Made by a program: the position numbers and the translations under genes. Below, piece after piece: positions 1 through 64,000 of a stretch of DNA of 64,000 bases (the stretch's first letter is position 1; the number at the start of each line of letters is the position of its first letter). The notes under the pieces were generated by a model, which was not told where the DNA came from, did no database searches, and saw nothing but the letters and a program-made list of their open reading frames with translations. The stretch is from an uncultured Dehalococcoidia bacterium. GTDB taxonomy: Bacteria > Chloroflexota > Dehalococcoidia > Lucifugimonadales > Australimonadaceae. Where the stretch lies: NCBI GenBank assembly GCA_958295525.1, contig OY282355.1:2289931-2353930 (forward strand), written 5' to 3'.

Positions 1-1
1 C

Positions 2-742
2 GGGCTGGACGCCGCGAAGGCGCGCCACAACGACCCGGAGAACGCGGACGGCGAGTGGTACGTCTTCATCATTGACGAGGACGGCGTTCTCATCGCGCAT
101 CCGAACCCGGACTTCCGCGGCGGCGACATCAACGGGCCGCTGGGGACGGACGTCACCGGCTACACCTTCGGAACCGAGATGCTCGCCGCGCCCGAGGAAG
201 GCGCGTGGGTTGACTACGTGTTCCTGAATCCGGCGACGGGGCAACAAGAGGTCAAGCATTCGTGGGCCGTGAAGCGCGACGGCATGGTCTTCGGCTCCGG
301 CTGGTACGAGCGTCTGTTCGCTCCCGCGCCGACGAAGGCCGATCCTCCGGCGTTCACGGTGGCGTTCGTGGAGGAAGCGCTGCGCCGCTACGAGCGCGAC
401 GGGATGGAAGCCACCAGGGCGCATTACAATACGGAGGAGAGCACGGACGGGGAGTGGTACGTCTTCATCGCCGACGATAGCGGCGTTCTCATCGCGCATC
501 CGAATCCGGATGCTCGAGGCGACAACTTGAACGGCTCGCTGGGGACGGACGACACCGGCTACCGCTTCGGGCCGGAAATACTCACCGCGCCCGAAGAGGG
601 CAAGTGGGTGGAGTACGTGTTCCTCAACTTGGAGTCAGGCGAGCCAGAACTCAAGCGCTCATGGGTGGTGAAGCGCGACGGGCTGATCTTCGGCTCCGGC
701 TGGTACGAGCATTACTTCGCCTCCGGCGCCGCCGGACTCTGA
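2..742 (+). CDS. Tandem Cache-domain sensor-like protein (5' end missing)
   Basis: The reading frame is open from the first bases of the window, so the N-terminus lies outside. What remains is about 246 residues holding two copies of a unit of about 95 residues. Each copy has a DGEWYVFI segment, a GVLIAHPNPD segment, a GY-F-G stretch, a WV-YVFLN strand and ends in KRDG-FGSGWYE. The HPNP and GYxF motifs and the alternating strands resemble Cache-type extracellular ligand-binding domains of chemotaxis and kinase sensors, an assignment made by motif resemblance only. No membrane segment or signalling domain follows before the stop, so in this portion it looks like a secreted or periplasmic binding module. 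A strong hairpin terminator lies 35 bases downstream. Confidence 0.6.
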   Translation, partial: GLDAAKARHNDPENADGEWYVFIIDEDGVLIAHPNPDFRGGDINGPLGTDVTGYTFGTEMLAAPEEGAWVDYVFLNPATGQQEVKHSWAVKRDGMVFGSGWYERLFAPAPTKADPPAFTVAFVEEALRRYERDGMEATRAHYNTEESTDGEWYVFIADDSGVLIAHPNPDARGDNLNGSLGTDDTGYRFGPEILTAPEEGKWVEYVFLNLESGEPELKRSWVVKRDGLIFGSGWYEHYFASGAAGL

Positions 743-777
743 TCGGCGATCAGCGCCGCATCCGCTAAGAGAGACCA

Positions 778-805
778 GAGGCCGCGCCCGTTCGGGCGCG
801 GCCTC
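778..805 (+). terminator. Rho-independent terminator
   Basis: Perfect 13-bp GC-rich inverted repeat (GAGGCCGCGCCCG / CGGGCGCGGCCTC) separated by two bases, followed by TTCTATT. It lies just after the stop of the Cache-domain gene on the plus strand and probably ends that transcript. Confidence 0.75.
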
Positions 806-966
806 TTCTATTCGGCGCGGCGTCCGCCTGGGGCGCCCGCCGCCCACCCCTGCGAACGAAGAATTTACCGGCGCGGTTATGCGCCAGCCCCGCCGGGGAT
901 ATGCGGCGCCGCGAGGAGGAGCGTGGCGAGCGTCTTCGCTCAGCGGCGAAGCGCGCCGACGCCGGG

Positions 967-1641
967 CTACTCCCCGAAGCCGATGTCGGCTTCGTAGGCG
1001 CTCATCATTTCGGCGGCGAGTTCTTGCAGCGACTCGAACGGCGGCTCGTCCTCCGGCGCGGGCGGCGCGGACGGCGCGGACGGCGCGGACGACGATTCCT
1101 CGCCGCCGTCCGCCGCGGCGCGCATCGCATCCTCCATCGAGCGGTTGAGCGCGTTGCGGAGCACGAGCGCGGCGGAGCGGCTGACGCGGGCGAGGAGAAG
1201 GCCGTACTCGAAACTCATGCTGACGGCGTTCTGCGCGCTTTCGGCGTCGGAATGCTCGGACTCCTCCAGCGTTTGCAGGAGGTCGTGCAGGAAGTCCTCG
1301 GGGCCGAGCGCCTCGGTGGCTTGGCGGGCGGCGGCGACCTGCCGCTCCAGCGGCTCCGCGCACTCCGCGGCGATGCGCTCGACCTCGCCCGGGTGCGTCT
1401 GCTCCAGTATCGGCAGGATGCGGGCGGGGAAGTCCACGCCGACCGCGCAGCCTAATCCGAACGCGCCGACGGCGGCCTCCGCGAGCGGCTCGCTCTCGAA
1501 GAACGTGTCATTCCCGTGCTCGTGCGAGGGCGCGTTTTCGAGGTGCAGGAGAACGACGACGTCGGTGAACGCGAGGGGGCCGCCGGCGCCGCTGTCGCCG
1601 CCCGAAGGGACGGGCTCGAGCGGGATGACGCGGTTGGACAA
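967..1641 (-). CDS. Conserved hypothetical acidic protein, third gene of the icd-mdh unit
   Basis: Predicted 224-residue soluble protein that I do not recognise. It is acidic and mostly helical in appearance. The C-terminal third has an Ala/Pro/Ser-rich low-complexity linker (around residues 182-198, repeated APSAPSAP) followed by a short acidic helix. There is no signal peptide or clear membrane segment. It starts 13 bases after the mdh stop on the same strand, so it is probably cotranscribed with mdh and the isocitrate dehydrogenase gene. No catalytic motif is visible and no function is claimed. Confidence 0.6.
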   Translation of the reverse strand: MSNRVIPLEPVPSGGDSGAGGPLAFTDVVVLLHLENAPSHEHGNDTFFESEPLAEAAVGAFGLGCAVGVDFPARILPILEQTHPGEVERIAAECAEPLERQVAAARQATEALGPEDFLHDLLQTLEESEHSDAESAQNAVSMSFEYGLLLARVSRSAALVLRNALNRSMEDAMRAAADGGEESSSAPSAPSAPPAPEDEPPFESLQELAAEMMSAYEADIGFGE

Positions 1642-1654
1642 CGGCGGCCTCGCG

Positions 1655-2596
1655 TCAGTTCGCGGGAGCGGTCGCCATAACCTCGACGAGTTCGCGGACG
1701 GCGTCCGCCGACTTGTCGAGCGCGGCCTTCTCGCCCGCCGTGAGGTCGAGTTCGACGACGCGCTCGACGCCGCCCGCGCCGAGGATGACCGGAACGCCCA
1801 TATAGACGCCGCTAATGCCGTACTCGCCCTCCAAGAGCGCGGCGCAAGGGAGCAGGCGCTTCTGATCGAGGAGAATAGCGTCCACCATTTCGGCGACCGC
1901 GGCGGAGGGAGCGTAGAAGGCGCTGCCGGTTTTGAGGAGCGCGACGATCTCGCCGCCGCCGCCTTGCGCGCGCTTGACGATGCGGTCGAGCGCCTCGGCG
2001 CTCAGCAGGTCGCTGATCGGAACGCCGCCGACGGTGGTGTACTTCGTGAGCGGCACCATTTGGTCGCCGTGTCCGCCGAGCACGTACGCCTGCACGTCCT
2101 TCACGGAGACGCCCAACTCCCACGCGAGGAACGCGCGGAAGCGCGCCGTGTCAAGCACTCCGGCCATGCCGACGACGCGGCTCTTGGGGAGCCCCGCGAG
2201 CGAGTAGGCGTGCTGCACCATCGCGTCGAGGGGGTTGGAGACGACGATGAGCGTCGCGTTGGGAGAGCGGCTGACGACCTCGCCGACCACGGAGCCGACG
2301 ATTTTCATATTGGTGAAGAGGAGGTCGTCGCGGCTCATGCCGGGCTTCCGGGCGATGCCCGCGGTGACGACCACGACGTCGGAGCCAGCGGTTTCGTCGT
2401 AGCCGTTGGATCCGGTGATGGATGCGTCTATCCCGAGGACGGGGCCGGATTCGGCGATGTCGAGGGCTTTGCCCTGCGGCATATCCTCAACGACGTCCAC
2501 CAGGACGACGTCGAGGTAGCCGCGCTCGTAGAGGCGCTGCGCGGTGGTGGCGCCGACGTTTCCGGCGCCGACGACGGTGGCTTTCTTGCGTGCCAT
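1655..2596 (-). CDS. mdh: Malate dehydrogenase
   Basis: Interconverts malate and oxaloacetate with NAD in the TCA cycle. The 313-residue length is typical of the LDH-like MDH family. The N-terminal Rossmann motif [10 protein letters not shown] spans residues 10-19, and Asp34 at the end of the second strand fits NAD preference. The substrate loop carries R83 and R89 ([13 protein letters not shown]). D149 and R152 precede the catalytic His176 in [10 protein letters not shown]. The GVPISDLL stretch resembles the Chloroflexus-type, LDH-like MDH. It lies 19 bases downstream of the isocitrate dehydrogenase gene, forming a TCA pair, with a hypothetical gene after it. Confidence 0.95.
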
Positions 2597-2615
2597 TGTT
2601 GCTTCGCTCCGGGGA

Positions 2616-3818
2616 CTAGGCGTAGACGTAGCCTTCCCACGTGTTCTTGAGGTTGGAGTCGCTGACCGTGGCGACGATGTAGTCGCCGAATTCGGCGGTG
2701 GTCGCGCCTGTGTCGCGGCCGGTGGTCACGGCTTTGCGCTCGTACTGGCCGCAGACGTCGAGCGCCATATTGACCTTCTGAGCGAGGTCGGCGAAGCCGA
2801 TGTGGTCGAGGAGCATCGCGCCCGCGCGCACCATCGAGGAGGGGTCGGCGTATTGGGCGCGCCCTTCGATGACCATGCGCGGCGCGCTGCCGTGGATCGC
2901 CTCGAACATTGCGTAGGCGGTTCCGATGTTCGCGGAGCCCGCCGTGCCGACGCCGCCCTGGATCTGCGCCGCCTCGTCCGTGAGGATGTCGCCGTACATA
3001 TTGGGCAGCGCGAGCACCTGGAACTCGCTGCGGCGCGCCGTGTCTATCAGTTTGGCGGTCATAATGTCGATGTACCAGGCGTCCCAGGAGATGCTGGGGT
3101 ACTGCTCCGCGATTTCGCGGGCGACGTCGAGGAACTTGCCGTCCGTCGTCTTGACGATGTTGGCTTTCGTCACGATGGTGACGCGCTCCTTGCCCGTCTT
3201 TTGGGCGTGGGCGAAGGCGGCGTTGATGATGCGGCGGGAGCCTTGCGTCGTGATGACGCGGAAGTCTATGGCGAGGTCGGCGGTTACGTTGATGCCGTCG
3301 GAGCCGAGCGCGTACATATCCTCGGTGTTCTCGCGGAAGAACGTCCAGTCTATGTTTTCGGCGGGTATGCGGACGGGGCGGACGTTGGCGAAGAGGTCGA
3401 GCGCTTTCCGCATCGAGACGTTGGCGCTCTCGATGTTGGGCCAGCCGTCGCCCTTCTCGGGCGTGTGGGTCGGCCCCTTGAGCGTCACGTGGCACTGCTT
3501 GACCTCCTCCAGCACGTCGTCGGGGATGGACTGGAGTTTGGCCGCGCGGTTCTCGATAGTGAGGCCATCGATGTTGCGGAACTCCACTTTGCCCTTGGCG
3601 ACCTCGCCGGCGAGCAGTTGCTCGAGGACGCGCTGGGACTCGTAGGCGATGGTCGGGCCGATGCCGTCGCCGCCGAGCATGCCGATGACGATGGGGCTGA
3701 CGCCCGCGTAGTCAACGGGGGACGGAGCGTCCTTGAGGCGTTCGACGCGCTCGAGTTGCTGCTCGACGAGTCCGCCGAAGTGGTCTTTCGCGGTTTCGAT
3801 GACATTGGCGTCAGGCAC
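2616..3818 (-). CDS. icd: Isocitrate dehydrogenase family (decarboxylating beta-hydroxyacid dehydrogenase)
   Basis: 400-residue enzyme of the isocitrate/isopropylmalate dehydrogenase family, oxidatively decarboxylating a beta-hydroxyacid (isocitrate most likely, by context). Visible motifs are GDGIGP at residues 50-55, the substrate-binding segment [18 protein letters not shown] (131-148) with its Ser and Arg residues, the RENTEDMYA loop (162-170), the metal-binding [15 protein letters not shown] signature (275-289) and EAIHGSAP near the cofactor site (306-313). Adjacency to mdh supports isocitrate over isopropylmalate. Cofactor choice (NAD or NADP) was not resolved by eye. It is the first gene of a three-gene minus-strand unit. 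Confidence 0.88.
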
Positions 3819-4086
3819 GTGCGGGCTCCTTCGCTGGGCGCGTGTGTGATGAGGGCACGGGGATTATACGGAGCGGAGAGCAAGGCGGCAAGCGCGGCGC
3901 ATCCGTGGACAAGTAGCCTACGGCTTGCGGGTCGGCGGCGACTCTTCGGACCGCGTAAATGTCCTCGCGGGCGAGCGTGGCGGTCTCACTAGAGGATTCG
4001 TGGCTGGCGAGGCATTTCGTCAATGGAACTGCACAGATGAAGGCGAGCAGAACCAATCGTCGGTCAGGCATTCGTCGCGCGTAGGT
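3819..4086. other. Intergenic region upstream of icd
   Basis: About 270 bases between the icd start and the palindrome that follows the Rieske gene. It should hold the icd promoter. A minus-strand open frame crosses it but lacks a ribosome binding site and overlaps both the palindrome and the icd start, so I do not call a gene. No repeat of the dispersed family was seen here. Confidence 0.5.
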
Positions 4087-4120
4087 ATTGGGCGGAGGCG
4101 CCGCGGCGCCTCCGCCCAAT
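4087..4120 (-). terminator. Perfect 34-bp palindrome after the Rieske oxygenase gene
   Basis: Two 17-base arms (ATTGGGCGGAGGCGCCG and its exact complement) abut with no spacer, 6 bases past the stop of the minus-strand Rieske gene. The position suggests a transcription terminator, although no T-tract follows. Confidence 0.6.
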
Positions 4121-4126
4121 ACGCCG

Positions 4127-5428
4127 TTAGCGGCGGTTGCTGGCGACGACCTCCTCGGCGTGGCCTGCCCACGTGTCGAGCACGCTTTGGATGTCGCCCT
4201 TGAGTCCGTCGCTCTCGCCGGCCTGCGCGGTGAAGTAGACGGCGAGCCGCCCGACCTCCTGCAGCGACGGCCAGCGCTCCAGCGGCAATTCGATGCTGCG
4301 GTTGCGCTCCGGGTCGCGGATGACGTTCATCGGGTCGCCGCCGTCCTCCACGATCTGCATCTGCTCCGTCAGTTGCTTGCGGAGCAGAATGACGCCGCGG
4401 TCGGACTCGCCCAACTTTTCGCGGACGCGGTCGGCGTTCGGGCCTTGCGTGATCCAGGCGACGAAGTCCTGATGGTTCACGAGGTCGGGGATGAGCGCGC
4501 CGCTTTCGTCGTGAAGCGGCACGATGAAGTGGGGGACCTTCTCCTGCTTGGGGAGCGTCGTGCCAGGGGCGGCCTTGTAGAAGAACCACGTAATGTGGAG
4601 CGTGGTCGTGTCGTCCACCGGCGTGCGGTACTGGAAGTTGCACTTCACGCCGTCGCCGACGAAGAGGATGTTGGGGAAGAGCGCGGGATGGCCGACCTTC
4701 CAGTCGTGGTCGTCCTCGCTGGTGCCTTCGACGACGCGGCGCTTGATGATGCCGTGCTCGAACTCGGTGAAGCCGATCTTCTTGTGGTTGCGGGGGATGA
4801 TGGGGCTGAGATCGGGGTCGCCGCCGAGCGCGACGGCCTTCTCCCGCTGCTGAGCGACGCCCCAGTAGCCGTGCAGCCACTCGAGGTGCACGGGGTCGTG
4901 GGAGTTCTCCTGGCATTGCAGCCAGTTGCAGGGGAGTTCGGCGATGCCGATGTCGGAGTAGCCGTTTTCGTAGGTGAAGGGCTCCCACATTGGGATGAGC
5001 GGCGCGGGCGACGGGCCGAGGTACGCCCAGAGCATTCCGGCGAGTTGCCGCACGGGGTAGGCGTCGATTTTCACTTTCTCCTTGAAGCGCCCGTCGGGAT
5101 GGACGGTTTCCTCGAACGGCTGCTCGATGCACTGGCCGGTCTCGTCCATCATCCAGCCGTGGTACATACAGCGCAGGCCGTGCTCCTCGGGGATGCCGTA
5201 GGAGAGATCCACGCGGCGGTGGGGGCAGAAGCGCTCGATGAGGCCGAGCGCGCCGGACTTGTCGCGGTAGAGGACGAGATCCTCGCCGAGCAGCCGCACG
5301 GGTTTCGTGGGGCGGTCGTCGAGTTCCGTCGCGGCGGCGAAGGGGTGCCAGTAGCGGCGCATCAGATCGCCCATCGGCGTGCCGGGGCCGACCTGCGTCA
5401 AGCGTTCGTTGTCCTGCGCGGAGAGCAT
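4127..5428 (-). CDS. Rieske [2Fe-2S] aromatic-ring-hydroxylating oxygenase, paralogue 1
   Basis: 433-residue oxygenase alpha-subunit of the phthalate dioxygenase/vanillate demethylase-like type. The Rieske cluster ligands are C68-x-H70 and C87-x-x-H90 (CPHRRVDLSYG ... CMYHGW). The catalytic mononuclear iron triad is visible as D178-x-x-H181-x4-H186 (DPVHLEWLH) after the NWLQCQEN segment. Such enzymes hydroxylate or demethylate aromatic substrates using electrons from a separate reductase, but no reductase or ferredoxin gene is adjacent. A close paralogue lies at 48592-49869, nearly identical over the first 125 residues and diverging in the substrate-binding half. The substrate cannot be told from sequence. 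Confidence 0.9.
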   Translation of the reverse strand: MLSAQDNERLTQVGPGTPMGDLMRRYWHPFAAATELDDRPTKPVRLLGEDLVLYRDKSGALGLIERFCPHRRVDLSYGIPEEHGLRCMYHGWMMDETGQCIEQPFEETVHPDGRFKEKVKIDAYPVRQLAGMLWAYLGPSPAPLIPMWEPFTYENGYSDIGIAELPCNWLQCQENSHDPVHLEWLHGYWGVAQQREKAVALGGDPDLSPIIPRNHKKIGFTEFEHGIIKRRVVEGTSEDDHDWKVGHPALFPNILFVGDGVKCNFQYRTPVDDTTTLHITWFFYKAAPGTTLPKQEKVPHFIVPLHDESGALIPDLVNHQDFVAWITQGPNADRVREKLGESDRGVILLRKQLTEQMQIVEDGGDPMNVIRDPERNRSIELPLERWPSLQEVGRLAVYFTAQAGESDGLKGDIQSVLDTWAGHAEEVVASNRR

Positions 5429-5650
5429 CGCATCATCCTCCTGATTCAGTCTGCCCTGATTCAGTCTGCCTGCGCGGATTGTAGCGCTTGGCGCAAGCAG
5501 GGGAATAATGGGCGGACGCGCGCGATCCGCGACGCGCTCACGCGGCTGGAAGCGCCCGAACGGCTGGCGCAGGCGAGCCCCGAGGACGCCCCGAAAGATT
5601 GACTTCGTTCGCCCGTTGCGCCGCGCATCGCATAGGCGTATCGTTCGCGT

Positions 5651-6736
5651 ATGCGCGCAATGCTTCCCCGCCGCGGCGCACGCCGCCCATCAGCCCCCGG
5701 CGACGGCCCCGCCGTCCAAGTCGAGGGACTCGCCAAACGCTTCGGCCAAACGCCCGCCGTCAGCGGCGCCGCGTTTCAGGCCGAGCGCGGGAGCATGGTC
5801 GCCCTCCTCGGCCCCAGCGGATGCGGCAAAACCACGATGCTCCGCCTCATCGCCGGTTTCGAGGCGCCCGACGCCGGAACCGTGTCCGTGGACGGCAGAG
5901 TCGTCGCCGCCCCGGGCGAATTCGTCCCGCCGGAGCGCCGCCGCGTCGGAATGGTCTTTCAGGACTACGCCCTCTTCTCCCACCTCGCCGTTCGCAAGAA
6001 CGTCGAATTCGGCGTCCCGCGCGGCCCGGGGCGCGACCGCGCCGTCAACGACGCGCTCGACCTCGTCGGCATCCGCGCCGAAGCCGAACGTATGCCTCAC
6101 GAACTCTCCGGCGGCCAGCAGCAGCGCGTCGCCCTCGCCCGCGCGCTCGCCGCCAAACCAAGCGTCGTGCTCCTCGACGAGCCCTTCTCCAACCTCGACG
6201 CCAACCTCCGCGAGCGCGTCCGCGGCGAAGTGCGCCACATCCTCCGCGAGGCCGGCACGACCGCCATATTCGTAACGCACGACCAAGACGAAGCCTTCGC
6301 CATCGCCGACTCCGTTTGCATTATGCTCCGCAACGCCGTCGTCCAATGCGGACAGCCGGAGGACGTCTACCTCCACCCCGTCTCGCTGGAGGTCGCCGCG
6401 TTCCTCGGCGCGGCCAACGTCCTCGACGGCGAGCGTTCCGGCGCGTTCGCGCAGTGCGCCCTGGGCGCGCTCCCCGTCGGCGGCTCCGGCGCGCCGGACG
6501 GCCCCGTCAAAGTCTCCGTGCGCCCCGAAACGGTTCGCCTGCGCCCTGCGGCCGGCCCTACGTTGGACGCGGAAGTGACGGCGGTCGAGTTCCGTGGAAT
6601 CTACAAAGCCGTCTTCCTCCGGCTCGCCTCCGGCGTGGAGATCGTCTCCAACGTAGGCGCCGGAACGCCCGCCGCGAAGGGCGAGCGCCTGCAAATCGGC
6701 GTCAACGGCCCCGTCGCGGCCTTCCCCGCGAACTAA
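5651..6736 (+). CDS. ABC transporter ATP-binding protein, FbpC/PotA type (no permease nearby)
   Basis: 361-residue ATPase that would energise import of an iron(III), polyamine, sulfate or similar substrate. Walker A GPSGCGKT (54-61), Q-loop Gln104 (MVFQDYALF), signature LSGGQQQRV (152-160), Walker B VVLLDEPFSNLD (172-183) and the H-loop in FVTHDQDEAF are intact. The roughly 120-residue C-terminal part looks like the TOBE regulatory domain of this subfamily. The order Walker A to LSGGQ fits the CUT1/FeT/MOI group. No permease or binding-protein gene is adjacent, so it must pair with components elsewhere. The first ~20 residues are Pro/Arg-rich, and the true start could be internal. Confidence 0.88.
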   Translation: MRAMLPRRGARRPSAPGDGPAVQVEGLAKRFGQTPAVSGAAFQAERGSMVALLGPSGCGKTTMLRLIAGFEAPDAGTVSVDGRVVAAPGEFVPPERRRVGMVFQDYALFSHLAVRKNVEFGVPRGPGRDRAVNDALDLVGIRAEAERMPHELSGGQQQRVALARALAAKPSVVLLDEPFSNLDANLRERVRGEVRHILREAGTTAIFVTHDQDEAFAIADSVCIMLRNAVVQCGQPEDVYLHPVSLEVAAFLGAANVLDGERSGAFAQCALGALPVGGSGAPDGPVKVSVRPETVRLRPAAGPTLDAEVTAVEFRGIYKAVFLRLASGVEIVSNVGAGTPAAKGERLQIGVNGPVAAFPAN

Positions 6737-6815
6737 CCCGATCTATCGGGCGCGCTCCGCATAGCGCCCCGCCGTCCTGCCGGCGCTTGCGCGGGGCGGC
6801 CTATGCAAGCACCCG

Positions 6816-7355
6816 TCACGCCTTCAGGAGATCGAAATGCTCCTTGCGGAGTTTGGCGACTTTCGGCGCGATGATCACCTGACAGTAGCCCGCCCACGGA
6901 TTGCTGCGGTAGTACTGCTGGTGGTAGTCCTCGGCCTCGTAGAACGGGCCGAGGGGCGCAATCTCGGTTACGATGGGGTCCGGCCAGACCTTGCGCTCCG
7001 CGAAGTCGGCGATGACCTCTTCCGCCGCGCGCCGCTGCTCTTCGTCGTGGTGGAAGACGGCGGAGCGGTACTGCGTCCCGACGTCCGGCCCCTGCCGGTT
7101 GAGCGTCGTCGGGTCGTGCGTCGTGAAGAACAACTCCAGCAGTCGCCGGTAGGAGACGGCGTCCGGGTCGAAGTCGATCCGGACGGCCTCGGCGTGGCCT
7201 GTTCTTCCGGAGCAGACGTCGTGGTAGGAGGGATTTTCGGCGGTTCCGCCCGTGTAGCCGGAGACGACTTTCTCGACGCCGCGCACCTGCTCGTAGACGG
7301 CCTCGAGGCACCAGAAGCATCCGCCCGCGAGCGTCGCCGTTTCGGTTCCCATCAT
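6816..7355 (-). CDS. msrA: Peptide-methionine (S)-S-oxide reductase
   Basis: 179-residue enzyme repairing oxidised methionine (S-epimer) in proteins with thioredoxin as reductant. The diagnostic motif GGCFWCLE (residues 11-18) holds the catalytic Cys13. [22 protein letters not shown], the [23 protein letters not shown] block and a YHQQYY segment follow in the usual MsrA order. The fused MsrB domain seen in some bacteria is absent. It stands alone between the ABC ATPase and a dehydrogenase gene. Confidence 0.95.
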
Positions 7356-7412
7356 CCATTCCTTTCCATTAGCCGCCTGCGCGGCAGAGCGATAGGTTCA
7401 CGCCCGCCGCCA

Positions 7413-8414
7413 TCAAGGCACGGAGACGATGAACTTGCCGAAGTGCTCGGCGCGCTCCATCTCTTCGTGCGCGGCGGCGGTCTCCGAGAGGGGGACGACG
7501 GCGTGGACGGCGGTTCCGATCTTGCCCATTCCCGCTGCTTCGACGATCTGCCGGAGTTCGCCCGACGAGCCCATAAACGCGCCGAAGAGCCTGAGTTCCT
7601 TGCTGAAGAGTTGGCCGAGATGAATCGGAGCCTGGTAGCCCGCCGTCACTCCGCAGACGCCGTAGCGCCCCCCGCGAGCGAGCGAGGCGTAGGCCGCCTC
7701 GAAGAGCAGCGCGCCGGCGCTGTCGACCACGAGGTCAACGCCTTTGCCGCCGGTGAGTTCTTTGGCGCGCTGAGCGACGTCCTCCGTCTTGTAGTTGATG
7801 GCGTAGTCCGCTCCCAGTTCTTTCGAGCGGCGCACCTTCTCGCCTGTGCTCGTGACGGCGATGCAGGTCGCGCCGACGACGCGCTTGACGAGTTGGATGG
7901 CCGCGGTCCCCACGCCGCTCGAGGATGAGAGCACCATCGCGGTCTCGCCCCCTTGCAACCGGCCTTCGCGCACGATGATCGCCCACGTGGGGAGGTAGAC
8001 GGTGGGGAGCGCGGCGGCCTGCTCGTAGGAGAGGCTGTCGGGAATGGGGACGACGTTCTCGGCGGGGACGGCCACGAATTCCGCGTTGGAGCCGTGCCGG
8101 TTCACGCCGAGCACTTGAGGGGGGTTGGCGCCGTAGAGCGGGTTGACGACGACGCGGCGGCCTTCGCTGAGCCCGGTTACGTCCGCGCCGACCTGAGCGA
8201 CGTCGCCGGCGCAGTCGCCGCCGAGGATGCGGGGCATCGCCTCGGGGCGGATCTTCGTCCCGCGCAGCCCGGCCCGGGTGTAGAGGTCGAGGCGGTTGAG
8301 AGCGGCCGCGCGCACGCGCACGACCACCTCGCCGGGCGCGGCCTCCGGCTCCGGCATATCGCCGTACTCAATAACGGAGGGCTCTCCGTGCTCGCGTATG
8401 AATATCGCCTTCAA
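7413..8414 (-). CDS. Zinc-free alcohol dehydrogenase / quinone oxidoreductase family protein
   Basis: 333-residue medium-chain dehydrogenase/reductase. The N-terminal GroES-like domain contains AALNRLDLYTRAGL and ILGGDCAGDVAQVG. The nucleotide-binding domain has VLSSSSGVGTAAIQLVK (161-177), the expected glycine-rich turn. The four-Cys structural zinc cluster and the usual catalytic zinc ligands are not visible, which points to the quinone oxidoreductase (QOR)-like, NADPH-dependent branch reducing enones or quinones. The next gene upstream on the same strand ends three bases before this start, or 16 bases before if its C-terminus is read in the shifted frame, so the two are probably cotranscribed. 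The substrate is unknown. Confidence 0.85.
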   Translation of the reverse strand: MKAIFIREHGEPSVIEYGDMPEPEAAPGEVVVRVRAAALNRLDLYTRAGLRGTKIRPEAMPRILGGDCAGDVAQVGADVTGLSEGRRVVVNPLYGANPPQVLGVNRHGSNAEFVAVPAENVVPIPDSLSYEQAAALPTVYLPTWAIIVREGRLQGGETAMVLSSSSGVGTAAIQLVKRVVGATCIAVTSTGEKVRRSKELGADYAINYKTEDVAQRAKELTGGKGVDLVVDSAGALLFEAAYASLARGGRYGVCGVTAGYQAPIHLGQLFSKELRLFGAFMGSSGELRQIVEAAGMGKIGTAVHAVVPLSETAAAHEEMERAEHFGKFIVSVP

Positions 8415-8417
8415 GCG

Positions 8418-8996
8418 CTATCGCCTCCCGTCAATCCTGATGCCTGGGCAGAATCGGAGCCTCGTACTCCGCGAGGACTTTTTCGCGTTTCTCAACGTAC
8501 TCGGTGTCCATCCATTTCCAAGAAACTTCGTGACGAATTCCGTGGTCACCACAGGGTCTACGGCGGGGATATTGACGACTAGCGCATTCTTGTCCACTTG
8601 CAGGTAAGTGGCGACTTGGCCGTCAAGCAACTGTTTCTCGTAGTCGAGGAACCCCGTTCGCTTGGCGAGCAGTTCGATCAGCGTGTCGCTCATCGTCGCG
8701 TGCTGCGCCTTGACGAAGTACTGGGTTTGCTTCTCCTTGGGGTTGGCGGATATTTCCACTTTGCCGAGGTTCGGCATCGCCCTGGTGACCGTGCCCGACC
8801 ATTTGGGGTGGATATTGAGCGTGACGACATCCCAAATGGCGTCCTGCTTCGTTCGTATCGTGGACAAGTCCTCGCTGACTTTCTGCAGTTTGTCCGTGAT
8901 GCCGCCCTTGAAACTTTGCAAGCCGAACCAAAGGGTCAGGGCGATAGCCAACAGCCCTCCGCCCACGACAACCAAAGACAGCGTGCTCTCGCTCAT
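8418..8996 (-). CDS. Membrane-anchored hypothetical protein with apparent C-terminal frameshift
   Basis: 192 residues as read. An N-terminal hydrophobic segment (about residues 6-26) anchors a soluble domain of unknown function containing a possible helical stretch and a KVEISANPKEK segment. The last 30 or so residues are Arg/Ser-rich and out of character. Reading the DNA from about 8528 downward in the frame shifted by -1 gives instead a charged, normal-looking tail (WMDTEYVEKREKVLAEYEAP) ending at a TGA at 8431-8433. This indicates a one-base indel, a sequencing error or a frameshift near the AAGTTTC at 8522-8528 (minus strand). It is not recognised, and probably forms an operon with the dehydrogenase downstream. 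Confidence 0.6.
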   Translation of the reverse strand: MSESTLSLVVVGGGLLAIALTLWFGLQSFKGGITDKLQKVSEDLSTIRTKQDAIWDVVTLNIHPKWSGTVTRAMPNLGKVEISANPKEKQTQYFVKAQHATMSDTLIELLAKRTGFLDYEKQLLDGQVATYLQVDKNALVVNIPAVDPVVTTEFVTKFLGNGWTPSTLRNAKKSSRSTRLRFCPGIRIDGRR

Positions 8997-9073
8997 CAGG
9001 CTTGCCTCCGAACGGCCTGCGGGAGCGGCGGGCCGTCGGCTATGAGTATAGCGCCGCCCGCCGCTTCGTTGGC

Positions 9074-9826
9074 TTAGCCCAGATGGCGCTCGTAGAAGGC
9101 GAACACCTTTTCCCAGCCGTCGGCGGCCTGCTGCGGGCGGTGCGCCGCTCCGGCCCAGTTGAAGAAGGCGTGCCCCGCGCCGTCGTAGCGATGGAACTCG
9201 TACTCCTTGCCGTGCTTCCGCAGTTCGGCCTCTATGGCGTTCACCTGCTCGACGTCAGGGTTGCCGTCGTCGTTGCCGAACAGTCCCAGAATCGGGCAGC
9301 GCATCCCGGGCGTCATCTCGATCACGGGCGTCGGCTGGTTCTCGTTGATGCGGTCGGGCGTGGGGATGACGTTGCCGCCCCAGCAATCCACGGCGGCGTC
9401 CAAGTCCAAGTTGCAGCCGGCCATATAGGCGACGCGCCCGCCGGAGCAGAACCCTATGACGCCGACCTTGCCCGTCGCGTCGGGCAGGCCGCGAACGTAG
9501 TCGAGCGCGCCCTGCAGGTCGCCGAGGACGAAGGCGTCGCGCTGGCCGCCGTCGTCGCGCACGCGCGCGGACATTTCGGCGGGCGTTCCGGGCCCGTGGC
9601 GCTGATGCAGGTTAGGGCAGACGGCCAAGTAGCCGTGGTGCGCGAAGCGGCGCGTGACCTCGATGCACCACTCGTCCCAGCCGGGCATGTGGTGCGCGAC
9701 GAGCACGGCGGGGAACGGCCCGCCTTCCGACGGCTTCGCCACGTAGGCGTCCACCGCCTCGCCGTTGTGTCCGGTTATCCGAATCGTCTCCGCGCTCATC
9801 GCCGGATGCAAAGCCGTCTGCGCCAT
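9074..9826 (-). CDS. Dienelactone hydrolase family protein
   Basis: 250-residue alpha/beta hydrolase of the carboxymethylenebutenolidase type, which opens dienelactones or related esters. The nucleophile elbow GFCSGG places Cys127 as nucleophile, typical of the family. The acid and His are likely in GLFGNDDGNPD and GAGHAFFNW. The N-terminal VLVAHHMPGWDEW segment gives the oxyanion region. There is no signal peptide. With the Rieske oxygenases elsewhere in the window it could serve aromatic compound breakdown, but that link is inference. A RidA-family gene precedes it on the same strand 48 bases away. Confidence 0.88.
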   Translation of the reverse strand: MAQTALHPAMSAETIRITGHNGEAVDAYVAKPSEGGPFPAVLVAHHMPGWDEWCIEVTRRFAHHGYLAVCPNLHQRHGPGTPAEMSARVRDDGGQRDAFVLGDLQGALDYVRGLPDATGKVGVIGFCSGGRVAYMAGCNLDLDAAVDCWGGNVIPTPDRINENQPTPVIEMTPGMRCPILGLFGNDDGNPDVEQVNAIEAELRKHGKEYEFHRYDGAGHAFFNWAGAAHRPQQAADGWEKVFAFYERHLG

Positions 9827-9874
9827 ATCGTCCTCCTCTTCGCTCGTTCTCTGCGAATTTACCAGACCGCCCCG

Positions 9875-10264
9875 CTATTCGACGTAGGCGACCGCCTCGA
9901 TCTCGACGATGAACTCCGGCCTGGCGAGGCCGGAGACCACGACGAGCGTGCTGGTGGGCGGTTTGTCGGGGCGGTGGGCCGCCCGCGCCGCGCGCACCGC
10001 TTCCAGGTTCTCCTCGCCCACGACGTAGACCGTCGTCTTGACGATGTCCTCGAACGATCCGCCGACCGACGCCACGGCGAGGCGCAGGTTTTTCATCACC
10101 TGGCCGACCTGCGCGGCGGGGTCGCCCACTCCGACGACGTCGCCGTTCTCGTCGGACGCCGTCTGCCCCGCGATGAACGCCCAGGGCCCGGCCTTCACGA
10201 CGTGGGTGTAGCGGTTGCCGTTCGGGGACATCCCCTCCGGCTGCAAATGCTCCACGCTTCCCAT
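9875..10264 (-). CDS. RidA/YjgF-family protein
   Basis: 129-residue member of the YjgF/YER057c/UK114 family. The IAGQTA segment, the VGDPAAQVGQVMKNL helix, the DIVKTTVYV strand and the terminal RPEFIVEIEAVA strand match the fold. Archetypal RidA deaminates reactive enamines using Arg105. By hand alignment from the VEIEA motif the equivalent position here is Thr, so it probably belongs to a Rid subfamily without the classical deaminase arginine, and its activity is uncertain. It is likely cotranscribed with the dienelactone hydrolase. A second family member is at 57705-58103. Confidence 0.85.
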   Translation of the reverse strand: MGSVEHLQPEGMSPNGNRYTHVVKAGPWAFIAGQTASDENGDVVGVGDPAAQVGQVMKNLRLAVASVGGSFEDIVKTTVYVVGEENLEAVRAARAAHRPDKPPTSTLVVVSGLARPEFIVEIEAVAYVE

Positions 10265-10435
10265 AGCGGTCCTCCTCTTCCTTTCAGGGACCTTGCGTAA
10301 CCTTCCGCGCCCGGCGGGATTTGTAGATGTTAGGCAATTCGTTGACGGAATTGGCCCGACGAACAGGCCAATATGGAGACGAACATTCGCGACAACCGCA
10401 ACGATGCCGCTCCAAGCCCTGCGGGATGGTTTGAA

Positions 10436-10592
10436 GACGATGCGCTACGCACATCGTCCGGGGGCGAGATTCCCGCCTGCGCGGGAATGACGGGGCAAGG
10501 GGGCGCTTGCGCGCCGACTGGATTCCCGCCTGCGCGGGAATGACGGGGCAAGGGGGCGCTGCGCGCCACTGGATTCCCGCCTTCGCGGGAAT
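10436..10592. repeat. Cluster of three dispersed palindromes plus a companion hairpin
   Basis: Copies of the dispersed palindrome (core TTCCCGCCTRCGCGGGAA followed by TGACGGG) at 10469-10488, 10522-10541 and 10573-10592. They are preceded by a second hairpin at 10436-10458 (GACGATGCGC, three-base loop, imperfect complement). They fill most of the 477-base gap between the RidA and mrp genes. Noncoding. Confidence 0.85.
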
Positions 10593-10654
10593 GACGGGAC
10601 ATGGGGGGGGCGGGGCGTGGGGGCGGGGGGGCGGGAAAGGCGATGCTTCTCCTC

Positions 10655-10684
10655 TTGTAGGCGGGCGGGGTTAGGCGGTAGTAT
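10655..10684 (+). promoter_or_regulatory. Candidate sigma-70-type promoter of the antiporter operon
   Basis: TTGTAG at 10655-10660, an 18-base spacer and TAGTAT at 10679-10684, about 57 bases before the first antiporter gene. It fits a housekeeping promoter by pattern only. Confidence 0.4.
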
Positions 10685-10741
10685 TGGCGCTCGCGGCGAG
10701 CCCGGCGCGGCTTCGCCGAACGGAGACGGGGCGTTTCACCG

Positions 10742-11356
10742 ATGAGCAGCAATCCGCAGAGCGCAGGGCAGAGGCGGGACAGCAAGAGGCGCGTCGCGGT
10801 CGTTTGGGCCGTGCAGACGCTGCTGCTGTTCGGGGTTTGGATGGCGTTCTCGGGCCACACGGAGATTGAGTTTTTGCTGTGGGGCGCGCTTGCGGCGTTC
10901 GGGGGGACGGCGGCGACGCACTGGCTGTTCGCCGGGGCGCGGGAGTCGCGTTACGAGCACGCGGCGCGTTCGGCGAACGCGGAGGCGCGGATAGCGCTGC
11001 GCTTCGTTCCCTACGCGGCGTGGCTGGTTTGGCAGATCGCGCTGTCGAATTTGCACGTGGCGTATCTTGTTCTATGGCCTCGCGCGCCGGTGGCGCCGAG
11101 CATCGTGGAGTTCGACACGTCGCTGCGGTCGGAGAGCGCGCAGGTTCTGCTGGCGCAGTCGATCACGCTGACGCCGGGGACGGTGACGGTGGACGTTTCG
11201 AACGGGAAGTTTTTGGCGCACTGCCTATCGGCGAAGAGCAGGCAGGGTTTGGAGGAAGGGGATATTCAGCGGAAGGTGGCGTGGGTGTTCGGGGAGAGCG
11301 CGCCGGAGCGGGTGGAATTGCGGGAGGTGACGACGTGGGAGGAGGTTCTGCCGTGA
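10742..11356 (+). CDS. mrpE: Na+/H+ antiporter subunit E (MrpE/MbhA-like)
   Basis: 204-residue membrane subunit. Two or three N-terminal helices (around residues 16-65) are followed by an amphipathic soluble domain with the family segment SITLTPGTVTVDVSNGKFLAHCLS. It starts the operon and helps assemble the Mrp-type cation/proton antiporter in the cytoplasmic membrane. Its stop overlaps the GTG start of the next gene by four bases, indicating translational coupling. The N-terminus (SSNPQSAGQRRDSKRR) is a short basic cytoplasmic tail. Confidence 0.9.
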   Translation: MSSNPQSAGQRRDSKRRVAVVWAVQTLLLFGVWMAFSGHTEIEFLLWGALAAFGGTAATHWLFAGARESRYEHAARSANAEARIALRFVPYAAWLVWQIALSNLHVAYLVLWPRAPVAPSIVEFDTSLRSESAQVLLAQSITLTPGTVTVDVSNGKFLAHCLSAKSRQGLEEGDIQRKVAWVFGESAPERVELREVTTWEEVLP

Positions 11357-11673
11357 CGCTGTTCGCCGCGCTGCTTGCGGTTACGGCGGTGGTGACCGCG
11401 ACGCTGTTCCACCGGCTCGTCGTCGGGCGGACGCCCTACGACCGGCTGCTGGCGGCGGGGGCGATTGGGACGAACGCGATTGTGCTGCTGGCGATGATGG
11501 GGTTCCTGTTCGAGCGTCCGGATATGTTCGTTGACCTTGCGCTGACCTACGCGCTGCTCAATTTCATTGGGACGGTGGCGGTGGGGAAGTATTTGGAGAG
11601 CCGGCAGCATCAGGCGTGGGCGATGATTCAGCGGATGGAGGCGGAGGAGGAGCAGGAGAGGGGGAAGCCGTGA
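11353..11673 (+). CDS. mrpF: Na+/H+ antiporter subunit F (MrpF/MbhB-like)
   Basis: 106-residue protein with three transmembrane helices (about 2-19, 36-56, 62-80). RTPYDRLLAAGAIGTN is the family-specific loop between helix 1 and helix 2. The GTG start overlaps the mrpE stop (GTGA). The same frame is open far upstream, but the coupling and the family length fix this start. The C-terminal tail is charged and extended (MEAEEEQERGKP). Small MrpF subunits sit at the distal end of the antiporter complex. Confidence 0.88.
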   Translation: MTLFAALLAVTAVVTATLFHRLVVGRTPYDRLLAAGAIGTNAIVLLAMMGFLFERPDMFVDLALTYALLNFIGTVAVGKYLESRQHQAWAMIQRMEAEEEQERGKP

Positions 11674-11972
11674 ACGCGATGGGGGTCGCGCTGATTGCGG
11701 CGGGGATTGGGTTTATGGCGATCACGTCGCTGGGGCTGGCGCGTCTGCCGGACTTTTTCGCGCGGGTGCACGCGGTGTCGAAGTCGGAGACGCTGGGCCT
11801 GCTGCTGGTGCTCGGGGGGCTGATTCTGTACGAGGGCGCGTCGCTGACGAGCCTCAAGTTGGGGCTGGTGGCGGTGTTCGTGGCGATCGCCAATCCGGTG
11901 GCGGCGCACTTGCTGACGCGGGCGGCGCTGCGGGCGGGCGAGACGCCGTGGCGGAAGGGAGAGGGGGAATGA
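11670..11972 (+). CDS. mrpG: Na+/H+ antiporter subunit G (MrpG/MbhC-like)
   Basis: About 100 residues with three hydrophobic helices. GLARLPDFFARVHAVSKSETLG is the MrpG signature, followed by a helix ending in IANPVAAHLLTRAA. The chosen GTG at 11670 overlaps the mrpF stop, and an ATG at 11679 is an alternative three codons in. The stop overlaps the next gene's ATG by four bases. It is a structural subunit of the cation/proton antiporter. Confidence 0.88.
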   Translation: MNAMGVALIAAGIGFMAITSLGLARLPDFFARVHAVSKSETLGLLLVLGGLILYEGASLTSLKLGLVAVFVAIANPVAAHLLTRAALRAGETPWRKGEGE

Positions 11973-12214
11973 TCTGGTGGCTGGAGTTGGGGTTTTTCGG
12001 GCTGCTGATTCTGGCGGCGGTCGTGGCGCTGACGGTGCGGGATATGATCGCGGCGGTCGCCACGTTGACGGCGTACAGTTTTCTCGCGGCGGGGCTGCTG
12101 GCGCTGATGGGGGCGGTGGACGTGGCGTTGACGGAGGCGGCGCTGGGCGCGGGGATAACGGGGGTGCTGCTGGTTGGGGCGTTCAGCCGGTTGGATAGGA
12201 GGACGCCGGATTGA
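11969..12214 (+). CDS. DUF4040 subunit (MbhD / split MrpA C-terminal part)
   Basis: 81-residue membrane protein with three short helices. RDMIAAVATLTAYSFLAAGLLALMGAVDVALTEAALGAG is the typical DUF4040 core, normally found in the C-terminal part of MrpA or as MbhD in membrane-bound hydrogenases. Here it is a separate gene. The ATG overlaps the mrpG stop and the stop overlaps the next start. It probably contributes the acidic residue (Glu in VALTEAALG) of the ion path, as in homologues. Confidence 0.85.
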   Translation: MIWWLELGFFGLLILAAVVALTVRDMIAAVATLTAYSFLAAGLLALMGAVDVALTEAALGAGITGVLLVGAFSRLDRRTPD

Positions 12215-12516
12215 AGCGCGTAACGCTCCTATTTCTCATCGGGCTCGCGGCGCTGCTCGTTTGGGCGTCCAGCGATTTGCCGGACCGGGCGGATCCGCTC
12301 GCTCCGGCGAACCGGCATCTCTCGCCGGAGTTGACGGAGTTGACGGAGCAGGAGGTCGAGATTCCGAATATGGTGTCGGCGGTTCTGGCGGACTTCCGCG
12401 GGTACGACACGCTGGGGGAGACGTTTGTGATTTTCACGGCGGGGCTTGCGGTTTTGCTGGTTTTGCAGCGGAGCCGGCGGACGCCCGACGACGAGGAGGA
12501 GGCGGGGGATGCATGA
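12211..12516 (+). CDS. MbhE-like antiporter subunit (second split MrpA C-terminal part)
   Basis: 101 residues beginning at a TTG that overlaps the preceding stop. An N-terminal hydrophobic helix (3-20) is followed by a periplasmic-type stretch, then NMVSAVLADFRGYDTLGETFVIFTAGLAVLLVL, the hallmark of MbhE and of the last helices of MrpA (FRGYDTLGE). It ends in an acidic tail. Together with the DUF4040 gene it replaces the C-terminal domain of a full-length MrpA. Confidence 0.82.
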   Translation: MKRVTLLFLIGLAALLVWASSDLPDRADPLAPANRHLSPELTELTEQEVEIPNMVSAVLADFRGYDTLGETFVIFTAGLAVLLVLQRSRRTPDDEEEAGDA

Positions 12517-12967
12517 CCGCTACGACAGCGTGATTCTGCACTTCGCGGCGCGGGCGTTTATGGTTCCGCTGATCGTGGTGTTCGGGATTTACGTGCTGCT
12601 GCATGGGGAGAGCAGCCCGGGCGGAGGATTCCAAGCGGGGGCGATCGTCGCGGCGGCGTTCGTGCTGGCGCGGCTGACGCTGGGGAACCGGCATGGGGGG
12701 CGCAGCCTTCCGATGTGGCTGCTGACGGTTTTGGCGTGCGCGGGGCTGGGGATTTATATGTTCGGGGGGATTCTTCCGCTGCTGCTTGGAGGGAATTTCT
12801 TGGATTACGGGGTTATTCCGGTGGAGTGGTACAACCAGTTCGCGGGGGAGCCCAAGACGAGCCGGGCGGCGGGCATTTTCATTATCGAGTGGGGGGTGTT
12901 CTTGGGGGTGGCGAGCGTGCTGGTGATTCTGTACGACCATCTGACGGACGCGGAAAGCGATGATTGA
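12509..12967 (+). CDS. mrpB: Na+/H+ antiporter subunit B, MnhB domain (MbhF-like)
   Basis: 152 residues, four transmembrane helices. The motif LLHGESSPGGGFQAGAIVAAAFVL is the conserved MnhB/MrpB signature. The start ATG at 12509 overlaps the previous gene by 8 bases, and the upstream open frame is not needed. It ends 8 bases inside mrpC. It is an integral subunit of the antiporter. Confidence 0.9.
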   Translation: MHDRYDSVILHFAARAFMVPLIVVFGIYVLLHGESSPGGGFQAGAIVAAAFVLARLTLGNRHGGRSLPMWLLTVLACAGLGIYMFGGILPLLLGGNFLDYGVIPVEWYNQFAGEPKTSRAAGIFIIEWGVFLGVASVLVILYDHLTDAESDD

Positions 12968-13337
12968 GGATTTCGCGGCGCGCTTTCCGTACATCGCCAC
13001 GGCGATTCTGCTCGTCATCGGGCTGTACGGGATGATGGGCAAGCGCAGTTTGGTGAAGCAGGTGATCGGGCTGACGATCTTCCAGTCGGCGGTGATTCTG
13101 TTTTTCATCAGCGGGTCGCTGCTGGAGGGGGCGACGCTGCCGATTCTGCACGGGGTTCACGGGCCTGAGCACGCGGATCCTGACGATTTCGTGAATCCGC
13201 TGCCGCACGTGCTGATGCTGACGGCCATCGTCGTTGGGGTTGGGATAACGGGAGTGGCGCTGAGTTTTCTGATTTCGATCTACCGCGAGTTCGGGACGCT
13301 GGACGAGCGCGAGTTGCTGGACGAGATGAGGAAGTAG
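12960..13337 (+). CDS. mrpC: Na+/H+ antiporter subunit C, NuoK-like (MbhG-like)
   Basis: 125 residues with three helices, homologous to complex I subunit NuoK. GLYGMMGKRSLVKQVIGLTIFQSAVILFFIS and DPLPHVLMLTAIVVGVGITGVALS-type segments are diagnostic (here NPLPHVLMLTAIVVGVGITG). An insertion of about 20 residues (GATLPILHGVHGPEHADPDD) lies between helices 2 and 3. It overlaps mrpB by 8 bases and ends two bases before the next start. Confidence 0.92.
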   Translation: MIEDFAARFPYIATAILLVIGLYGMMGKRSLVKQVIGLTIFQSAVILFFISGSLLEGATLPILHGVHGPEHADPDDFVNPLPHVLMLTAIVVGVGITGVALSFLISIYREFGTLDERELLDEMRK

Positions 13338-13339
13338 CG

Positions 13340-14878
13340 GTGGATCAGATTCCCGTCTTCATTCCGGGGGCGCCGCTGCTGCTGTCGCTCGTGGTTCCGC
13401 TTCTGGGGCGGGCGTGGCGGCGGAGCGTGTTTCCCGTCGCGGCGCTCGGAATCGCCTTGTCGGCGCTCGCGTCGGCGTTCACGCTGGACCGCGTGCTGGA
13501 GGGCGGGCCGTTCCGGTACTGGCTAGGAGGGTGGGCGCCGCCGGTGGGGATCGAGTACGCGCTGGACGAGGTTTCGGCGTTCGTGAGTTTGGCGATCACG
13601 AGCGTCGCGCTGCTTGCGCTGATCTCGACGCGGCGCTGGGCGGAGCGGGAGGCGGGGGATCGTCCGGGGGTGTTCTACGGGCTGGCGCTGCTGCTGGTCG
13701 CGGGGCTCACGGGCATCGTGCTCACGGGCGACTTGTTCAACTTGTTCGTGTTTTTGGAGATCGCGTCGCTGGCGGCCTACGGGCTGGTTTTCATCGGCGG
13801 ACGGAAGGCGATGGTGGCGGGGTTCCGCTACTTGATCATCGGCTCCATCGGCGGGACGCTGTATCTGCTGGGCGTTGGGTTCATCTATTTCGCCACGGGG
13901 ACGTTGAGCATGGCGGAGGCGCAGGAGTTGCTGGGCTCGTCGGAGAGCGGGCGGGCGGTTCAGGCGGGGGCGGCGTTCATATTCGCGGGGCTTGGCCTCA
14001 AAATGGGGCTCGTTCCGCTGCACCTGTGGCTGCCTGACGCCTATGAGCACGCGCCGTCGTCGGTCAACTCGCTGATTGCGCCGGTGATGACGAAAGTGGC
14101 CGGTTACGCGATGCTGCGGATGACGTTGAGCGTGTTTCCGCCCGGCTATTTCACGGGCGCGGTTCCCATCGCGGACGCGCTGCTCGTGCTGGGGCTGATC
14201 GGGATCGTGTTCGGCTCGGTGGCGGCGGCGGCGCAGAGCGATCTGCGGCGTATGCTGGCGTACAGCAGCATCAGCCAGTTGGCGTTCATCGCGGTGGGGA
14301 TTGGCTTGGGGACGCCGCTGGCGCTGGCGGCGGCGCTGCTGCACGTGGCGAATCACGCGGCGATGAAGGGGACGCTCTTCTTGGCGGCGGCGTCCATCCG
14401 GCTGCGGGTGGGGCTGCAGCGGACGCACAACCTCGCGGGGCTTGGGCCGCGCATGCCGGTGACGATGGGGGCGTTCGCGGTGGGGGCGGTGGCGATGGTG
14501 GGGATTCCGCCCACCGCGGGCTTCTTCAGCAAGTGGTATATGGCGCAGGCGGGGCTGCAGGCCGGGCAGTGGATCGTGGTCGCGGTGGTTCTGGCGAGCA
14601 GCCTGCTCACCGCCGTGTATCTCTTCCGCGCGCTGGAGCAGGTCTACCTGCGGCCGGCGAAGCCGGAGCCTTCGGGGCGGCATCACAACGGCGAGGATGC
14701 GGAGGAGCATCAGCCGCCCTCCGCCGCGCCGCCGGTGCGGGGAGTGGTCGCGCGGGCGTCGGAAGCGCCGTGGGACGTGTGGGTTCCGCTTGCGCTGCTG
14801 GCCGCCGCGACGGTGGCGCTGGGAGTGTTCAACGCGGCGATTATGGAGCGCGTGCTGCTGCCCGGGGTGACGCCGTGA
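13340..14878 (+). CDS. mrpD: Proton-translocating antiporter subunit D, first of three
   Basis: 512-residue polytopic protein of the ND2/ND4/ND5 family (Proton_antipo_M domain). About 14 helices are evident. GDLFNLFVFLEIASLAAYGLV is the typical Glu-bearing helix (TM5-like), GLKMGLVPLHLWLPDAYEHAPSSVNSLIAPVMTKVAGYAMLR the helix-7/8 Lys and His region, and AYSSISQLAFIAVGIGLG plus ANHAAMKGTLFL follow. A hydrophilic insertion lies near residue 435. The GTG start is two bases after the mrpC stop. It provides one proton or cation channel of the complex. Confidence 0.92.
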   Translation: MDQIPVFIPGAPLLLSLVVPLLGRAWRRSVFPVAALGIALSALASAFTLDRVLEGGPFRYWLGGWAPPVGIEYALDEVSAFVSLAITSVALLALISTRRWAEREAGDRPGVFYGLALLLVAGLTGIVLTGDLFNLFVFLEIASLAAYGLVFIGGRKAMVAGFRYLIIGSIGGTLYLLGVGFIYFATGTLSMAEAQELLGSSESGRAVQAGAAFIFAGLGLKMGLVPLHLWLPDAYEHAPSSVNSLIAPVMTKVAGYAMLRMTLSVFPPGYFTGAVPIADALLVLGLIGIVFGSVAAAAQSDLRRMLAYSSISQLAFIAVGIGLGTPLALAAALLHVANHAAMKGTLFLAAASIRLRVGLQRTHNLAGLGPRMPVTMGAFAVGAVAMVGIPPTAGFFSKWYMAQAGLQAGQWIVVAVVLASSLLTAVYLFRALEQVYLRPAKPEPSGRHHNGEDAEEHQPPSAAPPVRGVVARASEAPWDVWVPLALLAAATVALGVFNAAIMERVLLPGVTP

Positions 14879-16392
14879 CCGGGACGACGCCGTCCGTTCT
14901 CCCGCTCGCCGCAGTGCTCGTTCCGGCGCTCGCCGCCGCGCTCGCTGCCCTCACGACGGAGCGGCGGCGGAACCTGCGCGACGCTTGGGCGACGCTCGCG
15001 GGGGCGCTGATGACGGTCATCGTGGTTGCGATGCTCGCGGGGGCGCTGGACGGGCGCGTCCACCGGACGTCGCTCGTGGAGATCGCGCCGGGGGTGGAAC
15101 TGGCGCTGCGGGCGGATCCGGCGGGGATGATCTTCGGTCTGCTCGTCTCCGTGCTGTGGGTCGCGGCGGGCGTCTACGCGGTGGGGTATATGCGGGGCGA
15201 GCATGAGCGGAAGCAGACGCGGTTTTTCACGGCGTTCGGGCTGAGCATCGCGGCGGCGGCGGGAGTTGCGCTCGCGGAGAATCTGCTGACGTTCGTCGTG
15301 TTCTACGAGTTGCTCTCGCTCTTCACCTATCCGCTGGTCACGCACCGCGAGACCGAGAGCGCGCTTTCGGCGGGGCGGAAGTATCTGGCGTACACGCTGA
15401 GCGGAGGCGTGCTGCTGATCGGCGGGACGGCGTGGATATACACGCTGGGCATAGACGGAACGTTTCAGGCGGGCGGCTTTCTGGAAGGCGCGGGGCTGAG
15501 CCGGGCGACGGAGTGGGGGCTGTTCGTTCTGCTTGCGGCGGGAGTCGGGGTGAAGGCGGCGGTGATGCCGCTGCACAGCTGGCTGCCGAGCGCGATGGTC
15601 GCGCCGACGCCGGTTTCGGCGCTGCTGCACGCGGTGGCGGTGGTCAAGGCGGGCGTGTTCGGAATGATGCGGGTGGGGGTGTTCGTATTCGGCGCGGCGC
15701 TGCTGGAGGATATGGGCGCGTGGCTTCTGCTGGCCGTTCTGTCGGCGGCGACGCTGCTGATCGGCTCGATGCTGGCGCTGCGGCACGACAATCTGAAGCG
15801 CCGGCTGGCGTACTCCACGATCAGCCATCTTGCGTACATCGTGCTGGGGGTGGCGCTCATCGGGCCGCTGGCGCTGACGGGCGCGCTGCTGCACATCGTG
15901 GGGCACGGGGTGACGAAGATCACGCTGTTCTTCGCGGCGGGGGCGATTCACGTTCGGACTCACAAGGAGAACGTGAGCGAGTTGGACGGCATAGGGCGGC
16001 AGATGCCGGTTACGATGGGGGCGTTCACCGCCGCCGCGCTGAGTATGGTGGGCATTCCGCCGTTCGTGCTTTTCACGAGCAAGTTGTACCTCGCGTGGGG
16101 CGCGGCGGAGGTCGGACAGCAGGCGTTTCTCGTCGTGTATCTGCTGAGCGGCGTTCTTGCGGCGGGCTACCTCTTCCCCATCGTGTTCCGCGCGTTCTGG
16201 CGCTCGTCGCCGGATCATCCCCGCTACGGAGAGGCGGACGTTCGGATGGTGGGGCCGATTGCGGTCACGGCGGCGCTGGCGCTGCTGTGGGGAATCGCGC
16301 CCGACTTTCCGCTGGGCTTCTTGGAGTTGGCGTCGCGGGTGGCGGCGGACGCTTTCCCCGGCGCGGGCGTGATGACGGCGGGAGGCGGATGA
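14875..16392 (+). CDS. Proton-translocating antiporter subunit, second ND-type copy
   Basis: 505 residues, same ND family as the preceding gene but clearly diverged. ENLLTFVVFYELLSLFTYPLVTH gives the conserved Glu helix, GVKAAVMPLHSWLPSAMVAPTPVSALLHAVAVVKAG the Lys/His channel segment, and AYSTISHLAYIVLGVALIG with VGHGVTKITLFFAAG follow. The GTG start overlaps the previous stop by four bases; the open frame further upstream is a shadow of the first subunit. It is likely the second of three in-line channels. Similar to the MrpD/MbhH and MnhA ND5-like branch. Confidence 0.9.
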   Translation: MTGTTPSVLPLAAVLVPALAAALAALTTERRRNLRDAWATLAGALMTVIVVAMLAGALDGRVHRTSLVEIAPGVELALRADPAGMIFGLLVSVLWVAAGVYAVGYMRGEHERKQTRFFTAFGLSIAAAAGVALAENLLTFVVFYELLSLFTYPLVTHRETESALSAGRKYLAYTLSGGVLLIGGTAWIYTLGIDGTFQAGGFLEGAGLSRATEWGLFVLLAAGVGVKAAVMPLHSWLPSAMVAPTPVSALLHAVAVVKAGVFGMMRVGVFVFGAALLEDMGAWLLLAVLSAATLLIGSMLALRHDNLKRRLAYSTISHLAYIVLGVALIGPLALTGALLHIVGHGVTKITLFFAAGAIHVRTHKENVSELDGIGRQMPVTMGAFTAAALSMVGIPPFVLFTSKLYLAWGAAEVGQQAFLVVYLLSGVLAAGYLFPIVFRAFWRSSPDHPRYGEADVRMVGPIAVTAALALLWGIAPDFPLGFLELASRVAADAFPGAGVMTAGGG

Positions 16393-16706
16393 TGATAACG
16401 AGAATGACGGAACTGCGCGAGCGGCTCGAGCGGCGAGGGAAGTGGGCGCTGCCTGCGGCGGCGCTCGCCGCCGCCGCCGTGGTCGAGATCGCGCTGGAGA
16501 TTCTGTACGAGACCACGGCGGGCGACCGCGAGGGCGGTTTGATCTCGACGCCGCTGTTTTGGGCGGCGTTCGGGGCCGTGACGGTTGCGGCGGCGGCGGC
16601 GCTCGCGCATTTGGCCGTTCGCGCAGGGCTGCTGCGCGGGCGCGGCTACTACGGCGGCGATGAGGAAGAGGAGCAGGTAGAGGAAGAGGAGCGGGTAGAG
16701 CGGTGA
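16389..16706 (+). CDS. Small two-helix membrane protein of the antiporter operon
   Basis: 105 residues. A charged N-terminus is followed by hydrophobic helices at about 17-33 and 52-75. The C-terminus is a run of acidic residues (DEEEEQVEEEERVER). The ATG at 16389 overlaps the preceding stop and the end overlaps the next GTG, so it is translated with the antiporter. No family is recognised. By position it resembles the small accessory subunits (such as MbhI) of Mbh-type complexes, but I see no sequence motif to prove it. Confidence 0.65.
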   Translation: MMITRMTELRERLERRGKWALPAAALAAAAVVEIALEILYETTAGDREGGLISTPLFWAAFGAVTVAAAAALAHLAVRAGLLRGRGYYGGDEEEEQVEEEERVER

Positions 16707-18367
16707 GCAGCGTGCCTCCTTTCCTCATTATGCTGGCCGGCGCGGCGGTCGTTTTCGCCTTGCCGGGGAGGCTGCGGGGCTGGGCGTTTCTCGCGGCGCC
16801 GGCCATCGTGCTGGCGCAACTCGTCTTTTGGCTCGACCACAATTCCCACTTGTCGGTCGAACTCGCGGGCTTGACGCTCACGCTGCTGGAGGTCAACGAG
16901 TTCAACGAGGTGTGGGGGACGGTGTTCGCGCTCGTGGCGCTCGGCGGCGGGGTGTTCGGGCTGCGCCTGCGCGACCGCGTTCAGCGGCGATGTACGGCGC
17001 TGGCCTACGGAGGAAGCGCGTTCGGCGTGCTGTTCGCAGGCGACTTGCTCACGATCATCGTCTTTTGGGAACTGATGGCGGTGACGTCGTTTCTGCTGAT
17101 CGTGAACGGCGGGAGGCCGGGCTCGCGGGCGGCGGCGATGCGCTACCTCTTCGTGCACGTCGCGGGGGGCGCCGCGTTCCTCGGGGGGATTCTGTGGCAC
17201 GCGGGCGAGACGGGGTCGTTCGCGCTCGAGGCGTTCGAGGCGACGCCTGCGGGATGGCTCGCGCTGCTGGGCGTGCTCATCAACGCGGCGGGGTTCCCCT
17301 TCCATTCGTGGCTTTCGGACGCCTATCCGGAGTCCAGCATCACAGGGATGGTGTTCCTGGCGTACACGACCAAGACGGCGGTGTACGTGCTTTTGCAACT
17401 CTTCCCGGGCTGGGACGTTTTGGTGGTCGCGGGCACGTTCACAACGCTGTACGCGAGCGTCTACTCGCTGGTTCAGAACGACGTGCGGCGGATCATCGCG
17501 TATCAGATCATCAGCCCGGTGGGGTTTATGACGGCGGAGGTTGGACTCGGAACGGCGCACGCGCTGGAAGGGGTGGCGGCGCACGCATTCACGCACGTGC
17601 TGTGGCAATCGCTGATGGTGATGGGCGCGGGGACGGTGCTGTACGCGGCGGGGACGTCGAAACTCACCGAACTGGGCGGACTGGCGCGCCCGCTGCGGTT
17701 CGTCTTCGTCCTGTACCTCGTGGGGGCGGTTTCGCTGGCGATTCTGCACCTGCAGGCGAACGTCGGGAGTTCGCTGTCGGATGCGAGCGGGTTGGCGTTG
17801 AGCCTAATTCTCGCGGCGGCGGCGTCCGTGACGATCTTGGCGGTTGTCGTGCGGATTCCGTACTACGTGTTCTTCGGCGAGCCCCGAGGGCTGACGCTGC
17901 GTTCGGTTCCGACGAGTATGTACGTTGCGATGGCGGGGGCGGCGGCGTTTTCTATCGCCGCTGCGATAGAGGAAGGCTGGCTCTTCAGCCTCTTCCGGCT
18001 CGGGATTCACGCGGAGAACATCGGGCTCAACTCGTTCGCGTTCGGGGCGCAGGCGGCGCTGCTGGCGGGAGTGGCGGGCTGGTTCGTTCTCCCGTGGCTC
18101 AGGCCAAGAGACGGCGTCGTCCTCGACACGGACTGGTTCTACCGGAAGGCGGGGCCCGTCGTCCGGCGCGGCCTGCAGGTTCCGCTGGAGGCGGCGTTCA
18201 CGGCGTGCGAGCGGGGGGCGGCGGCGGCGGCGCGCGAGCTCCCTCGCCTCGCTCCTTCGCCTGCGCGCCTCGCCTTGCTGGGGCGTCCGCCGGTGGGGGT
18301 CGCGCTCGCGGCGATTCTGCTGACGTTCGCGGCGGTGGCGTTGCTGGCTTGGGCGGTCGGGGGGTAG
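16703..18367 (+). CDS. Proton-translocating antiporter subunit, third ND-type copy
   Basis: 554 residues, the longest of the three ND-type subunits. The Glu helix appears as GDLLTIIVFWELMAVTSFLLI. LGVLINAAGFPFHSWLSDAYPESSITGMVFLAYTTKTAVYVLLQ gives the His/Lys channel region, and AYQIISPVGFMTAEVGLG with THVLWQSLMVMGAG the broken-helix region. The C-terminal ~80 residues contain DTDWFYRKAGPVVRRG, a segment commonly seen at the end of ND5/MrpD-like proteins of this kind, plus a last helix. The GTG overlaps the preceding stop. This gene closes the operon. Confidence 0.9.
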   Translation: MSSVPPFLIMLAGAAVVFALPGRLRGWAFLAAPAIVLAQLVFWLDHNSHLSVELAGLTLTLLEVNEFNEVWGTVFALVALGGGVFGLRLRDRVQRRCTALAYGGSAFGVLFAGDLLTIIVFWELMAVTSFLLIVNGGRPGSRAAAMRYLFVHVAGGAAFLGGILWHAGETGSFALEAFEATPAGWLALLGVLINAAGFPFHSWLSDAYPESSITGMVFLAYTTKTAVYVLLQLFPGWDVLVVAGTFTTLYASVYSLVQNDVRRIIAYQIISPVGFMTAEVGLGTAHALEGVAAHAFTHVLWQSLMVMGAGTVLYAAGTSKLTELGGLARPLRFVFVLYLVGAVSLAILHLQANVGSSLSDASGLALSLILAAAASVTILAVVVRIPYYVFFGEPRGLTLRSVPTSMYVAMAGAAAFSIAAAIEEGWLFSLFRLGIHAENIGLNSFAFGAQAALLAGVAGWFVLPWLRPRDGVVLDTDWFYRKAGPVVRRGLQVPLEAAFTACERGAAAAARELPRLAPSPARLALLGRPPVGVALAAILLTFAAVALLAWAVGG

Positions 18368-18378
18368 GCAACAACTGA

Positions 18379-18428
18379 GCAGGGCGCAGCCCCTCTCACT
18401 AAATTTACCCCGTGGCGCTGCGCCCTGC
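18379..18428 (+). terminator. Hairpin at the end of the antiporter operon
   Basis: Perfect 12-bp inverted repeat GCAGGGCGCAGC (18379-18390) and GCTGCGCCCTGC (18417-18428) with a 26-base AT-richer loop, starting 11 bases after the last antiporter stop. Probably terminator-like, though no T-run follows. Confidence 0.45.
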
Positions 18429-18476
18429 CCGCATAGATGGGACGACACTGGATGGCGCATCCGTCAAATCAGCCTG

Positions 18477-18506
18477 TTGACAAAGCCCCCCAGAAAGCGC
18501 TAGCGT
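18477..18506 (+). promoter_or_regulatory. Weak candidate promoter for the GmrSD-type gene
   Basis: A consensus -35 hexamer TTGACA lies at 18477-18482. The best -10 match at 18-base spacing is only TAGCGT (18501-18506). About 40 bases before the coding start. Confidence 0.25.
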
Positions 18507-18543
18507 TCCCTCACGGCCTTCATTCACGAGCGGGAAACGACCT

Positions 18544-20415
18544 ATGGAACCTACCAAACCGACTATACGTGTCCTCTTCGGACACCCTGTCGTCTACAAC
18601 ATCCCCTATTACCAGAGAACCTACGTCTGGGACGAGAGAAGCCAGTGGGAGCCTCTCTGGTTTGACGTTGTCGGCCTAGCCGACCGGCTAGTGGGCGCAA
18701 CTCCAAAGGATGCGATGAGGCAGAAGCCCCATTTCTTGGGCGCCGCCGTCCTCAAGGAGACGACGCAGCCAGGCGATGAGGTCAGGGTGCAAACCGTCGT
18801 CGACGGCCAGCAACGCATAACGACAACGCAGTTGCTCTTGGCTGCCATAGCGGACGCCCTCAAAGAGTTTCCGGCACTGGAGGGCTCTGAGATGCTGGCG
18901 AGAAACCTGACCATAAATTCGGTAATGAGGAAAGAAGTTGGCGACACGCCATTCAAAGTCGATCCTTTAGGCAGGGATTTCCGTTCGTTTGATGACGTAA
19001 TGCGTGCAAGCAAGGACGGGAACCAACCTATTCAAGTCCAGGGACGCATTGGCGATTGCTACCGCTTTTTCCTGAAGAAATCTTCCGAATGGCTTACGAA
19101 AGATGGAGAATCGGAAGGAGTCCTTATCAGCAGAGCCGAGGCTTTGTGTGCGGCCATATCCGATAAGTTGCAAGTCGTAGCCATATACTTGGATCCCGGC
19201 GAGAACGAATACGCGATATTCGAAGCGCTCAACGCCCGTGGGGAGCCTCTATCGGAATGGGAAAAAGTGAAGAACTACATCCTCTTCAAAGCCGGTGAAG
19301 ACGGACATGACCAATCCGAAATCTACAAAACTCACTTGGAATTCTTCGATGGCTCCGAATGGATGAAAGGGATAGGCAGAGGCGCGGCTAGGCGGCGAAA
19401 GTCGGACCTGTTCTTGGATTACTGGCTTGAGTCTGAATTGCTTCACGACGTCAACGCCCGTTATGTTTTCCGTGAGTTCAGGAGCGCGATCGATAGCCAC
19501 AACCACAATCTAGTACAGTGGTGCCAACATATGAACCAGAATGGGGAGTATTTCTTGGAATGGGAGGGTTTCTCTGGTCTCAATGGAGATGTAGAATCTC
19601 TCTATCATGCTCGAAGAAATGCTCTTGGAATTGGTGCAATATGGCCATTCTTGATGGGCCTTTCACGCATCCAAATGCAAAAGTCGGATCAGTACAGGTG
19701 TTTCCGCGCGCTTGACAGTTTTATGTGGCGACGCGCAATCGTAGGCATATCGACTCGGAATTACGACGCAGTCACGGAGTACTTGCTTAAAGCGTTGGAC
19801 AAGGCTCGCAGAAATCCCACTGGTGACCACCCGTACAGCGATGCAGTAATAGAAGATCTCCTTGACTCGCAGGATACCCGGGCATACCTTTGGCCTGAAG
19901 ACGAAGAGGTTGCGCAAAGTATCCGCAATAACTCGTTCTACATGTCCGGCACCCTAACGCGTACTATACTCGAGGCTGTTGAACGCGCGATGATGCGTGG
20001 TCACCACCCCGGCAACACCAACCTCTCCAGCAAACTGCCGATAGAGCACCTGATGCCCCAGACGCGAAATGAAGAAGATTGGCCCATACCTCAAGCCGAG
20101 GGCGATGACGAGGAAACGCTTGAGTCACGTAGAATTGAGCGTCGGTACTCCATTCAGCGTCTTGGAAACTTGACTTTGGTTACGCATGGACTGAACTCGA
20201 AACTGAGCAACAAGCCCTGGGTCAAAAAGCATCAAATTCTCCACGAAGAAGACAACCTCTACATCAATAAAGACTTGCTCAACCACGCGCCTCAAGACCA
20301 CTGGGACGAGGAGCAAATTCGCTTGCGCGGGGAGCGGTTGGCAGGCTACATCCTCCAAATCTGGCCTCATGGTCACGCCGTGACAGGCGAGATCGAGAAG
20401 ATACGTCCGGCGTAA
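18544..20415 (+). CDS. Fused DUF262-DUF1524 protein (GmrSD-type restriction nuclease)
   Basis: 623 residues joining a GmrS-like N-terminal DUF262 domain and a GmrD-like C-terminal HNH domain. IPYYQRTYVW (20-29), HFLGAAVL and the nucleotide-binding VDGQQRITTTQLLL (86-99) define DUF262. Near residue 500, IEHLMPQT gives the HNH His, and RLGNLTLVTHGLNSKLSNKPWVKK the last HNH strand with its Asn. Known relatives (GmrSD, BrxU, SspE) cleave modified phage DNA. It stands alone, with no DNA-modification genes beside it. The base composition is visibly lower in GC than the flanks, suggesting horizontal acquisition. The target modification is unknown. Confidence 0.85.
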   Translation: MEPTKPTIRVLFGHPVVYNIPYYQRTYVWDERSQWEPLWFDVVGLADRLVGATPKDAMRQKPHFLGAAVLKETTQPGDEVRVQTVVDGQQRITTTQLLLAAIADALKEFPALEGSEMLARNLTINSVMRKEVGDTPFKVDPLGRDFRSFDDVMRASKDGNQPIQVQGRIGDCYRFFLKKSSEWLTKDGESEGVLISRAEALCAAISDKLQVVAIYLDPGENEYAIFEALNARGEPLSEWEKVKNYILFKAGEDGHDQSEIYKTHLEFFDGSEWMKGIGRGAARRRKSDLFLDYWLESELLHDVNARYVFREFRSAIDSHNHNLVQWCQHMNQNGEYFLEWEGFSGLNGDVESLYHARRNALGIGAIWPFLMGLSRIQMQKSDQYRCFRALDSFMWRRAIVGISTRNYDAVTEYLLKALDKARRNPTGDHPYSDAVIEDLLDSQDTRAYLWPEDEEVAQSIRNNSFYMSGTLTRTILEAVERAMMRGHHPGNTNLSSKLPIEHLMPQTRNEEDWPIPQAEGDDEETLESRRIERRYSIQRLGNLTLVTHGLNSKLSNKPWVKKHQILHEEDNLYINKDLLNHAPQDHWDEEQIRLRGERLAGYILQIWPHGHAVTGEIEKIRPA

Positions 20416-20462
20416 GACGGACGGGCTCATGGCTTTCCCGTGCCTGCCCTTTTTGCCTTGAC

Positions 20463-20493
20463 CACGAAAGCAGGAATCTACTGGGAGCGCAGT
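20463..20493. repeat. Degenerate remnant of the dispersed palindrome
   Basis: The sequence CGAAAGCAGGAATCTACTGG (inside 20463-20493) matches, with a few changes, the right arm and flank of the copy at 33775-33806 (CGAAAGCGGGAACCTACTGG). It appears to be a decayed copy. Confidence 0.5.
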
Positions 20494-20505
20494 ACGGGCT
20501 CAATG

Positions 20506-20708
20506 CGACGACTACCTGACAGGGCGGCGTGGCCGTCGAACCTCACCGGCAAGGCGCTCACGGGGGACGCCGAGGAGAGATTGCGCGAGATTCCCGACCC
20601 CGCGTGCGGAAGGCGAAGAGCAGCCGCCAGATGCGTATGTTCGACGAGCAGCCCCGCGAGCCCGGGCTCCGCGAGACTCCCGCCGAATACGCGGTCTTGG
20701 AGGAGTAG
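20506..20708 (+). pseudogene. Possible decayed gene fragment
   Basis: Two coding-like stretches in different frames. The first reads NLTGKALTGDAEERLREIPD (about 20536-20595), resembling the start of many DNA methyltransferases just before their catalytic motif. The second, about 20609-20708, reads KAKSSRQMRMFDEQ and then a further acidic tail to a TAG. Neither makes a full protein. I infer a frameshifted or internally deleted remnant, perhaps of a modification gene that accompanied the nuclease upstream. Evidence is weak. Confidence 0.3.
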
Positions 20709-20717
20709 GGCTGCGCT

Positions 20718-20772
20718 TATAGCAAGTTTAGCGATCTTATGAAAAAATCCTAAACTCGCTAAACTTGCTATA
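20718..20772. repeat. Perfect 17-bp inverted repeat in AT-rich DNA
   Basis: TATAGCAAGTTTAGCGA (20718-20734) and its exact complement (20756-20772) flank a 21-base loop with an A-run. The composition differs sharply from the surroundings. It could be a terminator, the end of a small mobile element, or a recombination scar at the downstream edge of the acquired region. Confidence 0.7.
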
Positions 20773-20857
20773 AACTGGCCGCGTCCGTGAGTTCATGCGC
20801 CGCATCATCCCCGGAGACGATTGGCCCGGCGACGATTGGCGCTAGCGAGGTTCTCCT

Positions 20858-21958
20858 TTGGCGATTGGCGTGTTCGGGCTGCCGCTTTCGGGCAAGACGA
20901 CGATTTTCAACGCGGTCACGCGCGGGCGGGCGGAGACGGCCCCCTTCCGCAGCGCGTCGGCGCAGCCCAACGTGGGCGTGGCGAAGGTTCCCGACCCGCG
21001 CCTCGGCGTTCTCGCGGAGATTTCCAAGCCGAAGCGGATCGTTCACGCGGAAGTCGAGTACGTGGACGTTCCCGCCGCGCCGGAGGGGTTCGGCAAGACG
21101 CAGGGCATCGCGGGCGAGCATCTGAATCTGCTGCAACGCTGCGACGCGCTGCTGCTCGTGGCCCGATCGTTCGACGACCCCGCCGTGCCGCACGCGCAGG
21201 AGACGGTCGATCCCTACCGGGACGCGGAGTCGCTGCAGTTGGAGTTGACGTTCTCCGATCTGGCGATTTTGGAGCGGAGGCAGGAGCGTATCGCGTCGCA
21301 ATTGCGGTCGGCGCGTCCCGCCGAACGCGACGCGCTGACGCGGGAGCAAGACGTGCTCGCCGTCATTCGCGCCGGGCTGGAGAACGAGGTTCCCGTGCGC
21401 GAGCAGCAGACGCCGCCTGACGCCAAGCCCGCGCTGGACAACTTCCAACTGCTCACCGCCAAGCCGCTCATCGTCGTGTTCAACATCGGAGAGGACGCGA
21501 TTGGCGGGGCGGACGCGCTGGAGGAGGAGATGCGCGCGCGGCTGGGGCGTCCGGGCGTCGGCGCGGCGGCGCTGTGCGGGAAGTTGGAGGCGGAACTGGC
21601 GCGGATGAGCGCGGAGGACGAGGCGGAGTTCCGCGAGTCGCTCGGCGCGGGCGAGCCCGGCCTCGACCGGATGGTCAAACTCTCCTACGGCCTGCTGGGG
21701 CTGATTTCGTTTCTGACGACGGGCGAGGATGAGACGCGCGCGTGGACGATCCGGCAGGGGACGAGCGCGGCGGAGGCGGCGGGCAAGATCCATTCCGACA
21801 TCCAGCGGGGGTTCATTCGAGCCGAGGTCACGGCCTACGACGACCTCGCCCGCGTCGGGAGCGTGGCGGAGGCGCGCAAGCAGGCGCTGCTTCGCGCCGA
21901 GGGCAAGACCTACGCGATGCGGGACGGCGACGTCGTCAATTTTCTGTTCAATGTGTAG
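20858..21958 (+). CDS. ychF: Redox-regulated ATPase YchF (Obg-family GTPase fold)
   Basis: 366 residues, the expected length. The P-loop GLPLSGKTT (residues 7-15) follows the N-terminal MAIGVF. VEYVDVPAAPEGFGKTQGIAGEHLNLLQRCDALLLVARSF covers switch regions and the G3-type motif. The G4 equivalent VVFNIGED departs from NKxD, consistent with ATP preference in YchF. A coiled-coil insertion (about 125-170) and a C-terminal TGS domain (ARAWTIRQGTSAAEAAGKIHSDIQRGFIRAEV) complete it. The start is a TTG with GCGAGG about 7 bases before. hemW follows 9 bases later, suggesting cotranscription. It acts in translation and stress regulation. Confidence 0.92.
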   Translation: MAIGVFGLPLSGKTTIFNAVTRGRAETAPFRSASAQPNVGVAKVPDPRLGVLAEISKPKRIVHAEVEYVDVPAAPEGFGKTQGIAGEHLNLLQRCDALLLVARSFDDPAVPHAQETVDPYRDAESLQLELTFSDLAILERRQERIASQLRSARPAERDALTREQDVLAVIRAGLENEVPVREQQTPPDAKPALDNFQLLTAKPLIVVFNIGEDAIGGADALEEEMRARLGRPGVGAAALCGKLEAELARMSAEDEAEFRESLGAGEPGLDRMVKLSYGLLGLISFLTTGEDETRAWTIRQGTSAAEAAGKIHSDIQRGFIRAEVTAYDDLARVGSVAEARKQALLRAEGKTYAMRDGDVVNFLFNV

Positions 21959-21967
21959 GGGATAGGC

Positions 21968-23197
21968 GTGAGCAGGATGGAGACGGATGCGCCCGGCGGC
22001 GGAATCGCGCTGTACGTCCATATCCCATTCTGCGAGTCCAAGTGCCCGTACTGCGATTTCAACACCTACGCGGGCATCGAGCCGCTGATGCCGGCCTACG
22101 CCGCCGCGCTCGCCCGTGAGATCGAGCAGTGGGGCGCGTGGCTGGGCAGGCCGGCGCTCGCCAGCGTCTTCTTCGGCGGCGGCACGCCGTCCTACCTTCC
22201 GGCGCGCGACCTGCGGCGGCTGACGCAGGCGATTCAGGAAGCGTTTCGCTTGCCGGGCGACGCGGAGGCGACGGTCGAGGCGAATCCGGGCGACTGCTCC
22301 CGCGAGCGTCTGCTCGAGATGCGCCGCGCCGGATTCAACCGCATCTCCATCGGCGTTCAGTCGTTCGACGACGCGGAGTTGCGGGCGCTCGGTCGGCGGC
22401 ACACCGCCGAGCGCGCCGCGCAGGCCGTTCGGGACGCGCGTCAGGCGGGATTCGAGAACGTGAGCCTCGATCTGATGTTCGGCCTTCCGAATCAGCGCGT
22501 CTCCACGTGGGAGCGCTCCGTCGAGCGGGCGCTCGCGCTGGGGCCGGATCACATTTCGGCCTACGCGCTGACGCTGGAGCCGGGCACGCCGATGGAGGCG
22601 TCCGTACGGTCGGGCGCGACGCCGGAGCCCGACGCCGACCTCGCGGCGGAGGCGTACCTCCTCGCGCAGGCGGCGTTCGCCGGCGCGGGGCTCCGGCAGT
22701 ACGAAATCTCCAATTGGGCGCGCGCCGGACGGGAGAGCGCGCACAACCTCGCCTACTGGCGCAGCCTGCCATACCTCGGCGTCGGGCCGGGCGCGCACAG
22801 TTATCTGCACGGCGTCGGCGCGCTCGGGCGGTTCGGCGTCCGCTTCGCCAACGTCAAGCCACCCCGCGCGTACATCGAGCGCGTCGAGGCATGGACGGCG
22901 GACGGGCCGCTCGATCCGGACGGAGTCGAGTCGGCGTCCGCCGTGGACTCGCGCGAATTTGTCAGCCGGCGCGGGGCGATGGCGGAGACGATGATGATGG
23001 GCTTGCGGCTGAACGCGGGCGTGAGCGACGCCGATTTCCGCGCCCGATTCGGCGAGGGCGTGGGCGACGCTTTCCCCGGCCCTGTCGCCGAGTGCGCCGA
23101 CCTCGGCCTGACGGAATGGGCGGACGGCGCGCTGCGCCTCACGGAGCACGGTCGGCTGCTCGGCAACGAGGCGTTCGTCCGCTTCGTAGGAGCGTGA
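21968..23197 (+). CDS. hemW: HemW-type radical SAM protein (heme chaperone)
   Basis: 409 residues. The radical SAM cluster motif is C22-x3-C26-x2-C29 (HIPFCESKCPYCDF). FFGGGTPSYL, TVEANPGDC, GFNRISIGVQSFDDAELRALGRRHTAERA, DLMFGLPNQ and HISAYALTLEPGTPM follow in the HemW order. The segment EISNWARAGRESAHNLAYWR is typical of HemW. The extended N-terminal residues that define true anaerobic coproporphyrinogen oxidase HemN are missing, so a heme-trafficking role is more likely than CPO activity. The GTG start lies 9 bases after ychF. Confidence 0.9.
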   Translation: MSRMETDAPGGGIALYVHIPFCESKCPYCDFNTYAGIEPLMPAYAAALAREIEQWGAWLGRPALASVFFGGGTPSYLPARDLRRLTQAIQEAFRLPGDAEATVEANPGDCSRERLLEMRRAGFNRISIGVQSFDDAELRALGRRHTAERAAQAVRDARQAGFENVSLDLMFGLPNQRVSTWERSVERALALGPDHISAYALTLEPGTPMEASVRSGATPEPDADLAAEAYLLAQAAFAGAGLRQYEISNWARAGRESAHNLAYWRSLPYLGVGPGAHSYLHGVGALGRFGVRFANVKPPRAYIERVEAWTADGPLDPDGVESASAVDSREFVSRRGAMAETMMMGLRLNAGVSDADFRARFGEGVGDAFPGPVAECADLGLTEWADGALRLTEHGRLLGNEAFVRFVGA

Positions 23198-23215
23198 GCA
23201 GGCGCGCCCCAGGAG

Positions 23216-23533
23216 GTTCCCGCTTTCGCGGGAATGACGTGGCGCGTGGGGTGATCTGGAGACGATGCGCTGCGCGCATCGTCCGGCGCTTGCGCGCCGC
23301 TGGGTTCCCGCCTACGCGGGCAGGGCGTGGTTTTCATCGCGGCGCTCACCCTACGAAGAACCTGTTGCGGGCGATTTCCTCCGCGTAGGCGGCGTCTGCG
23401 TTCGCGTCCGCGTCATGGGATGCGGGATTCCCGCCTACGCGGGAATGACGGTCTCCGTAGGCGGCGCCGGACGGCGAATGCGGGTCGTCGTCCGCGGACG
23501 ACGGGATTCCTGGATTCCCGCCTACGCGGGAAT
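23216..23533. repeat. Cluster of dispersed palindromes and a companion hairpin
   Basis: Palindrome copies at 23216-23235, 23304-23320 (right arm degraded), 23427-23446 and 23514-23533. Between the first two lies a perfect 10-bp hairpin at 23261-23283 (GACGATGCGC-TGC-GCGCATCGTC). The first copy with that hairpin matches, in inverted orientation, the block at 33731-33812. They occupy most of the 490-base gap after hemW. Confidence 0.85.
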
Positions 23534-23592
23534 GACGAATTGGAGGCGGGGATGACGGGCAAGGGGGGCGGAACGACGATGTGAGGGCGGGG

Positions 23593-23598
23593 TATAAT
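23593..23598 (+). promoter_or_regulatory. Candidate -10 element (TATAAT)
   Basis: A perfect TATAAT at 23593-23598 in otherwise GC-rich DNA, about 90 bases before the best start of the downstream gene. No good -35 hexamer is seen at the usual spacing. Confidence 0.45.
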
Positions 23599-23688
23599 CA
23601 TCCTCGCCAAACCAAGCGCAGCGCTGAATTTGTGACGCTCATACGGCATACCCCACCACCTCCGAAAAATTGCGGCGCCCGCTTGCAG

Positions 23689-25965
23689 ATGGCTATGAGG
23701 ATGCTTGCCCCGCACTGGGGCGCGCTGCTCGCGCTCGCGCTGTTCTTGGCGGCGGGGCTTGCCGTTCTGGACGACTACGGCGTTAACCTGGACGAGCCGG
23801 CGCAGAGAGGCCACGCAGTAGCGACCCTCGCGCATTTGCAGGGAGACGCCGACGCGCTGGATTCGCGCGGCCACAACAAATTCTACGGGATGGCGTTCGA
23901 GTTACCGCTTCTGCTCGTTGAGCGCGCTTTCGGTCTGCAAGACATCCGGGAGATTTACCTCTCCCGCCACCTGATTACGCATCTCTTCTTTCTGACTGGA
24001 GGGCTGTTCGCCTACCTCCTCGCGCGCCGGCTGCTCGTCAACAGGCTTCTCGCGCTCTTTGCGATGCTCATTTTCCTCTTGCACCCCCGCCTGTACGCGA
24101 ACTCGCTGCCCGGCAGCATAGACATTTCGTTTCTCGCGCTGTTCATCGTCGCGCTCTATCTGGCGCATCGGGCGTTCCGAAGAGACAGTATCTCCGCGTT
24201 CGTTCTGCTGGGCGCTGGAGTTGGCGCGCTCATCAATCTCCGCATTATGGGCGTCGTTCTGCTCGCGGCGATTCCCACGATGCGGGCGCTCGACCTGGCG
24301 TTCGCGCAAGGATGGGCGGAGCGCAAGCGCGTCATTCTCACGACGGGGGCGTTCGCGCTGGCCGGCGGCCTCACGGTCTACGTTCTATTGCCGTACCTCT
24401 GGGGCGACCTGGCCGGACGCTCCGTTGAGTGGTGGACAACGCTCTCCGATCATCCAAATAACGCGCACCAGTTATTCCGCGGGGCGGTATATGAGAGCAC
24501 GCGCTTTCCAGCGGACTACATCCCTGTTTGGTTCTCCATTACGAGTCCGCCGTTCGCGCTGCTGCTGGGCGTGATTGGCGCCGCCGCGGTCATCGCGGGA
24601 TGCGTTAGGACGCCCATTCAAGCGCTTCGGAACACGCGCATGCGCTTCGACTTGCTGCTGATTGGTTGCATCGCGGTCTCCGTCTCCGCAGTGATTCTGC
24701 TGGACCTCAACGTCTACGACGGATGGCGGCATATGCGCTATCTGTGGGCGCCGTTCTCCCTCCTCGCCGTGTTCGGGCTGCGATGGCTCGTCTCAATGCT
24801 CAGTCAAGCGCGCCTGCGGGCGGCGGTCCACGGGGCGGCGGGGGCGGGATTGATCGCAACGCTCGTTTCGATGGCGTTGATTCATCCGAATCAGCAAGTC
24901 TCCTTCAACTTTTTCGTGGACAGGACAACCCTGGAACATCTCGGATCTCAGTACCTGATGGATTATTGGAAGGGCACGTCGCGGCAAGCGTTCGAATGGT
25001 TGCTCGACCGAAACGCATCCTCTCCGGTGAAGGTGAATCAGTCCGACTTCGACACTATGGTGAGGCACAACGCGGGGATTCTGCCCAAAGCCGATAGGGA
25101 CCGCGTGCTCACCGCGCCGGACGCTGATGCGCTCACTATCACATACGGGCCGGCGGCGGACGAGGAGCGTGCGCTCTACGCGCTGAAAGTCTACGGCAGC
25201 ACGGCCGCGTCCCTCTCTCGGAAGGCGGATCTGCGGGCAGCCTACGCCGCGGTCAGGGCAAGCGAACCGATACTCCGCTCCGTGTTCGACGTCCATCACG
25301 TGAACGGCGCGCTCGTCTACGTCAAGGAGCCTTGCAGCGAAGCCGATGCGACCGGCCGCTTCCAGTTGTGGATTGTTCCTGAGCATGAGTCCGATCTGAC
25401 CGGCGCATGGGCGCGGCTCGGATACGAGGACCGCAGTTTCCGCTTTCCCTGGCACGGGGCGGTTTTCGACGGGAAGTGCGTCGCTTCTTTTCCTCTGCCT
25501 TCCTACGCCGTCGCCTCCATCCGGTTAAGGCAATGGCCGCCGGGAGGAGGGCAGGCAATTGATGATACGCCGTTATGGGAGTCCAGCGCCGTGTTGGATC
25601 CGGACGCGTGGCGGGCGGCGCATCAGGCCGCCGTTGCCAGGGAACCGCTGGCGGGCGCCGTGTTCGATCTGTATCTCGGCGACAGGGAGGTTGTCTACGT
25701 GAAAGAGCCATGTAGCCTGGCGGACACGGATGCGCGATTCTTCCTGCACATCGTTCCTGAGCAGGTGGACGATTTGCCGAGAGAGCGGCGGGGGCACGGC
25801 TTCGATAATATGGATTTCGAATTCTTCCTGCGCGGCGGGCAATTCGACGGCAAGTGCATGGCCCACATCCCGCTCCCTGGCTACCCCATTGCGTCCGTCC
25901 GAACAGGGCAGTTCGTCGGTGGGGAAGGCGAATTGTGGCGCACGGAGTTCGCGGTTAGGCGATAG
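23689..25965 (+). CDS. Large polytopic membrane protein with duplicated C-terminal domains (glycosyltransferase-like)
   Basis: 758 residues from the ATG at 23689; in-frame ATGs at 23695 and 23701 are alternatives, and the open frame upstream crosses the TATAAT, so it is probably untranslated. The first ~400 residues hold roughly ten hydrophobic helices. NLDEPAQ early in the first loop, with its acidic residue, resembles GT-C glycosyltransferases of the PMT/ArnT type, and an LHPRLYANSLPGSIDI segment follows. The C-terminal part has two related ~90-residue units, each with YVKEPCS-AD, a I-VPE strand, a FDGKC motif and PLPSYAVASIR or PLPGYPIASVR. The conserved Cys pairs may form disulfides outside the membrane. 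The transferase role is inference. Confidence 0.6.
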   Translation: MAMRMLAPHWGALLALALFLAAGLAVLDDYGVNLDEPAQRGHAVATLAHLQGDADALDSRGHNKFYGMAFELPLLLVERAFGLQDIREIYLSRHLITHLFFLTGGLFAYLLARRLLVNRLLALFAMLIFLLHPRLYANSLPGSIDISFLALFIVALYLAHRAFRRDSISAFVLLGAGVGALINLRIMGVVLLAAIPTMRALDLAFAQGWAERKRVILTTGAFALAGGLTVYVLLPYLWGDLAGRSVEWWTTLSDHPNNAHQLFRGAVYESTRFPADYIPVWFSITSPPFALLLGVIGAAAVIAGCVRTPIQALRNTRMRFDLLLIGCIAVSVSAVILLDLNVYDGWRHMRYLWAPFSLLAVFGLRWLVSMLSQARLRAAVHGAAGAGLIATLVSMALIHPNQQVSFNFFVDRTTLEHLGSQYLMDYWKGTSRQAFEWLLDRNASSPVKVNQSDFDTMVRHNAGILPKADRDRVLTAPDADALTITYGPAADEERALYALKVYGSTAASLSRKADLRAAYAAVRASEPILRSVFDVHHVNGALVYVKEPCSEADATGRFQLWIVPEHESDLTGAWARLGYEDRSFRFPWHGAVFDGKCVASFPLPSYAVASIRLRQWPPGGGQAIDDTPLWESSAVLDPDAWRAAHQAAVAREPLAGAVFDLYLGDREVVYVKEPCSLADTDARFFLHIVPEQVDDLPRERRGHGFDNMDFEFFLRGGQFDGKCMAHIPLPGYPIASVRTGQFVGGEGELWRTEFAVRR

Positions 25966-26127
25966 GTTCCCGCCTACACGGGAATGATGGGACAACAAGG
26001 GGGTCCCGTCTACGCGGGAATGACGGGGCAGGGGGCGAGGTTCCCGCCTACGCGGGAATGACGGACAGGAGGGGGGCGCGCGGGGAGGGCGAGGCGAGAG
26101 GGGCGAGATTCCTGCCTACGCGGGAAT
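25966..26127. repeat. Cluster of four dispersed palindromes
   Basis: Copies at 25966-25985, about 26001-26020, 26040-26059 and 26108-26127, each a TTCCCGCCTACGCGGGAA variant followed by TGA-GG. The first begins right at the stop of the upstream gene. Confidence 0.85.
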
Positions 26128-26180
26128 GACGGGCAAGGGGGGGGCGGGAATGATGGAGGTGGGGAAGGGGGAGGCAACGC

Positions 26181-26216
26181 AGAGGGAGGGCGGCGCGAAC
26201 GCGCCGCCCTCCCTCT
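26181..26216. terminator. Long GC-rich hairpin between convergent genes
   Basis: A 17-bp perfect inverted repeat (AGAGGGAGGGCGGCGCG and complement) around two central bases. It lies between the plus-strand membrane protein and the minus-strand binding protein, so it may terminate both. TTCTC follows on the plus side. Confidence 0.6.
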
Positions 26217-26261
26217 TCTCGATGCGTTCGCGCCGGGGTTTCGGCGCACGCCTCGCGCTCC

Positions 26262-27410
26262 CTATCTGGGAGGCGCGGCGTAGACCTGGCCGCCCTTCGG
26301 GCAGTCCGCGCAGGGCGCGGCGGCCCAGAGCGCGTTGCGGCTGCCCTCGCGGGTCAGGCCGAGCGGCGTCAGGTGCCGGTCGTAGATTTCGCCGTAGTTG
26401 CCCACTTGCCGGATGACGTCCTGCGCCACGGTCTGGCTCAGTCCCATCGTCTCCTGTCCGAACGAGCCGGAGACGCCGAAGAGCCGGTCGACGGCGGTGG
26501 TGCCTGTCTCAGAGGTCGGAACGTTGGCGGAGGTGATTCCGTAAGCCTCGGCGTAGATGAGGATCGTCATCACTGCGGTCACGACGTCGTACCACTGCTC
26601 GTCGCCGTGGGGGACGACTGGGCCGAGGGGCTCTTCCGAGATCGTGCCGGGGAGAATGACGTGGTCGTCGGAGTTGTCGAACCCGTCCCGGGTGCTCACG
26701 AGGCCGGAGCGGTCGGTCGTGAGGGCGTCGCACTGCTCTTCGCGGTACGCTTCTTGCGCCGTCACGTTGTCGGGGAAGGTGACGATGTCGAAGTTCATGT
26801 TGTTCTGCGTGGCGAAGTCCTGCAGGTTCAGTTCGGTGGTGGTGCCCTGCTGCACGCAGACGGACGCGCCGCGGAGCCCGTCAAGGTTGCTGACCCCCGC
26901 GCTCTTGAGGACCATAAAGCCTTGCCCGTCGTAGAACATCGTGGGGGCGAAGTTGCCCCACTGGGCGTTGCGGCTCGTCGTCCACGTCGTGTTGCGGGAC
27001 ATTATGTCCACTTGGCCGGATTGCATCCGCGGGCCGCGTTCGGAAGCGACGGTGGGGACGTACTCGACGGCGTTGGCGTTGCCGAGGACGGCGGCTGCGA
27101 CGGCGCGGCAGAGGTCAATGTCGAACCCGCGGGTCTCGCCGTCGGCGTCGAGGCGTCCGAAGCCGGCGAGGCTGTTGTTGCTGGCGCAGACTACCCGCCC
27201 GCGCGACTGGACCGTTTCGAGGCGGTTGCCCGCCGAGGCTTCGACTTGGGCCATCGCGGAGTCCCGCTCGGCTTGGGCCGCGGCCAGGTCGGCGCGGGCT
27301 GTGTCCAAGTCGGCCTGGAGCGCGTCCGCGTCCGCTCCGCTGCTGCACGCGGCAAGCGTGAAGAGGGCGGCGACAACGCCTATCACTATCAGAGTCAATC
27401 GCGTTTTCAC
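26262..27410 (-). CDS. Amino-acid ABC transporter substrate-binding lipoprotein (AapJ-like)
   Basis: 382 residues from a GTG at 27410 with a GGAG box 8 bases before; the longer frame upstream lacks support. A lipoprotein signal ends in TLAAC with Cys22 as the lipidated residue. An Ala/Asp/Glu-rich heptad stretch (about 27-62) looks like a short coiled-coil spacer. Then come GRVVCASNNSLAGFGRLDADGETRGFDIDLCRAVAAAVLG and the SGQVDIMSRNTTWTTSRN block typical of general L-amino-acid binding proteins (AapJ/BztA). It binds amino acids outside the membrane. No permease or ATPase gene is adjacent. Confidence 0.88.
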   Translation of the reverse strand: MKTRLTLIVIGVVAALFTLAACSSGADADALQADLDTARADLAAAQAERDSAMAQVEASAGNRLETVQSRGRVVCASNNSLAGFGRLDADGETRGFDIDLCRAVAAAVLGNANAVEYVPTVASERGPRMQSGQVDIMSRNTTWTTSRNAQWGNFAPTMFYDGQGFMVLKSAGVSNLDGLRGASVCVQQGTTTELNLQDFATQNNMNFDIVTFPDNVTAQEAYREEQCDALTTDRSGLVSTRDGFDNSDDHVILPGTISEEPLGPVVPHGDEQWYDVVTAVMTILIYAEAYGITSANVPTSETGTTAVDRLFGVSGSFGQETMGLSQTVAQDVIRQVGNYGEIYDRHLTPLGLTREGSRNALWAAAPCADCPKGGQVYAAPPR

Positions 27411-27501
27411 GCTTCTTTCTCCTTCGGCGGACTCAATTTGAGCAGCGCGCTTATTGTTGGGCGCGCATACGAGCCGCTCAGCGTAAGGGATTCGGTTCGG
27501 T

Positions 27502-27530
27502 AGCATACATTAGCGCAATGCGCAATGCAA
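27502..27530 (-). promoter_or_regulatory. Candidate promoter of the binding-protein gene
   Basis: On the minus strand TTGCAT (27530-27525), a 17-base spacer and TATGCT (27507-27502). This would give a leader of roughly 85 bases before the GTG at 27410. Pattern evidence only. Confidence 0.35.
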
Positions 27531-27633
27531 TAGGCGAATTACGGCAATGCGGCGTTGCGCCTTGTCTCCTTATCGCCGGGCTGCGGGCCCGGGCAGAGGA
27601 GCACGTTCACCGTCCCCGTATGAGAAGGCGCTC

Positions 27634-28602
27634 CTACGCGAACTCGGGCCAGACCTCTTGCTCGAAGCGCTCCCATTGCGCCGCTTGGTCCCATGACGCG
27701 AACCGGACGATGACCGTGTCCGCTCCGGCGGCGGCGAACTCGCGGATGCGGGCGGCGATTTCCTGCGGCGCGCCCCACGGCCCCCAGGCGCTTCCCCAAT
27801 GCGCGACTTTGTAGTAGTTCATCAGAAAGTCGTGCGCCTCCGCTTCCGCCGCTCGCTTATCCGCGCCAACGTTGACCGTGAGGTAGTAGACGCGCTGGAA
27901 CGCGGCGGCGTCCTTCCCCTCGTCCGCGAGCGCCGCGTTCACTTTCTCCACCGCCGCGGCGTACTGCTCAGGCGAGTCGGTGATGCCGATGAGCCCGTCG
28001 CCGTAGCGGGCGGCGCGCCGGATCTGCGCCTCGGAGCCTGCGCGGTAGTGCGTGGCGAGCAGCAGCGGAACGCCTCCGGGCTGCGCGGGCTTCGGGTCGA
28101 GCGTGACGTTCTCGAGCGTGAAATGCCGCCCCGCGAAGTTGACGCCGTCCTCCGTCCAAAGGCGTTTCATTACGCGGACGCTCTCCGTGAAGCGCGACGC
28201 CCGCGACTCCGGCGCGACGCCCGCCGCCGTCCAGTCTTGGCGTTGATCGTCGTTGAACGCGCCGCCGACGCCTGCGCCGATGACGGCGCGCCCGCCGGAC
28301 ACGACGTCGACGGTGGCGAGGCCGTGCGCCAGGGGAACCGGATGGCGCAGCGCAGGCAGCAGAACCGCCGTTCCGATGCGGACGCGCGAGGTGCGGGCGG
28401 CGACCGCCGCCATCGCCGCGACCGGCTCGAACCGGGGCTTGGAGACGAGGCTGTCCCCAACCCACACGGAGTCGAGCCCCGCCCCTTCGGCGCGCTCCGC
28501 GAGCGTCAGCATGCCCTCGGCGGAGGGCGCGGCGCCCTCGCGCTGCGCGCGCATCACGGCGCCGCGCGTTCCCAGCAACAGGCCAATCTTCGGTTTCGTC
28601 AC
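27634..28602 (-). CDS. LLM-class flavin/F420-dependent oxidoreductase at the end of the cof operon
   Basis: 322 residues of the luciferase-like monooxygenase superfamily. GLLLGTRG at the start, GLDSVWVGDSL, VRIGTAVLLPALRHPVPLAHGLATVDVVSGGRAVIGAGVGG, RASRFTESVRVMKRLWTEDGVNFAGRHF and a C-terminal GADTVIVRF strand fit the TIM-barrel family. The GTG at 28602 is preceded by GGAG six bases upstream and overlaps the cofC stop by four bases; an ATG at 28632 inside cofC is less likely. Cotranscription with F420 biosynthesis genes suggests F420 rather than FMN, which is inference. The substrate is unknown. Confidence 0.85.
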   Translation of the reverse strand: MTKPKIGLLLGTRGAVMRAQREGAAPSAEGMLTLAERAEGAGLDSVWVGDSLVSKPRFEPVAAMAAVAARTSRVRIGTAVLLPALRHPVPLAHGLATVDVVSGGRAVIGAGVGGAFNDDQRQDWTAAGVAPESRASRFTESVRVMKRLWTEDGVNFAGRHFTLENVTLDPKPAQPGGVPLLLATHYRAGSEAQIRRAARYGDGLIGITDSPEQYAAAVEKVNAALADEGKDAAAFQRVYYLTVNVGADKRAAEAEAHDFLMNYYKVAHWGSAWGPWGAPQEIAARIREFAAAGADTVIVRFASWDQAAQWERFEQEVWPEFA

Positions 28603-29351
28603 GTTCTTCTCCGTTGGCGGTCGGGCATCCACGCGTAATGCGACGGGTTTGTAGCGAAAAGCCTGCTTGCGGGCAGCGGCGCCGTGATCCCCTCCAGCAG
28701 CCAGGCTTCCCAGTCCGTAATCAAGCCGGAGAAGCGGCGGTTCAACCGGCGTATCCGTTCGTAGTCGTCCGGAGTGTCGAGGTCATCCATAATGCCGGGC
28801 AGTTTCGTCGTCCGCAGCGGGGTTCCGGCGCTCTTGGCCGCCCGGCGGTGCTTGGCGTAACTATTTCCGCCGAGCAGGGGCTGCATATCCACGCCCGCCG
28901 GAATCAGAAGCGCGTTGGTGCCTCCCCCTTCGCGCGCGGGAACGCCCACGGGCCGGTTCAACTTCCGCCCCGCGTAGCGCAGGCCGAGCACGTCCCCGTC
29001 CTGTATCAGCGGAAGGTCGCCCGGAAGGTAGGCCGCGCTGTCGAATCCGCGTTCGTAGGCCGCCTGCATCGCCGCGTGAACTTCGCCGTTCAACCCGCGC
29101 CCGCCGTCGGGAGTCCACAGCGCCCCCGACGCCTCCGCGACGCGCCGAACGAAGTCGTCCCCGCCGACGACTTCGAACGTGTGGTCGGACGACTTGCGGA
29201 TGGGGACGGCCGCCTCGAGAACGCGCCCCAGCATCAGCAGAACCAGCGCGTCGACCGTCCGCTTGGGGAGGCGCTCGCGCAGCCGCGTCTTAGACTCAGG
29301 GAGGGGCTTCATCGGCACGACGATGTGCGTTTTCTTCAAGCCTTCGGGCAT
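28599..29351 (-). CDS. cofC: 2-phospho-L-lactate guanylyltransferase-like protein (F420 biosynthesis)
   Basis: 250 residues. CofC activates phospholactate (or phosphoenolpyruvate in FbiD-type enzymes) with GTP for coenzyme F420 assembly. THIVVPMKPLPESKTRLRERL is the nucleotidyltransferase start, PGDLPLIQ the metal-binding segment and GGGTNALLIPAG the family signature, with DDLDTPDDYERI near the end. About 45 extra C-terminal residues follow the usual domain. The ATG overlaps the end of cofD by 16 bases. Whether the substrate is phospholactate or PEP cannot be decided by eye. Confidence 0.88.
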   Translation of the reverse strand: MPEGLKKTHIVVPMKPLPESKTRLRERLPKRTVDALVLLMLGRVLEAAVPIRKSSDHTFEVVGGDDFVRRVAEASGALWTPDGGRGLNGEVHAAMQAAYERGFDSAAYLPGDLPLIQDGDVLGLRYAGRKLNRPVGVPAREGGGTNALLIPAGVDMQPLLGGNSYAKHRRAAKSAGTPLRTTKLPGIMDDLDTPDDYERIRRLNRRFSGLITDWEAWLLEGITAPLPASRLFATNPSHYAWMPDRQRRRT

Positions 29352-30295
29352 ACGCCGTCTCCGAAAGCGATGCGGAGCACGGCCTCCGCCAGCGCGGTCT
29401 TGCCGGACTCCGACGTCATCACCGTCCGCGCCGTTCGCGCCGACATTCCCGCCGCCTCGACCGCCGCCGCGTCGTCCGCGTCGCTCTCGTCGAGGATAAG
29501 CGCGTCGGCGAGCCCCGCGCAGCGGCGCGCCACGCCGGCGTTGCTCGCGTCTTCGCCGAGTTCCGTCATCATCTTGGCCGCGGGCCCTTTGAGCGCGCGG
29601 CCTCCCACGATGGGGCTGACCGCGACGCGGGGCCCTCGGAAACGGGTGATCGCCTCCCGAACGCCGCGCACGGCGAGCACGGGGCCGACGCTCACTACGG
29701 GGTTGGAGGGGCAGAACACGATGGCGTCCGCGCTCTCCAGGGCGGCGGCGAACGCAGGCGACGGCGGCGCGTTTTCCGCGCCGGCGAATCGAACGCCTGC
29801 GATTCTCGGCTCGCAGGCGCGCCGGACGAAGTACTCCTGAAACGCCATCTCCCCATGCTCCGCCGTTCGCACGACCGTCCGCACCGGCGCGTCGGACATC
29901 GGAACGACGGGATGGCGGACGCCCAGCGCATCGCAGATTTCGCGCGTCGCTTCGGAGAGCGTCCGCCCCAACGCGAGCAGTTCCGTTCGCCGCAAGTGCA
30001 TCGCCAAGTCCAGGTCGCCCAGACGGAACCACGTCTCGCCGCCGAGCCTGCCCAGCGCGTCCATCGCGCGGAACGAATCGCCCTCCACGCCCCAGCCGGT
30101 CTCGCGGTTCGTCATTCCCGCCAGCGCGTAGACCACCGTATCAATGTCGGGCGAGACGTAGAGGCCGTGGAACGTCTCGTCGTCGCCGGTGTTGACGACG
30201 ATGGTCAGGTTCTCCGGCGGGAGCAGGCGCGAGAGGCCGACGGCGAGTTTCGCGCCGCCCACGCCGCCGCTGACGGCCAGCACGCGAGGGGGCAC
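29336..30295 (-). CDS. cofD: 2-phospho-L-lactate transferase (F420 biosynthesis)
   Basis: 319 residues. CofD transfers the phospholactyl or PEP moiety to the deazaflavin Fo, making F420-0 or its dehydro form. VLAVSGGVGGAKLAVGLSRLL and VNTGDDETFHGLYVSPDIDTVVYALAG are diagnostic. FRLGDLDLAMHLRRTELL, DAPVRTVV and FCPSNPVVSVGPVLAVRGVREAI follow in the family order. It begins one base after the cofH stop and overlaps cofC by 16 bases, so the four genes form one transcript. Confidence 0.95.
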   Translation of the reverse strand: MPPRVLAVSGGVGGAKLAVGLSRLLPPENLTIVVNTGDDETFHGLYVSPDIDTVVYALAGMTNRETGWGVEGDSFRAMDALGRLGGETWFRLGDLDLAMHLRRTELLALGRTLSEATREICDALGVRHPVVPMSDAPVRTVVRTAEHGEMAFQEYFVRRACEPRIAGVRFAGAENAPPSPAFAAALESADAIVFCPSNPVVSVGPVLAVRGVREAITRFRGPRVAVSPIVGGRALKGPAAKMMTELGEDASNAGVARRCAGLADALILDESDADDAAAVEAAGMSARTARTVMTSESGKTALAEAVLRIAFGDGVCPKA

Positions 30296-30296
30296 G

Positions 30297-31664
30297 CTAC
30301 CTCCCGGCGGCGGCCAGCGCTTCGGGCAGCGTGGGGCCCGTCAACTCCGGCGCGCGCTGCCCCTCGTAGCGGAAGGCGTCCAATTTGATCAGTTCCCGGT
30401 AGGAGCCGAACCGTTCCGGCTGCGCCGCCGCGAGGTCGAGCGCCTCCGGCTCGGCGGGCTCCGTTTCGAACACGCGCCGCGTTTCGTAGAGCGTCGTCCG
30501 CTCGACGGGAACGCGCCCGGCGTCGCGGATCCAGCGGCGCAGTTCGGACGGGGGGACGAGTTGGCCGTAGGACGCTCCGGCGGCGGTCGAGATGCTCTCG
30601 TTGATGAGCGTTCCGCCCACGTCGTTGCATCCCGCCAGCAGCAAGAGTTGCGCGAGTTTCGGCCCTTCCTTCACCCAGGAGCACTGAATGTTGTCCACCC
30701 AGCCGTGCAGCATCAGCCGCGCGATTGCGTGCATCCTCATCACCTCGGCGCCCGTCGCGCCCGGGCGCGTCTCGCCGCGCTGCGCCTGCGCGAACATCGG
30801 CGCTTCCTCGTGCACGAAACTGAGCGGGACGAACTCCGTGAAGCCGCCCGTCGCCTTCTGAATGTCGCGCAGCAAGGCGAGGTGCGCCGCGCGATGCGCG
30901 TTCGTCTCCACGTGGCCGAACATAATCGTGGAGGTCGTCGGGACGCCGAGCCGGTGCGCCGTCGTAATGACGTCCGTCCACTGCTCCACGCTGATGCGCC
31001 CGGGCGCGATGGCGTCGCGCACGGCTTGGTCGAGAATCTCCGCCGACGTGCCGGGCAGCGAGCCTACGCCCGCGCCGCGCAGTTCGCGCAGATAGTCCTC
31101 CACCGTGGAGCGCGACCTCGTCGCGCCGTACAGCACCTCCTCCGGCGAGAAGCCGTGGATATGCAACTCCGGCGCCTCCGCCTTGAGCGCCCGCGCAAGG
31201 TCGACGTAGAGCGACCCCTCCATCTTGGGCGGAAGCCCGGCCTGCACGCACACCTCCGTCGCGCCCAGATCGGCGGCCTCTTTCGCCCGCCGGATGATCT
31301 CGTTCAGCGGAAGGAAGTACCCTTCTTCGGCGCGGAAGTCCCGGCTGAAGGCGCAGAAGCCGCACCGCTTGATGCAGACGTTCGTGAAGTTGATGTTGCG
31401 GTTCACGACGTAGGTGACGCGGTCGCCGTTGACCCGCCGCCGCAACTCGTCCGCCGCAGCCGTCAGCGCGAGCAGCGCCGTTCCCTCCGCCTCGAACAGC
31501 CGCGCCCCCTCCTCGACTGAGACCTCGCGGCCCTCCAACGGCTTGGCGATCACGCCCGCGATGTCCGCGGGGACGCCCCGCAGCAGCGACTCCAGCCCGC
31601 GCGGTTCCCGTTCGCCTTGCGCTTCGTGTTCGTCTTGCGATTCTTGTTCGATCAACGCGCTCAC
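30297..31664 (-). CDS. cofH: 5-amino-6-(D-ribitylamino)uracil-L-tyrosine 4-hydroxyphenyl transferase (Fo synthase subunit 2)
   Basis: 455-residue radical SAM enzyme joining tyrosine to the riboflavin precursor in deazaflavin (Fo) synthesis. The cluster motif is C97-x3-C101-x2-C104 (NFTNVCIKRCGFCAF). VCVQAGLPPKMEGSLY, HIHGFSPEEV, SLPGTSAEIL, MFGHVETNAHRAAHLALLRDIQ, FVPLSFVHEEAP and NDVGGTLINESISTAAGA are CofH signatures. The first ~80 residues form an acidic, poorly conserved extension. CofG is a separate gene directly upstream, as in Archaea and Cyanobacteria, unlike the fused FbiC of Actinobacteria. Confidence 0.94.
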   Translation of the reverse strand: MSALIEQESQDEHEAQGEREPRGLESLLRGVPADIAGVIAKPLEGREVSVEEGARLFEAEGTALLALTAAADELRRRVNGDRVTYVVNRNINFTNVCIKRCGFCAFSRDFRAEEGYFLPLNEIIRRAKEAADLGATEVCVQAGLPPKMEGSLYVDLARALKAEAPELHIHGFSPEEVLYGATRSRSTVEDYLRELRGAGVGSLPGTSAEILDQAVRDAIAPGRISVEQWTDVITTAHRLGVPTTSTIMFGHVETNAHRAAHLALLRDIQKATGGFTEFVPLSFVHEEAPMFAQAQRGETRPGATGAEVMRMHAIARLMLHGWVDNIQCSWVKEGPKLAQLLLLAGCNDVGGTLINESISTAAGASYGQLVPPSELRRWIRDAGRVPVERTTLYETRRVFETEPAEPEALDLAAAQPERFGSYRELIKLDAFRYEGQRAPELTGPTLPEALAAAGR

Positions 31665-31668
31665 GCCC

Positions 31669-32877
31669 TCAACTCCATTGCTCCAACTCCTGTTTCACGT
31701 AGCCCTCGTTGTCGGTCAACTCCGCGAGACGGGACGCCACTTCCGGCGACCGCGCCCACGCCCCGGAGAGGACGAGCGAGGGGTAGAGCGCCGTCCGCTC
31801 CCGCAACTCGAACCCCGCTTCGCGGGTCAGCCTGCGGAGGCGGTCGGTCTGCGGCCATGCGGCCTCCGGGTTAATGAAATCTTTGGTTAGCGGCGACACG
31901 CCGCCCCAATCGTTGATTCCGCACAACAGATACGCCTCGAACCCGTCCGCCTGCAGATTGGGCGGCGCCTGAATGTTCATCTCCGGCCCGAGCAGCAGCC
32001 GCGCCGCCGCCAGGGTCTTCATCATCTCCAGCATCGAGGGGTCCGGCGCGCTCCGCATCCGCGTTCCCTGCTTCGCCCGGAAGTTCTGCACGATCACTTC
32101 CTGAATGTTGCCGTGCCGCTCCTGCGCGTCCCGTATCGCCAGCAGCGCGTCCACGCGCTCCTCCGGGGTCTCGCCGATGCCGATGAGGATTCCCGTCGTC
32201 ATCGCGGCGCCCGCTTCCGCCGCCGCCGCGATCGTGGCGACGCGCTGATCCGGACGCTTCGTCGCCGTTCCGTAGTGCGGGCCGCCCGGCTCATGCAAGC
32301 GAAGGCTCGCGCTCTCCAGCATAATCCCCATGCTCGCGTTCCAACGCGCGAGCGCCGCCGCCTCTTCCCGGTCGAGCGTTCCGCAATTCACGTGGGGCAG
32401 CAGCCCGGTCTCCTCCAGCACGAGTTTGCTCATCGCCGCCGCGTACTCCGGCGTCGAGCGGAACCCCATCGCCCGCAGCGTCTCCCGCATTTCGGGATGC
32501 CGCGCCTCCGGGTGGTCGCCCAGGCTCAGCAGCGCCTCCTTGCAGCCGAGTTCCGCGCCCCGGCGCGCGACCTCGACGACTTCGGCGGGCGTCATCGTGC
32601 GCGCTCCGCGCTGCCGCGGCCCCTTGACGAACACGCAATAGCCGCAGCGGTCGCGGCACAGGTTCGTCAGCGGCAGAAACACCTTGCGGGAGTAGGTCAC
32701 GCGGCGCTCCGGGCGCGCCCGCTCGTTCAACGCCGCCGCCGCGCTCAGCAGGGCGGTCGTCTCCGCGGGCCCGGACGCGGCGGCGAGGCGGCGGCCGTCC
32801 GCGCTCGAGAGCGCATCGCCCGAGAGCGCCTTATCCAGAACCGCGTCTATGGAGTTGGAGAGGGTCCGCATCGCCAT
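31669..32877 (-). CDS. cofG: 7,8-didemethyl-8-hydroxy-5-deazariboflavin synthase (Fo synthase subunit 1)
   Basis: 402-residue radical SAM enzyme completing the Fo ring. The cluster motif is C74-x3-C78-x2-C81 (NLCRDRCGYCVF). KEALLSLGDHPEARHPEMRETL, LLPHVNCGTLDREE, GIMLESASLRLHEPGGPHYGTATK, TTGILIGIGETPEERVDALLAIRD and QEVIVQNFRAKQGTRM are CofG hallmarks. It is the first gene of the cofG-H-D-C-LLM unit, four bases before cofH. The glutamyl ligase cofE is not in the window. Confidence 0.94.
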   Translation of the reverse strand: MAMRTLSNSIDAVLDKALSGDALSSADGRRLAAASGPAETTALLSAAAALNERARPERRVTYSRKVFLPLTNLCRDRCGYCVFVKGPRQRGARTMTPAEVVEVARRGAELGCKEALLSLGDHPEARHPEMRETLRAMGFRSTPEYAAAMSKLVLEETGLLPHVNCGTLDREEAAALARWNASMGIMLESASLRLHEPGGPHYGTATKRPDQRVATIAAAAEAGAAMTTGILIGIGETPEERVDALLAIRDAQERHGNIQEVIVQNFRAKQGTRMRSAPDPSMLEMMKTLAAARLLLGPEMNIQAPPNLQADGFEAYLLCGINDWGGVSPLTKDFINPEAAWPQTDRLRRLTREAGFELRERTALYPSLVLSGAWARSPEVASRLAELTDNEGYVKQELEQWS

Positions 32878-33004
32878 CGCGCCGCCTTCCGCCTACGGGT
32901 CGCCGCCCGCCGGACGGCGGACAGCCGCGCGGCGGGCCGAGGCGCGATGGGCCTCTCACGAATTGGATGGTACCATTCCTTGAGGAATAGGCCAAGACGG
33001 AACG

Positions 33005-33406
33005 ATGCAACGGACAACGCCGCTCGCTCTCAAGTCGCTCGCCGTGATCGCGCTCGCCGCCGCCGCCGCCGCGTCGCTCGCCGCGCTGCGGGACTGGCTG
33101 GGCGACTGGGCCGCGCTCCTCTGGACGTGCGCCGTGATGTTCCTCCCCTGGCTCGCCGGCGTCGCAGCGGGGAGGCGGCTCGGCGCGCCTATGCAGGGCA
33201 GGCTCGCGGGCGCCGCGATTGGCGTCGTGGTCGTCATCGCCCCGTTCTACGCATTCGCCGCGGCGCCGCTCCGCGAGGTTCCGCCGAACGCCGTATGGAC
33301 GCTTGCGGCGGCTTTCCCCGCCCTCGCCGCGGTTCTGGGCGCGACGTCGCTGCCCGTCGGCGTCCGCCTTCGCGCCGCGACGAGCAAGCGGACGCGCCCC
33401 CATTGA
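33005..33406 (+). CDS. Small hydrophobic membrane protein
   Basis: 133 residues, four predicted membrane helices (about 9-27, 34-54, 67-87, 96-114) joined by short loops with Arg pairs (AGRRLGAPMQGR). The C-terminus is basic. There is no recognised family and no partner gene in the same direction nearby. It is divergent from cofG, with about 127 bases between them that must hold both promoters. Confidence 0.55.
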   Translation: MQRTTPLALKSLAVIALAAAAAASLAALRDWLGDWAALLWTCAVMFLPWLAGVAAGRRLGAPMQGRLAGAAIGVVVVIAPFYAFAAAPLREVPPNAVWTLAAAFPALAAVLGATSLPVGVRLRAATSKRTRPH

Positions 33407-33444
33407 CATCGCCCCGCCTTGCGGCGAATCTTAGCGTGGACGAG

Positions 33445-33794
33445 GTTCCCGCCTACGCGGGAACGACGGGGCACATGGGGCGCTTGCGCGCCGACTGGAT
33501 TCCCGCCTGCGCGGGAATGACGGGGGAGCGGGCGGGATTCCCGCCTACGCGGGAACGACGGGGCACATGGGGCGCTTGCGCGCCGACTGGATTCCCGCCT
33601 ACGCGGGAATGACGGGGGAGTGGGCGGGATTCCCGCCTACGCGGGAATGACAGGGCAAGGGGCGGGATTCCCGCCTGCGCGGGAATGACGACCCTGGGGA
33701 GCAGGCGGGACGCTGGGGGCGGGAACTACGGGGCGCCGCGCGCATCGTCTCCAAACCACCCCGCCCGCCACGTCATTCCCGCGAAAGCGGGAAC
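33445..33794. repeat. Seven dispersed palindromes, partly in a 92-bp tandem unit
   Basis: Palindromes at 33445-33464, 33499-33518, 33537-33556, 33591-33610, 33629-33648, 33667-33686 and 33775-33794. The first four form two near-identical 92-bp units (start to start 33446, 33538, then 33630), each palindrome + GGCGCTTGCGCGCC spacer + palindrome. The last copy, with a half hairpin GCGCATCGTC just before it, is the mirror of the block near 23216-23283. They fill the 613-base gap before glmU, leaving only the last ~225 bases unique. Confidence 0.88.
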
Positions 33795-33928
33795 CTACTG
33801 GGAGCGTCCCCACGCGCATGCAGGGCCCTGTGGCCATGTCCTGCGCCGCGCAGTCGAGTCACCCCGTCGTGCCCCGGCGGATACTGGATTCCCGCCGCCC
33901 GCCGCCCCGCTCAGGCGGCGCAGTAAGG

Positions 33929-33934
33929 TAGAAT
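33929..33934 (+). promoter_or_regulatory. Weak candidate -10 element upstream of glmU
   Basis: TAGAAT in the sequence AAGGTAGAATGG, about 86 bases before the glmU start. No clear -35. Confidence 0.25.
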
Positions 33935-34019
33935 GGCGCAGGGCGGATTCGCCCCGGCGGAATAGCGGGATAGAGGAGAAGGAACGAGCCTGCGGACTAC
34001 GAGGCGGCAGGCGGCGAAG

Positions 34020-35411
34020 ATGGGCGCTTGGACGGCCATTGTGCTGGCGGGGGGCAGGGGAACGCGAATGCGTTCGTCCCGGCCAAAGGCGTTGCACGCC
34101 GTCGCGGGGCTTCCGATGGTGGCGCACGCGGCGGACGCCGCCCGCGCAGCCGGAGGCGGGCTGATCATCGTGACGCCCCCCCATTGCAAGGCGGAGATCG
34201 CGGCGGCGGTCCCCGGCGCGGAGTGCGTCGAGCAGCCCGACCCCCTCGGCTCCGGCCACGCGCTGGCGACCGCGCTCATCACCCTCCCCCCGGAAACGAA
34301 GCGCATTCTGGCGCTGAACGCCGACGCGCCGCTGGTGCGAAAAGAGACGGCGCTCGCCCTCGCGACGCTTCACGAGCAGCGCAAAGCGACCGTGACCCTG
34401 CTCTCCTGCGTGATGAGCGCGGCGGCGGCGCAGAAGGTCGGCCTGCTGCAGCGCGGCGCGCGAGGCAAAGCGATCGGCGTGGCGGAGCCGGGCGACGCGC
34501 CCGCCCCCGAGTCGGGAGACGTGGAGGTGAACGTCGGCGTCTACGCCTTCGAAGCGTCGTGGCTCCGGCGCGCGCTGGGCGAACTGAAGCCCCGCCCGTC
34601 CGGGGAGTACTACGTCACCGACCTCGTCGCCCGGGCCGTCGCCGACGGCAGGCGCGTCGAGACGCATCCGGCGGAGGACGCCGACGAGGCGCTGGGCGTG
34701 AACACGCGGGAGGATCTGGCTCGCGCGGAACGCGCCGCCCAGCGACGGCTGCGAAGCGCGGCGATGGCCGGAGGCGCGACCTTGCTGGATCCGGAGACGA
34801 CGTACTTCGACGCCGCGGCCAAGTTGGGGGAAGACGTCACCGTGCATCCCAACACCTGCTTCAGAGGATTCTCGCGGGTGGCGCGCGGCGCCGAGATCGG
34901 GCCGAACGCCCAATTGCGCGACGCGGAAGTCGGGCCCGGCTCGCAGGTGGGGCAGGCCGTCCTCGAGGAGTGCGTGTTGGGTTCGGGCGCGCGCGTCGGG
35001 CCGTTCTCGCACGTGCGGCGCGGGAGCGTGCTGGAGGACGGGGCTTACGTGGGGTCGCACGCGGAGATCAAGGCGAGCCGCATCGGGGCGGGCGCGAGCG
35101 TCGGGCACTTCTGCTACATCGGCGACGCGGTGGTGGGCGCGGGCGCGAACATCGGCGCAGGGACGGTCACCTGCAACTTCGACGGAGCGCGGAAGAGCGA
35201 AACGGAAATAGGAGAGGGCGCGTTCATTGGAAGCGATACGCTTCTGATCGCGCCGGTGAGCGTCGGCGCGCGCGCCGTCACAGGGGCGGGCGCGGTGGTG
35301 AACCGCGACGTGCCCCCGGACGGGCGGGTCGCGGGGGTTCCCGCGAGGCCGTTGCGGGCGAAGCGGGGAGCGGCGCTCGCGTCAACGGAGGGGGGAACGT
35401 CCTTTGGATAG
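34020..35411 (+). CDS. glmU: Bifunctional GlcNAc-1-phosphate uridyltransferase / glucosamine-1-phosphate acetyltransferase
   Basis: 463 residues. It makes UDP-GlcNAc for peptidoglycan and glycans. The N-terminal pyrophosphorylase half begins IVLAGGRGTRMRSSRPKALH, with GSGHALATA and LNADAPLV (metal site) following. The C-terminal half is a left-handed beta-helix of hexapeptide repeats, including GARVGPFSHVRRGSVLEDGAYVGSHAEIKASRIGAG, the acetyltransferase His in the GHFCYIGDA segment and GTVTCNFDGARKSETEIG. It overlaps the next gene by 8 bases. Both activities appear intact. Confidence 0.93.
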   Translation: MGAWTAIVLAGGRGTRMRSSRPKALHAVAGLPMVAHAADAARAAGGGLIIVTPPHCKAEIAAAVPGAECVEQPDPLGSGHALATALITLPPETKRILALNADAPLVRKETALALATLHEQRKATVTLLSCVMSAAAAQKVGLLQRGARGKAIGVAEPGDAPAPESGDVEVNVGVYAFEASWLRRALGELKPRPSGEYYVTDLVARAVADGRRVETHPAEDADEALGVNTREDLARAERAAQRRLRSAAMAGGATLLDPETTYFDAAAKLGEDVTVHPNTCFRGFSRVARGAEIGPNAQLRDAEVGPGSQVGQAVLEECVLGSGARVGPFSHVRRGSVLEDGAYVGSHAEIKASRIGAGASVGHFCYIGDAVVGAGANIGAGTVTCNFDGARKSETEIGEGAFIGSDTLLIAPVSVGARAVTGAGAVVNRDVPPDGRVAGVPARPLRAKRGAALASTEGGTSFG

Positions 35412-36684
35412 CGGCAGTAGCGTCTTAGCGTTCGTGCTGGCGTGGTCGGCGATGAGTTTCCTCGGCCTGCACGCCGGCGTGGCGGCGATGCCGCTTCTGC
35501 GGCGCGCAATGGCGCGGGGCATGCTGCCGGAGAGCGGAGCGCGGGCGGAGGCGGCGCGCCGCCTCCGCGCCGGAAGGCAAGACTATGAAGAACTGATCTC
35601 TCTCCTGCTGATGATGAGCGCAGCGGCGGTCTCCGCGTCGGCCCTGGCGTTGCTCATTAGGTTGTTTTCGCTCCACTGGCTGGCGCTGACGGGCGCGCTG
35701 ACGGGTTTGTGGGTGGCGCTGCTGCTGCTCGTTCCTCTCGTGAAGCATCTCCCCGGACGCCTGCCCGCGCCGCAGTTGGCGATGACGGGAGTCCTCGCGC
35801 TGGCGATGCTCCGCCCATTGCTGCCGATTCGCCGTTTCTTCCGCGCGGGGTTGCGCTTCACCGGCGCCGACCAGGAGGCGGAGCAGTCCGGCTCCTCAGG
35901 CGCGGAGACTGCGGCTCCCGCGCTCGACGTGCAAGAGGAGATCGGAGAGGAACTGCTGGAGCATCACGAGCAGGTGATGATTCACGCGATCCTCCACCTC
36001 GATAAGACGTTCGTGCGGGAGATTATGATTCCGCGCGTCGACATTGTGAGCGTCGAGGCGGACGCCGGCGTCAAGCGGGCGGCGGCGCGGATGCTGGACG
36101 CCGGACATAGCCGTTTGCCGGTGTACGGGGAAACGCCGGACCACATCGTCGGCGTGCTCTACAGCCGCGACCTTTTGGCCGATGCGTCGGGGGACGGCCC
36201 CGGCAAGTCGCTGGCCGATCTGATGCGTCCGCCGTTCTTCGTGCCCGAGACCAAGCGCGTGGACGAGATGCTGCAGGAATTCCAGGAGCGCCGCGTTCAC
36301 ATGGCGATCGTGGTGGACGAATACGGCAGTTTGGCGGGGCTCGTGACCATCGAAGACCTCCTCGAGGAGATCGTGGGGGAAATAGAGGACGAGTTCGACA
36401 AAGGCCAGCCCGATATTCAGCGGCGCCCCGACGGAACGGCGGTCGTCGAAGGGAAAATGTCGGTGGACGACTTCAACGAGGCGTTCGGCGCCGCCGTGGA
36501 GGGAGAGGGGTTCGACTCGGTTGGCGGGTTGCTGTTCGCCCGTTTAGGGAAGGTGCCGGCGGTCGGAGACGTCGTGGAGGAGAACGGCCTGGAGTTGCGC
36601 GTGGAGACTACGACGGGCCGCCGGGTGAGGCGCGTCGGCGTCAGGCGGCCGGTTCCGGCGGATCAGGAACCAGCGTCTCAGTAG
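35404..36684 (+). CDS. CNNM/CorC-type hemolysin-family membrane protein with CBS pair
   Basis: 426 residues from a TTG preceded by a purine-rich GGAGGGGG box. The N-terminal domain (about 1-150) has four hydrophobic helices like the DUF21/CNNM domain. It is followed by TFVREIMIPRVDIVSVEADAG, the start of a CBS-domain pair (VVDEYGSLAGLVTIEDLLEEIVGEIEDEFD), and a CorC_HlyC domain with VEGKMSVDDFNEAF. Such proteins are linked to magnesium or cobalt efflux and tolerance. It overlaps glmU by 8 bases, so probably translationally coupled. Confidence 0.88.
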   Translation: MDSGSSVLAFVLAWSAMSFLGLHAGVAAMPLLRRAMARGMLPESGARAEAARRLRAGRQDYEELISLLLMMSAAAVSASALALLIRLFSLHWLALTGALTGLWVALLLLVPLVKHLPGRLPAPQLAMTGVLALAMLRPLLPIRRFFRAGLRFTGADQEAEQSGSSGAETAAPALDVQEEIGEELLEHHEQVMIHAILHLDKTFVREIMIPRVDIVSVEADAGVKRAAARMLDAGHSRLPVYGETPDHIVGVLYSRDLLADASGDGPGKSLADLMRPPFFVPETKRVDEMLQEFQERRVHMAIVVDEYGSLAGLVTIEDLLEEIVGEIEDEFDKGQPDIQRRPDGTAVVEGKMSVDDFNEAFGAAVEGEGFDSVGGLLFARLGKVPAVGDVVEENGLELRVETTTGRRVRRVGVRRPVPADQEPASQ

Positions 36685-36688
36685 GCTT

Positions 36689-36765
36689 CCCGCCTTCGCG
36701 GGTCAGGGCGCGGCGCGGGGCGAGAGAGGGGAGCGGCGCAGGAATCCCGCGTAGGCGGGAACGAC
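36689..36765. repeat. Two degraded dispersed palindromes in opposite orientation
   Basis: A copy near 36689 (TTCCCGCCTTCGCGGGTCAGG) and an inverted one near 36744 (ATCCCGCGTAGGCGGGAACG) between convergent genes. Confidence 0.7.
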
Positions 36766-36770
36766 GATGA

Positions 36771-37505
36771 TTATGACGCGCCGGCGGCGCGCTCGCGGAG
36801 CGCGTTCAGCATCCCCAGGCCCTTCCGCATATCGCTCGCCACGCGCGCCTGATCGGACGAGGCGAGCCGGCGCTTGAAAAGCCAGTAGGTGAACTCCCGG
36901 GATTGCCCCAGCGTGAGCCGCGCCCGGCGCGGACGGCCATGCTCGCGCTGAAACCGGCGCAGCAGAGACGGCAAGCCGGCGCCGTAGAGCCGGTCGGCGA
37001 CCGCGTCGTCCACCCCTGCGGAATGCAGCAGCCCGCGCACGCTGCGCTCCTTCTCGACCTCGCGCTCGACCGCGAGCCAGAGCGCTTCCTCCACGACGCC
37101 GCCGTAGAAGTAGTTGAGGTGGGCGCGATGCTTCTCGGGCCCCAGCGCCTCCGCGAATTCCGCCTCGCTCACTCCTTCCGGCAGCGCGCCCGTGAAGAGC
37201 AGACGCTCGACATCGTCAGCCGGAATTCGCCCCTCAGGGGCCGTCCGCAGCAAACGCTCCGCGAGGAGCAGCCAGTCGAACGCCTCGCCGCCGATGAGGT
37301 AATCCAGCCGCGCGCCGTCCACCGTTTCGGAGGGCGCGCTCCATTCGCCGACCGCCTCGAGCAGCGCCTTGCGCCAGGGTTCGCCGGCGGCCAACGCGGC
37401 GCGAAAGCGGCGGACCGTCTCTTCGGGAGGAACGCTTACGCGGTCCGGGGGCGTGTCCGGCGCCGGCGCGGAGAGCGGGGGCAGCGTAGCGGCGTTCGTC
37501 TCCAT
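36771..37505 (-). CDS. Hypothetical protein downstream of secA
   Basis: 244 residues starting at the ATG at 37505, 12 bases after the secA stop, so probably cotranscribed. A Pro-rich N-terminus is followed by a helical, Arg/Glu-rich soluble domain with conserved-looking HRAHLNYFYGGVVEEALWLAVEREVEKER (about 126-154) and SREFTYWLFKRRLASSDQARVASDMRKGLGMLNALRE near the end. No family is recognised. The much longer open frame upstream only shadows secA in another frame. Confidence 0.65.
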   Translation of the reverse strand: METNAATLPPLSAPAPDTPPDRVSVPPEETVRRFRAALAAGEPWRKALLEAVGEWSAPSETVDGARLDYLIGGEAFDWLLLAERLLRTAPEGRIPADDVERLLFTGALPEGVSEAEFAEALGPEKHRAHLNYFYGGVVEEALWLAVEREVEKERSVRGLLHSAGVDDAVADRLYGAGLPSLLRRFQREHGRPRRARLTLGQSREFTYWLFKRRLASSDQARVASDMRKGLGMLNALRERAAGAS

Positions 37506-37516
37506 CGGGGCGACTC

Positions 37517-40174
37517 TTACGCGCCTTTGCGCTTGCGGGCTTTCTTGCCGCCGCCCGCCGCGCGCTCCGCCTGCCGCCGCATCCAGCGCGGCGCGTCGGG
37601 CGGAACCTCCGCCGGCGGCGCTTGCGCCTGGCCGTTGGCGCGGCCGCTCGCGCGGGTCAGCACGGTGTCCGCGTCGCCGGAGCCGATGCGCTGCGCCCGG
37701 CCGTTCGTTCCGGCGCGGAGAGCGGGCGCCTGCCCCGCCGGAACGACGTGGAAGATCATCCGGGCTATGTCGCGCCGAATGTCCTCCAGCAGGGCGTCGT
37801 ATTTCTCGTGGCCTTCCTTTTTGTACATCACGAGCGGATCGCGCTGGCCGTAGGCGTGCAGGCCGATGCCTTGCCGCAGGTCGGACATCGTCGTCAGGTG
37901 CCGCACCCAGAGCGTATCTATCGTCCGCAGCGTGACGGCGCGCTCGATGACGCGCATCGTCTCCGCGCCGTACTCCTCCTCCCGTTGCTCGTAGAGCGCC
38001 TCGGCCTCGGAGAGCAGCGTCTCCTCCGCCCAGTCCGCGCCCTCGCGCAGAATGGACTCCGCGTTGAACCCCGGCGGCAGCGGAATGATGACGCCCGCCT
38101 CGGCGAGCAGCGGCTCTATCTCCCAGTTCTCGGACTCCCCCGCGAGGTGGCCGCGAATGAGCGCGGAGAGTTCCTTGCCGATCATATCCTGAATGTTGGC
38201 CTTGAGATCGGCGTCTCCCAACGCCTTGTCGCGCTCGTCGTAGATGAATTTCCGCTGCGTGTTCACGACGTCGTCGTACTCGACGAGATGCTTGCGGATG
38301 TCGAAAAAGTACGACTCCGCCTTGCCCTGCGTCATCTCCAAACTCTTGGTGAGCATTCCGCTCTCGAGCGGAACGTCCTCCTCCAGCGCCTTGCCGACGA
38401 GCCTGCCCATCATTCCGCCGGAGAACCGCGTGAGGATCTCGTCCTCGAGCGAGGCGTAGAAGCGCGTCTCGCCCGGGTCGCCCTGCCTGCCGGAGCGCCC
38501 GCGCAACTGGTTGTCTATGCGCCGCGACTCGTGCCGCTCGGTGCCGATGACGTACAGCCCGCCCTTGGCGACGACCTCGTCGTGCGCCCTTCGCCACTCT
38601 CCCGGCTCCGTTTCGGAGGACGGGTCGCCGCCGAGAATGATGTCCGTGCCGCGCCCCGCCATATTCGTCGAAACGGTCACGGAGCCGGGCTTGCCGGCCT
38701 CCGCCACGATCTCCGCCTCCCGTTCGTGATTCTTGGCGTTCAGAACCTCGTGCTTCACGCCGCGCCTGCGGAGCAGGCCGCTCAATTGATCCGAGCGCTC
38801 GATGGAGGCCGTGCCGACGAGCACGGGCCTTCCTTCCTTTTGCAGTTCCTCGATGTGGTCAACGACGGCCTTGAACTTGCCCGCATGCGTCTTATAGACG
38901 AAATCCGGATAGTCTTTCCGAATCATCTCCTTATGCGTCGGCACGGACACGACGTCCAGTTTGTAGACCTTGAAAAACTCCTCGGCTTCCGTGACCGCGG
39001 TGCCGGTCATTCCGGCGAGTTTGGCGTACATACGGAAGTAGTTTTGCAGCGTCACGGTCGCGTAGGTCGCCATTTCGCGCTGCACCTTGACGCCTTCCTT
39101 CGCTTCGATGGCCTGATGCAGCCCTTCTCCGTAGCGCCGGCCGGGCATCAGGCGCCCGGTGAACTCGTCCACGATGACGACCTCGCCGTTCTGCACCACG
39201 TAGTCCTTGTCGCGCTGATAGATGAACTGCGCCCGCAGAGCGTTCTCCACGAAGTGCGTGAGCGCATAGTTGGCCGGATCGTAGAGATTGCCGACGTTGA
39301 GCGCCTGCTCGACCTTCGTGATGCCCGCGTCGGTGAGCAGCGCCTGACGCTCCTTCTCCGCGACGGTGAAGTCGGCGTCCTGCTGCAAGCGGGGAACGAT
39401 CCGCGCCACCGTTCCGTAGGTCGCAGTGGACTCTTGGGACGGCCCGCTGATGATCAGCGGCGTGCGCGCCTCGTCTATCAGAATGTTGTCCACCTCGTCG
39501 ACGATGGCGTAGCGCAGCGCCCGCTGCGCCTTTTGCTCCATGCCGCCGGCCATATTGTCGCGGAGGTAGTCGAAGCCGAATTCGTTGTTCGTGCCGTAAG
39601 TGACGTCAGCGCCGTAGGCTTCCTTCCGGCGAACGGGGCGCATACCGGCGGGCGCGTCAGGGCGCGGCTCCGTCCCGGGCTCGTAGAGAAAAGCCGATTC
39701 GTGCTGCAGGCAGCCGACGGACAGGCCGAGAAACGTGTAGACCTTGCCCATCCAAGCGGCGTCGCGCCGCGCGAGGTAGTCGTTGACTGTGACGACGTGA
39801 ACGCCCTCGCCCGACAGCGCGTTGAGGTAGACGGGGAGCGTGGCGACGAGCGTTTTGCCCTCGCCGGTCTTCATCTCCGCGACTTTGCCCTCGTGGAGGA
39901 CTTTTCCGCCGATGATTTGCGCGTCGAAGTGGCGCAGCCCGATCGCCCGCCGCGCGGCCTCGCGGACGACGGCGAACGCCTCCGGCAGCAGGTCGTCCGG
40001 CGTTTCGCCGTTGGCGACGCGTTCGCGGAACTCGCCGGTCTTGGCCGCGAGCGCGCCGTCCGTGAGCGCGGACATCGCGTCTTCGAAGCGGCCAACGGCG
40101 TCCACGACTCCCCGGTAGCGCTTCACCTGCTTCTCGTTGGAGTCGCCGAAAACGTTGAGCAGTTTGCCGATCAT
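37517..40174 (-). CDS. secA: Protein translocase ATPase SecA
   Basis: 885 residues. It drives post-translational protein export through SecYEG. RHFDAQIIGGKVLHEGKVAEMKTGEGKTLVATLP contains Walker A. VNDYLARRDA, YGTNNEFGFDYLRDNMA, YAIVDEVDNILIDEARTPLIISG (DEAD-like Walker B), GMTGTAVTEAEEF, NAKNHEREAEIVAEAG and TNMAGRGTDIILGG follow in SecA order. The C-terminal tail is a basic linker (RAAGGGKKARKRKGA) and lacks the Cys-rich zinc-binding motif that binds SecB. A minus-strand TAGAAT sits seven bases before the ATG, so the mRNA may be nearly leaderless. Confidence 0.96.
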   Translation of the reverse strand: MIGKLLNVFGDSNEKQVKRYRGVVDAVGRFEDAMSALTDGALAAKTGEFRERVANGETPDDLLPEAFAVVREAARRAIGLRHFDAQIIGGKVLHEGKVAEMKTGEGKTLVATLPVYLNALSGEGVHVVTVNDYLARRDAAWMGKVYTFLGLSVGCLQHESAFLYEPGTEPRPDAPAGMRPVRRKEAYGADVTYGTNNEFGFDYLRDNMAGGMEQKAQRALRYAIVDEVDNILIDEARTPLIISGPSQESTATYGTVARIVPRLQQDADFTVAEKERQALLTDAGITKVEQALNVGNLYDPANYALTHFVENALRAQFIYQRDKDYVVQNGEVVIVDEFTGRLMPGRRYGEGLHQAIEAKEGVKVQREMATYATVTLQNYFRMYAKLAGMTGTAVTEAEEFFKVYKLDVVSVPTHKEMIRKDYPDFVYKTHAGKFKAVVDHIEELQKEGRPVLVGTASIERSDQLSGLLRRRGVKHEVLNAKNHEREAEIVAEAGKPGSVTVSTNMAGRGTDIILGGDPSSETEPGEWRRAHDEVVAKGGLYVIGTERHESRRIDNQLRGRSGRQGDPGETRFYASLEDEILTRFSGGMMGRLVGKALEEDVPLESGMLTKSLEMTQGKAESYFFDIRKHLVEYDDVVNTQRKFIYDERDKALGDADLKANIQDMIGKELSALIRGHLAGESENWEIEPLLAEAGVIIPLPPGFNAESILREGADWAEETLLSEAEALYEQREEEYGAETMRVIERAVTLRTIDTLWVRHLTTMSDLRQGIGLHAYGQRDPLVMYKKEGHEKYDALLEDIRRDIARMIFHVVPAGQAPALRAGTNGRAQRIGSGDADTVLTRASGRANGQAQAPPAEVPPDAPRWMRRQAERAAGGGKKARKRKGA

Positions 40175-40180
40175 AGGGCT

Positions 40181-40186
40181 ATTCTA
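40181..40186 (-). promoter_or_regulatory. Candidate -10 element close to the secA start
   Basis: TAGAAT on the minus strand ends seven bases before the secA ATG (40174). If used, transcription would begin at or within a few bases of the start codon. Confidence 0.35.
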
Positions 40187-40220
40187 CCAGCCTGCGCCCC
40201 GCGCCCGCCTGTCGTCGTCG

Positions 40221-40345
40221 TTCCCGCATAGGCGGGCAGGGCGTGGCAGGTAGGTTCCCGGGTAGGCGGGCAGGGCGTGGCAGGTAGGTTCCCGCGCAGG
40301 CGGACAGGGCATGGCAGGTAGGTTCCCGCGCAGGCGGACAGGGCG
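40221..40345. repeat. Four tandem 34-bp units of the dispersed palindrome family
   Basis: TTCCCG-N5-GGCGGRCAGGGC-N-TGGCAGGTAGG type units begin at 40221, 40255, 40289 and 40323, an exact 34-base period. The palindrome arms are degraded, and the units have expanded in tandem. About 110 further bases before the next gene show no gene. Confidence 0.85.
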
Positions 40346-40454
40346 GGGCCCCCGGGGAGTAATTGGAGCGCATGTGTCGCATTGCCGCCTAGCGCTGCCC
40401 TGCCCTGCGGCGCCCCGCGCCCGCCTGTCGCGTCGTCGCGCTTGCGCGCCCGCG

Positions 40455-40829
40455 TCACCAACTGAAATGCAACTCGATCAGCCCGCCGTCGCGCTCGTCC
40501 TCGTTGTCGCGCGCCGCGTGGTAGCGCCACTCCTGATCGCGTCCGTCGTCTTTCGGCAGACGCTTCCGCCAGCCCCCGTAGATCCAGGGCAGCGACTTCA
40601 GCCACGCCAGGATCTCCCGACGCTCCCGACGCGACAGCCCGTGCTCCTCCGTGAATTCGTCGAGCAGCCGCAGGACGCCCCGTTGCGTGAACGGGACGTA
40701 ACTCTGGCTCTCCCCCGACATATAGGCGACGCCAATCCCGTCGAACGCCATCTCGCGCGCGAACTCCTCGACGACGCCTTTCGGCAACGCCACGCCCTCC
40801 CAATGCATTACGCCCACGCCAAGCCCCAT
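40455..40829 (-). CDS. Hypothetical protein, first of a related tandem pair
   Basis: 124 residues starting at an ATG with GGAGGG five bases before. FTQRGVLRLLDEFTEEHGLSRRERREILAWLKSLPW and the terminal GGLIELHFSW closely match the next gene (FTQREMLRLLDEFTRERGLSPSERLAAREWVASLPW and GGSVELYFEW). Soluble, with an acidic middle. The family is unknown; the pair arose by tandem duplication. Confidence 0.65.
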   Translation of the reverse strand: MGLGVGVMHWEGVALPKGVVEEFAREMAFDGIGVAYMSGESQSYVPFTQRGVLRLLDEFTEEHGLSRRERREILAWLKSLPWIYGGWRKRLPKDDGRDQEWRYHAARDNEDERDGGLIELHFSW

Positions 40830-40884
40830 AACGCCCTCCTTGCCCGCGAAGCAGGGAACCTGCCTTACCTATCCTGCCCGCTCC

Positions 40885-41235
40885 TCACCACTCGAAGTAC
40901 AACTCGACGCTCCCGCCGTTCTGACGCTCGTCGTTCTCCGCAGGGTCGCTCGGCGGGAACGGCGCAAGCGCGTCGCGCCAGCCCGCCCACGGCAACGACG
41001 CGACCCACTCGCGCGCCGCCAGGCGCTCCGACGGCGACAGCCCGCGCTCCCGCGTGAACTCGTCCAGCAAGCGCAGCATCTCCCGCTGCGTGAACTCCGC
41101 CCAGCAGCGCCCCTCGCCCGCCATCAGGCAGCCGTAGGACGCCCGCTCGCCCAACGCCTGCGCGAACTCGTAGGCCGCGCCCTCAGGCCGCTCCACGTCC
41201 CAACGCGCCCGCAGCGTCCCGATCTCAAGCCCCAT
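40885..41235 (-). CDS. Hypothetical protein, second of a related tandem pair
   Basis: 116 residues from the ATG at 41235, with GGGAGGG five bases before; the longer open frame lacks such a site. It shares the central FTQRxxLRLLDEFTxExGLS helix, the SLPW segment and the terminal (I/V)EL-F-W strand with its neighbour. N-terminal MGLEIGTL parallels MGLGVGVM. Function unknown. The 55-base gap to the neighbour implies one transcript. Confidence 0.65.
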   Translation of the reverse strand: MGLEIGTLRARWDVERPEGAAYEFAQALGERASYGCLMAGEGRCWAEFTQREMLRLLDEFTRERGLSPSERLAAREWVASLPWAGWRDALAPFPPSDPAENDERQNGGSVELYFEW

Positions 41236-41460
41236 GCAATCCCTCCCGCGTGAAAGTCGCGCAGGTCCATATCGGGCCTTCGGCAGGGCCGTCAAGGGAT
41301 AAATGGCCGAATCCGCTGGTAATGCGACAGCGGGGCATTGACCAACGGCTAGGAGGTCGGCGATGCTTTCAGCGTCCCGCGTCAAGCGGCGCTAGACGGC
41401 GCGGGGCGAACCTACTAGACTCCCCCCATCTTCCGTTGGGGAGTCCCAGGAGCAATAGCC

Positions 41461-42297
41461 ATAGAAGCGCTAGCCACACACAGCATCAGCCCTCTGACGA
41501 AAGTCTTCGAGGGCGACTGCCTCGATGTGCTGCGAAAAGAGGTTCCGCCTCAGTCGGTCGACCTGATCTTCACTTCGCCGCCCTACGCCGACCAGAGGAA
41601 GAACACCTACGGCGGCATCCACCCCGACGACTACGTGGAATGGTTCCTGCCCCGCGCCGAGGCTATGCGGGCATGCCTCAAGCCCACCGGCTCGTTCGTG
41701 TTGAACATCAAAGAGAAGGCGATGAACGGCGAGCGCCACACCTACGTGCTCGAACTCATCCTCGCCTTGAGGAAGCAGGGCTGGCTCTGGGTCGAGGAAT
41801 ACGTCTGGCACAAGAAGAACGCCGTGCCGGGGAAATGGGCGAATCGCTTCCGCGACTCGTGGGAGCGGCTGCTGCAATTCACCACTTCCAAGAAATTCAA
41901 AATGAACCAGGACGCGGTGATGGTGCCCGCCGGCGATTGGAGAGAGGGGCGCCTCACCAACATGTCGGATAATGACCGCGTGCGTATGCCTTCGGCGACT
42001 GGGAGCGGATTCGGGCGGCGCATCGCCAATTGGGAAGACAGGGATTGGGCCTACCCTACGAATGTCCTGCACCTGGCAGCCGAGTGCGGCCACAAGAACC
42101 ACCCGGCGGTGTTTCCCGCGTCACTCCCCGATTGGTTCATCCGCTTGTTCACAGACCCGCTTGACGTTGTGCTTGACCCGTTCGCCGGGTCGGGCACGAC
42201 CCTGCTCGCTGCTCGCAGGCTAGGCCGTGACGGCGTTGGCGTAGAGATAAATCCCGGCTACTGCGACATCATCAGAGAGCGCATACGATCATGGTGA
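41461..42297 (+). CDS. DNA methyltransferase of a type II restriction-modification pair (beta class, N4-C or N6-A)
   Basis: About 278 residues. The catalytic motif FTSPPY is near the N-terminus and the SAM-binding motif DPFAGSGTTLLAARRLGRDGVGVEIN near the C-terminus, an order typical of beta-class amino-methyltransferases. SPPY favours N4-cytosine methylation but does not prove it. Conserved family sequence FEGDCLDVLRKEVPPQSVDL begins before the first canonical start (GTG at 41527), and the only in-frame candidates upstream are ATA codons at 41461 and 41455 behind an AGGAG box. The start is therefore unsettled: a non-standard ATA start, a sequence error or a truncated gene. It overlaps the endonuclease gene by 7 bases. 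Confidence 0.85.
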   Translation: MEALATHSISPLTKVFEGDCLDVLRKEVPPQSVDLIFTSPPYADQRKNTYGGIHPDDYVEWFLPRAEAMRACLKPTGSFVLNIKEKAMNGERHTYVLELILALRKQGWLWVEEYVWHKKNAVPGKWANRFRDSWERLLQFTTSKKFKMNQDAVMVPAGDWREGRLTNMSDNDRVRMPSATGSGFGRRIANWEDRDWAYPTNVLHLAAECGHKNHPAVFPASLPDWFIRLFTDPLDVVLDPFAGSGTTLLAARRLGRDGVGVEINPGYCDIIRERIRSW

Positions 42298-43061
42298 CCC
42301 CGGCACCGGATTGGTACAAGAGAGCCGAACCCGAGCTGCATGCGCTCGTTGAGGTGTTCTCAGACAAGGTCCGCGCTCGTTTGGCGTCTGACCCCGAGAA
42401 CATCATACGGCGCGCCAACCCGTTCTTGCTCAGAGTGCTGGACGCGGATAACCCGGTGGACTTGGCGTGGAGGATCCTTAACACGTTCATGTTCCACAGC
42501 GAGGCGACCATGTTCGGCACTGTGATGGAAAACCTTGCCATCACGGTCTGCGCGCACACCTACGGAGGACAAAAGTCTTCTACTCCTGGGATAGACTTGG
42601 AGTACATGGACAGGAACGGCATAAGGGCTGCCGTTCAGATAAAGTCAGGAGAGAACTGGGGCAACTCCACCGAGCGTGGGGCTCTCCGACGCGCCTTCCA
42701 GACTGCGCGGAGGATTCTCAACCAGCAGCACATCCATGTGCGCTGCATAGAAGGTTGTTGCTACGGAAGCAGCCGGAAAGTGGATGAAGGCGACTACGAA
42801 ACTATCATCGGACACGACTTCTGGGAAGAGATAACCGGCTGGGAAGGGACCGCTAATGCGATATTTGATATCATGGAAGAGCATGCCGGTGACGGAATGC
42901 AAGTTGAGCGTGTCGGATCCCACGCAAAAGTGCTTGATGCCCTCAGGAGAAATGGCGTAACGCGAGGGAACGCGATCAATTGGGAGATGTTGTTCCGTTT
43001 CGTCATGGATCCGAGACCTGCTTCCGACAGCAAGCGCGGCTCCCGGTCTCCGCGCAAATGA
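42291..43061 (+). CDS. Type II restriction endonuclease, PmeII-like
   Basis: 256 residues overlapping the methyltransferase by seven bases. The putative catalytic PD-(D/E)xK variant is E80 (TVMENLAI), D102 (STPGIDLEYMD) and Q117-x-K119 (AAVQIKSGENWGNST), the pattern I recall for PmeII-family enzymes. It should cleave unmethylated target DNA. The recognition site cannot be told from sequence. The GC content is lower than in neighbouring genes, suggesting horizontal transfer of the pair. Confidence 0.8.
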   Translation: MVTPAPDWYKRAEPELHALVEVFSDKVRARLASDPENIIRRANPFLLRVLDADNPVDLAWRILNTFMFHSEATMFGTVMENLAITVCAHTYGGQKSSTPGIDLEYMDRNGIRAAVQIKSGENWGNSTERGALRRAFQTARRILNQQHIHVRCIEGCCYGSSRKVDEGDYETIIGHDFWEEITGWEGTANAIFDIMEEHAGDGMQVERVGSHAKVLDALRRNGVTRGNAINWEMLFRFVMDPRPASDSKRGSRSPRK

Positions 43062-43066
43062 GCAGG

Positions 43067-43267
43067 CTAACGCCTGCCCAACTTGGCGCGGATGGCATCG
43101 ATGAAGGCAAGGTATTCTGTAGCCGCGTAGTTGTCGCTGATCACTTCCGATGGCAGGATCTGGACGATTCCGCGATAGACTTCGTCTTCTATCCGCTTGT
43201 TCATCATCCTCTCCAGCAGATTCAGACCGTCGGCAACCACGTTCTTCTCATCTTGTGTGAGCATCAC
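43067..43267 (-). CDS. Small hypothetical protein convergent to the restriction gene
   Basis: 66 residues from a GTG (43267) or ATG (43264), with GGAGAAG shortly upstream. The sequence is helical and acidic with KNVVADGLNLLERMMNKRIEDEVYRGIVQIL. The low GC matches the restriction-modification pair. It could be a small regulator but has no DNA-binding motif I can name. Confidence 0.5.
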   Translation of the reverse strand: MMLTQDEKNVVADGLNLLERMMNKRIEDEVYRGIVQILPSEVISDNYAATEYLAFIDAIRAKLGRR

Positions 43268-43419
43268 CTTCTCCTAGCCTTGCAGGGCTAGTTACATTCT
43301 AGCAGACGGCCTACACGATTCAACCCCCCTGCGCCCCCTCCGCGCCCCTTCCCCCTTGCGCGGACCCGCCCCCGCGCCCTACGATGACGCGCGACGACCG
43401 CCCGCAGGAGCGAACCCCG

Positions 43420-44346
43420 ATGGCCATCGCAGACCAAATGCAAATCGGCATAGCCGCGCCCCATATCTTCGCCGACGGACAGGTGGACGCGCCGTTCGCA
43501 GCCGCGTTCGCCCGCCGCGCCGAGGAACTCGGCTACGCCAGCCTGTGGACGCAGGAGCGCGTGTCCGGCTCGCCGACCGCCCTCCATCCGATCACTTTCC
43601 TCGCGTGGCTCGCCGGACAGACGACGACCGCCCGCATCGGCGTCTCCGTGCTGGTTCTGCCGCGCCACAATCCCGTTCTGCTCGCCAAGCACGCCGCCGA
43701 CATAGACCAACTGAGCGGCGGGCGGCTCGTTCTCGGCGTCGGGCTGGGGAACAACACGGCGGAACTCCCGATGTACGGCGTAACCGCCGAGCGCCGCGTC
43801 AGCCGTTTCGTCGAGCAAGTACAGGCGATCCGCGCCCTTTGGACGAACACGCCCGCCGGCTTCTCCGGCCGCTTCTACGATCTCGCGGACGCCAACATTG
43901 AGCCGAAGCCCGCGCAGAGGCCGCATCCGCCGATCATTTTCGGCGCGAACGCCGACGCCGCCCTTGCGCGGAGCGTCCGCCACGCCGACGGCTGGATGGG
44001 CGCGGGCTCTTCCGCGCTCGACGATTTCCCGCGGAAGGTCGCGCTCGTGCGCTCGCTGCTGGCCGACGCCGGACGCGACCCTGCGGCGTTCCCGATTTCG
44101 AAGCGCCTCTACCTCGCGGTGGACGACGATGAGCCGCGGGCGCTGCGCCGCTTGCGCGAGTGGTGGGGCTACTACTACGGGAACGCGGACAATGCGGAGC
44201 GCGCGGCGGTTTGGGGAAGCCGCGCCAAGATCGCCGAACTGCTGCATCAGTGGGCCGAACTCGGCGTGGACGAAGTCCTCCTCAACCCCGTCTTCGACCT
44301 CCCTGCCCACGCGGAGACCCTCGCCGACATCACCGGCTTGGCGTGA
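43420..44346 (+). CDS. LLM-class flavin/F420-dependent oxidoreductase
   Basis: 308 residues from the ATG at 43420 with AGGAGCG eight bases before; an ATG at 43384 has no such site. IGIAAPHIF, ELGYASLWTQERVSG, TARIGVSVLVLPRHNPVLLAKHAADIDQLSGGRLVLGVGLGNN, FVEQVQAIRALWTNTPAGFSGRFYDL and PHPPIIFGANADAALARSVRHADGWMGAG match the luciferase-like barrel family. F420 is plausible because the window encodes its biosynthesis. The substrate is unknown. It stands alone, not in the restriction cluster. Confidence 0.86.
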   Translation: MAIADQMQIGIAAPHIFADGQVDAPFAAAFARRAEELGYASLWTQERVSGSPTALHPITFLAWLAGQTTTARIGVSVLVLPRHNPVLLAKHAADIDQLSGGRLVLGVGLGNNTAELPMYGVTAERRVSRFVEQVQAIRALWTNTPAGFSGRFYDLADANIEPKPAQRPHPPIIFGANADAALARSVRHADGWMGAGSSALDDFPRKVALVRSLLADAGRDPAAFPISKRLYLAVDDDEPRALRRLREWWGYYYGNADNAERAAVWGSRAKIAELLHQWAELGVDEVLLNPVFDLPAHAETLADITGLA

Positions 44347-44387
44347 CGTCCGCCCTACGCGGGGAGGGCGGGGCGAGGGGGGGCGAG

Positions 44388-44540
44388 ATTCCCGCCTACG
44401 CGGGAATGACGATGAGGGGGCGGGAGCGACGGGGGCAAGGGGCGAGATTCCCGCCTACGCGGGAATGACGATGAGGGGGGCGAGATTCCCGCCTACGCGG
44501 GAATGACGGCAGGGGGCGAGATTCCCGCCTACGCGGGAAT
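44388..44540. repeat. Cluster of four dispersed palindromes upstream of groES
   Basis: Intact copies at 44388-44407, 44447-44466, 44485-44504 and 44521-44540 with TGACG tails. A half copy (GTTCCCGCCTACG) follows near 44580, 30 bases before the groES promoter. Confidence 0.88.
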
Positions 44541-44609
44541 GACGGCAGGGGGAGGGAACGACGGGGGCAGGGGGCACCGTTCCCGCCTACGCCAACCGTC
44601 TCGCGCCTA

Positions 44610-44638
44610 TTGACAACCTCCCCCGCGCTCGCTAATAT
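44610..44638 (+). promoter_or_regulatory. Sigma-A-type promoter of groES-groEL
   Basis: TTGACA (44610-44615), exactly 17 bases, TAATAT (44633-44638). Transcription should start near 44645, just before the CIRCE element. Confidence 0.85.
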
Positions 44639-44648
44639 GCGCGTTGGA

Positions 44649-44675
44649 TTAGCAGTCGCGCTTGCCGACTGCTAA
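44649..44675 (+). promoter_or_regulatory. CIRCE operator variant (HrcA site)
   Basis: TTAGCAGTC-N9-GACTGCTAA, a perfect 9-bp inverted repeat with 9-base spacer located right after the -10 box. The classical CIRCE half-site is TTAGCACTC. Here the seventh base is G in one arm, and the other arm changes to match. This implies HrcA control of the chaperonin operon; hrcA itself is not in the window. Confidence 0.88.
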
Positions 44676-44694
44676 CAGACCACCGGAGCGAGCG

Positions 44695-44721
44695 CTAGCA
44701 ATCGCGCTCGCCGATCGCCAT
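44695..44721 (+). promoter_or_regulatory. Degenerate second CIRCE-like repeat
   Basis: CTAGCAATC-N9-GATCGCCAT, 46 bases after the first element, with a nearly identical spacer (GCGCTCGCC versus GCGCTTGCC). Arm symmetry is poor. It overlaps the region just before the groES ribosome site (AAGGAGG at about 44722). It is likely a decayed duplicate; function uncertain. Confidence 0.4.
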
Positions 44722-44733
44722 AAGGAGGTAATC

Positions 44734-45027
44734 GTGGCTCGGAAACTGCAGCCCCTGGGTGACCGCATCGTCGTGAAGGCGGTGGAGCAGGAAGCCCAAA
44801 CGAAAAGCGGCATCTACATTCCCGACAGCGCCAAAGAGCGCCCGCAGGAGGGAAGCGTGCTCGCCGTCGGCCCCGGCCGGCTCAACGACGACGGGACCCG
44901 CCTGGAGATGGGCGTCGCCGTTGGCGACGTCGTCATCTACTCCAAGTTCGCCGGAACCGAATTCGAGGACGACGGCGAAGAGTACCTGATCATGAAGGAG
45001 ACGGACGTTCTGGCCAAAGTCGGCTAG
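44734..45027 (+). CDS. groS: Co-chaperonin GroES
   Basis: 97 residues from a GTG preceded by a strong AAGGAGGT box; the open frame further upstream crosses the CIRCE element and is not translated. LQPLGDRIVVKAVEQEAQTKSGIYIPDSAKERPQEG, the mobile loop region, and the terminal YLIMKETDVLAKV strand are typical. It forms the heptameric lid of the GroEL folding chamber. Controlled by the CIRCE site just upstream. Confidence 0.96.
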   Translation: MARKLQPLGDRIVVKAVEQEAQTKSGIYIPDSAKERPQEGSVLAVGPGRLNDDGTRLEMGVAVGDVVIYSKFAGTEFEDDGEEYLIMKETDVLAKVG

Positions 45028-46704
<1,677 letters not shown>

Positions 46705-46737
46705 TCCATAGCGCCGCCGCCCGCAAAGCGACGGACG

Positions 46738-46765
46738 GAGCCCCCTGCCATTCGGCAGGGGGCTC
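46738..46765 (+). terminator. Rho-independent terminator of groES-groEL
   Basis: GAGCCCCCTGCC, ATTC loop, GGCAGGGGGCTC, followed by TTTCGTTGTT; a perfect 12-bp stem 33 bases after the groEL stop. Confidence 0.9.
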
Positions 46766-46858
46766 TTTCGTTGTTCTCGCGCGTTCCACTGGACGCATCG
46801 CCCTGCCCGCGCATGCGGGAACCACGGGAGGCGCGGAACGCCTATGCGCCACGCATCC

Positions 46859-48298
46859 CTACAAGCGGTAGCGGTAGCCGGCGGCCAGTTCGTCGCGGTT
46901 GAGGCGGCGATTGAGGTGCAGCCCCTCCAGAATGAACTCCGCGCCGGAGGCGGCCTCCGGCCCGCTGCCGTAGGCGCCCAGTTTGCTCAGCGCGGCGGCG
47001 AAGCCGTCCAGTTCCGCCATCGCCTCCGTGTACGCCTGCGCGGGCAGGTCGGCGCCGGTGTCGAACGTCCGCCCCGTCTCGAACGCCTCGATGAGCGCGT
47101 CGAGGTCGCGGGGCTCGAAGTGGCGGTCGAACACGTTGAGGATGGCGCGCTTGATCAGTTCGTCCACGATCTTCGTCTCGCGCCCTTCCTCCATCGTCTC
47201 CAACTCGACTTTGCCCAGCGTGGACGCGATGATGAACGCGAAGTCGGTGATCCGCGGGACGGCGACGCCCTCGCTCTGGGCGATGGCGCGGCGCAGCGCG
47301 TTCGCCGTGACCGTTTCGTAGTTGGCGATGGAGACGCGCACGCTCACGCCGGAGCGCTGGTTGATCTCCGGATGCTTGCGGGCGAGGGCGGTGAACTCGG
47401 CGAGCAACTCCTTGACGTAGGCGGGGACGACGACCTTCTCCTCTTCGTCCGCGGCGGGGAACGCGCTGCGCTCCGCGTCCATAATCGCGATTTCCTGCGC
47501 CGACTCGCGGGGGTAGTGGGTGCGGATTTGCGCGCCGTAGCGGTCTTTCAGCGGCGTGATGATGCGCCCGCGGTTCGTGTAGTCCTCCGGGTTGGCGCTC
47601 GCCACGACGAGCACGTCCAGTTGCAGCCGCACGCGGTAGCCCTTGATCTGAACGTCGCGCTCCTCCATCAGGTTGAAGAGGCCGACTTGGATGCGCTCGG
47701 CGAGGTCGGGCAGTTCGTTGATGCAGAAGACGCCCCGGTTGGCGCGGGGGATGAGGCCGTAGTGGATGGCGAGTTCGTCGGAGAGATAGCGGCCCTCGGC
47801 GATGCGGATGGGGTCGACGTCGCCCACGAGGTCGGCGATGGAGATGTCGGGGGTGGCGAGTTTCTCGCCGTAGCGTTTGTCGCGCCCGACCCACTCGATG
47901 GGCGTGGCGCCGCCCTCTTCGGCGACGCGCTCGACGGCGTAGCGCGATATGGGGGCGAACGGGTCGTCGTTCACCTCGCTGCCGGCCACGACGGGAATCT
48001 CCTCGTCGAGGAGGTCAACGAGCGCGCGGATCATTCGGGACTTGGCCTGTCCGCGCTCGCCGAGCAGAATGATGTCTTGCCCCGCGAGGATGGCGTTCTG
48101 CACTTGCGGAATAACGGTGTCTTCGTAGCCGACGATGCCGGGGAAGACGGGCATGCCGCTGCGGAGGCGGGCGATGAGGTTTCGGCGGAGTTCGCCGCGG
48201 ACGGTGGTCGGGGCGTAGCCGCTCTTGCGGAGGGCGTCGAGCGTGGCGGGGTGCTGTTTGGCGGCGGCGGCGGGCTTCTTTCGGCGGGTGGTGGTCAT
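46859..48298 (-). CDS. AAA+ ATPase of the MoxR / magnesium-chelatase ChlI type
   Basis: 479 residues from the ATG at 48298; an open extension of about 56 residues upstream only translates the dispersed repeats (RHSRVGGNL units) and is rejected. GYEDTVIPQVQNAILAGQDIILLGERGQAKSRMIRALVDLLD contains a variant Walker A (GERGQAKS). GVFCINELPDLAERIQVGLFNLMEERDVQIKGYRVRLQLDVLVVASANPEDYTNRGRIITPLKDRYGAQIRTHYP is the ChlI-like Walker B and sensor region. Partner VWA-domain genes usual for such ATPases are not adjacent. It may insert a metal or remodel a client enzyme; the client is unknown. Confidence 0.85.
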   Translation of the reverse strand: MTTTRRKKPAAAAKQHPATLDALRKSGYAPTTVRGELRRNLIARLRSGMPVFPGIVGYEDTVIPQVQNAILAGQDIILLGERGQAKSRMIRALVDLLDEEIPVVAGSEVNDDPFAPISRYAVERVAEEGGATPIEWVGRDKRYGEKLATPDISIADLVGDVDPIRIAEGRYLSDELAIHYGLIPRANRGVFCINELPDLAERIQVGLFNLMEERDVQIKGYRVRLQLDVLVVASANPEDYTNRGRIITPLKDRYGAQIRTHYPRESAQEIAIMDAERSAFPAADEEEKVVVPAYVKELLAEFTALARKHPEINQRSGVSVRVSIANYETVTANALRRAIAQSEGVAVPRITDFAFIIASTLGKVELETMEEGRETKIVDELIKRAILNVFDRHFEPRDLDALIEAFETGRTFDTGADLPAQAYTEAMAELDGFAAALSKLGAYGSGPEAASGAEFILEGLHLNRRLNRDELAAGYRYRL

Positions 48299-48358
48299 AC
48301 GGGCTCCGGGCGCTGATGCGCGGGCGCATTCTACACGGAGCGCAGGGAGGGATACGAG

Positions 48359-48493
48359 GTTCCCGCCTACGCGGGAATGACGGGGCACAGGGGCGAGGTT
48401 CCCGCCTACGCGGGAATGACGGGGCAAGGGGGCGAGATTCCCGCCTACGCGGGAATGACGGGGCACAGGGGCGTAGGTTCCCGCCTACGCGGG
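48359..48493. repeat. Cluster of four dispersed palindromes
   Basis: Copies at 48359-48378, 48398-48417, 48437-48456 and 48477-48493 at a near-regular 39-40 base spacing, within the 293-base divergent gap between the AAA ATPase and the second Rieske gene. Confidence 0.88.
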
Positions 48494-48591
48494 CAGGGCG
48501 GGGCACGGGGGCGTAGGCAGCGGCTACCATCGCTCCGCGTGGGAGCGCTACAATCGCGCCAATAGGCCCGTTTGCATGGAGGAGAACGACA

Positions 48592-49869
48592 ATGCTGTCC
48601 GCGCAGGTTAACGAGCAACTCACCCGCGTCGGCCCCGGCACGCCGATGGGCGAACTGATGCGCCGCTACTGGCACCCCGTCGCCGCGGCGGGCGAACTCG
48701 ACGAGCGCCCCACGAAAGCCGTCAAGATCCTCGGCGAGGAACTCGTCCTCTACAAGGACAAGTCCGGAACGATCGGCCTCATCGAGCGCTTCTGCCCCCA
48801 TCGCCGCGTGGATCTCTCCTACGGCATCCCCGAGGAGCGCGGCCTGCGCTGTATGTACCACGGCTGGATGATGGACGAAACCGGCCAGTGCATCGAGCAG
48901 CCGTTCGAGGAGACGGTTCACCCGGACGGGCGGTTCAAGGAGAAGGTGAAGATCGCGGGCTACCCGGTTCAGGAGTTGGGCGGCCTGGTGTTCGCCTATC
49001 TCGGCCCGCAGCCCGCGCCGCTGCTGCCCCGCTGGGAGCAACTCACTTACGATGACGCCGTCCGCGACGTCGCCATCACGACGCTCCCGTGCAACTGGCT
49101 GCAGGCGCAGGAGAACTCCGTTGACCCCGTGCATACGGAGTGGCTGCACTTCTATTTCGGCAACTATGTGCGGGAAGGCGTCGCCGCCGCGCCCGAGAGC
49201 CAGCCGAAGACGATCAAAATCGCGTTCGACGCGTTCGAGTACGGCATCGTCAAGCGCCGCCTGCAGCAAGGCTTCCCGGAGGACGGCGAGGACTGGGCGA
49301 AGGGGCACCCGATTATGTTCCCCAACATCCTCTTCGTCGGCGATCAGGTGCGGACGACCACCCAATGGCGCGTTCCCATAGACGACGAGAACACCTACCA
49401 CGTGTCGTACTACGTCTACCGCGCCAAGCCGGGCTGCCCCGTTCCCTATCAGGAGAAGGCCGCCTACCGCTACACGCCTCTCTACGAACCCGACGGCCGC
49501 TTCTACACGGGCGTCACGTTCAACCAGGACTATATGTGCTGGATCACGCAGGGGGCCGTCGCTCAGCGCGACAAGGAAACGCTGGGGCAGTCCGACGTCG
49601 GGCTGATTCTGTTCCGCAAGATGCTGCTGCGGCAAATGCAGGTCGTCGAGGACGGCGGCGACCCGATCAACACGTTCCGCGACCCGTCGAGAGCGAACCA
49701 CATCGCGCTGCCGATGGAAAGCGTGAAGCACGGCATCAAGCCCGACGGACGCTACCGCCCCGGCGAGGGCGGCGAAAGCCCCATCGTCCCGATGATCGAG
49801 GAAGTCCTGCGAACCTGGGTCGCCGACGAGCCCGCCCACGCCCTGCCGAAGGACTTGCATCTCTTCTAG
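48592..49869 (+). CDS. Rieske [2Fe-2S] aromatic-ring-hydroxylating oxygenase, paralogue 2
   Basis: 425 residues with a GGAGGAG box before the ATG. Rieske ligands C68-x-H70 and C87-x-x-H90 and the iron triad D178-x-x-H181-x4-H186 (DPVHTEWLH) sit at the same positions as in the copy at 4127-5428. About the first 125 residues are nearly identical between the two, while the C-terminal substrate domain differs. The TACAAT at 48549-48554 could be its -10 box. No reductase gene is adjacent. The substrate is unknown, presumably aromatic or an N/O-methylated compound. Confidence 0.9.
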   Translation: MLSAQVNEQLTRVGPGTPMGELMRRYWHPVAAAGELDERPTKAVKILGEELVLYKDKSGTIGLIERFCPHRRVDLSYGIPEERGLRCMYHGWMMDETGQCIEQPFEETVHPDGRFKEKVKIAGYPVQELGGLVFAYLGPQPAPLLPRWEQLTYDDAVRDVAITTLPCNWLQAQENSVDPVHTEWLHFYFGNYVREGVAAAPESQPKTIKIAFDAFEYGIVKRRLQQGFPEDGEDWAKGHPIMFPNILFVGDQVRTTTQWRVPIDDENTYHVSYYVYRAKPGCPVPYQEKAAYRYTPLYEPDGRFYTGVTFNQDYMCWITQGAVAQRDKETLGQSDVGLILFRKMLLRQMQVVEDGGDPINTFRDPSRANHIALPMESVKHGIKPDGRYRPGEGGESPIVPMIEEVLRTWVADEPAHALPKDLHLF

Positions 49870-49911
49870 GGCGTAACCCGCCGCTCCTCGGCGCAACCCT
49901 CGCCTGTCGCG

Positions 49912-50979
49912 TTAGCGCGGGACCCCGGGCTGTCGGCGTTCGCCTGCAAGGTAGTCGCGGAAGGCTTGCGCGTGCCCGCCCAGCGCCGCCGCGCCCGGCT
50001 GCCCTTCCTTCTCGCGGGCGAGTTCCTCGACGAACGCCAGCAGGCTCTCCGCGTTGGCGCAGTGATGGCCCTTCCACCAGTTGTTGCAGACATAGAATTC
50101 GCCGTACCTGTCCGACCAATACCGAGGGTGTTCGTTTATCTCTCTGCCGAACTCTATCCTGCGAATGAGCGAGAAGTTGCCGATCTGAAGCCCAAGCCGA
50201 CGCTTGCAGTAATCGTAGTCCTGCAGGTTGCGCTTCTCCGTGTCGCTGAGCAGGCCGGGGGAATCCACGAGCAACGTCTGCATCAATGCCCTCACGAGCG
50301 GCTGAATTCGGCCTACGCTACTGCCACCCTCTCCTTCCTCATCACCTTCCGGCGCACAGAGAAACCCCAGGAGTTCGAGCAGTTTCGCGGAGCGGACGAA
50401 CAACTCCGATGAGTCCGCGACGCCGCCCGCTTTCTCCAGCGTCGGCTTGACGATGGTCTTGGCGAACTTGTCGTTGGTGACGAGGCGCCAGCCGACATCG
50501 GGGTATGCCTTGCGCAGGGCGGCGAAGGTCTCTTCCAGAGGCCGCTGAACGGCGGGGTTCACTTTCGGCGAGAGGAAGGAGATATGGAGCGGGGCCGCAG
50601 GCGGGAGGTAAGCGCGGAGGATCAGCAGCGCGCGGAGCATCTTCTTGAGCACGCGGTTGTCGGTCTCGGTCACGCTCCCGTAGTTCAGCCCTGCCTCGTG
50701 GAAGGCGACCTCCATCGCGTGGACGCCGTTCTGCTGGTCGACGCCAATGACGTCGATCTCGCCCTGCTTGAGGAACTGCGCGGCGTCTTTCGTCTTCTTG
50801 AACACGGCGCCGCCGCGGTCGAAACGCCGTTTCATCTCCTGAAACAGCGCCTCGAGTTCCGCGTCGGAGAGGCTCCGCTCCCAATGCTCGGAGACTTTCC
50901 AGTTGGCCTGCGCGAGCCAGCAACGCTTGACGTGGCGCAGGTACGAGCACGCGAGCGACTCGCCGACTTCTATTTTCAT
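49912..50979 (-). CDS. Hypothetical protein with PD-(D/E)xK-like nuclease signature
   Basis: 355 residues, soluble. GEIDVIGVDQQNGVHAMEVAFHEAGLNYG (about 73-101) has the D76-x13-E90-x-A92 arrangement, a hydrophobic strand on each side, like nuclease-fold proteins of the restriction-like superfamily, though the usual Lys is replaced. A CxxxxxxxxC pair near the start (C11, C20) and FYVCNNWWKGHHCANAESLLAFVEELARE near the end could bind metal. An acidic linker (EGDEEGEGG) lies in the middle. No family is recognised. The lack of partners leaves function open; defence is a guess. Confidence 0.6.
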   Translation of the reverse strand: MKIEVGESLACSYLRHVKRCWLAQANWKVSEHWERSLSDAELEALFQEMKRRFDRGGAVFKKTKDAAQFLKQGEIDVIGVDQQNGVHAMEVAFHEAGLNYGSVTETDNRVLKKMLRALLILRAYLPPAAPLHISFLSPKVNPAVQRPLEETFAALRKAYPDVGWRLVTNDKFAKTIVKPTLEKAGGVADSSELFVRSAKLLELLGFLCAPEGDEEGEGGSSVGRIQPLVRALMQTLLVDSPGLLSDTEKRNLQDYDYCKRRLGLQIGNFSLIRRIEFGREINEHPRYWSDRYGEFYVCNNWWKGHHCANAESLLAFVEELAREKEGQPGAAALGGHAQAFRDYLAGERRQPGVPR

Positions 50980-51130
50980 GCGTCAGACTCCTTTGAATCC
51001 CATATGTCGCACACGACAATGGCGATGGCGACGATTGCAGCGGCTGCAAACTAGGACAATAGCAATGCCCCGTGCGGTTGACCCTTCGGCTCATTGCCCT
51101 CCATAGCAAGCACGGGGAGGAGCAGCGTTT

Positions 51131-51616
51131 TTACGCGCCGTTCGAGTGCGTCGCTCCGTTCAAGTCGTCCGCGCGGCGCGAGGGCGGGGGCTCCGTGAAC
51201 GCCTCGCCCGCCGCTTGCGCCGCCAGCATACGCTCCAGCCAGGCGTCCCATTCGGCGTCCCGTGCGACGCGCTCCTCCGCGCGGCCTTCTCGCAGGATGC
51301 GCGCCTTGCGCTCGTCCATTTTCCGGCTCAACAGCGTCGAAAGCATCACTACCTCCGTTATCCCCAGCGCCATCCCTGCGGAGGCCACCGCCACCGACGC
51401 CTCCGCCATAAACGCCGCCAGCATCGATTGTACCACGCCCTTGCCCGCGCCCTCCCCGAACAGCGCATCCCACCCCACGAGCGCAGAGCCCCCGCCCATC
51501 AGCAGCAGGAAGAACGTAAAGTAGAGCCACCGCCAGCGTTCGCTCACGCTCCAGATGGACTCTCGGCGGGCGGAGCGCTCAACAGGCACTTGGGCATTCG
51601 CATCGTCGGGCGGCAT
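51131..51616 (-). CDS. Hypothetical two-helix membrane protein
   Basis: 161 residues. Helices at about 31-50 and 68-96 flank a Gly-rich loop, and the C-terminal half is a charged helical cytoplasmic segment (SRKMDERKARILREGRAEERVARDAEWDAWLERML). No recognised family. About 150 bases separate it from the nuclease-like gene on the same strand. Confidence 0.5.
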   Translation of the reverse strand: MPPDDANAQVPVERSARRESIWSVSERWRWLYFTFFLLLMGGGSALVGWDALFGEGAGKGVVQSMLAAFMAEASVAVASAGMALGITEVVMLSTLLSRKMDERKARILREGRAEERVARDAEWDAWLERMLAAQAAGEAFTEPPPSRRADDLNGATHSNGA

Positions 51617-51753
51617 TACGACCTCTTTGCGCGCTGGATTGCGCGGCGCAGGCTGCGGCGAATCCCAGTCTCACAAAGAAGAGCGCAGCCCCGCAATGGC
51701 CGTCCGGCGCGCCGATGCGCGTCTTACGGGCAAAGCGGCGGCGCCCACGGGGA

Positions 51754-52029
51754 TCAGACGTTGGCGACGACACGGAAATAGGTCACGGCGCGGGCATCCT
51801 GGTCCACCTCGTAGAAGACGATTACGGAAGGATAACTCGTCAGTTCGGCGACCCAGAACCCGCCGACCAAGTGCGTTGCGAAGGACGGATCCGTAGGATT
51901 GCGGTGCAACGCCCAGTCCAGCCCCGTTCGCATCTCGTCCCACCGCTTGACCGAGCCGATGAGTTCGCGGACGGAAGTGAGGAATCCGTCGCCCTCGCGC
52001 AGGGCGTAACCCTGGTGCGGGCCGGTCAT
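51754..52029 (-). CDS. Candidate toxin of a Panacea-type toxin-antitoxin pair
   Basis: 91 residues, five bases after the Panacea gene on the same strand. The sequence ends in three strands (GFWVAELTSYPSVIVFYEVDQDARAVTYFRVVANV) resembling a small RelE/ParE-like beta-sheet, and SVRELIGSVKRWDEMRTGLDWALHRNP forms a helix earlier. Family membership is not certain. In Panacea systems the partner gene is normally the toxin, hence the call. Confidence 0.5.
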   Translation of the reverse strand: MTGPHQGYALREGDGFLTSVRELIGSVKRWDEMRTGLDWALHRNPTDPSFATHLVGGFWVAELTSYPSVIVFYEVDQDARAVTYFRVVANV

Positions 52030-52034
52030 CCTGG

Positions 52035-52595
52035 TTATCCCCGGCTCATAACGAAGCGCATGCCGGCTTCTTCGGCGTCTTGGTCCAGTGGGCCGGCGCT
52101 AAGCCATGCGGTTTCGTAGGGAATGGTCTCGCGGTCTTCGGCGAGCGCCCAACCCGGTTCGCGGTGGGAGAAGTCGGAAACTTCGCGGGCAGTCTTGCCG
52201 TAGAAAGCGCGAATCACGCTGTCCACGATTTCGACTTCGGCGGGCTCGAAGAGTTCCCGGTCGGGGACGCGGCGCCCGCTGACGGCAAGCCTCTTTTGGA
52301 CGCCGGTGAAGTAAGGGCGCTCTTCGAGGTGGACATCGCCGGAATCGATGAGTTCGTCGCGGGCAGCGAGGAGTTCGCGCGGAGCCGGCCCCTCGCGGAG
52401 TTTCTGGTAGCAAGCGCCGGTGATGGGTTGGCCCAGATCGCGGTAGGCGGCGAAGTCCGCGTAGAACAGGATCTTGTTGAGTTTGATCGAGCCGAACGCG
52501 GGGTCGTCCTCCGACTGTTTGGCGATGTAGCAGATCAACTCTTTGAACTTCGCGGAGTTGAACGCGAACTTGTCGGCGGCGACGCTCGCTTCCAT
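52035..52595 (-). CDS. Panacea-domain (SocA/DUF4065-like) antitoxin
   Basis: 186 residues. FKELICYIAKQSED-GSIKLNKILFYADFAAYRDLGQPITGACYQKLREGPAPREL (about 17-74) matches the Panacea/SocA domain, which neutralises diverse toxins and can link them to proteases. The C-terminal half (FEPAEVEIVDSVIRAFYGKTAREVSDFSHREPGW) is the usual family helix pair. It precedes the small toxin candidate by five bases. It is expected to bind and neutralise that partner. Confidence 0.75.
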   Translation of the reverse strand: MEASVAADKFAFNSAKFKELICYIAKQSEDDPAFGSIKLNKILFYADFAAYRDLGQPITGACYQKLREGPAPRELLAARDELIDSGDVHLEERPYFTGVQKRLAVSGRRVPDRELFEPAEVEIVDSVIRAFYGKTAREVSDFSHREPGWALAEDRETIPYETAWLSAGPLDQDAEEAGMRFVMSRG

Positions 52596-52715
52596 GACTC
52601 CCTCTCTCCTGGCGCTCCCGTTTGCCGGAGCGGATAGCGCAGCGCTTTCGGTCGGGTTGCTCCCACTAGTTTGCCACGCTGACCGCAGCCCCGCAATGGC
52701 CGTCTGTCGCGCGTC

Positions 52716-54692
52716 TTACGGCGAGTCGGCGGCGCTGGGGGCGGAGGGAGCGTCGCTATCGGAGGCGGGCGCGGGGGCGGCGTCGCCGGAGACGGCGGGA
52801 GCATCGCTGTCGGAAACGGATGCGGAAGCATCGCCTCCGGCGCCGGACGGGGATGCCTCGAGAGGCGGAGCGTCGGATGCGAAGAGTTCCTCGAGCGTGG
52901 GGCCCTCCACGGTTTCGTGCTGGATCAAGTAGCGGGCGATCTGCGTGAGTTTGGCGTAGTTGTCGGTGAGCAGCCGCTTGGCCGTGCTGTGCGCCTCCAA
53001 GATGATCGCCTGCACCTGGTCGTCTATCTCCTCGGCGACCTTGTCGGAGTAGTCGCGCTGCTCGGAGATCTCGCGCCCGAGGAAAATCATCTCCTCGCGC
53101 TTGCCGAAGGTGCGGGGCATCAGGCTCTCGCCCATGCCGTAGCGGGTCACCATCGCGCGCGCCGTCTGCGTCACGTGCTCCAAGTCGCTGCTGGCGCCGG
53201 TGGTGACTGCGGCGTCTCCGTAGGTGATCTCCTCCGCGACGCGCCCCCCCAGCGCCATCGTGATGCGGTCCATCAGTTGGGCGCGGGAGAGGAACATGCG
53301 ATCTTCCTCGGGGAGCGACTTGGTGTAGCCGGCGGCCATCCCCCGCGAAATAATGGAGATCTTCTGCACCGGGTCGCCGTGCTCCAAGAGATGGCCGACG
53401 AGCGCGTGGCCGCCCTCATGGTAGGCGACGATCTCCTTCTCGTGCTGCGAAATGACGCGGGTGCGGCGCTCCGGCCCCATCGTGACGCGGTCGACGGACT
53501 CCAAGAGTTCGTCCATCGTCACGGCCTTCTTCTGGCGGCGGGCGGCGAGAATGGCGGCCTCGTTCACGAGGTTGGCGAGGTCGGCGCCGCTGAATCCCGG
53601 GGTTTGGCGAGCGAGGCGCTCCAAGTCCACCTCTTCCGCGAGCGGCTTGCCTTTGGAGTGGACGCCGAGGATGGCGACCCTGCCGTTGATATCGGGAAGG
53701 TCGAGGACGACGCGGCGGTCGAACCGTCCGGGGCGGAGGAGGGCGGGGTCGAGAATGTCGGGGCGGTTGGTGGCGGCGATGACGATGACGTTGGTGGAAG
53801 TGTCGAAGCCGTCCATCTCGACGAGGATCTGGTTGAGCGTTTGCTCCCGCTCGTCGTGGCCGCCGCCGAGCCCCGCGCCGCGATGCCTGCCGACGGCGTC
53901 TATCTCGTCAACGAACACGATGGAGGGGGAGTTGCGCTTCGCCTGCTCGAAGAGGTCGCGGACGCGGGACGCGCCGACCCCCACGAACATTTCGACGAAT
54001 TCGGAGCCGCTGATGGAGAAGAAAGGAACGCCGGCCTCCCCGGCGACCGCGCGGCTGAGGAGCGTCTTGCCGATGCCGGGCGGGCCGACCATCAGCACGC
54101 CCTTGGGAATGTGGGCGCCGAGCGCGAGAAAGCGCTCCGGATACTTGAGGAACTCAACGACTTCCTGGAGTTCGGTCTTGGACTCCTCGACGCCGGCGAC
54201 GTCGGAGAACATCACGGTGGGACGGTTGCCGGTGAACATTCGGGCGCGGCTCCTGCCGAAGCCGAGAGCCTGGTTGTTGGTGCCCTGGGCCTGCCGCATC
54301 ATAAAGAGCAGGATGACGCCGAAGAAGATGAGCGGCAGGAATTGAATGAGGATGCCGAGGAGGCTTCCGAGCCCGCTGCTGCGCCGCACTTCGACGAGGA
54401 TGCCCTTCTCGGCGGGGTTGATGCCCGCCGCCTGCAGAATGTCGAAGATGCTCGTGCCGGGCTCCTTGGTGGCGACGAGGGGCTGATCGGGGTTCTGGCG
54501 CTGCTCGATGACGAGCCGGTCGCCGTCGACGGTGATCTTGGAGATCTCGTCGTTTTCGGCGCGCGCGAGGACGGTGGTCAGGTCGGTCTCCGTTCCGCTC
54601 TCTCCGTTGGAGAAGAGCGTGAAGAAGACCGCGATGACCGCCGCGAAGACGATCATATAGATAAAGGTGTTGCCGACCCAGCGGTTCCGCAT
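52716..54692 (-). CDS. ftsH: ATP-dependent zinc metalloprotease FtsH
   Basis: 658 residues from the ATG at 54692, where family homology begins ([15 protein letters not shown]). Membrane helices lie at about 9-27 and 110-131 around the periplasmic domain. Walker A GPPGIGKT (203-210) has Ile instead of the usual Thr, Walker B is IVFVDEID (258-265), the SRH is in [26 protein letters not shown] and the zinc site is HEGGH (425-429), a variant of HEAGH. The C-terminus is an Ala/Ser/Asp-rich low-complexity tail. It degrades membrane and regulatory proteins. Confidence 0.95.
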
Positions 54693-54854
54693 CGGTTCTG
54701 CGCTCCATAGGCTGCCGCGCCAATTCCCTAGTGTACCGCACGGCGGGCGCAAGGGGCAAACGCGCAAGGGGGATTCGGTCCTGCTACGATGATCTCAGTC
54801 GCGCCCCCAATCCCCCGGCGCGCCGCGGCCCCGCCTCCGCCAAAGGAAGATGCA

Positions 54855-55124
54855 ATGCTGACCACCGCCCTGAAAATCGCCGCCCTCGCCGTCGCCGCAA
54901 TCGCAATCCTCGTCTTCTGGTATGTCGCGCGGATCGTCATCGGAACGCTCGACGCCATCGAAACCCTCCAGTCCGGCATGCAAGCGCAGATAGACGGGCT
55001 CATCGAGACGGTCGCCTACCTGCGCGACCAGTTGACGATGCTCTGGGAGTTCCTGCGGTCGCTCCTGTCGGGCGCCGTCGGAGGCGTCGCCGACCGCCTC
55101 GGCAGCCTCTTCGGCGGCGGCTAA
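54855..55124 (+). CDS. Small single-span membrane protein
   Basis: 89 residues, start at the ATG preceded by AAAGGAAG. The hydrophobic helix at about 5-30 is followed by an amphipathic helix (LDAIETLQSGMQAQIDGLIETVAYLRDQLTMLWEFLRSLL) and a Gly-rich end. Divergent from ftsH. No family is recognised. Confidence 0.5.
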   Translation: MLTTALKIAALAVAAIAILVFWYVARIVIGTLDAIETLQSGMQAQIDGLIETVAYLRDQLTMLWEFLRSLLSGAVGGVADRLGSLFGGG

Positions 55125-55241
55125 CGCGGGCGCCCTATGGACGCGCTTGCCTCAAGACAGTCCGTTGCGTAAGCGCCCGTCATTCCCCGCGTAGACCGGG
55201 ATTCCGGCAGCCTAGCCGCGCCTCGTCATCGGACGGTCCGG

Positions 55242-55817
55242 CTACGGACGCTCCCCGAAGTCGAGATGCCCGCGGCTCGGCGTCGGATCGTGCTGCCCCT
55301 GATACTTGGAGCCGAGTTCCGCCGACCCGTACAGGCGCTCCGCAGGGGTGGACAGGCGCAGGAACGAGATCTGCCCAATCTTCATCCGGTGGTAGAGCGT
55401 GATCGGAAGATTGGAGACGTTGCTCAATTCCAGCGTCAGCCGCCCCTTCCATCCGGGGTCCACGTACCCTGCGGTCGAGTGAATCAGCAGGCCGACGCGC
55501 CCCAGCGAACTCTTGCCTTCCAGCCGCGCCACCAGATCCGCGGGCACCTCCACGTGCTCCAGCGTGCTGCCCAGCACGAACTCGCCCGGATGCAGCATAA
55601 ACGGATCGTCGTCGCCAATGACGACCTCCTCCGTCAGCCGCTCGTTCATAGACCGCAGGTCTACGTAGGGAACGCGGTTGTTGCGGAACACGAGAATGCT
55701 GCGGTCGAGGCGAAGATCAACGCTGGCGGGCTGGATCGCCCCGTCCGTCAGCGGCTCGATCACGATCCGCCCCGCCGCCAACTCTTCCCGTATCGTCCGG
55801 TCGCTCAGCGCCGTCAT
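55242..55817 (-). CDS. dcd: dCTP deaminase (possibly bifunctional with dUTPase)
   Basis: 191 residues. Converts dCTP to dUTP (or directly to dUMP in bifunctional forms) for thymidylate supply. SSLGR (103-107) and E130 in TLELSN are the conserved catalytic positions, with HSTAGYVDPGWKGRLTLELSN in between and GKYQGQHDPTPSR (here SKYQGQHDP) at the end. A minus-strand TAGAAT at 55839-55844 and a GGGAGAGGAGAG ribosome site precede the start. Choice between mono- and bifunctional forms was not resolved. Confidence 0.92.
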   Translation of the reverse strand: MTALSDRTIREELAAGRIVIEPLTDGAIQPASVDLRLDRSILVFRNNRVPYVDLRSMNERLTEEVVIGDDDPFMLHPGEFVLGSTLEHVEVPADLVARLEGKSSLGRVGLLIHSTAGYVDPGWKGRLTLELSNVSNLPITLYHRMKIGQISFLRLSTPAERLYGSAELGSKYQGQHDPTPSRGHLDFGERP

Positions 55818-55893
55818 GCTCTCCTCTCCCGCCGCGTCATTCTAGCGCCAAAGCGAGTACGATAGGCGCGAACGGACGGAGACGCGCGCCGCG

Positions 55894-56922
55894 ATGAAAC
55901 ACCCTTGGGCCAACGCATTCGTTCTGCTGCTTGCGGCGGGGTCGCTCGTCACGGGCTACTACGCTTTCGCGGCGGGCGAGCCCGGACAGGCGTGGCACGT
56001 GTCGGCGCACCGCGTAGCCGGCTTCGCGGTCGTGGCCGCGCTCGCGTGGAAGTTGCCGAACGTCGCGCGCCCGCTGAAGCGGCGATGGGGCGCGTGGACG
56101 GGGCAAGACTGGCTCGCGGTCGGCGCGCTCGCGCTCCTGCTGATCGACATCCTGCTCGGCGTCGCCTGGGCGCACCTGGGGGAGTTCTCGTATCTGGGCG
56201 GGTCCGGCGTAACCTGGCACGCGCTGCTCGCGCTCCTCATCGCGCCGATGCTTCTGCTGCACGTGGCGCGCTACCGCAAACTGCTGCTGCCGCGCTACTG
56301 GGCGGAGCGGCGCTCCGCGCTCCGCATCGCGGGGCTCGCGGTCGCAGGCGCGCTCCTCTGGCAAATCGGCGCCCGGCTGAACGGCGCATCCGGCCTCGCG
56401 CAAGCCAAGCGCTACACCGGCTCCTACCCGGCGGGCGACTTCAACGGCAACGCCTTCCCCACGACCTCTTGGTTCAACGACGACTTGCCGCCAATTGACC
56501 GCAACGCATGGACGCTCGAGGTGACCGGCGCGGTGGACGCTCCGTTCGCAATCGGCTACGCCGGACTAGCGGCGGACGCTGAGGAGACGGCGTTGCTCGA
56601 CTGCACGGGCGGATGGCATTCGACGCAGACGTGGCGCGGCGCGCGGCTCGGCCCTCTGCTCGCCCGCGCCCGCCCGCACGCCGCCGCCGCAAGCGTCACC
56701 GTCACGTCGGCTACGGGCTACTACCGCCGCTTCCCGATGCGCCGCGCCGAGGGGCTCCTGCTTGCGACCCGCGTCGGCGGCGAGCCGCTGTCGCACGGAC
56801 ACGGCGCGCCCTTGCGCCTCGTCGTCCCCGGCAAGCGCGGCTTCGAATGGGTGAAATGGGTGACGCGGATCGAAGTCAACACGACGGGCGCGTGGCTGCA
56901 GCCCCCGCTCCCCCTGCAGTGA
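55894..56922 (+). CDS. Membrane cytochrome b / molybdopterin oxidoreductase fusion (sulfite-oxidase fold)
   Basis: 342 residues. The N-terminal ~165 residues hold four to five helices with His35, His39, His109 and His123, fitting a cytochrome b561-like heme pair. The C-terminal part is a sulfite-oxidase-type molybdopterin domain with the probable Mo ligand Cys237 in LLDCTGGWHSTQTWRGARLG, preceded by DRNAWTLEVTGAVDAP and ended by LRLVVPGKRGFEWVKWVTRIE. This is like a fused YedY/YedZ arrangement. It would use periplasmic or extracellular substrates such as sulfoxides. Substrate unknown. Confidence 0.85.
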   Translation: MKHPWANAFVLLLAAGSLVTGYYAFAAGEPGQAWHVSAHRVAGFAVVAALAWKLPNVARPLKRRWGAWTGQDWLAVGALALLLIDILLGVAWAHLGEFSYLGGSGVTWHALLALLIAPMLLLHVARYRKLLLPRYWAERRSALRIAGLAVAGALLWQIGARLNGASGLAQAKRYTGSYPAGDFNGNAFPTTSWFNDDLPPIDRNAWTLEVTGAVDAPFAIGYAGLAADAEETALLDCTGGWHSTQTWRGARLGPLLARARPHAAAASVTVTSATGYYRRFPMRRAEGLLLATRVGGEPLSHGHGAPLRLVVPGKRGFEWVKWVTRIEVNTTGAWLQPPLPLQ

Positions 56923-57040
56923 CGCAAGCGCGGCGCATAGCGCATCAGGACGTCAGAATGACGCGCGCGGGCCGGAGCGGGCCGTTTGAGGAGCCTGCTC
57001 TGCTAGAATGCAGGCACGGGGATGCTCCGCCGGAGACGGA

Positions 57041-57310
57041 ATGATGCGAGCGTTGGAGATCGCCGAGGCCCAATCGCGCCTCGCGGAACTGATCCGCGAC
57101 GTTGAGCGCGGCGAGTCGGTCGCCATAACCTGCGACGGCAGGACGGTGGCGCATATCGTGCCGGAGGACGAGCCTGCGCGCTTGCCTCTCTCGGAAGAGG
57201 AACGGGAAGCCGCTATGGAGCGGCTGATGCAGTTGCGGGCGGAATTGAAGCCCGCAGGCATCACGCGGGAGGAAATCCTCTCTTGGATTCGGGAAGGGCG
57301 CAAGATGTGA
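57041..57310 (+). CDS. Phd/YefM-family antitoxin
   Basis: 89 residues from tandem ATGs (57041 and 57044) behind a CGGAGACGG site. MRALEIAEAQSRLAELIRDVERGESVAITCDGRTVAHIVPED is the Phd-type N-terminal DNA-binding fold, and the C-terminal helix would wrap the toxin. Its stop overlaps the toxin GTG by four bases. It probably autoregulates; a TAGAAT at 57004-57009 may be the -10 box. Confidence 0.88.
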   Translation: MMRALEIAEAQSRLAELIRDVERGESVAITCDGRTVAHIVPEDEPARLPLSEEEREAAMERLMQLRAELKPAGITREEILSWIREGRKM

Positions 57311-57708
57311 GCGGACTTGTCCTTGACGCCTCGTTCATCATTGCCCGGATATTTGAGGAAGAGACCGCCGCCGGCTCCGAAGCGGTCTATCTGCAAGTTC
57401 TTCAAGACGGAGCGTATGTTCCGCAGTTGTGGCATTTCGAAGCGCGGAACGCGCTGATCATCGGCGAACGGCGAAGACGCATATCGCGCGCTCAGGCGGA
57501 TCAGGCGGCGGCGATGTTCAACAGCCTGCCTGTGACCACCGACGAATCGCCCGACCTCGACGCCGCGATGACGCTTGCCCGCGAGCACGGCCTCACCTTC
57601 TACGACGCTCTCTACCTGGAGTTGACGCTCCGGCGGCAGGCCGTTCTCGTCAGCCTGGACGCCGACCTGCTCCGCGCCGCGCGGGCGGAAGGCGCCGCGG
57701 CGCTCTAG
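57307..57708 (+). CDS. vapC: PIN-domain toxin (VapC family)
   Basis: 133 residues from a GTG overlapping the antitoxin stop. The acidic catalytic residues of the PIN RNase fold are D7 (LVLDASF), E45 (FEARNAL), D100 (TFYDALYLEL) and D118/D120 (SLDADLL). It should cleave RNA and arrest translation when the antitoxin is lost. The Phd-type partner with a PIN toxin is a common mixed pairing. Confidence 0.92.
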   Translation: MSGLVLDASFIIARIFEEETAAGSEAVYLQVLQDGAYVPQLWHFEARNALIIGERRRRISRAQADQAAAMFNSLPVTTDESPDLDAAMTLAREHGLTFYDALYLELTLRRQAVLVSLDADLLRAARAEGAAAL

Positions 57709-58103
57709 CAGCCGCCGGCGCCGATGACCGCGTCGGCCTCGATCTCGACCAGCGCATCCGGGTCCGCGAGGCGGCTGATCTCCACCAGCGTCGCGGCGGG
57801 GCGGACGCTCCCGAACGCCTCGCGGTGCGCCCGGGCGACCGCCTCCCAGTCCGCGATGTCCGCAACGTAGATTCGCGTCCGAACGACGTCGGCGAGCGAC
57901 GCGCCCGCCTGTCCCAGCGCCGCCTCGACGTTCCGCATCGCCTGCGACGCCTGCGCGTAGGCGTCGCCCTTCCCCACGATCGCGCCGTCGTCTCCGGTGG
58001 CGGTGGTTCCCGATACATAGACGCGCCCGCCTGCGCGGACGGCGCGCAAGAAGCCGATGACGCTCTCCCACGGGCTGTTGCCGGGGACGTTGACGCGCGC
58101 CAT
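57705..58103 (-). CDS. RidA-family protein, second copy
   Basis: 132 residues converging on the VapC gene. GGRVYVSGTTATGDDGAIVGKGDAYAQASQAMRNVEAALGQAGASLADVVRTRIYV and the terminal LVEIEADAVIG fit the Rid fold. As in the copy at 9875-10264 the position of the archetypal Arg105 reads Thr by hand alignment, so it is not a standard enamine deaminase. It begins two bases after the SDR stop, so the two are cotranscribed. Confidence 0.82.
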   Translation of the reverse strand: MARVNVPGNSPWESVIGFLRAVRAGGRVYVSGTTATGDDGAIVGKGDAYAQASQAMRNVEAALGQAGASLADVVRTRIYVADIADWEAVARAHREAFGSVRPAATLVEISRLADPDALVEIEADAVIGAGGC

Positions 58104-58105
58104 CG

Positions 58106-58906
58106 CTAGTAGAAGACGGAGCGCGAGTTCCCGCCCGCGGGCGCGACGGCCTCGCCGGTGATGCAGCCCGCTTGCTGCGAGCAGAGGAACACGACGACGG
58201 AAGCGATCTCCTCTGCGGTCACGAGCCGGCGTATCGCGTTGTTCTTGGCGATGCGCTGCTCGGCCTCTTCGGGCGTTACGCCCTCCCGGCGGGCCGTCGC
58301 TTGCAGACGCTCCACGAGCGCGCTCGTCCGGCTGACGGCGGGATGAACGGCGTTGACCGTGATGCCTTTCGGGCCGAGTTCCTCGGACATCACTTTCGTG
58401 AAGTTCATCACCGCCGCGTTCCGCATTCCGCCGCTGATGCCCGCCGCGTTGCGCGCGGCCATGCCGTCCATATTGACGATGCGCCCCCATCCGGCGCGCT
58501 CCATAAAGGGAACGGCGGCGCGGGCGCAGCGCAGGTAGCCCATAATCTTCACGTCGAAGTCGCCGCGCAACATCTCCTCGTTCAGTTCCGCGAGCGAGTC
58601 CGGCCCGCCTGTTCCCCCGACGCGGGCGGCGTTGTTCACGAGAATGTCCAGCCCGCCCAGCGCATCCGCCGCGTCCGCCGCGAGGCGCGCGACGTCGTCC
58701 GCGAGGCCGGTGTCGGCGCGAAAGCCGAACGCCTGCGCGCCGGTCTCGCCTGCGATCCGCGCCGCCGCCGCCTGCGCCGCGTCCCCGTCCCGGGCGCAGA
58801 GCGCGACGCTCACGCCTTCGCGCCCAAGTTCCAACGCCGTCGCGTAGCCGATGCCGCGCGTCCCGCCGGTCACCAGGGCGCGCTTGTCCGCTATGCCAAG
58901 GTCCAT
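58106..58906 (-). CDS. Short-chain dehydrogenase-like protein with altered catalytic site
   Basis: 266 residues with an intact SDR nucleotide site (TGGTRGIG, 13-20) and NNAARVG (91-97). The usual Ser-Tyr-x3-Lys catalytic set is missing: the region where YxxxK is expected reads GGMRN (159-163), followed by the normal AAVMNFTK helix. The Ser position reads NMDG. It may be a non-classical SDR with another mechanism or a binding role. Cotranscribed with the RidA-family gene. Substrate unknown. Confidence 0.8.
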   Translation of the reverse strand: MDLGIADKRALVTGGTRGIGYATALELGREGVSVALCARDGDAAQAAAARIAGETGAQAFGFRADTGLADDVARLAADAADALGGLDILVNNAARVGGTGGPDSLAELNEEMLRGDFDVKIMGYLRCARAAVPFMERAGWGRIVNMDGMAARNAAGISGGMRNAAVMNFTKVMSEELGPKGITVNAVHPAVSRTSALVERLQATARREGVTPEEAEQRIAKNNAIRRLVTAEEIASVVVFLCSQQAGCITGEAVAPAGGNSRSVFY

Positions 58907-59153
58907 AGGTTCGTCCTCCGTCGCCCGCCCGACGATTACTCCTCGCCAGTTTGCGGCGCTTCCGTCGCTCGCAGTATATCGCGCCGCCGCGCGTCCATCG
59001 CGCCGGCTGGGGATTGGGGCCGCTGGACGACTACGCGATGCGTATAATTGAGTCCCATCGGAGCGTTGCCTATGGGCGCTCCGCGCCGCCTGAATTCACG
59101 CCTCGCGGACGGGGTGGTAAGGTGCGCCAAACGCTTGCCGGAGGCACAAACGC

Positions 59154-59525
59154 ATGACGGATGAGCAGACGCACGCTGCGGAGGATGCGCTGGCGGCGAC
59201 CGCGCCGCTGCGGAGTCTGACCGACGAGGTGCGCTCGTACCCCTTGCGGCTGCTCCGCCTCGTGGCGGAGCAGCACGCCGCCCGCAACGCGCCCGTGCCC
59301 GACCACGCGCTGCGCCTTCCCCCGTACCTCGGCGAGACGGCGCTGCGCGGCCTGCTGGAGGGCGGCTTCATCGAGCGGGCGGACGGGGCGCGCGGGGCCA
59401 TTCACGCCTATGCTCCAACGGAGGCGGGGCTGGCGCTGCTTGCGCCTCCGGACGGCGTCGGGGATGACGGCGGCGCGCCTGCGAAGACGCCGCGCAAGCG
59501 ACGCGGGGCCAAGCAAGCGTCCTAG
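59154..59525 (+). CDS. Hypothetical small protein with winged-helix-like layout
   Basis: 123 residues. Helical N-terminal two-thirds, then ETALRGLLEGGFIERADGARGAIHAYAPTEAGLALL, which looks like the recognition-helix and wing end of an HTH protein (loosely MarR or PadR-like). The C-terminus is a basic tail (KTPRKRRGAKQAS). Its stop overlaps the end of the convergent lipoprotein gene. A regulator role is a guess. Confidence 0.5.
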   Translation: MTDEQTHAAEDALAATAPLRSLTDEVRSYPLRLLRLVAEQHAARNAPVPDHALRLPPYLGETALRGLLEGGFIERADGARGAIHAYAPTEAGLALLAPPDGVGDDGGAPAKTPRKRRGAKQAS

Positions 59526-60637
59526 CGCGCGCTGCCCTGCGCCCAGTTGAGTTCGACGAATCCCTGCCCCACGACGTTCCCCTCAGCGTCCAGCGCGTCC
59601 ACGCCCGCGTCCCAGTAGGCCACCGGCAGCGCGTCGCCGATGAACTCCGAGCCCACGCCGACCGGGCGCAGCAGCAGCGATATGCCCTCTCCGGGCGCGT
59701 CCACGCGCCATGTCGTGCGGTACGCCGTTCCCGTATCGGGGCTCGTCCACGCGGCCTCTTCCGGCGTGAAGGCGACCTCGTCTTGCGAGAGCGTTCGCGC
59801 AGGCTCGCCGGGGCGCCGGAGCGTGGCGTAGCGGTCGATGAGCGGGCCGCCCAACTCGTAGAGGGACGAAACCATCAGATCGGTTCCGTCGTCCAGTTGC
59901 AGGCTCATCCAATCCCACTCGACCGCGACCGGCTGGAAGTTCCCCCACTGCTTGTCGAGCCACGCGAGGCCGGTCACGCGGGAAGGTTCGCCGCCGGGCG
60001 GCGTGATCGTCCCGCTGAGCGCGAGGCGCGGGCGCGTGTAGTAGTACGTTATCCCGGCGCGCTTGAAGTCCACCATGCCGACGCCGCGGTGCAGCAGCGG
60101 CTCGGTCGTGGCGCGCAGCGTAAGGTCGTAGGCGTAGCCGTCCACGTCCGCCTGCAGCCGGTAGGTCTCGCCGCCCGCGCCGCTCATCAGCGTGCCGTCA
60201 ACGGCGGCCTCGAAGTCGCCGGGCGCGGATGCGGTCCCCGCGAAGCCCGACCGCTCGCCGGAGACGTAGCCCGCGTTCACGTCCATAAGGCCGATCTGCC
60301 GCACGTAAGCCTGCTGAGCGAACAACTCCACCTTGAACACGGTGTCGTGCAGCGTGTACCGGGCGCCGTCCTCCGACGCGAAGTGCGCGTTGAAGTACCA
60401 CCACTCGACCGCGTAGGAGTGGGGCGACTCGTCGGCGGGCAGCGTGAGCGGCGGGAGTTCGCGCGCGGACGTCGGGATGATTGGGGTAGGGGCGGGCGTC
60501 GCCGTCGGGGTCGGCGCGGGCGTGGCGGTGGGCGCAGGCGTGGCGGTGGGCGTCGGAGTTGGGGTCGGGGAGGCGCAGGCCGCGAGCGCGAGGACGGCGA
60601 GCGCGAGGACGGCGGCGGCGAGGGCTGATCGGCGCAT
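59522..60637 (-). CDS. Lipocalin-like lipoprotein (CrtC/AttH family)
   Basis: 371 residues starting at the ATG at 60637 with AGGAG. Signal peptide ends at LALAAC, lipidated Cys21. A Pro/Thr-rich repetitive linker (TPTPTPT, ATPAPT) of about 40 residues follows. Then SPHSYAVEWWYFNAHFAS, GLAWLDKQWGNFQPVAVEWDWMSLQLDDGTDLMVSSLY are hallmarks of the carotenoid 1,2-hydratase (CrtC)/AttH lipocalin-like family. It is an extracellular or outer-surface protein; enzyme activity is unproven. Confidence 0.85.
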   Translation of the reverse strand: MRRSALAAAVLALAVLALAACASPTPTPTPTATPAPTATPAPTPTATPAPTPIIPTSARELPPLTLPADESPHSYAVEWWYFNAHFASEDGARYTLHDTVFKVELFAQQAYVRQIGLMDVNAGYVSGERSGFAGTASAPGDFEAAVDGTLMSGAGGETYRLQADVDGYAYDLTLRATTEPLLHRGVGMVDFKRAGITYYYTRPRLALSGTITPPGGEPSRVTGLAWLDKQWGNFQPVAVEWDWMSLQLDDGTDLMVSSLYELGGPLIDRYATLRRPGEPARTLSQDEVAFTPEEAAWTSPDTGTAYRTTWRVDAPGEGISLLLRPVGVGSEFIGDALPVAYWDAGVDALDAEGNVVGQGFVELNWAQGSAR

Positions 60638-60695
60638 GGTCGCTCCTGGGGAAATTCGGCGCGGGCATAGTAGCACACGGCGGGCGCGGTTCGCC

Positions 60696-60701
60696 TAGAA
60701 T
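60696..60701 (+). promoter_or_regulatory. Candidate -10 element 10 bases before the hydrolase start
   Basis: TAGAAT at 60696-60701, with the next gene's ATG at 60712. If used, the mRNA leader would be only a few bases long. Confidence 0.35.
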
Positions 60702-60711
60702 AGCGCGCGTT

Positions 60712-61671
60712 ATGCCTCGCCTGATTCCATCCTCGCCGCGCGGAAAGGGGCTGCTCGCCTCGGCCGTCGCCGCCGCGCTCGCCGCCGTCTACCTGGCGCT
60801 GTCGTTCTACATCGTCAACGAGTCGCTCGTGGCGGAGCGGAACTCGATAGAGGAGCGGCCCGAGGAGTACGGGCTCGCCTACGAAGACATCGAGTTTCAG
60901 CCGCGCGGGTGGCCGGACATCACGCTGCGCGGTTGGTGGCTGCCCGCCGAAGACCCGAAGGGCGTGGTGATTCGGACGCACGGCGTGGACAGGAACCGGG
61001 CCGAACTGCTGGGGCTGGCCGACGCGCTCGTGGAGGACGGCTACTCCGTGCTGACGTTCGACTTGCGCGGGCACGGCGAGTCCGATCCGGCGCAGATGGG
61101 CGCGGGGCTGCACGAGCGCGACGACGTTCTGGGCGCGCTGGACTACGCCGTGCGGGAGCGCGGAGCGGAGCCTGGGCGCATCCTGCTGCACGGCAACTCC
61201 TACGGCGGAGCCATCGCGCTGCTGGCCGGGGCGGAGGAGTGCGGCGCGGCGCAAGAACGCGGCGAGGAGTGCGCCATCGCGGGCGTGTTCTCGGACTCGG
61301 CGTTCGCGGCGTTGCCCGACCTGATCGTGCAGGAGGTGGCGCGGCGAACGCCGATTGGGGCGTGGGGCGCGTCGGCGCTCCGTCCCGGCATTACGCTGAT
61401 GGCGCGCGTCACGAAAGGAATCGACGTGAACGCGGTGCGGCCTGAGGAAGCGGCGGCGGTCTACGACTACCCGCTGGGGCTGGCGCACTGCCAAGAGGAC
61501 GAGCGCATCGGCGTCCGCCATCTATGGCGCATCCGCAACGCGCTGCGCGCTCCCCATCTCGTCGTGACCATCTATCCCGACTGCGGCCACAACGACGCCT
61601 GGGACGATTTCCCCGAAGACTACGAGGCGCGCCTGCTCTTCTATTTCGACGGGCGTCTGGGGGAGTTGTAG
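60712..61671 (+). CDS. Membrane-anchored alpha/beta hydrolase
   Basis: 319 residues. An N-terminal hydrophobic helix (about 14-34) anchors the catalytic domain. RTHGVDRNRAELL provides the oxyanion loop, TFDLRGHGESD the following strand, and HGNSYGGAIAL (160-170) the nucleophile Ser163. The catalytic His is in PDCGHNDAWDDF. The fold is like BAAT/esterase-type or DUF1749-like hydrolases. Substrate unknown. Stands before the nitrile hydratase genes on the same strand but 177 bases away, probably separate. Confidence 0.82.
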   Translation: MPRLIPSSPRGKGLLASAVAAALAAVYLALSFYIVNESLVAERNSIEERPEEYGLAYEDIEFQPRGWPDITLRGWWLPAEDPKGVVIRTHGVDRNRAELLGLADALVEDGYSVLTFDLRGHGESDPAQMGAGLHERDDVLGALDYAVRERGAEPGRILLHGNSYGGAIALLAGAEECGAAQERGEECAIAGVFSDSAFAALPDLIVQEVARRTPIGAWGASALRPGITLMARVTKGIDVNAVRPEEAAAVYDYPLGLAHCQEDERIGVRHLWRIRNALRAPHLVVTIYPDCGHNDAWDDFPEDYEARLLFYFDGRLGEL

Positions 61672-61813
61672 CGAAGGCCCTTGGCCAGACGCCGCTCCGC
61701 AGCGTCCGATCCGGCGCCGAGGGCGGACCGTTGAAGGTCGTCCGTGAGATTCGCGGCGTTGGGGCCTACCCCGCCGCGTGATTCCTGTAGATGCACCCCG
61801 CCTCGTGCCCGCG

Positions 61814-61819
61814 TAGTAT
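61814..61819 (+). promoter_or_regulatory. Weak candidate -10 element upstream of nitrile hydratase
   Basis: TAGTAT about 30 bases before the nitrile hydratase alpha start. No convincing -35. Confidence 0.3.
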
Positions 61820-61848
61820 CCTATCCGCGCCATCTACGGAGAACGCCG

Positions 61849-62481
61849 ATGCCTGACAATCACCGTCACGACCACGACCATACGGAGCCGCCCTCGGACA
61901 TCGAGTTGCGCGTCAAGGCACTGGAGTCGCTTCTCATCGAGAAGGGGCTCGTGGGCGCCGAATCGCTCGACGCGCTCGTAGACCTCTACGAGGACAAGAT
62001 CGGCCCCGCCAACGGCAAGCGCGTCGTCGCCCGAGCGTGGGCCGACGCCGATTTCAAGCGCCGCCTGCTCGCCGAGCCGGTCGAGGCCGTCGCCTCGATG
62101 GGCTACGTCGCGGCGCAAGGCGAGCAGATGCGCGTCGTCGAGAACACGGACGGCGCGCATAACCTCGTCGTTTGCACCCTCTGCTCCTGCTACCCCTGGC
62201 CTCTGCTGGGGCTGCCCCCCGTCTGGTACAAGTCCGCGCCCTACCGCGCCCAGGCCGTCGCCGACCCGCGCGGCGTCCTCCGCCGCTTCGGAACGGAGTT
62301 GCCGGAAGAGACCGAGGTGCGCGTGTGGGACTCCACATCGGAGATGCGTTACCTCGTTCTCCCGCAGCGCCCCGACGGAACCGACGGCTGGGACGAGGAG
62401 CGCCTCGCCTCGCTCGTCACCCGCAACTCGATGATCGGCGTCGAGCCCGCCCGCGCGCCCGAAGAGGCCTCCGTCCGATGA
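61849..62481 (+). CDS. nthA: Nitrile hydratase alpha subunit (cobalt type)
   Basis: 210 residues from the ATG at 61849; the longer frame is unsupported. Catalyses nitrile to amide hydration. The metal site is C109-T-L-C112-S-C114 ([22 protein letters not shown]), where Thr after the first Cys indicates the cobalt class (iron forms have Ser). A His-rich N-terminus (NHRHDHDH) may bind metal. [13 protein letters not shown] follows. The beta subunit overlaps its stop by four bases. Alternatively it could be a thiocyanate hydrolase-like gamma subunit, which shares the motif. Confidence 0.92.
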
Positions 62482-63149
62482 ACGGCGTCCACGACTTGGG
62501 CGGAATGGACGGCTTCGGCCCCGTCGAGCCGGAGCCCGAGGGCGAAGAGCCCGTCTTTCACGCGGCGTGGGAGGGGCGCGTCTACGGCCTCACGCGGCTC
62601 ATTGGGCGGCTTGGCCTGTGGAACCTGGATACGGCGCGGCACGCCCGCGAGCGCCAGCGCCCCGCCGACTACCTCGCCCGCTCCTACTACGAGAGTTGGC
62701 TCGCGGGGCTGGAAACGCAGTTGACGGAGCGCGGCCTCGTGTCCCCTGACGAACTGCGGAGCGGCGAGGCGTCCTTCCCCGCGCCCGCCGAGGTCGCCGC
62801 CCGCGCCGTCCGCCCGGAGCAGGTGCGCGCCGCGCCCATAATGACGACGCGCTACACGCGCCCGGAGTCGGCTCCCCCGCGATTCGCCCCCGGCGACCTT
62901 GTGCGCGCGCGCAATCGCCATCCGCGAGGCCACACCCGCGAGCCGCGCTACGTCCGCGGCAAGGCGGGCGTCGTCCGCGAGCATTACGGCGCGCAGGTCT
63001 ACCCCGACCTCAGCGCGGAAGGCGTAGACGAAGGGCGCCATCTCTACAGCGTCCGCTTCGAGGCGCGCGAATTGTGGGGCGAGTCCGCGAACCCCAACGC
63101 CGCCGTCTACGTCGACCTTTGGGAAGACTACCTGGAGCCCGCCTCGTGA
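62478..63149 (+). CDS. nthB: Nitrile hydratase beta subunit
   Basis: 223 residues, ATG overlapping the alpha stop. [37 protein letters not shown] is the family N-terminus, the [22 protein letters not shown] segment contains the conserved Arg contact to the metal site, and [31 protein letters not shown] starts the SH3-like C-terminal domain. It pairs with the alpha subunit to form the active enzyme. Its stop overlaps the accessory gene by four bases. Confidence 0.92.
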
Positions 63150-63532
63150 CCGCCGCCCCGCAGCCGTCAGCCGACGTGAGCCGGCTCGGCGATATTCCTC
63201 TCGACGGCGAGGGAGCCCCCGTGTTCGCCGCGCCGTGGGAGGCGTCCGCGTTCGCGCTCGCGGCGCGCCTCTCCGCCGTAGGCTGCTTCACTTGGGACGA
63301 GTGGGCCGCCGCGCTCAGCGAGGAGATACGCGCCGCGCAACGAGCGGGCGACCCTGACCTCGGCGACACGTACTACCGCCACTGGGTTCGCGCCCTCGAG
63401 CGGCTCTGCGCCGAGCGCGGCGTTGTTTCCACCGGCGAGGCCGAACGCCGCAAGGAAGCCTGGCGCGGCGCCTACCTCCGAACTCCCCACGGCCAGCCCG
63501 TCGCCTTCCCCGCCCAAGACGCGCCCGCGTAG
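63146..63532 (+). CDS. Nitrile hydratase accessory/activator protein
   Basis: 128 residues from a GTG overlapping the beta stop. DGEGAPVFAAPWEASAFALAARLSAVGCFTWDEWAAALSEEIRAAQRAGDPDLGDTYYRHWVRALERLCAERG resembles the beta-subunit N-terminal domain, as in cobalt nitrile hydratase activators (P14K/NhlE type) that transfer cobalt into alpha. The gene order alpha-beta-activator is the known one for cobalt enzymes. Confidence 0.85.
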   Translation: MTAAPQPSADVSRLGDIPLDGEGAPVFAAPWEASAFALAARLSAVGCFTWDEWAAALSEEIRAAQRAGDPDLGDTYYRHWVRALERLCAERGVVSTGEAERRKEAWRGAYLRTPHGQPVAFPAQDAPA

Positions 63533-63554
63533 TCCTCCGCTCCGGCGGGCGGCG

Positions 63555-64000
63555 CTAATTGCCTGCGATGCGGCGCCAACTCTGCATCACGCCTATGCCC
63601 TCGCGGGGAAGAACGGCGACGGCGAAGAGGATCGGCGGTATGAAGAGAATGAGGTGCAGGAGGAGGGCGAAGCCGAGGTTGAGTTCACGGTTGGGGTAGC
63701 CAAGCGCGGAGAGGATGAACTCCGCGGCGGCCTCGAACGACCCCAGGGCGCCCGGAAGCCCGGGAAGCGAGGTTGCGAAGAAGAGGGAGCCGAGCGTTAC
63801 GATGAGGGCGTGGTGGAGCGGGAGGTCGAGGCCCATTCCGCGCGCGAGCAGCCATGCGGCGGGGGCGAGCATCAGCCAGTACGTCACCGTCAGCATCGCC
63901 GTGAACGCCATGCGCCGCTTGCGGCGGAACATCGCCCCGACGGCTTCCTCGTAGGTGAGCAGGCCAGGGATGCGCCCCAGCGTAGGAAATCGGCGCGCGA
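63555..64000 (-). CDS. Flippase-like/lysylphosphatidylglycerol synthase-type membrane protein (5' end missing)
   Basis: The frame is open to the window edge, so the N-terminal part lies beyond. About 148 residues with four helices. GRIPGLLTYEEAVGAMFRRKRRMAF precedes the first and TSLPGLPGALGSFEAAAEFIL is the hallmark of the UPF0104/MprF-flippase-like family. It ends in a basic tail. The exact lipid is unknown. Confidence 0.72.
   Translation of the reverse strand, partial: ARRFPTLGRIPGLLTYEEAVGAMFRRKRRMAFTAMLTVTYWLMLAPAAWLLARGMGLDLPLHHALIVTLGSLFFATSLPGLPGALGSFEAAAEFILSALGYPNRELNLGFALLLHLILFIPPILFAVAVLPREGIGVMQSWRRIAGN

Follow-up and report, generated by a model that had tools for sequence, protein, structure and literature searches.

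In the available excerpts of the paper that describes their genomic setting (PMC4619093), GmrSD genes tend toward defence islands near restriction-modification (R-M) genes, and the R-M domains enriched around the family are mostly of types I and III. The locus analyzed here resembles those islands, as far as the excerpts describe them, in that a GmrSD-type gene lies in DNA absent from relatives and beside R-M material, but differs from them in that the R-M part is a methyltransferase cut down to its ends. This DNA contains a single defence-type gene that is intact, together with a single relic of R-M type. With the PF01555 methyltransferases that lie behind AlwI/NucS_C-type nucleases in two other genomes of the class (G058 and G186), it has both recognizable protein ends in common, whereas the window lacks their catalytic core as well as the nuclease gene. 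Finally, like the stand-alone AAA_16 (PF13191) ATPase genes of chromosomes and plasmids, it has a promoter region with an inverted repeat and the last codons, but the whole ATPase domain is missing.

The window, a stretch of 64,000 nucleotides (G000:C1:2289931-2353930), is part of a single-contig genome of 2.51 Mb. We estimate at about 80% the probability that a small defence/accessory segment was acquired between the last gene of the Mrp-antiporter operon and ychF, and that 20416-20845 is the part of it that has decayed (Table 1).

Table 1. Features of the locus (positions in the window)
Feature	Position	Strand	Remark
Mrp-antiporter subunit gene	16703-18367		Pfam Proton_antipo_M
Stretch holding the inserted segment	18368-20857	+	11-71 nt long in five congeners; left edge not sharp
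Intact GmrSD-type gene, 623 aa	18544-20415	+	GmrSD_N and GmrSD_C domains; 52% GC
Remnant of the genome's own dispersed repeat	20455-20490	.	18 other places at 86-96% identity
Putative N-terminal remnant of an N6/N4 DNA methyltransferase gene	20503-20607	+	from ATG 20503
Putative C-terminal remnant of the same gene, other frame	20601-20708	+	to stop TAG; strong for G186, weak for G058
GCGTGCG, common to the ends of both homologous pieces	20602-20608	+	possible deletion joint, as read from sequence; mechanism inferred
Inverted repeat, putative promoter/operator region of the lost ATPase gene	20717-20773	+	18-bp perfect arms 20717-20734 and 20756-20773
TATAAA, -10-like box	20769-20774	+	start-codon position 8 nt further on, as in several relatives
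ATPase gene remnant	20783-20845	+	start-codon position, then last codons (homology from 20789) and stop
15-bp tandem duplication in the ATPase tail	20810-20839	+	lengthened tail
Native ychF leader	20845-20857	+	common to congeners
ychF	20858-21958

An insertion ahead of ychF

The gap between the antiporter gene and ychF measures 2,490 nucleotides here, against 11, 62, 68, 69 and 71 in five congeners, and the DNA of 20416-20857 has no match in these five at E <= 0.01. Of the genomes sampled, only this one carries the insertion, which is about 2.5 kb long. The initial annotation had read the region as an acquired segment and had proposed a comparison with strains lacking the nuclease; the short site in all five congeners agrees with that reading, and the sequence is not one conserved in all relatives. 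The gene order mnhE..mnhD-mrpD-antiporter-ychF-hemW is kept in the three congeners that were checked (G001, G003 and G005), where mnhD and mrpD are 78 to 82% identical and ychF about 83%; the names mnhE, mnhD, mrpD, ychF and hemW are given by homology.

The right edge looks simply like the end of an ATPase gene. The stop codon of the ATPase remnant abuts the ychF leader, whose GCGAGGT, common to the congeners, restarts at the final base of that codon; the interval first annotated ends before the surviving last codons. The left edge is less sharp. For the DNA leading up to the GmrSD-type gene (18368-18543), a search of the genome gave no further copy and a sole second match, to its own palindrome, and an Rfam search of 18300-20900 gave no match at E <= 1.

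The antiporter gene itself is only 42 to 43% identical to its counterparts in G001, G003, G005 and G008, and may therefore have been exchanged too. Those four counterparts, one of them from another genus, share 75 to 97% identity, and the neighboring genes keep about 80%. Judged from these identities, an in-place exchange by a distant homologue is likely.

By its domain content, the intact gene of the insertion is predicted to encode a GmrSD-type, type IV-like restriction enzyme, in keeping with the defence gene first proposed: GmrSD_N and GmrSD_C stand in one chain with 96.3 and 74.9 bits (Pfam cut-offs 33.2 and 23). Its GC content compares with 68 to 69% in the flanking genes. A second GmrSD_N-like gene occurs in the same genome (G000:C1:2047478-2048164; 33% identity over 11-250, 661-aa frame). 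By eye, no methyltransferase was seen beside other GmrSD genes among the ORFs of G025 (L109) and L073.

Just behind the GmrSD-type gene lies the remnant of a dispersed repeat. Its 18 further matches in the same genome extend over 25 to 36 nucleotides, and it is akin to a family with many copies within the window. The degenerate repeat copy of the initial annotation is thus real, but it is resident DNA and marks neither a donor nor an element end.

A probable methyltransferase relic

Homology suggests that 20503-20708 is most likely made of the first 33 or so and the last 35 or so codons of an N6/N4 DNA methyltransferase gene. The middle of about 260 residues is missing, and the two ends are in different frames. 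We searched 393 genomes of the class with the two pieces joined by an X, and found matches at E <= 0.01 in 12 of them, counting the genome of the window. Apart from that one, the best were in G058 (E 9.1e-5) and G186 (E 0.0016); both fall within N6/N4 DNA methyltransferase genes (338 and 322 residues respectively), at the N-terminus. In other words, the top two among 393 genomes are mutual homologues, matched at the same N-terminal place. Aligned with residues 3-34 of these two relatives, the first piece has local scores of 87 and 77, neither of which is reached by any of 5000 shuffles. The second piece scores 55 against residues 294-314 of G186 (0 of 5000 shuffles) and 34 against G058, a value reached by 107 of 5000 shuffles; that the C-terminal piece is convincing for one relative only is counter-evidence to our reading. 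The four other frames of the fragment score 21 to 32 (up to 32 for G058). A coding-like fragment in two frames, with a first part resembling the start of a DNA methyltransferase, was what had been guessed from the letters, and both points are borne out.

Taken per genome, an E-value of 9.1e-5 amounts to about 0.04 across 393 genomes. The match alone is therefore modest, and the case is carried by the order and position of the two pieces. Among the remaining joined-piece matches (E 0.003 to 0.01), three were inspected and none is the methyltransferase. The 100-aa frame, compared with 39 relatives, has weak matches in 24 genomes at E <= 1, the best outside the own genome being 4.9e-4 in G016; three of these were inspected and are unlike the methyltransferase, and the weak matches were taken as chance. 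Unrelated matches of this frame have raw scores of 70 to 87, similar to those of the methyltransferase. Positions 20538-20615 have a 72% match elsewhere in the own genome (E 9.4e-4), and the fragment has no match among plasmids.

The protein search in both frames, proposed at the outset, had a mixed outcome. Neither frame matches a family in Pfam or PADLOC, nor do the pieces in NCBIfam, and the catalytic domain PF01555 has no Pfam hit in 20503-20708, while homologues were found in genomes. The initial annotation had held that failure to match any protein family would speak against it. We do not read the empty scans as a refutation, because only the ends are left and these lie outside the Pfam model: in the methyltransferase of G058, the one relative of the two on which Pfam was run, the model covers residues 35-273, whereas the fragment matches residues 3-34 or so and, for G186, 294-314. 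What is missing, some 260 residues, corresponds roughly to the Pfam core, and this would account for the scans being empty. The fragment is a relic, and not a member, of the N6/N4 methyltransferase family. As GCGTGCG is common to both frames at the joint, a deletion between short repeats is suggested.

In both G058 and G186, the methyltransferase gene lies directly behind a nuclease-like gene, with RE_AlwI and NucS_C above the Pfam cut-offs in G058, and NucS_C above and RE_AlwI below them in G186. By analogy, the methyltransferase was probably half of a type II R-M pair; no remnant of a restriction nuclease was seen. A search of the 393 genomes with the G186 protein gives matches at E <= 1e-30 in 14, of which only G186 itself and G058 are close. 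These two genomes, the only ones of the 393 with close methyltransferase relatives, also carry the ATPase family described below, on other contigs (L113 6432-7619 and L114 6464-7645); they belong to one family, so this co-presence may reflect shared ancestry. Elsewhere in the window, the ORFs 41527-42297 (methyltransferase-like by eye, with SPPYAD) and 42291-43061 overlap by a few bases in DNA of locally lower GC, and look like another, intact R-M pair.

The inverted repeat and the ATPase tail

The arm TTATAGCAAGTTTAGCGA at 20717-20734 is followed by its complement at 20756-20773, perfect over 18 bp and at 88% over 26 bp. What had been noted as a perfect 17-bp inverted repeat in AT-rich DNA is therefore real and perfect, with arms of 18 rather than 17 bp; GC is 42% at 20709-20784, compared with 68% and 69% in the two flanking genes. 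Four other inverted repeats in the window pass the same filter, all GC-rich and one of them perfect over 19 bp, so that length alone is not remarkable. Perfect GC-rich repeats lie at 4085-4122 (19 bp) and 26181-26216 (17 bp).

Beyond the 2.51-Mb genome itself, one-mismatch arms were found, among the 393 class genomes, in G089 and G153 only, and in both they immediately precede the start of an AAA_16 ATPase gene (split by a frameshift in G089). Two arm matches in viral contigs are single arms, one within a long ORF, and were taken as chance. The ATPase family was sampled from 2 of 20 relatives and 15 of 393 class genomes, giving 19 loci, or 17 genes once the duplicates L088 and L091 are removed. 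For 13 of the 17, the upstream region is more similar to the 75 nucleotides of the window than are all 200 shuffles, and nine have an inverted repeat unreached by any of 100 shuffles. As a control, an easier test (0 of 30 shuffles) was applied to 162 arbitrary 75-mers from eight loci, and 7 passed it. A -10-like box of at least five matches in six lies 6 to 10 nucleotides from the start codon in 14 of the 17 (best place in the range, counted with no shuffle control). Four plasmid copies give one pass (0 of 100 shuffles), two near passes (1 and 2 of 100) and one failure (52 of 100). Four ATPase genes (L085, L086, L087 and L089) have upstream DNA unlike that of the window or of the others. The arms differ from gene to gene and yet stay paired (for example in L084 and L090). 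In the window, the -35 place (ATCCTA) is poor.

Such comparisons identify the inverted repeat as the putative promoter region of an AAA_16 ATPase gene, not an insertion end. The scar or edge seen in it by the initial annotation would instead be the promoter region of a second lost gene. Since the -10-like box overlaps or adjoins the right arm, with the start codon no more than ten bases on, a DNA operator over a leaderless or near-leaderless promoter is more likely than an RNA hairpin.

From the start-codon position, the sequence jumps straight to the last codons of the ATPase (EFMRRIIPGDDW to the stop, 20789-20845). Read in the register that the lost start codon would set, the remnant gives VREFMRRIIPGDDWPGDDWR-stop; about 380 codons are absent. 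The ATPase of G020 ends in DEFMRRIMPGDDWR-stop, against which EFMRRIIPGDDW scores 67 (0 of 5000 shuffles). At the DNA level, 36 nucleotides of the tail are 89% identical to L058, and 38 nucleotides 87% identical to L075. The AAA_16 domain is absent at 20717-20845 and elsewhere in the own genome, and no member of the ATPase family was found in this genome or the five congeners.

In G058, the ATPase gene has an SDR gene on one side and an FtsX-like gene on the other (both named by eye), with an overlap of 4 nucleotides between its stop and that of the SDR gene. Of 14 sister genomes, 11 have the FtsX-like start within about 66 nucleotides after the SDR stop (L144 is not counted, and L140 and L143 have other DNA downstream); G153, one of those 11, has its ATPase gene on another contig. 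The ATPase end of G020 overlaps a convergent ORF by 4 nucleotides. Among 72,556 plasmid records, 105 contain relatives, and among 50,697 phage records 1 does. To all appearances this is single-gene accessory cargo. The family has no PADLOC match, none of the papers listed by a literature search for it is relevant, and its matches to solved structures are 46-residue ATP-binding ones, to Orc4 only; a putative C-terminal winged helix is assigned by eye from the sequence alignment.

These observations could be joined into one scheme, which we hold as a doubtful but conceivable one. The ATPase gene and its palindromic promoter of about 70 bp would form a mobile cargo of one gene, which inserts into narrow gaps between genes such that its own stop codon comes to lie at the joint, as in the window and in G058, where sister genomes have the site empty. 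The palindrome would be a putative operator for the ATPase's own C-terminal DNA-binding part, with arms co-changing as specificity drifts, and the window would keep the operator after loss of the regulator.

Alternative explanations

The inverted repeat might be the end of an insertion sequence or a miniature derivative (MITE), as perfect short arms bounded by TA, suggestive of the IS630/Tc1 type, in an AT-rich stretch within GC-rich DNA would invite one to think. A search for other copies of the arm had been proposed at the outset; none with fewer than three mismatches exists in the genome beyond its own two (three places have three, and a reversed-pattern control gives two). The sole one-mismatch arms in the other 392 class genomes precede ATPase genes, and the whole flanking 75 nucleotides are common to ATPase promoters. 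The arm searches in the own genome, in the 393 class genomes (one mismatch) and in viral contigs leave this origin unsupported, and we consider it very improbable. It is a little less improbable that the hairpin has been kept as a bidirectional terminator, or as an insulator, separating the GmrSD-type gene from ychF: the RNA fold is strong (z = -5.5) and sits between two same-strand genes. Yet the stem is AT-rich, by eye without the GC-rich stem and T-run of an intrinsic terminator, and relatives have the hairpin before, not after, a gene.

Of greater weight, though still unlikely, is that the methyltransferase resemblance is due to chance and 20503-20708 is noncoding. The empty searches in Pfam, PADLOC, NCBIfam and plasmids, the modest E-value after allowing for 393 genomes, and unrelated matches with similar raw scores all point that way. 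Against it, the pieces correspond to both ends of one protein and follow each other in the correct order, the shuffles are exceeded by the first piece for both relatives and by the second for one of them, and the other four frames score 21 to 32. An assembly artefact or chimera at the joints would fit a genome known as an assembly alone, but one contig runs through with the native neighbor order on both sides and the pieces form an orderly row, which makes it hardly credible.

Proposed history

We therefore return to the decay of acquired cargo. Beside the intact GmrSD-type gene lies a row of relics, with the methyltransferase present as ends only and the ATPase gene as promoter and tail, and the initial suggestion that other cargo was lost holds. 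As no genome with an intact version of the locus was found, we infer the deletions and their order. Internal deletions would have removed the missing middles of both genes, that of the methyltransferase possibly at the 7-nucleotide direct repeat GCGTGCG. The methyltransferase would once have been half of a type II R-M pair, whose nuclease gene would have been lost. The part left whole would be the GmrSD-type enzyme, whose family does not depend on a methyltransferase partner. The palindrome would once have served as promoter/operator of the ATPase gene, with the transcript starting probably at or near the start codon; now ending 84 nucleotides before ychF, it may be either inert or a spare promoter. 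The parts may have arrived either together or one by one.

What the locus presents is no new kind of system but a fossil in which gene loss can still be read, the ordinary decay of cargo that had been acquired. It makes the decay of acquired defence cargo visible close to base resolution: the type IV-like enzyme stays whole, while a putative R-M methyltransferase and a regulatory-looking ATPase lose their middles and keep their ends. A puzzling palindrome would thereby be explained as the fossil of a promoter, and a conserved promoter architecture is indicated for a widely transferred family of ATPase genes.

Follow-up and report, generated by a model that had tools for sequence, protein, structure and literature searches.

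Head-to-tail arrays and a structured module of dRS3-like palindromes in a Dehalococcoidia genome

CGTC-1 palindromes in Chloroflexota

The CGTC-1 class of REP palindromes is defined by a CGTC tag, an 8-bp stem beginning with AT, a 4-nt loop and a CCA tail, and includes dRS3 of Neisseria as well as RPE-6 of Rickettsia (Di Nocera et al. 2013; PMC3733652). Inverted (HH) dimers predominate in this class and head-to-tail CGTC dimers are negligible; the pattern is a typical organisation and not a strict criterion, and clusters are formed in Neisseria and Wolbachia (PMC3733652). Chloroflexota are absent from the CGTC list of this survey (PMC3733652). The dRS3/Nf1 subtype of the neisserial palindrome is given as ATTCCCRCCTRCGCGGRAAK (PMC3898611). 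Our literature search returned nothing on SAR202 palindromic repeats or on multicopy terminases.

The window analysed here, a stretch of 64,000 nucleotides, comes from the 2.51 Mb genome of an uncultured Dehalococcoidia bacterium and holds a repeat unit of about 122 nt, which on direct reading comprises a palindrome (REP1), a spacer and a hairpin (H2), then H3, another hairpin, and finally the palindrome REP2, ending at 23327:

23208-23215 (+): 5' border tag, reading CCCAGGAG in this copy and CCCAGTAG in the consensus, where conservation starts to rise across the 73 aligned copies
23216-23239 (+): REP1, CGTC-1/dRS3-class palindrome, GTTCCCGC-TTTC-GCGGGAAT-GACG, read directly; a paired C-G becomes T-A in other copies
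23240-23260 (+): conserved spacer TGGCGCGTGGGGTGATCTGGA, from the 73-copy alignment
23261-23283 (+): H2 hairpin, GACGATGCGC-TGC-GCGCATCGTC, with covarying arms and 90 genome sites at <=2 mismatches
23284-23299 (+): H3 hairpin, CGGCGC-TTGC-GCGCCG, present in 46 of 73 copies and in the centroid of the DNA fold
23304-23327 (+): REP2 palindrome, GTTCCCGC-CTAC-GCGGGCAG-GGCG, the 3' border of the module; tag side altered in the window copy
23427-23450 (+): CGTC-1 REP in the array of the module, from the tag-based REP scan
23514-23537 (+): CGTC-1 REP in the same array, from the same scan

Judged by its letters, the palindrome fits the definition of a CGTC-1 REP, the class of the neisserial dRS3. Read on the opposite strand as CGTC-ATTCCCGC-GTAG-GCGGGAAT-CCAG, it shows the 8-bp stem starting with AT and the 4-nt loop (ATTCCCGC-GTAG-GCGGGAAT). 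The CGTC tag stands at one end, and the pattern CGTCATTCCCGC-N4-GCGGGAAYC has ~1,030 genome sites at <=1 mismatch, compared with none in the reversed control. The CCA tail is found in palindromes of the REP2 type (end AATCCAG), not in those of the REP1 type (end AACCTACTGG), whose untagged side often begins with GT. The 20-mer ATTCCCGCCTACGCGGGAAT fits the Nf1 subtype, as do 13 of the 14 dRS3 palindromes (ATTCCC-N8-GGGAAT) in the window. REP2 with its flank shares 96.8% identity over 31 nt with repeats of N. gonorrhoeae and Azospirillum; for the rest of the module no comparable match was obtained, Neisseria records being matched only through palindromic parts. The exact core pattern had no match in named genomes, a searched set that possibly does not include the genome under study.

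In the order-level set, 17 of 59 genomes bear REPs, and one of another family (G029) has 556. The HemN-like protein encoded beside the module has its closest named relatives in Chloroflexota, SAR202 and Dehalococcoidia MAGs (75-79% identity). As a separate observation, the record of the Microcystis phage MaAM05 (274 kb) contains several CGTC-type palindromes between genes, and six of its places match the H3-REP2 part of the module; the observation refers to 186958-187603.

A module within a mosaic of reused units

A sequence-only reading of the window had reported a palindrome, a spacer and a second hairpin at 23216-23283, and direct reading gives exactly these parts (GTTCCCGCTTTCGCGGGAATGACG, spacer, GACGATGCGC-TGC-GCGCATCGTC). 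The unit so delimited was too short: conservation spans ~122 nt, beginning at CCCAGTAGG, taking in H3 and REP2 and ending with TGACGG. Alignment with flanks, which had been suggested for finding the borders, indeed makes them sharp, conservation rising at CCCAGTAGG and falling past TGACGG in 73 non-redundant copies, with the consensus CCCAGTAG-GTTCCCGCTTTCGCGGGAATGACG-TGGCGCGTGGGGTGATTTGGA-GACGATGCGCTACGCGCATCGTC-CGGCGCTTGCGCGCC-(N)ACTGG-ATTCCCGCCTACGCGGGAATGACGG.

Copies were studied in 334 kb of stretches picked around H2 sites, and therefore copy counts are lower bounds and array statistics describe a non-random sample. H2 at <=2 mismatches occurs at 90 genome sites (none for the reversed pattern), the palindrome, at the same threshold, is matched 462 times in forward and 389 times in reverse orientation (none in the control), and BLAST with 23190-23345 found more than 40 near-full copies, with E as low as 2e-58 apart from the copy in the window; chance can therefore be excluded as the origin of the repeat. 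The sequence-only reading had taken the hairpins for parts of a larger composite rather than independent elements and had made this depend on further copies joining both; since REP1, spacer and H2 stand together in at least 73 non-redundant copies, 46 of them full, with H3 and REP2, and 27 partial, the composite is supported. That it is also mobile, as was proposed, we infer. Before removal of redundancy, the 92 core matches comprised 48 with REP1, H2 and H3-REP2, 29 with REP1 and H2 followed by something else (a GGCGAG-type REP in the place of H3-REP2 in 25 of them) and 15 without REP1, some of the latter being the opposite strand of palindromes counted already. Linkers fall into recurring classes, CCAGTAGG being paired with TGGCGCGTGGGG in 54 REPs, and other pairings occur too; at 22 of 117 sites H2 directly abuts a REP with which it has the GACG/CGTC tag in common. 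Because the units recur in differing combinations, the structure is a mosaic of reused units and not one fixed transposon.

Elsewhere in the window, the following loci carry the module or its palindromes:

33727-33802 (-): second module copy, with REP1 at 33771-33794, the spacer and H2 with a degraded 3' arm (GACGATGCGC-GCG-GCGCCCCGTaG)
33445-33691 (+): head-to-tail CGTC-1 REP array beside this inverted copy, containing a 92-bp tandem duplication of 95% identity
10469-10597 (+): three CGTC-1 REPs, head-to-tail, with H3-type hairpins, from direct reading and the REP scan
25966-26132 (+): CGTC-1 REP array, intergenic
44388-44545 (+): CGTC-1 REP array, intergenic
48359-48501 (+): CGTC-1 REP array, partly within a heuristic gene call

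The inverted copy had been noticed from the letters, as had two lesser traces, both recovered here: H2 with one mismatch (GCaCATCGTC) at 10436-10458 (+), adjoining REPs and lacking REP1, and a decayed piece at 20463-20490 (-), which is the outer half of REP1 plus flank (CGAAAGCAGGAAtCTACTGGGAGCGC).

Orientation was assigned by the CGTC tag. In the H2-centred stretches, 387 of the 399 neighbouring REP pairs lying <=150 bp apart are head-to-tail (97%) and 12 are inverted; the window itself shows head-to-tail order in nearly every neighbouring pair. A single orientation prevails in 112 of 128 arrays, with arrays on both strands and, within the fetched stretches, no consistent replication-strand bias by genome position. 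Relatives likewise have mostly head-to-tail pairs (47 vs 17 in G029, small samples in the others), and in Neisseria we found mainly inverted pairs, in a very small sample. The linkers of adjacent REP pairs reach a similarity of >=0.8 in 14% of cases, compared with 2.5% between arrays. Outside called genes lie 28 of the 31 window REPs (heuristic gene calls cover 82% of the window); module copies occur on both strands and are mostly intergenic, and arrays are present in tandem, convergent and divergent gene contexts.

The arms of the hairpins vary in a partly paired fashion. H2 arm pairs are AT/AT (20), AG/CT (9) and GG/CC (6), with half-changed forms as well, chiefly AT/CT (13); 24 cells are double-compensated, compared with a mean of 5.9 and a maximum of 19 in 2000 arm shuffles that ignore kinship. 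In REP1, a paired switch from C-G to T-A divides the copies 21 to 10 with few intermediates, kinship again being ignored. As shared ancestry is uncontrolled and about one third of H2 copies carry an unpaired position, any constraint on arm pairing is loose. Shuffled sequences fold less well than the 125-nt window copy (z -3.0 as RNA, -3.2 as DNA), whose best RNA fold is predicted as a single long nested structure in which REP1 is joined to REP2; Rfam gave no match within the window.

Further features of the window should be mentioned in their own right. A stretch at 10320-10430 (ATGTTAGG..AATTCGTTGAC..AATTGGCC, GACAACCGCAACGA) recurs at genome ~2043.0-2043.1 kb, beside H2 copies at both loci, and in opposite orientation relative to H2. 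At 40220-40349 a tandem array with a 34-bp period has a REP variant as its unit (GTTCCCGCNNAGGCGGGCAGGGCGTGGCAGGTAG). A PMT_2-type protein is encoded at 23581-25965, and its C-terminal ~130 aa recur with 45 matches in this genome and none in five congeners. The 623-aa protein at 18544-20415 (+) has both the N- and the C-terminal domain of GmrSD restriction endonucleases, and the first 300 bp (1-300) are repeated 399 bp downstream at 400-699 with 76% identity.

Probable growth and spread, and the search for a mobiliser

We consider a dRS3/NIME-like mosaic, with local growth by tandem duplication and non-autonomous spread, the probable explanation. In this view the module is a composite of units, each with its own CGTC-1 palindrome: REP1-spacer-H2 is one and H3-CTGG-REP2 another. 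Arrays may lengthen and shorten locally when directly repeated REPs slip or exchange unequally, which would lead to head-to-tail order and similar neighbours. New loci might be reached non-autonomously, by an enzyme acting in trans or by recombination between REPs, and the latter could take along adjoining DNA such as the 3' end of a terminase-like gene. Complementary arms might be kept because the hairpin is needed for spreading or for a role as RNA, or because hairpin-templated repair matches the arms. Local tandem growth and loss is the best-supported part, being backed by array order, neighbour similarity and the polymorphism of gene tails described below; the dispersal of the units suggests their non-autonomous spread.

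Alternatively, the 122-nt module could be one non-autonomous transposon of MITE or REPIN type, moved whole by a transposase in trans, its mosaic look arising from later decay and nested insertion. Sharp borders, hairpins at both ends and 46 near-full copies on both strands agree with this; against it, H3-REP2 is missing after REP1-H2 in 27 of the 73 copies, where another defined unit usually comes next, and inspection of the aligned copies by eye revealed neither target-site duplications nor terminal inverted repeats beyond the palindromes. No insertion event was observed. Borders usually lie inside other REPs, so that no target duplication or empty site can be demonstrated; nor do relatives provide an empty site, as those with the upstream HemN-like gene carry different downstream genes and congeners have no match to the glycosyltransferase-like gene downstream. 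The transposase search of the genome covered two families, and neither Y1 (RAYT, PF01797) nor IS110 DEDD transposases were found, the controls responding and the assembly being 96.5% complete. We regard movement of the module as a whole as unlikely. Among the 59 genomes Y1 occurs in four, none of them REP-bearing (0 of 17); taken alone, this absence is not significant at such small numbers (p=0.31). A resident IS110/Piv mobiliser, an idea taken from the dRS3-targeting Neisseria phage, was dismissed since no such gene was found.

A role of the hairpins chiefly as RNA elements (transcript ends, mRNA stability) under host selection, with copying incidental, would account for the intergenic location, the paired arm changes and a fold exceeding shuffles by z of about -3. 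It seems quite improbable, considering that arrays occur in all three gene contexts, that Rfam has no match in the window, that pairing is broken at a position in roughly a third of the H2 copies and that copy number varies widely among relatives, most of which have none.

A multicopy, stand-alone gene accompanies the repeats. The longer flank that nine module or array sites have in common is its 3' end; the gene resembles terminase large subunits (phrog_2, E=3e-42) and occurs in eight dispersed copies, seven of them at 97-100% identity:

Genome 136.4, 361.5, 715.7, 851.1, 1004.8, 1281.7, 1785.0 and 2276.9 kb: copies of the terminase-like gene
23346-23597 (-): 83-aa ORF ending in ..AEEIARNRFFVG, which is a piece of the gene's 3' end and includes REP peptides in frame

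About 2.2 kb are common to the copies and the flanks differ; congeners have 3-9 matches, some partial. In the neighbourhoods examined non-phage genes predominate (RecJ, ketoacyl synthase, LepA, TldD), a weak match to a head-tail adaptor and a DNA methylase with an HNH domain occurring once each, and no phage gene cluster was seen there. All eight copies lie between REPs and six have an H2 module just downstream; as H2 is missing there in the other two, the module is not a fixed 3' end of this unit. The gene tails contain one to four in-frame REPs encoding RHSR[VE]GGNPAS in genes otherwise 97-98% identical, and REP number thus changes quickly within this genome. Upstream of the genes in congeners we observed a conserved leader, promoter-like TTGCGC..GATGGTA followed by ~90 nt that contain GGACGAGCCGC and the terminator-like GCCCCCTCAGCG..CGAGGGGGCTTTT; it has no Rfam match.

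This terminase-like ATPase-nuclease gene, bounded by REPs and modules, might be an autonomous unit which moves or amplifies the repeats in the genus; among CGTC repeats it would then correspond to the RAYT REPtron, and the ~122-nt modules would be its non-autonomous derivatives. For this speak the dispersed, near-identical copies, their shared 2.2 kb, their position between REPs, the H2 module downstream of six of them and the co-occurrence of gene and REPs in the 59 phylogenetically non-independent genomes (Fisher p=1e-4, or 0.007 when the window's genus is represented by a single genome). It is most improbable nevertheless, because four genomes (G057, G021, G033, G024) have REPs without the gene, seven have the gene without REPs, and REPs on both sides are not the rule for congener copies. 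G029, moreover, holds its 556 REPs without a homologue, which rules the gene out as generally required for REPs. Were it nevertheless a REPtron, REPs in genomes without the gene would need another mobiliser.

Place among known repeats

The repeat belongs with the CGTC-1/dRS3 mosaics and not with the GTAG/RAYT BIMEs. The sequence-only reading had compared it with a BIME, and the likeness extends to the mosaic of palindromes, the conserved linkers and the extra hairpins; the palindromes, however, are of the CGTC-1/dRS3 class and not GTAG, they stand head-to-tail instead of alternating, and no Y1/RAYT gene was found. Membership in the RAYT/BIME group is ruled out by the missing Y1 together with the 97% head-to-tail order. 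With CGTC-1 REPs our palindromes share the tag, the AT-starting 8-bp stem, the 4-nt loop and, in the REP2 type, the CCA tail, as well as high copy number, mainly intergenic location, in-frame occurrence in some genes and the failure to find a dedicated transposase. They differ in forming head-to-tail arrays where inverted dimers predominate in that class, in the CCTACTGG tail of REP1 in place of CCA, and in their host, Chloroflexota being outside the CGTC list of the survey. The in-frame copies in the terminase-like tails resemble the intragenic, RPE-like REPs of Rickettsia. NIMEs (dRS3 palindromes and RS units) are likewise intergenic mosaics, in which ATTCCC-N8-GGGAAT palindromes are interleaved with longer repeats and many palindromes fit the Nf1-phage target subtype; the units between the palindromes here seem not to be neisserial, in so far as Neisseria records were matched only through palindromic parts, and an IS110/Piv gene was not found. 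Head-to-tail arrays and a structured module are what is new relative to the known CGTC-1/dRS3 mosaics.

The near-identity over 31 nt between a Chloroflexota-type genome and Neisseria raises the question of convergence or transfer. How CGTC-class REPs, gonococcal dRS3 included, spread without a known transposase is an open question (PMC3733652). The genome offers a useful test case: it has ~1,030 REPs in 2.5 Mb, the search for Y1 and IS110 genes found none, nearly identical genes differ in REP number and the module is sharply bordered. Its head-to-tail arrays help to tell local tandem growth from long-range spread.
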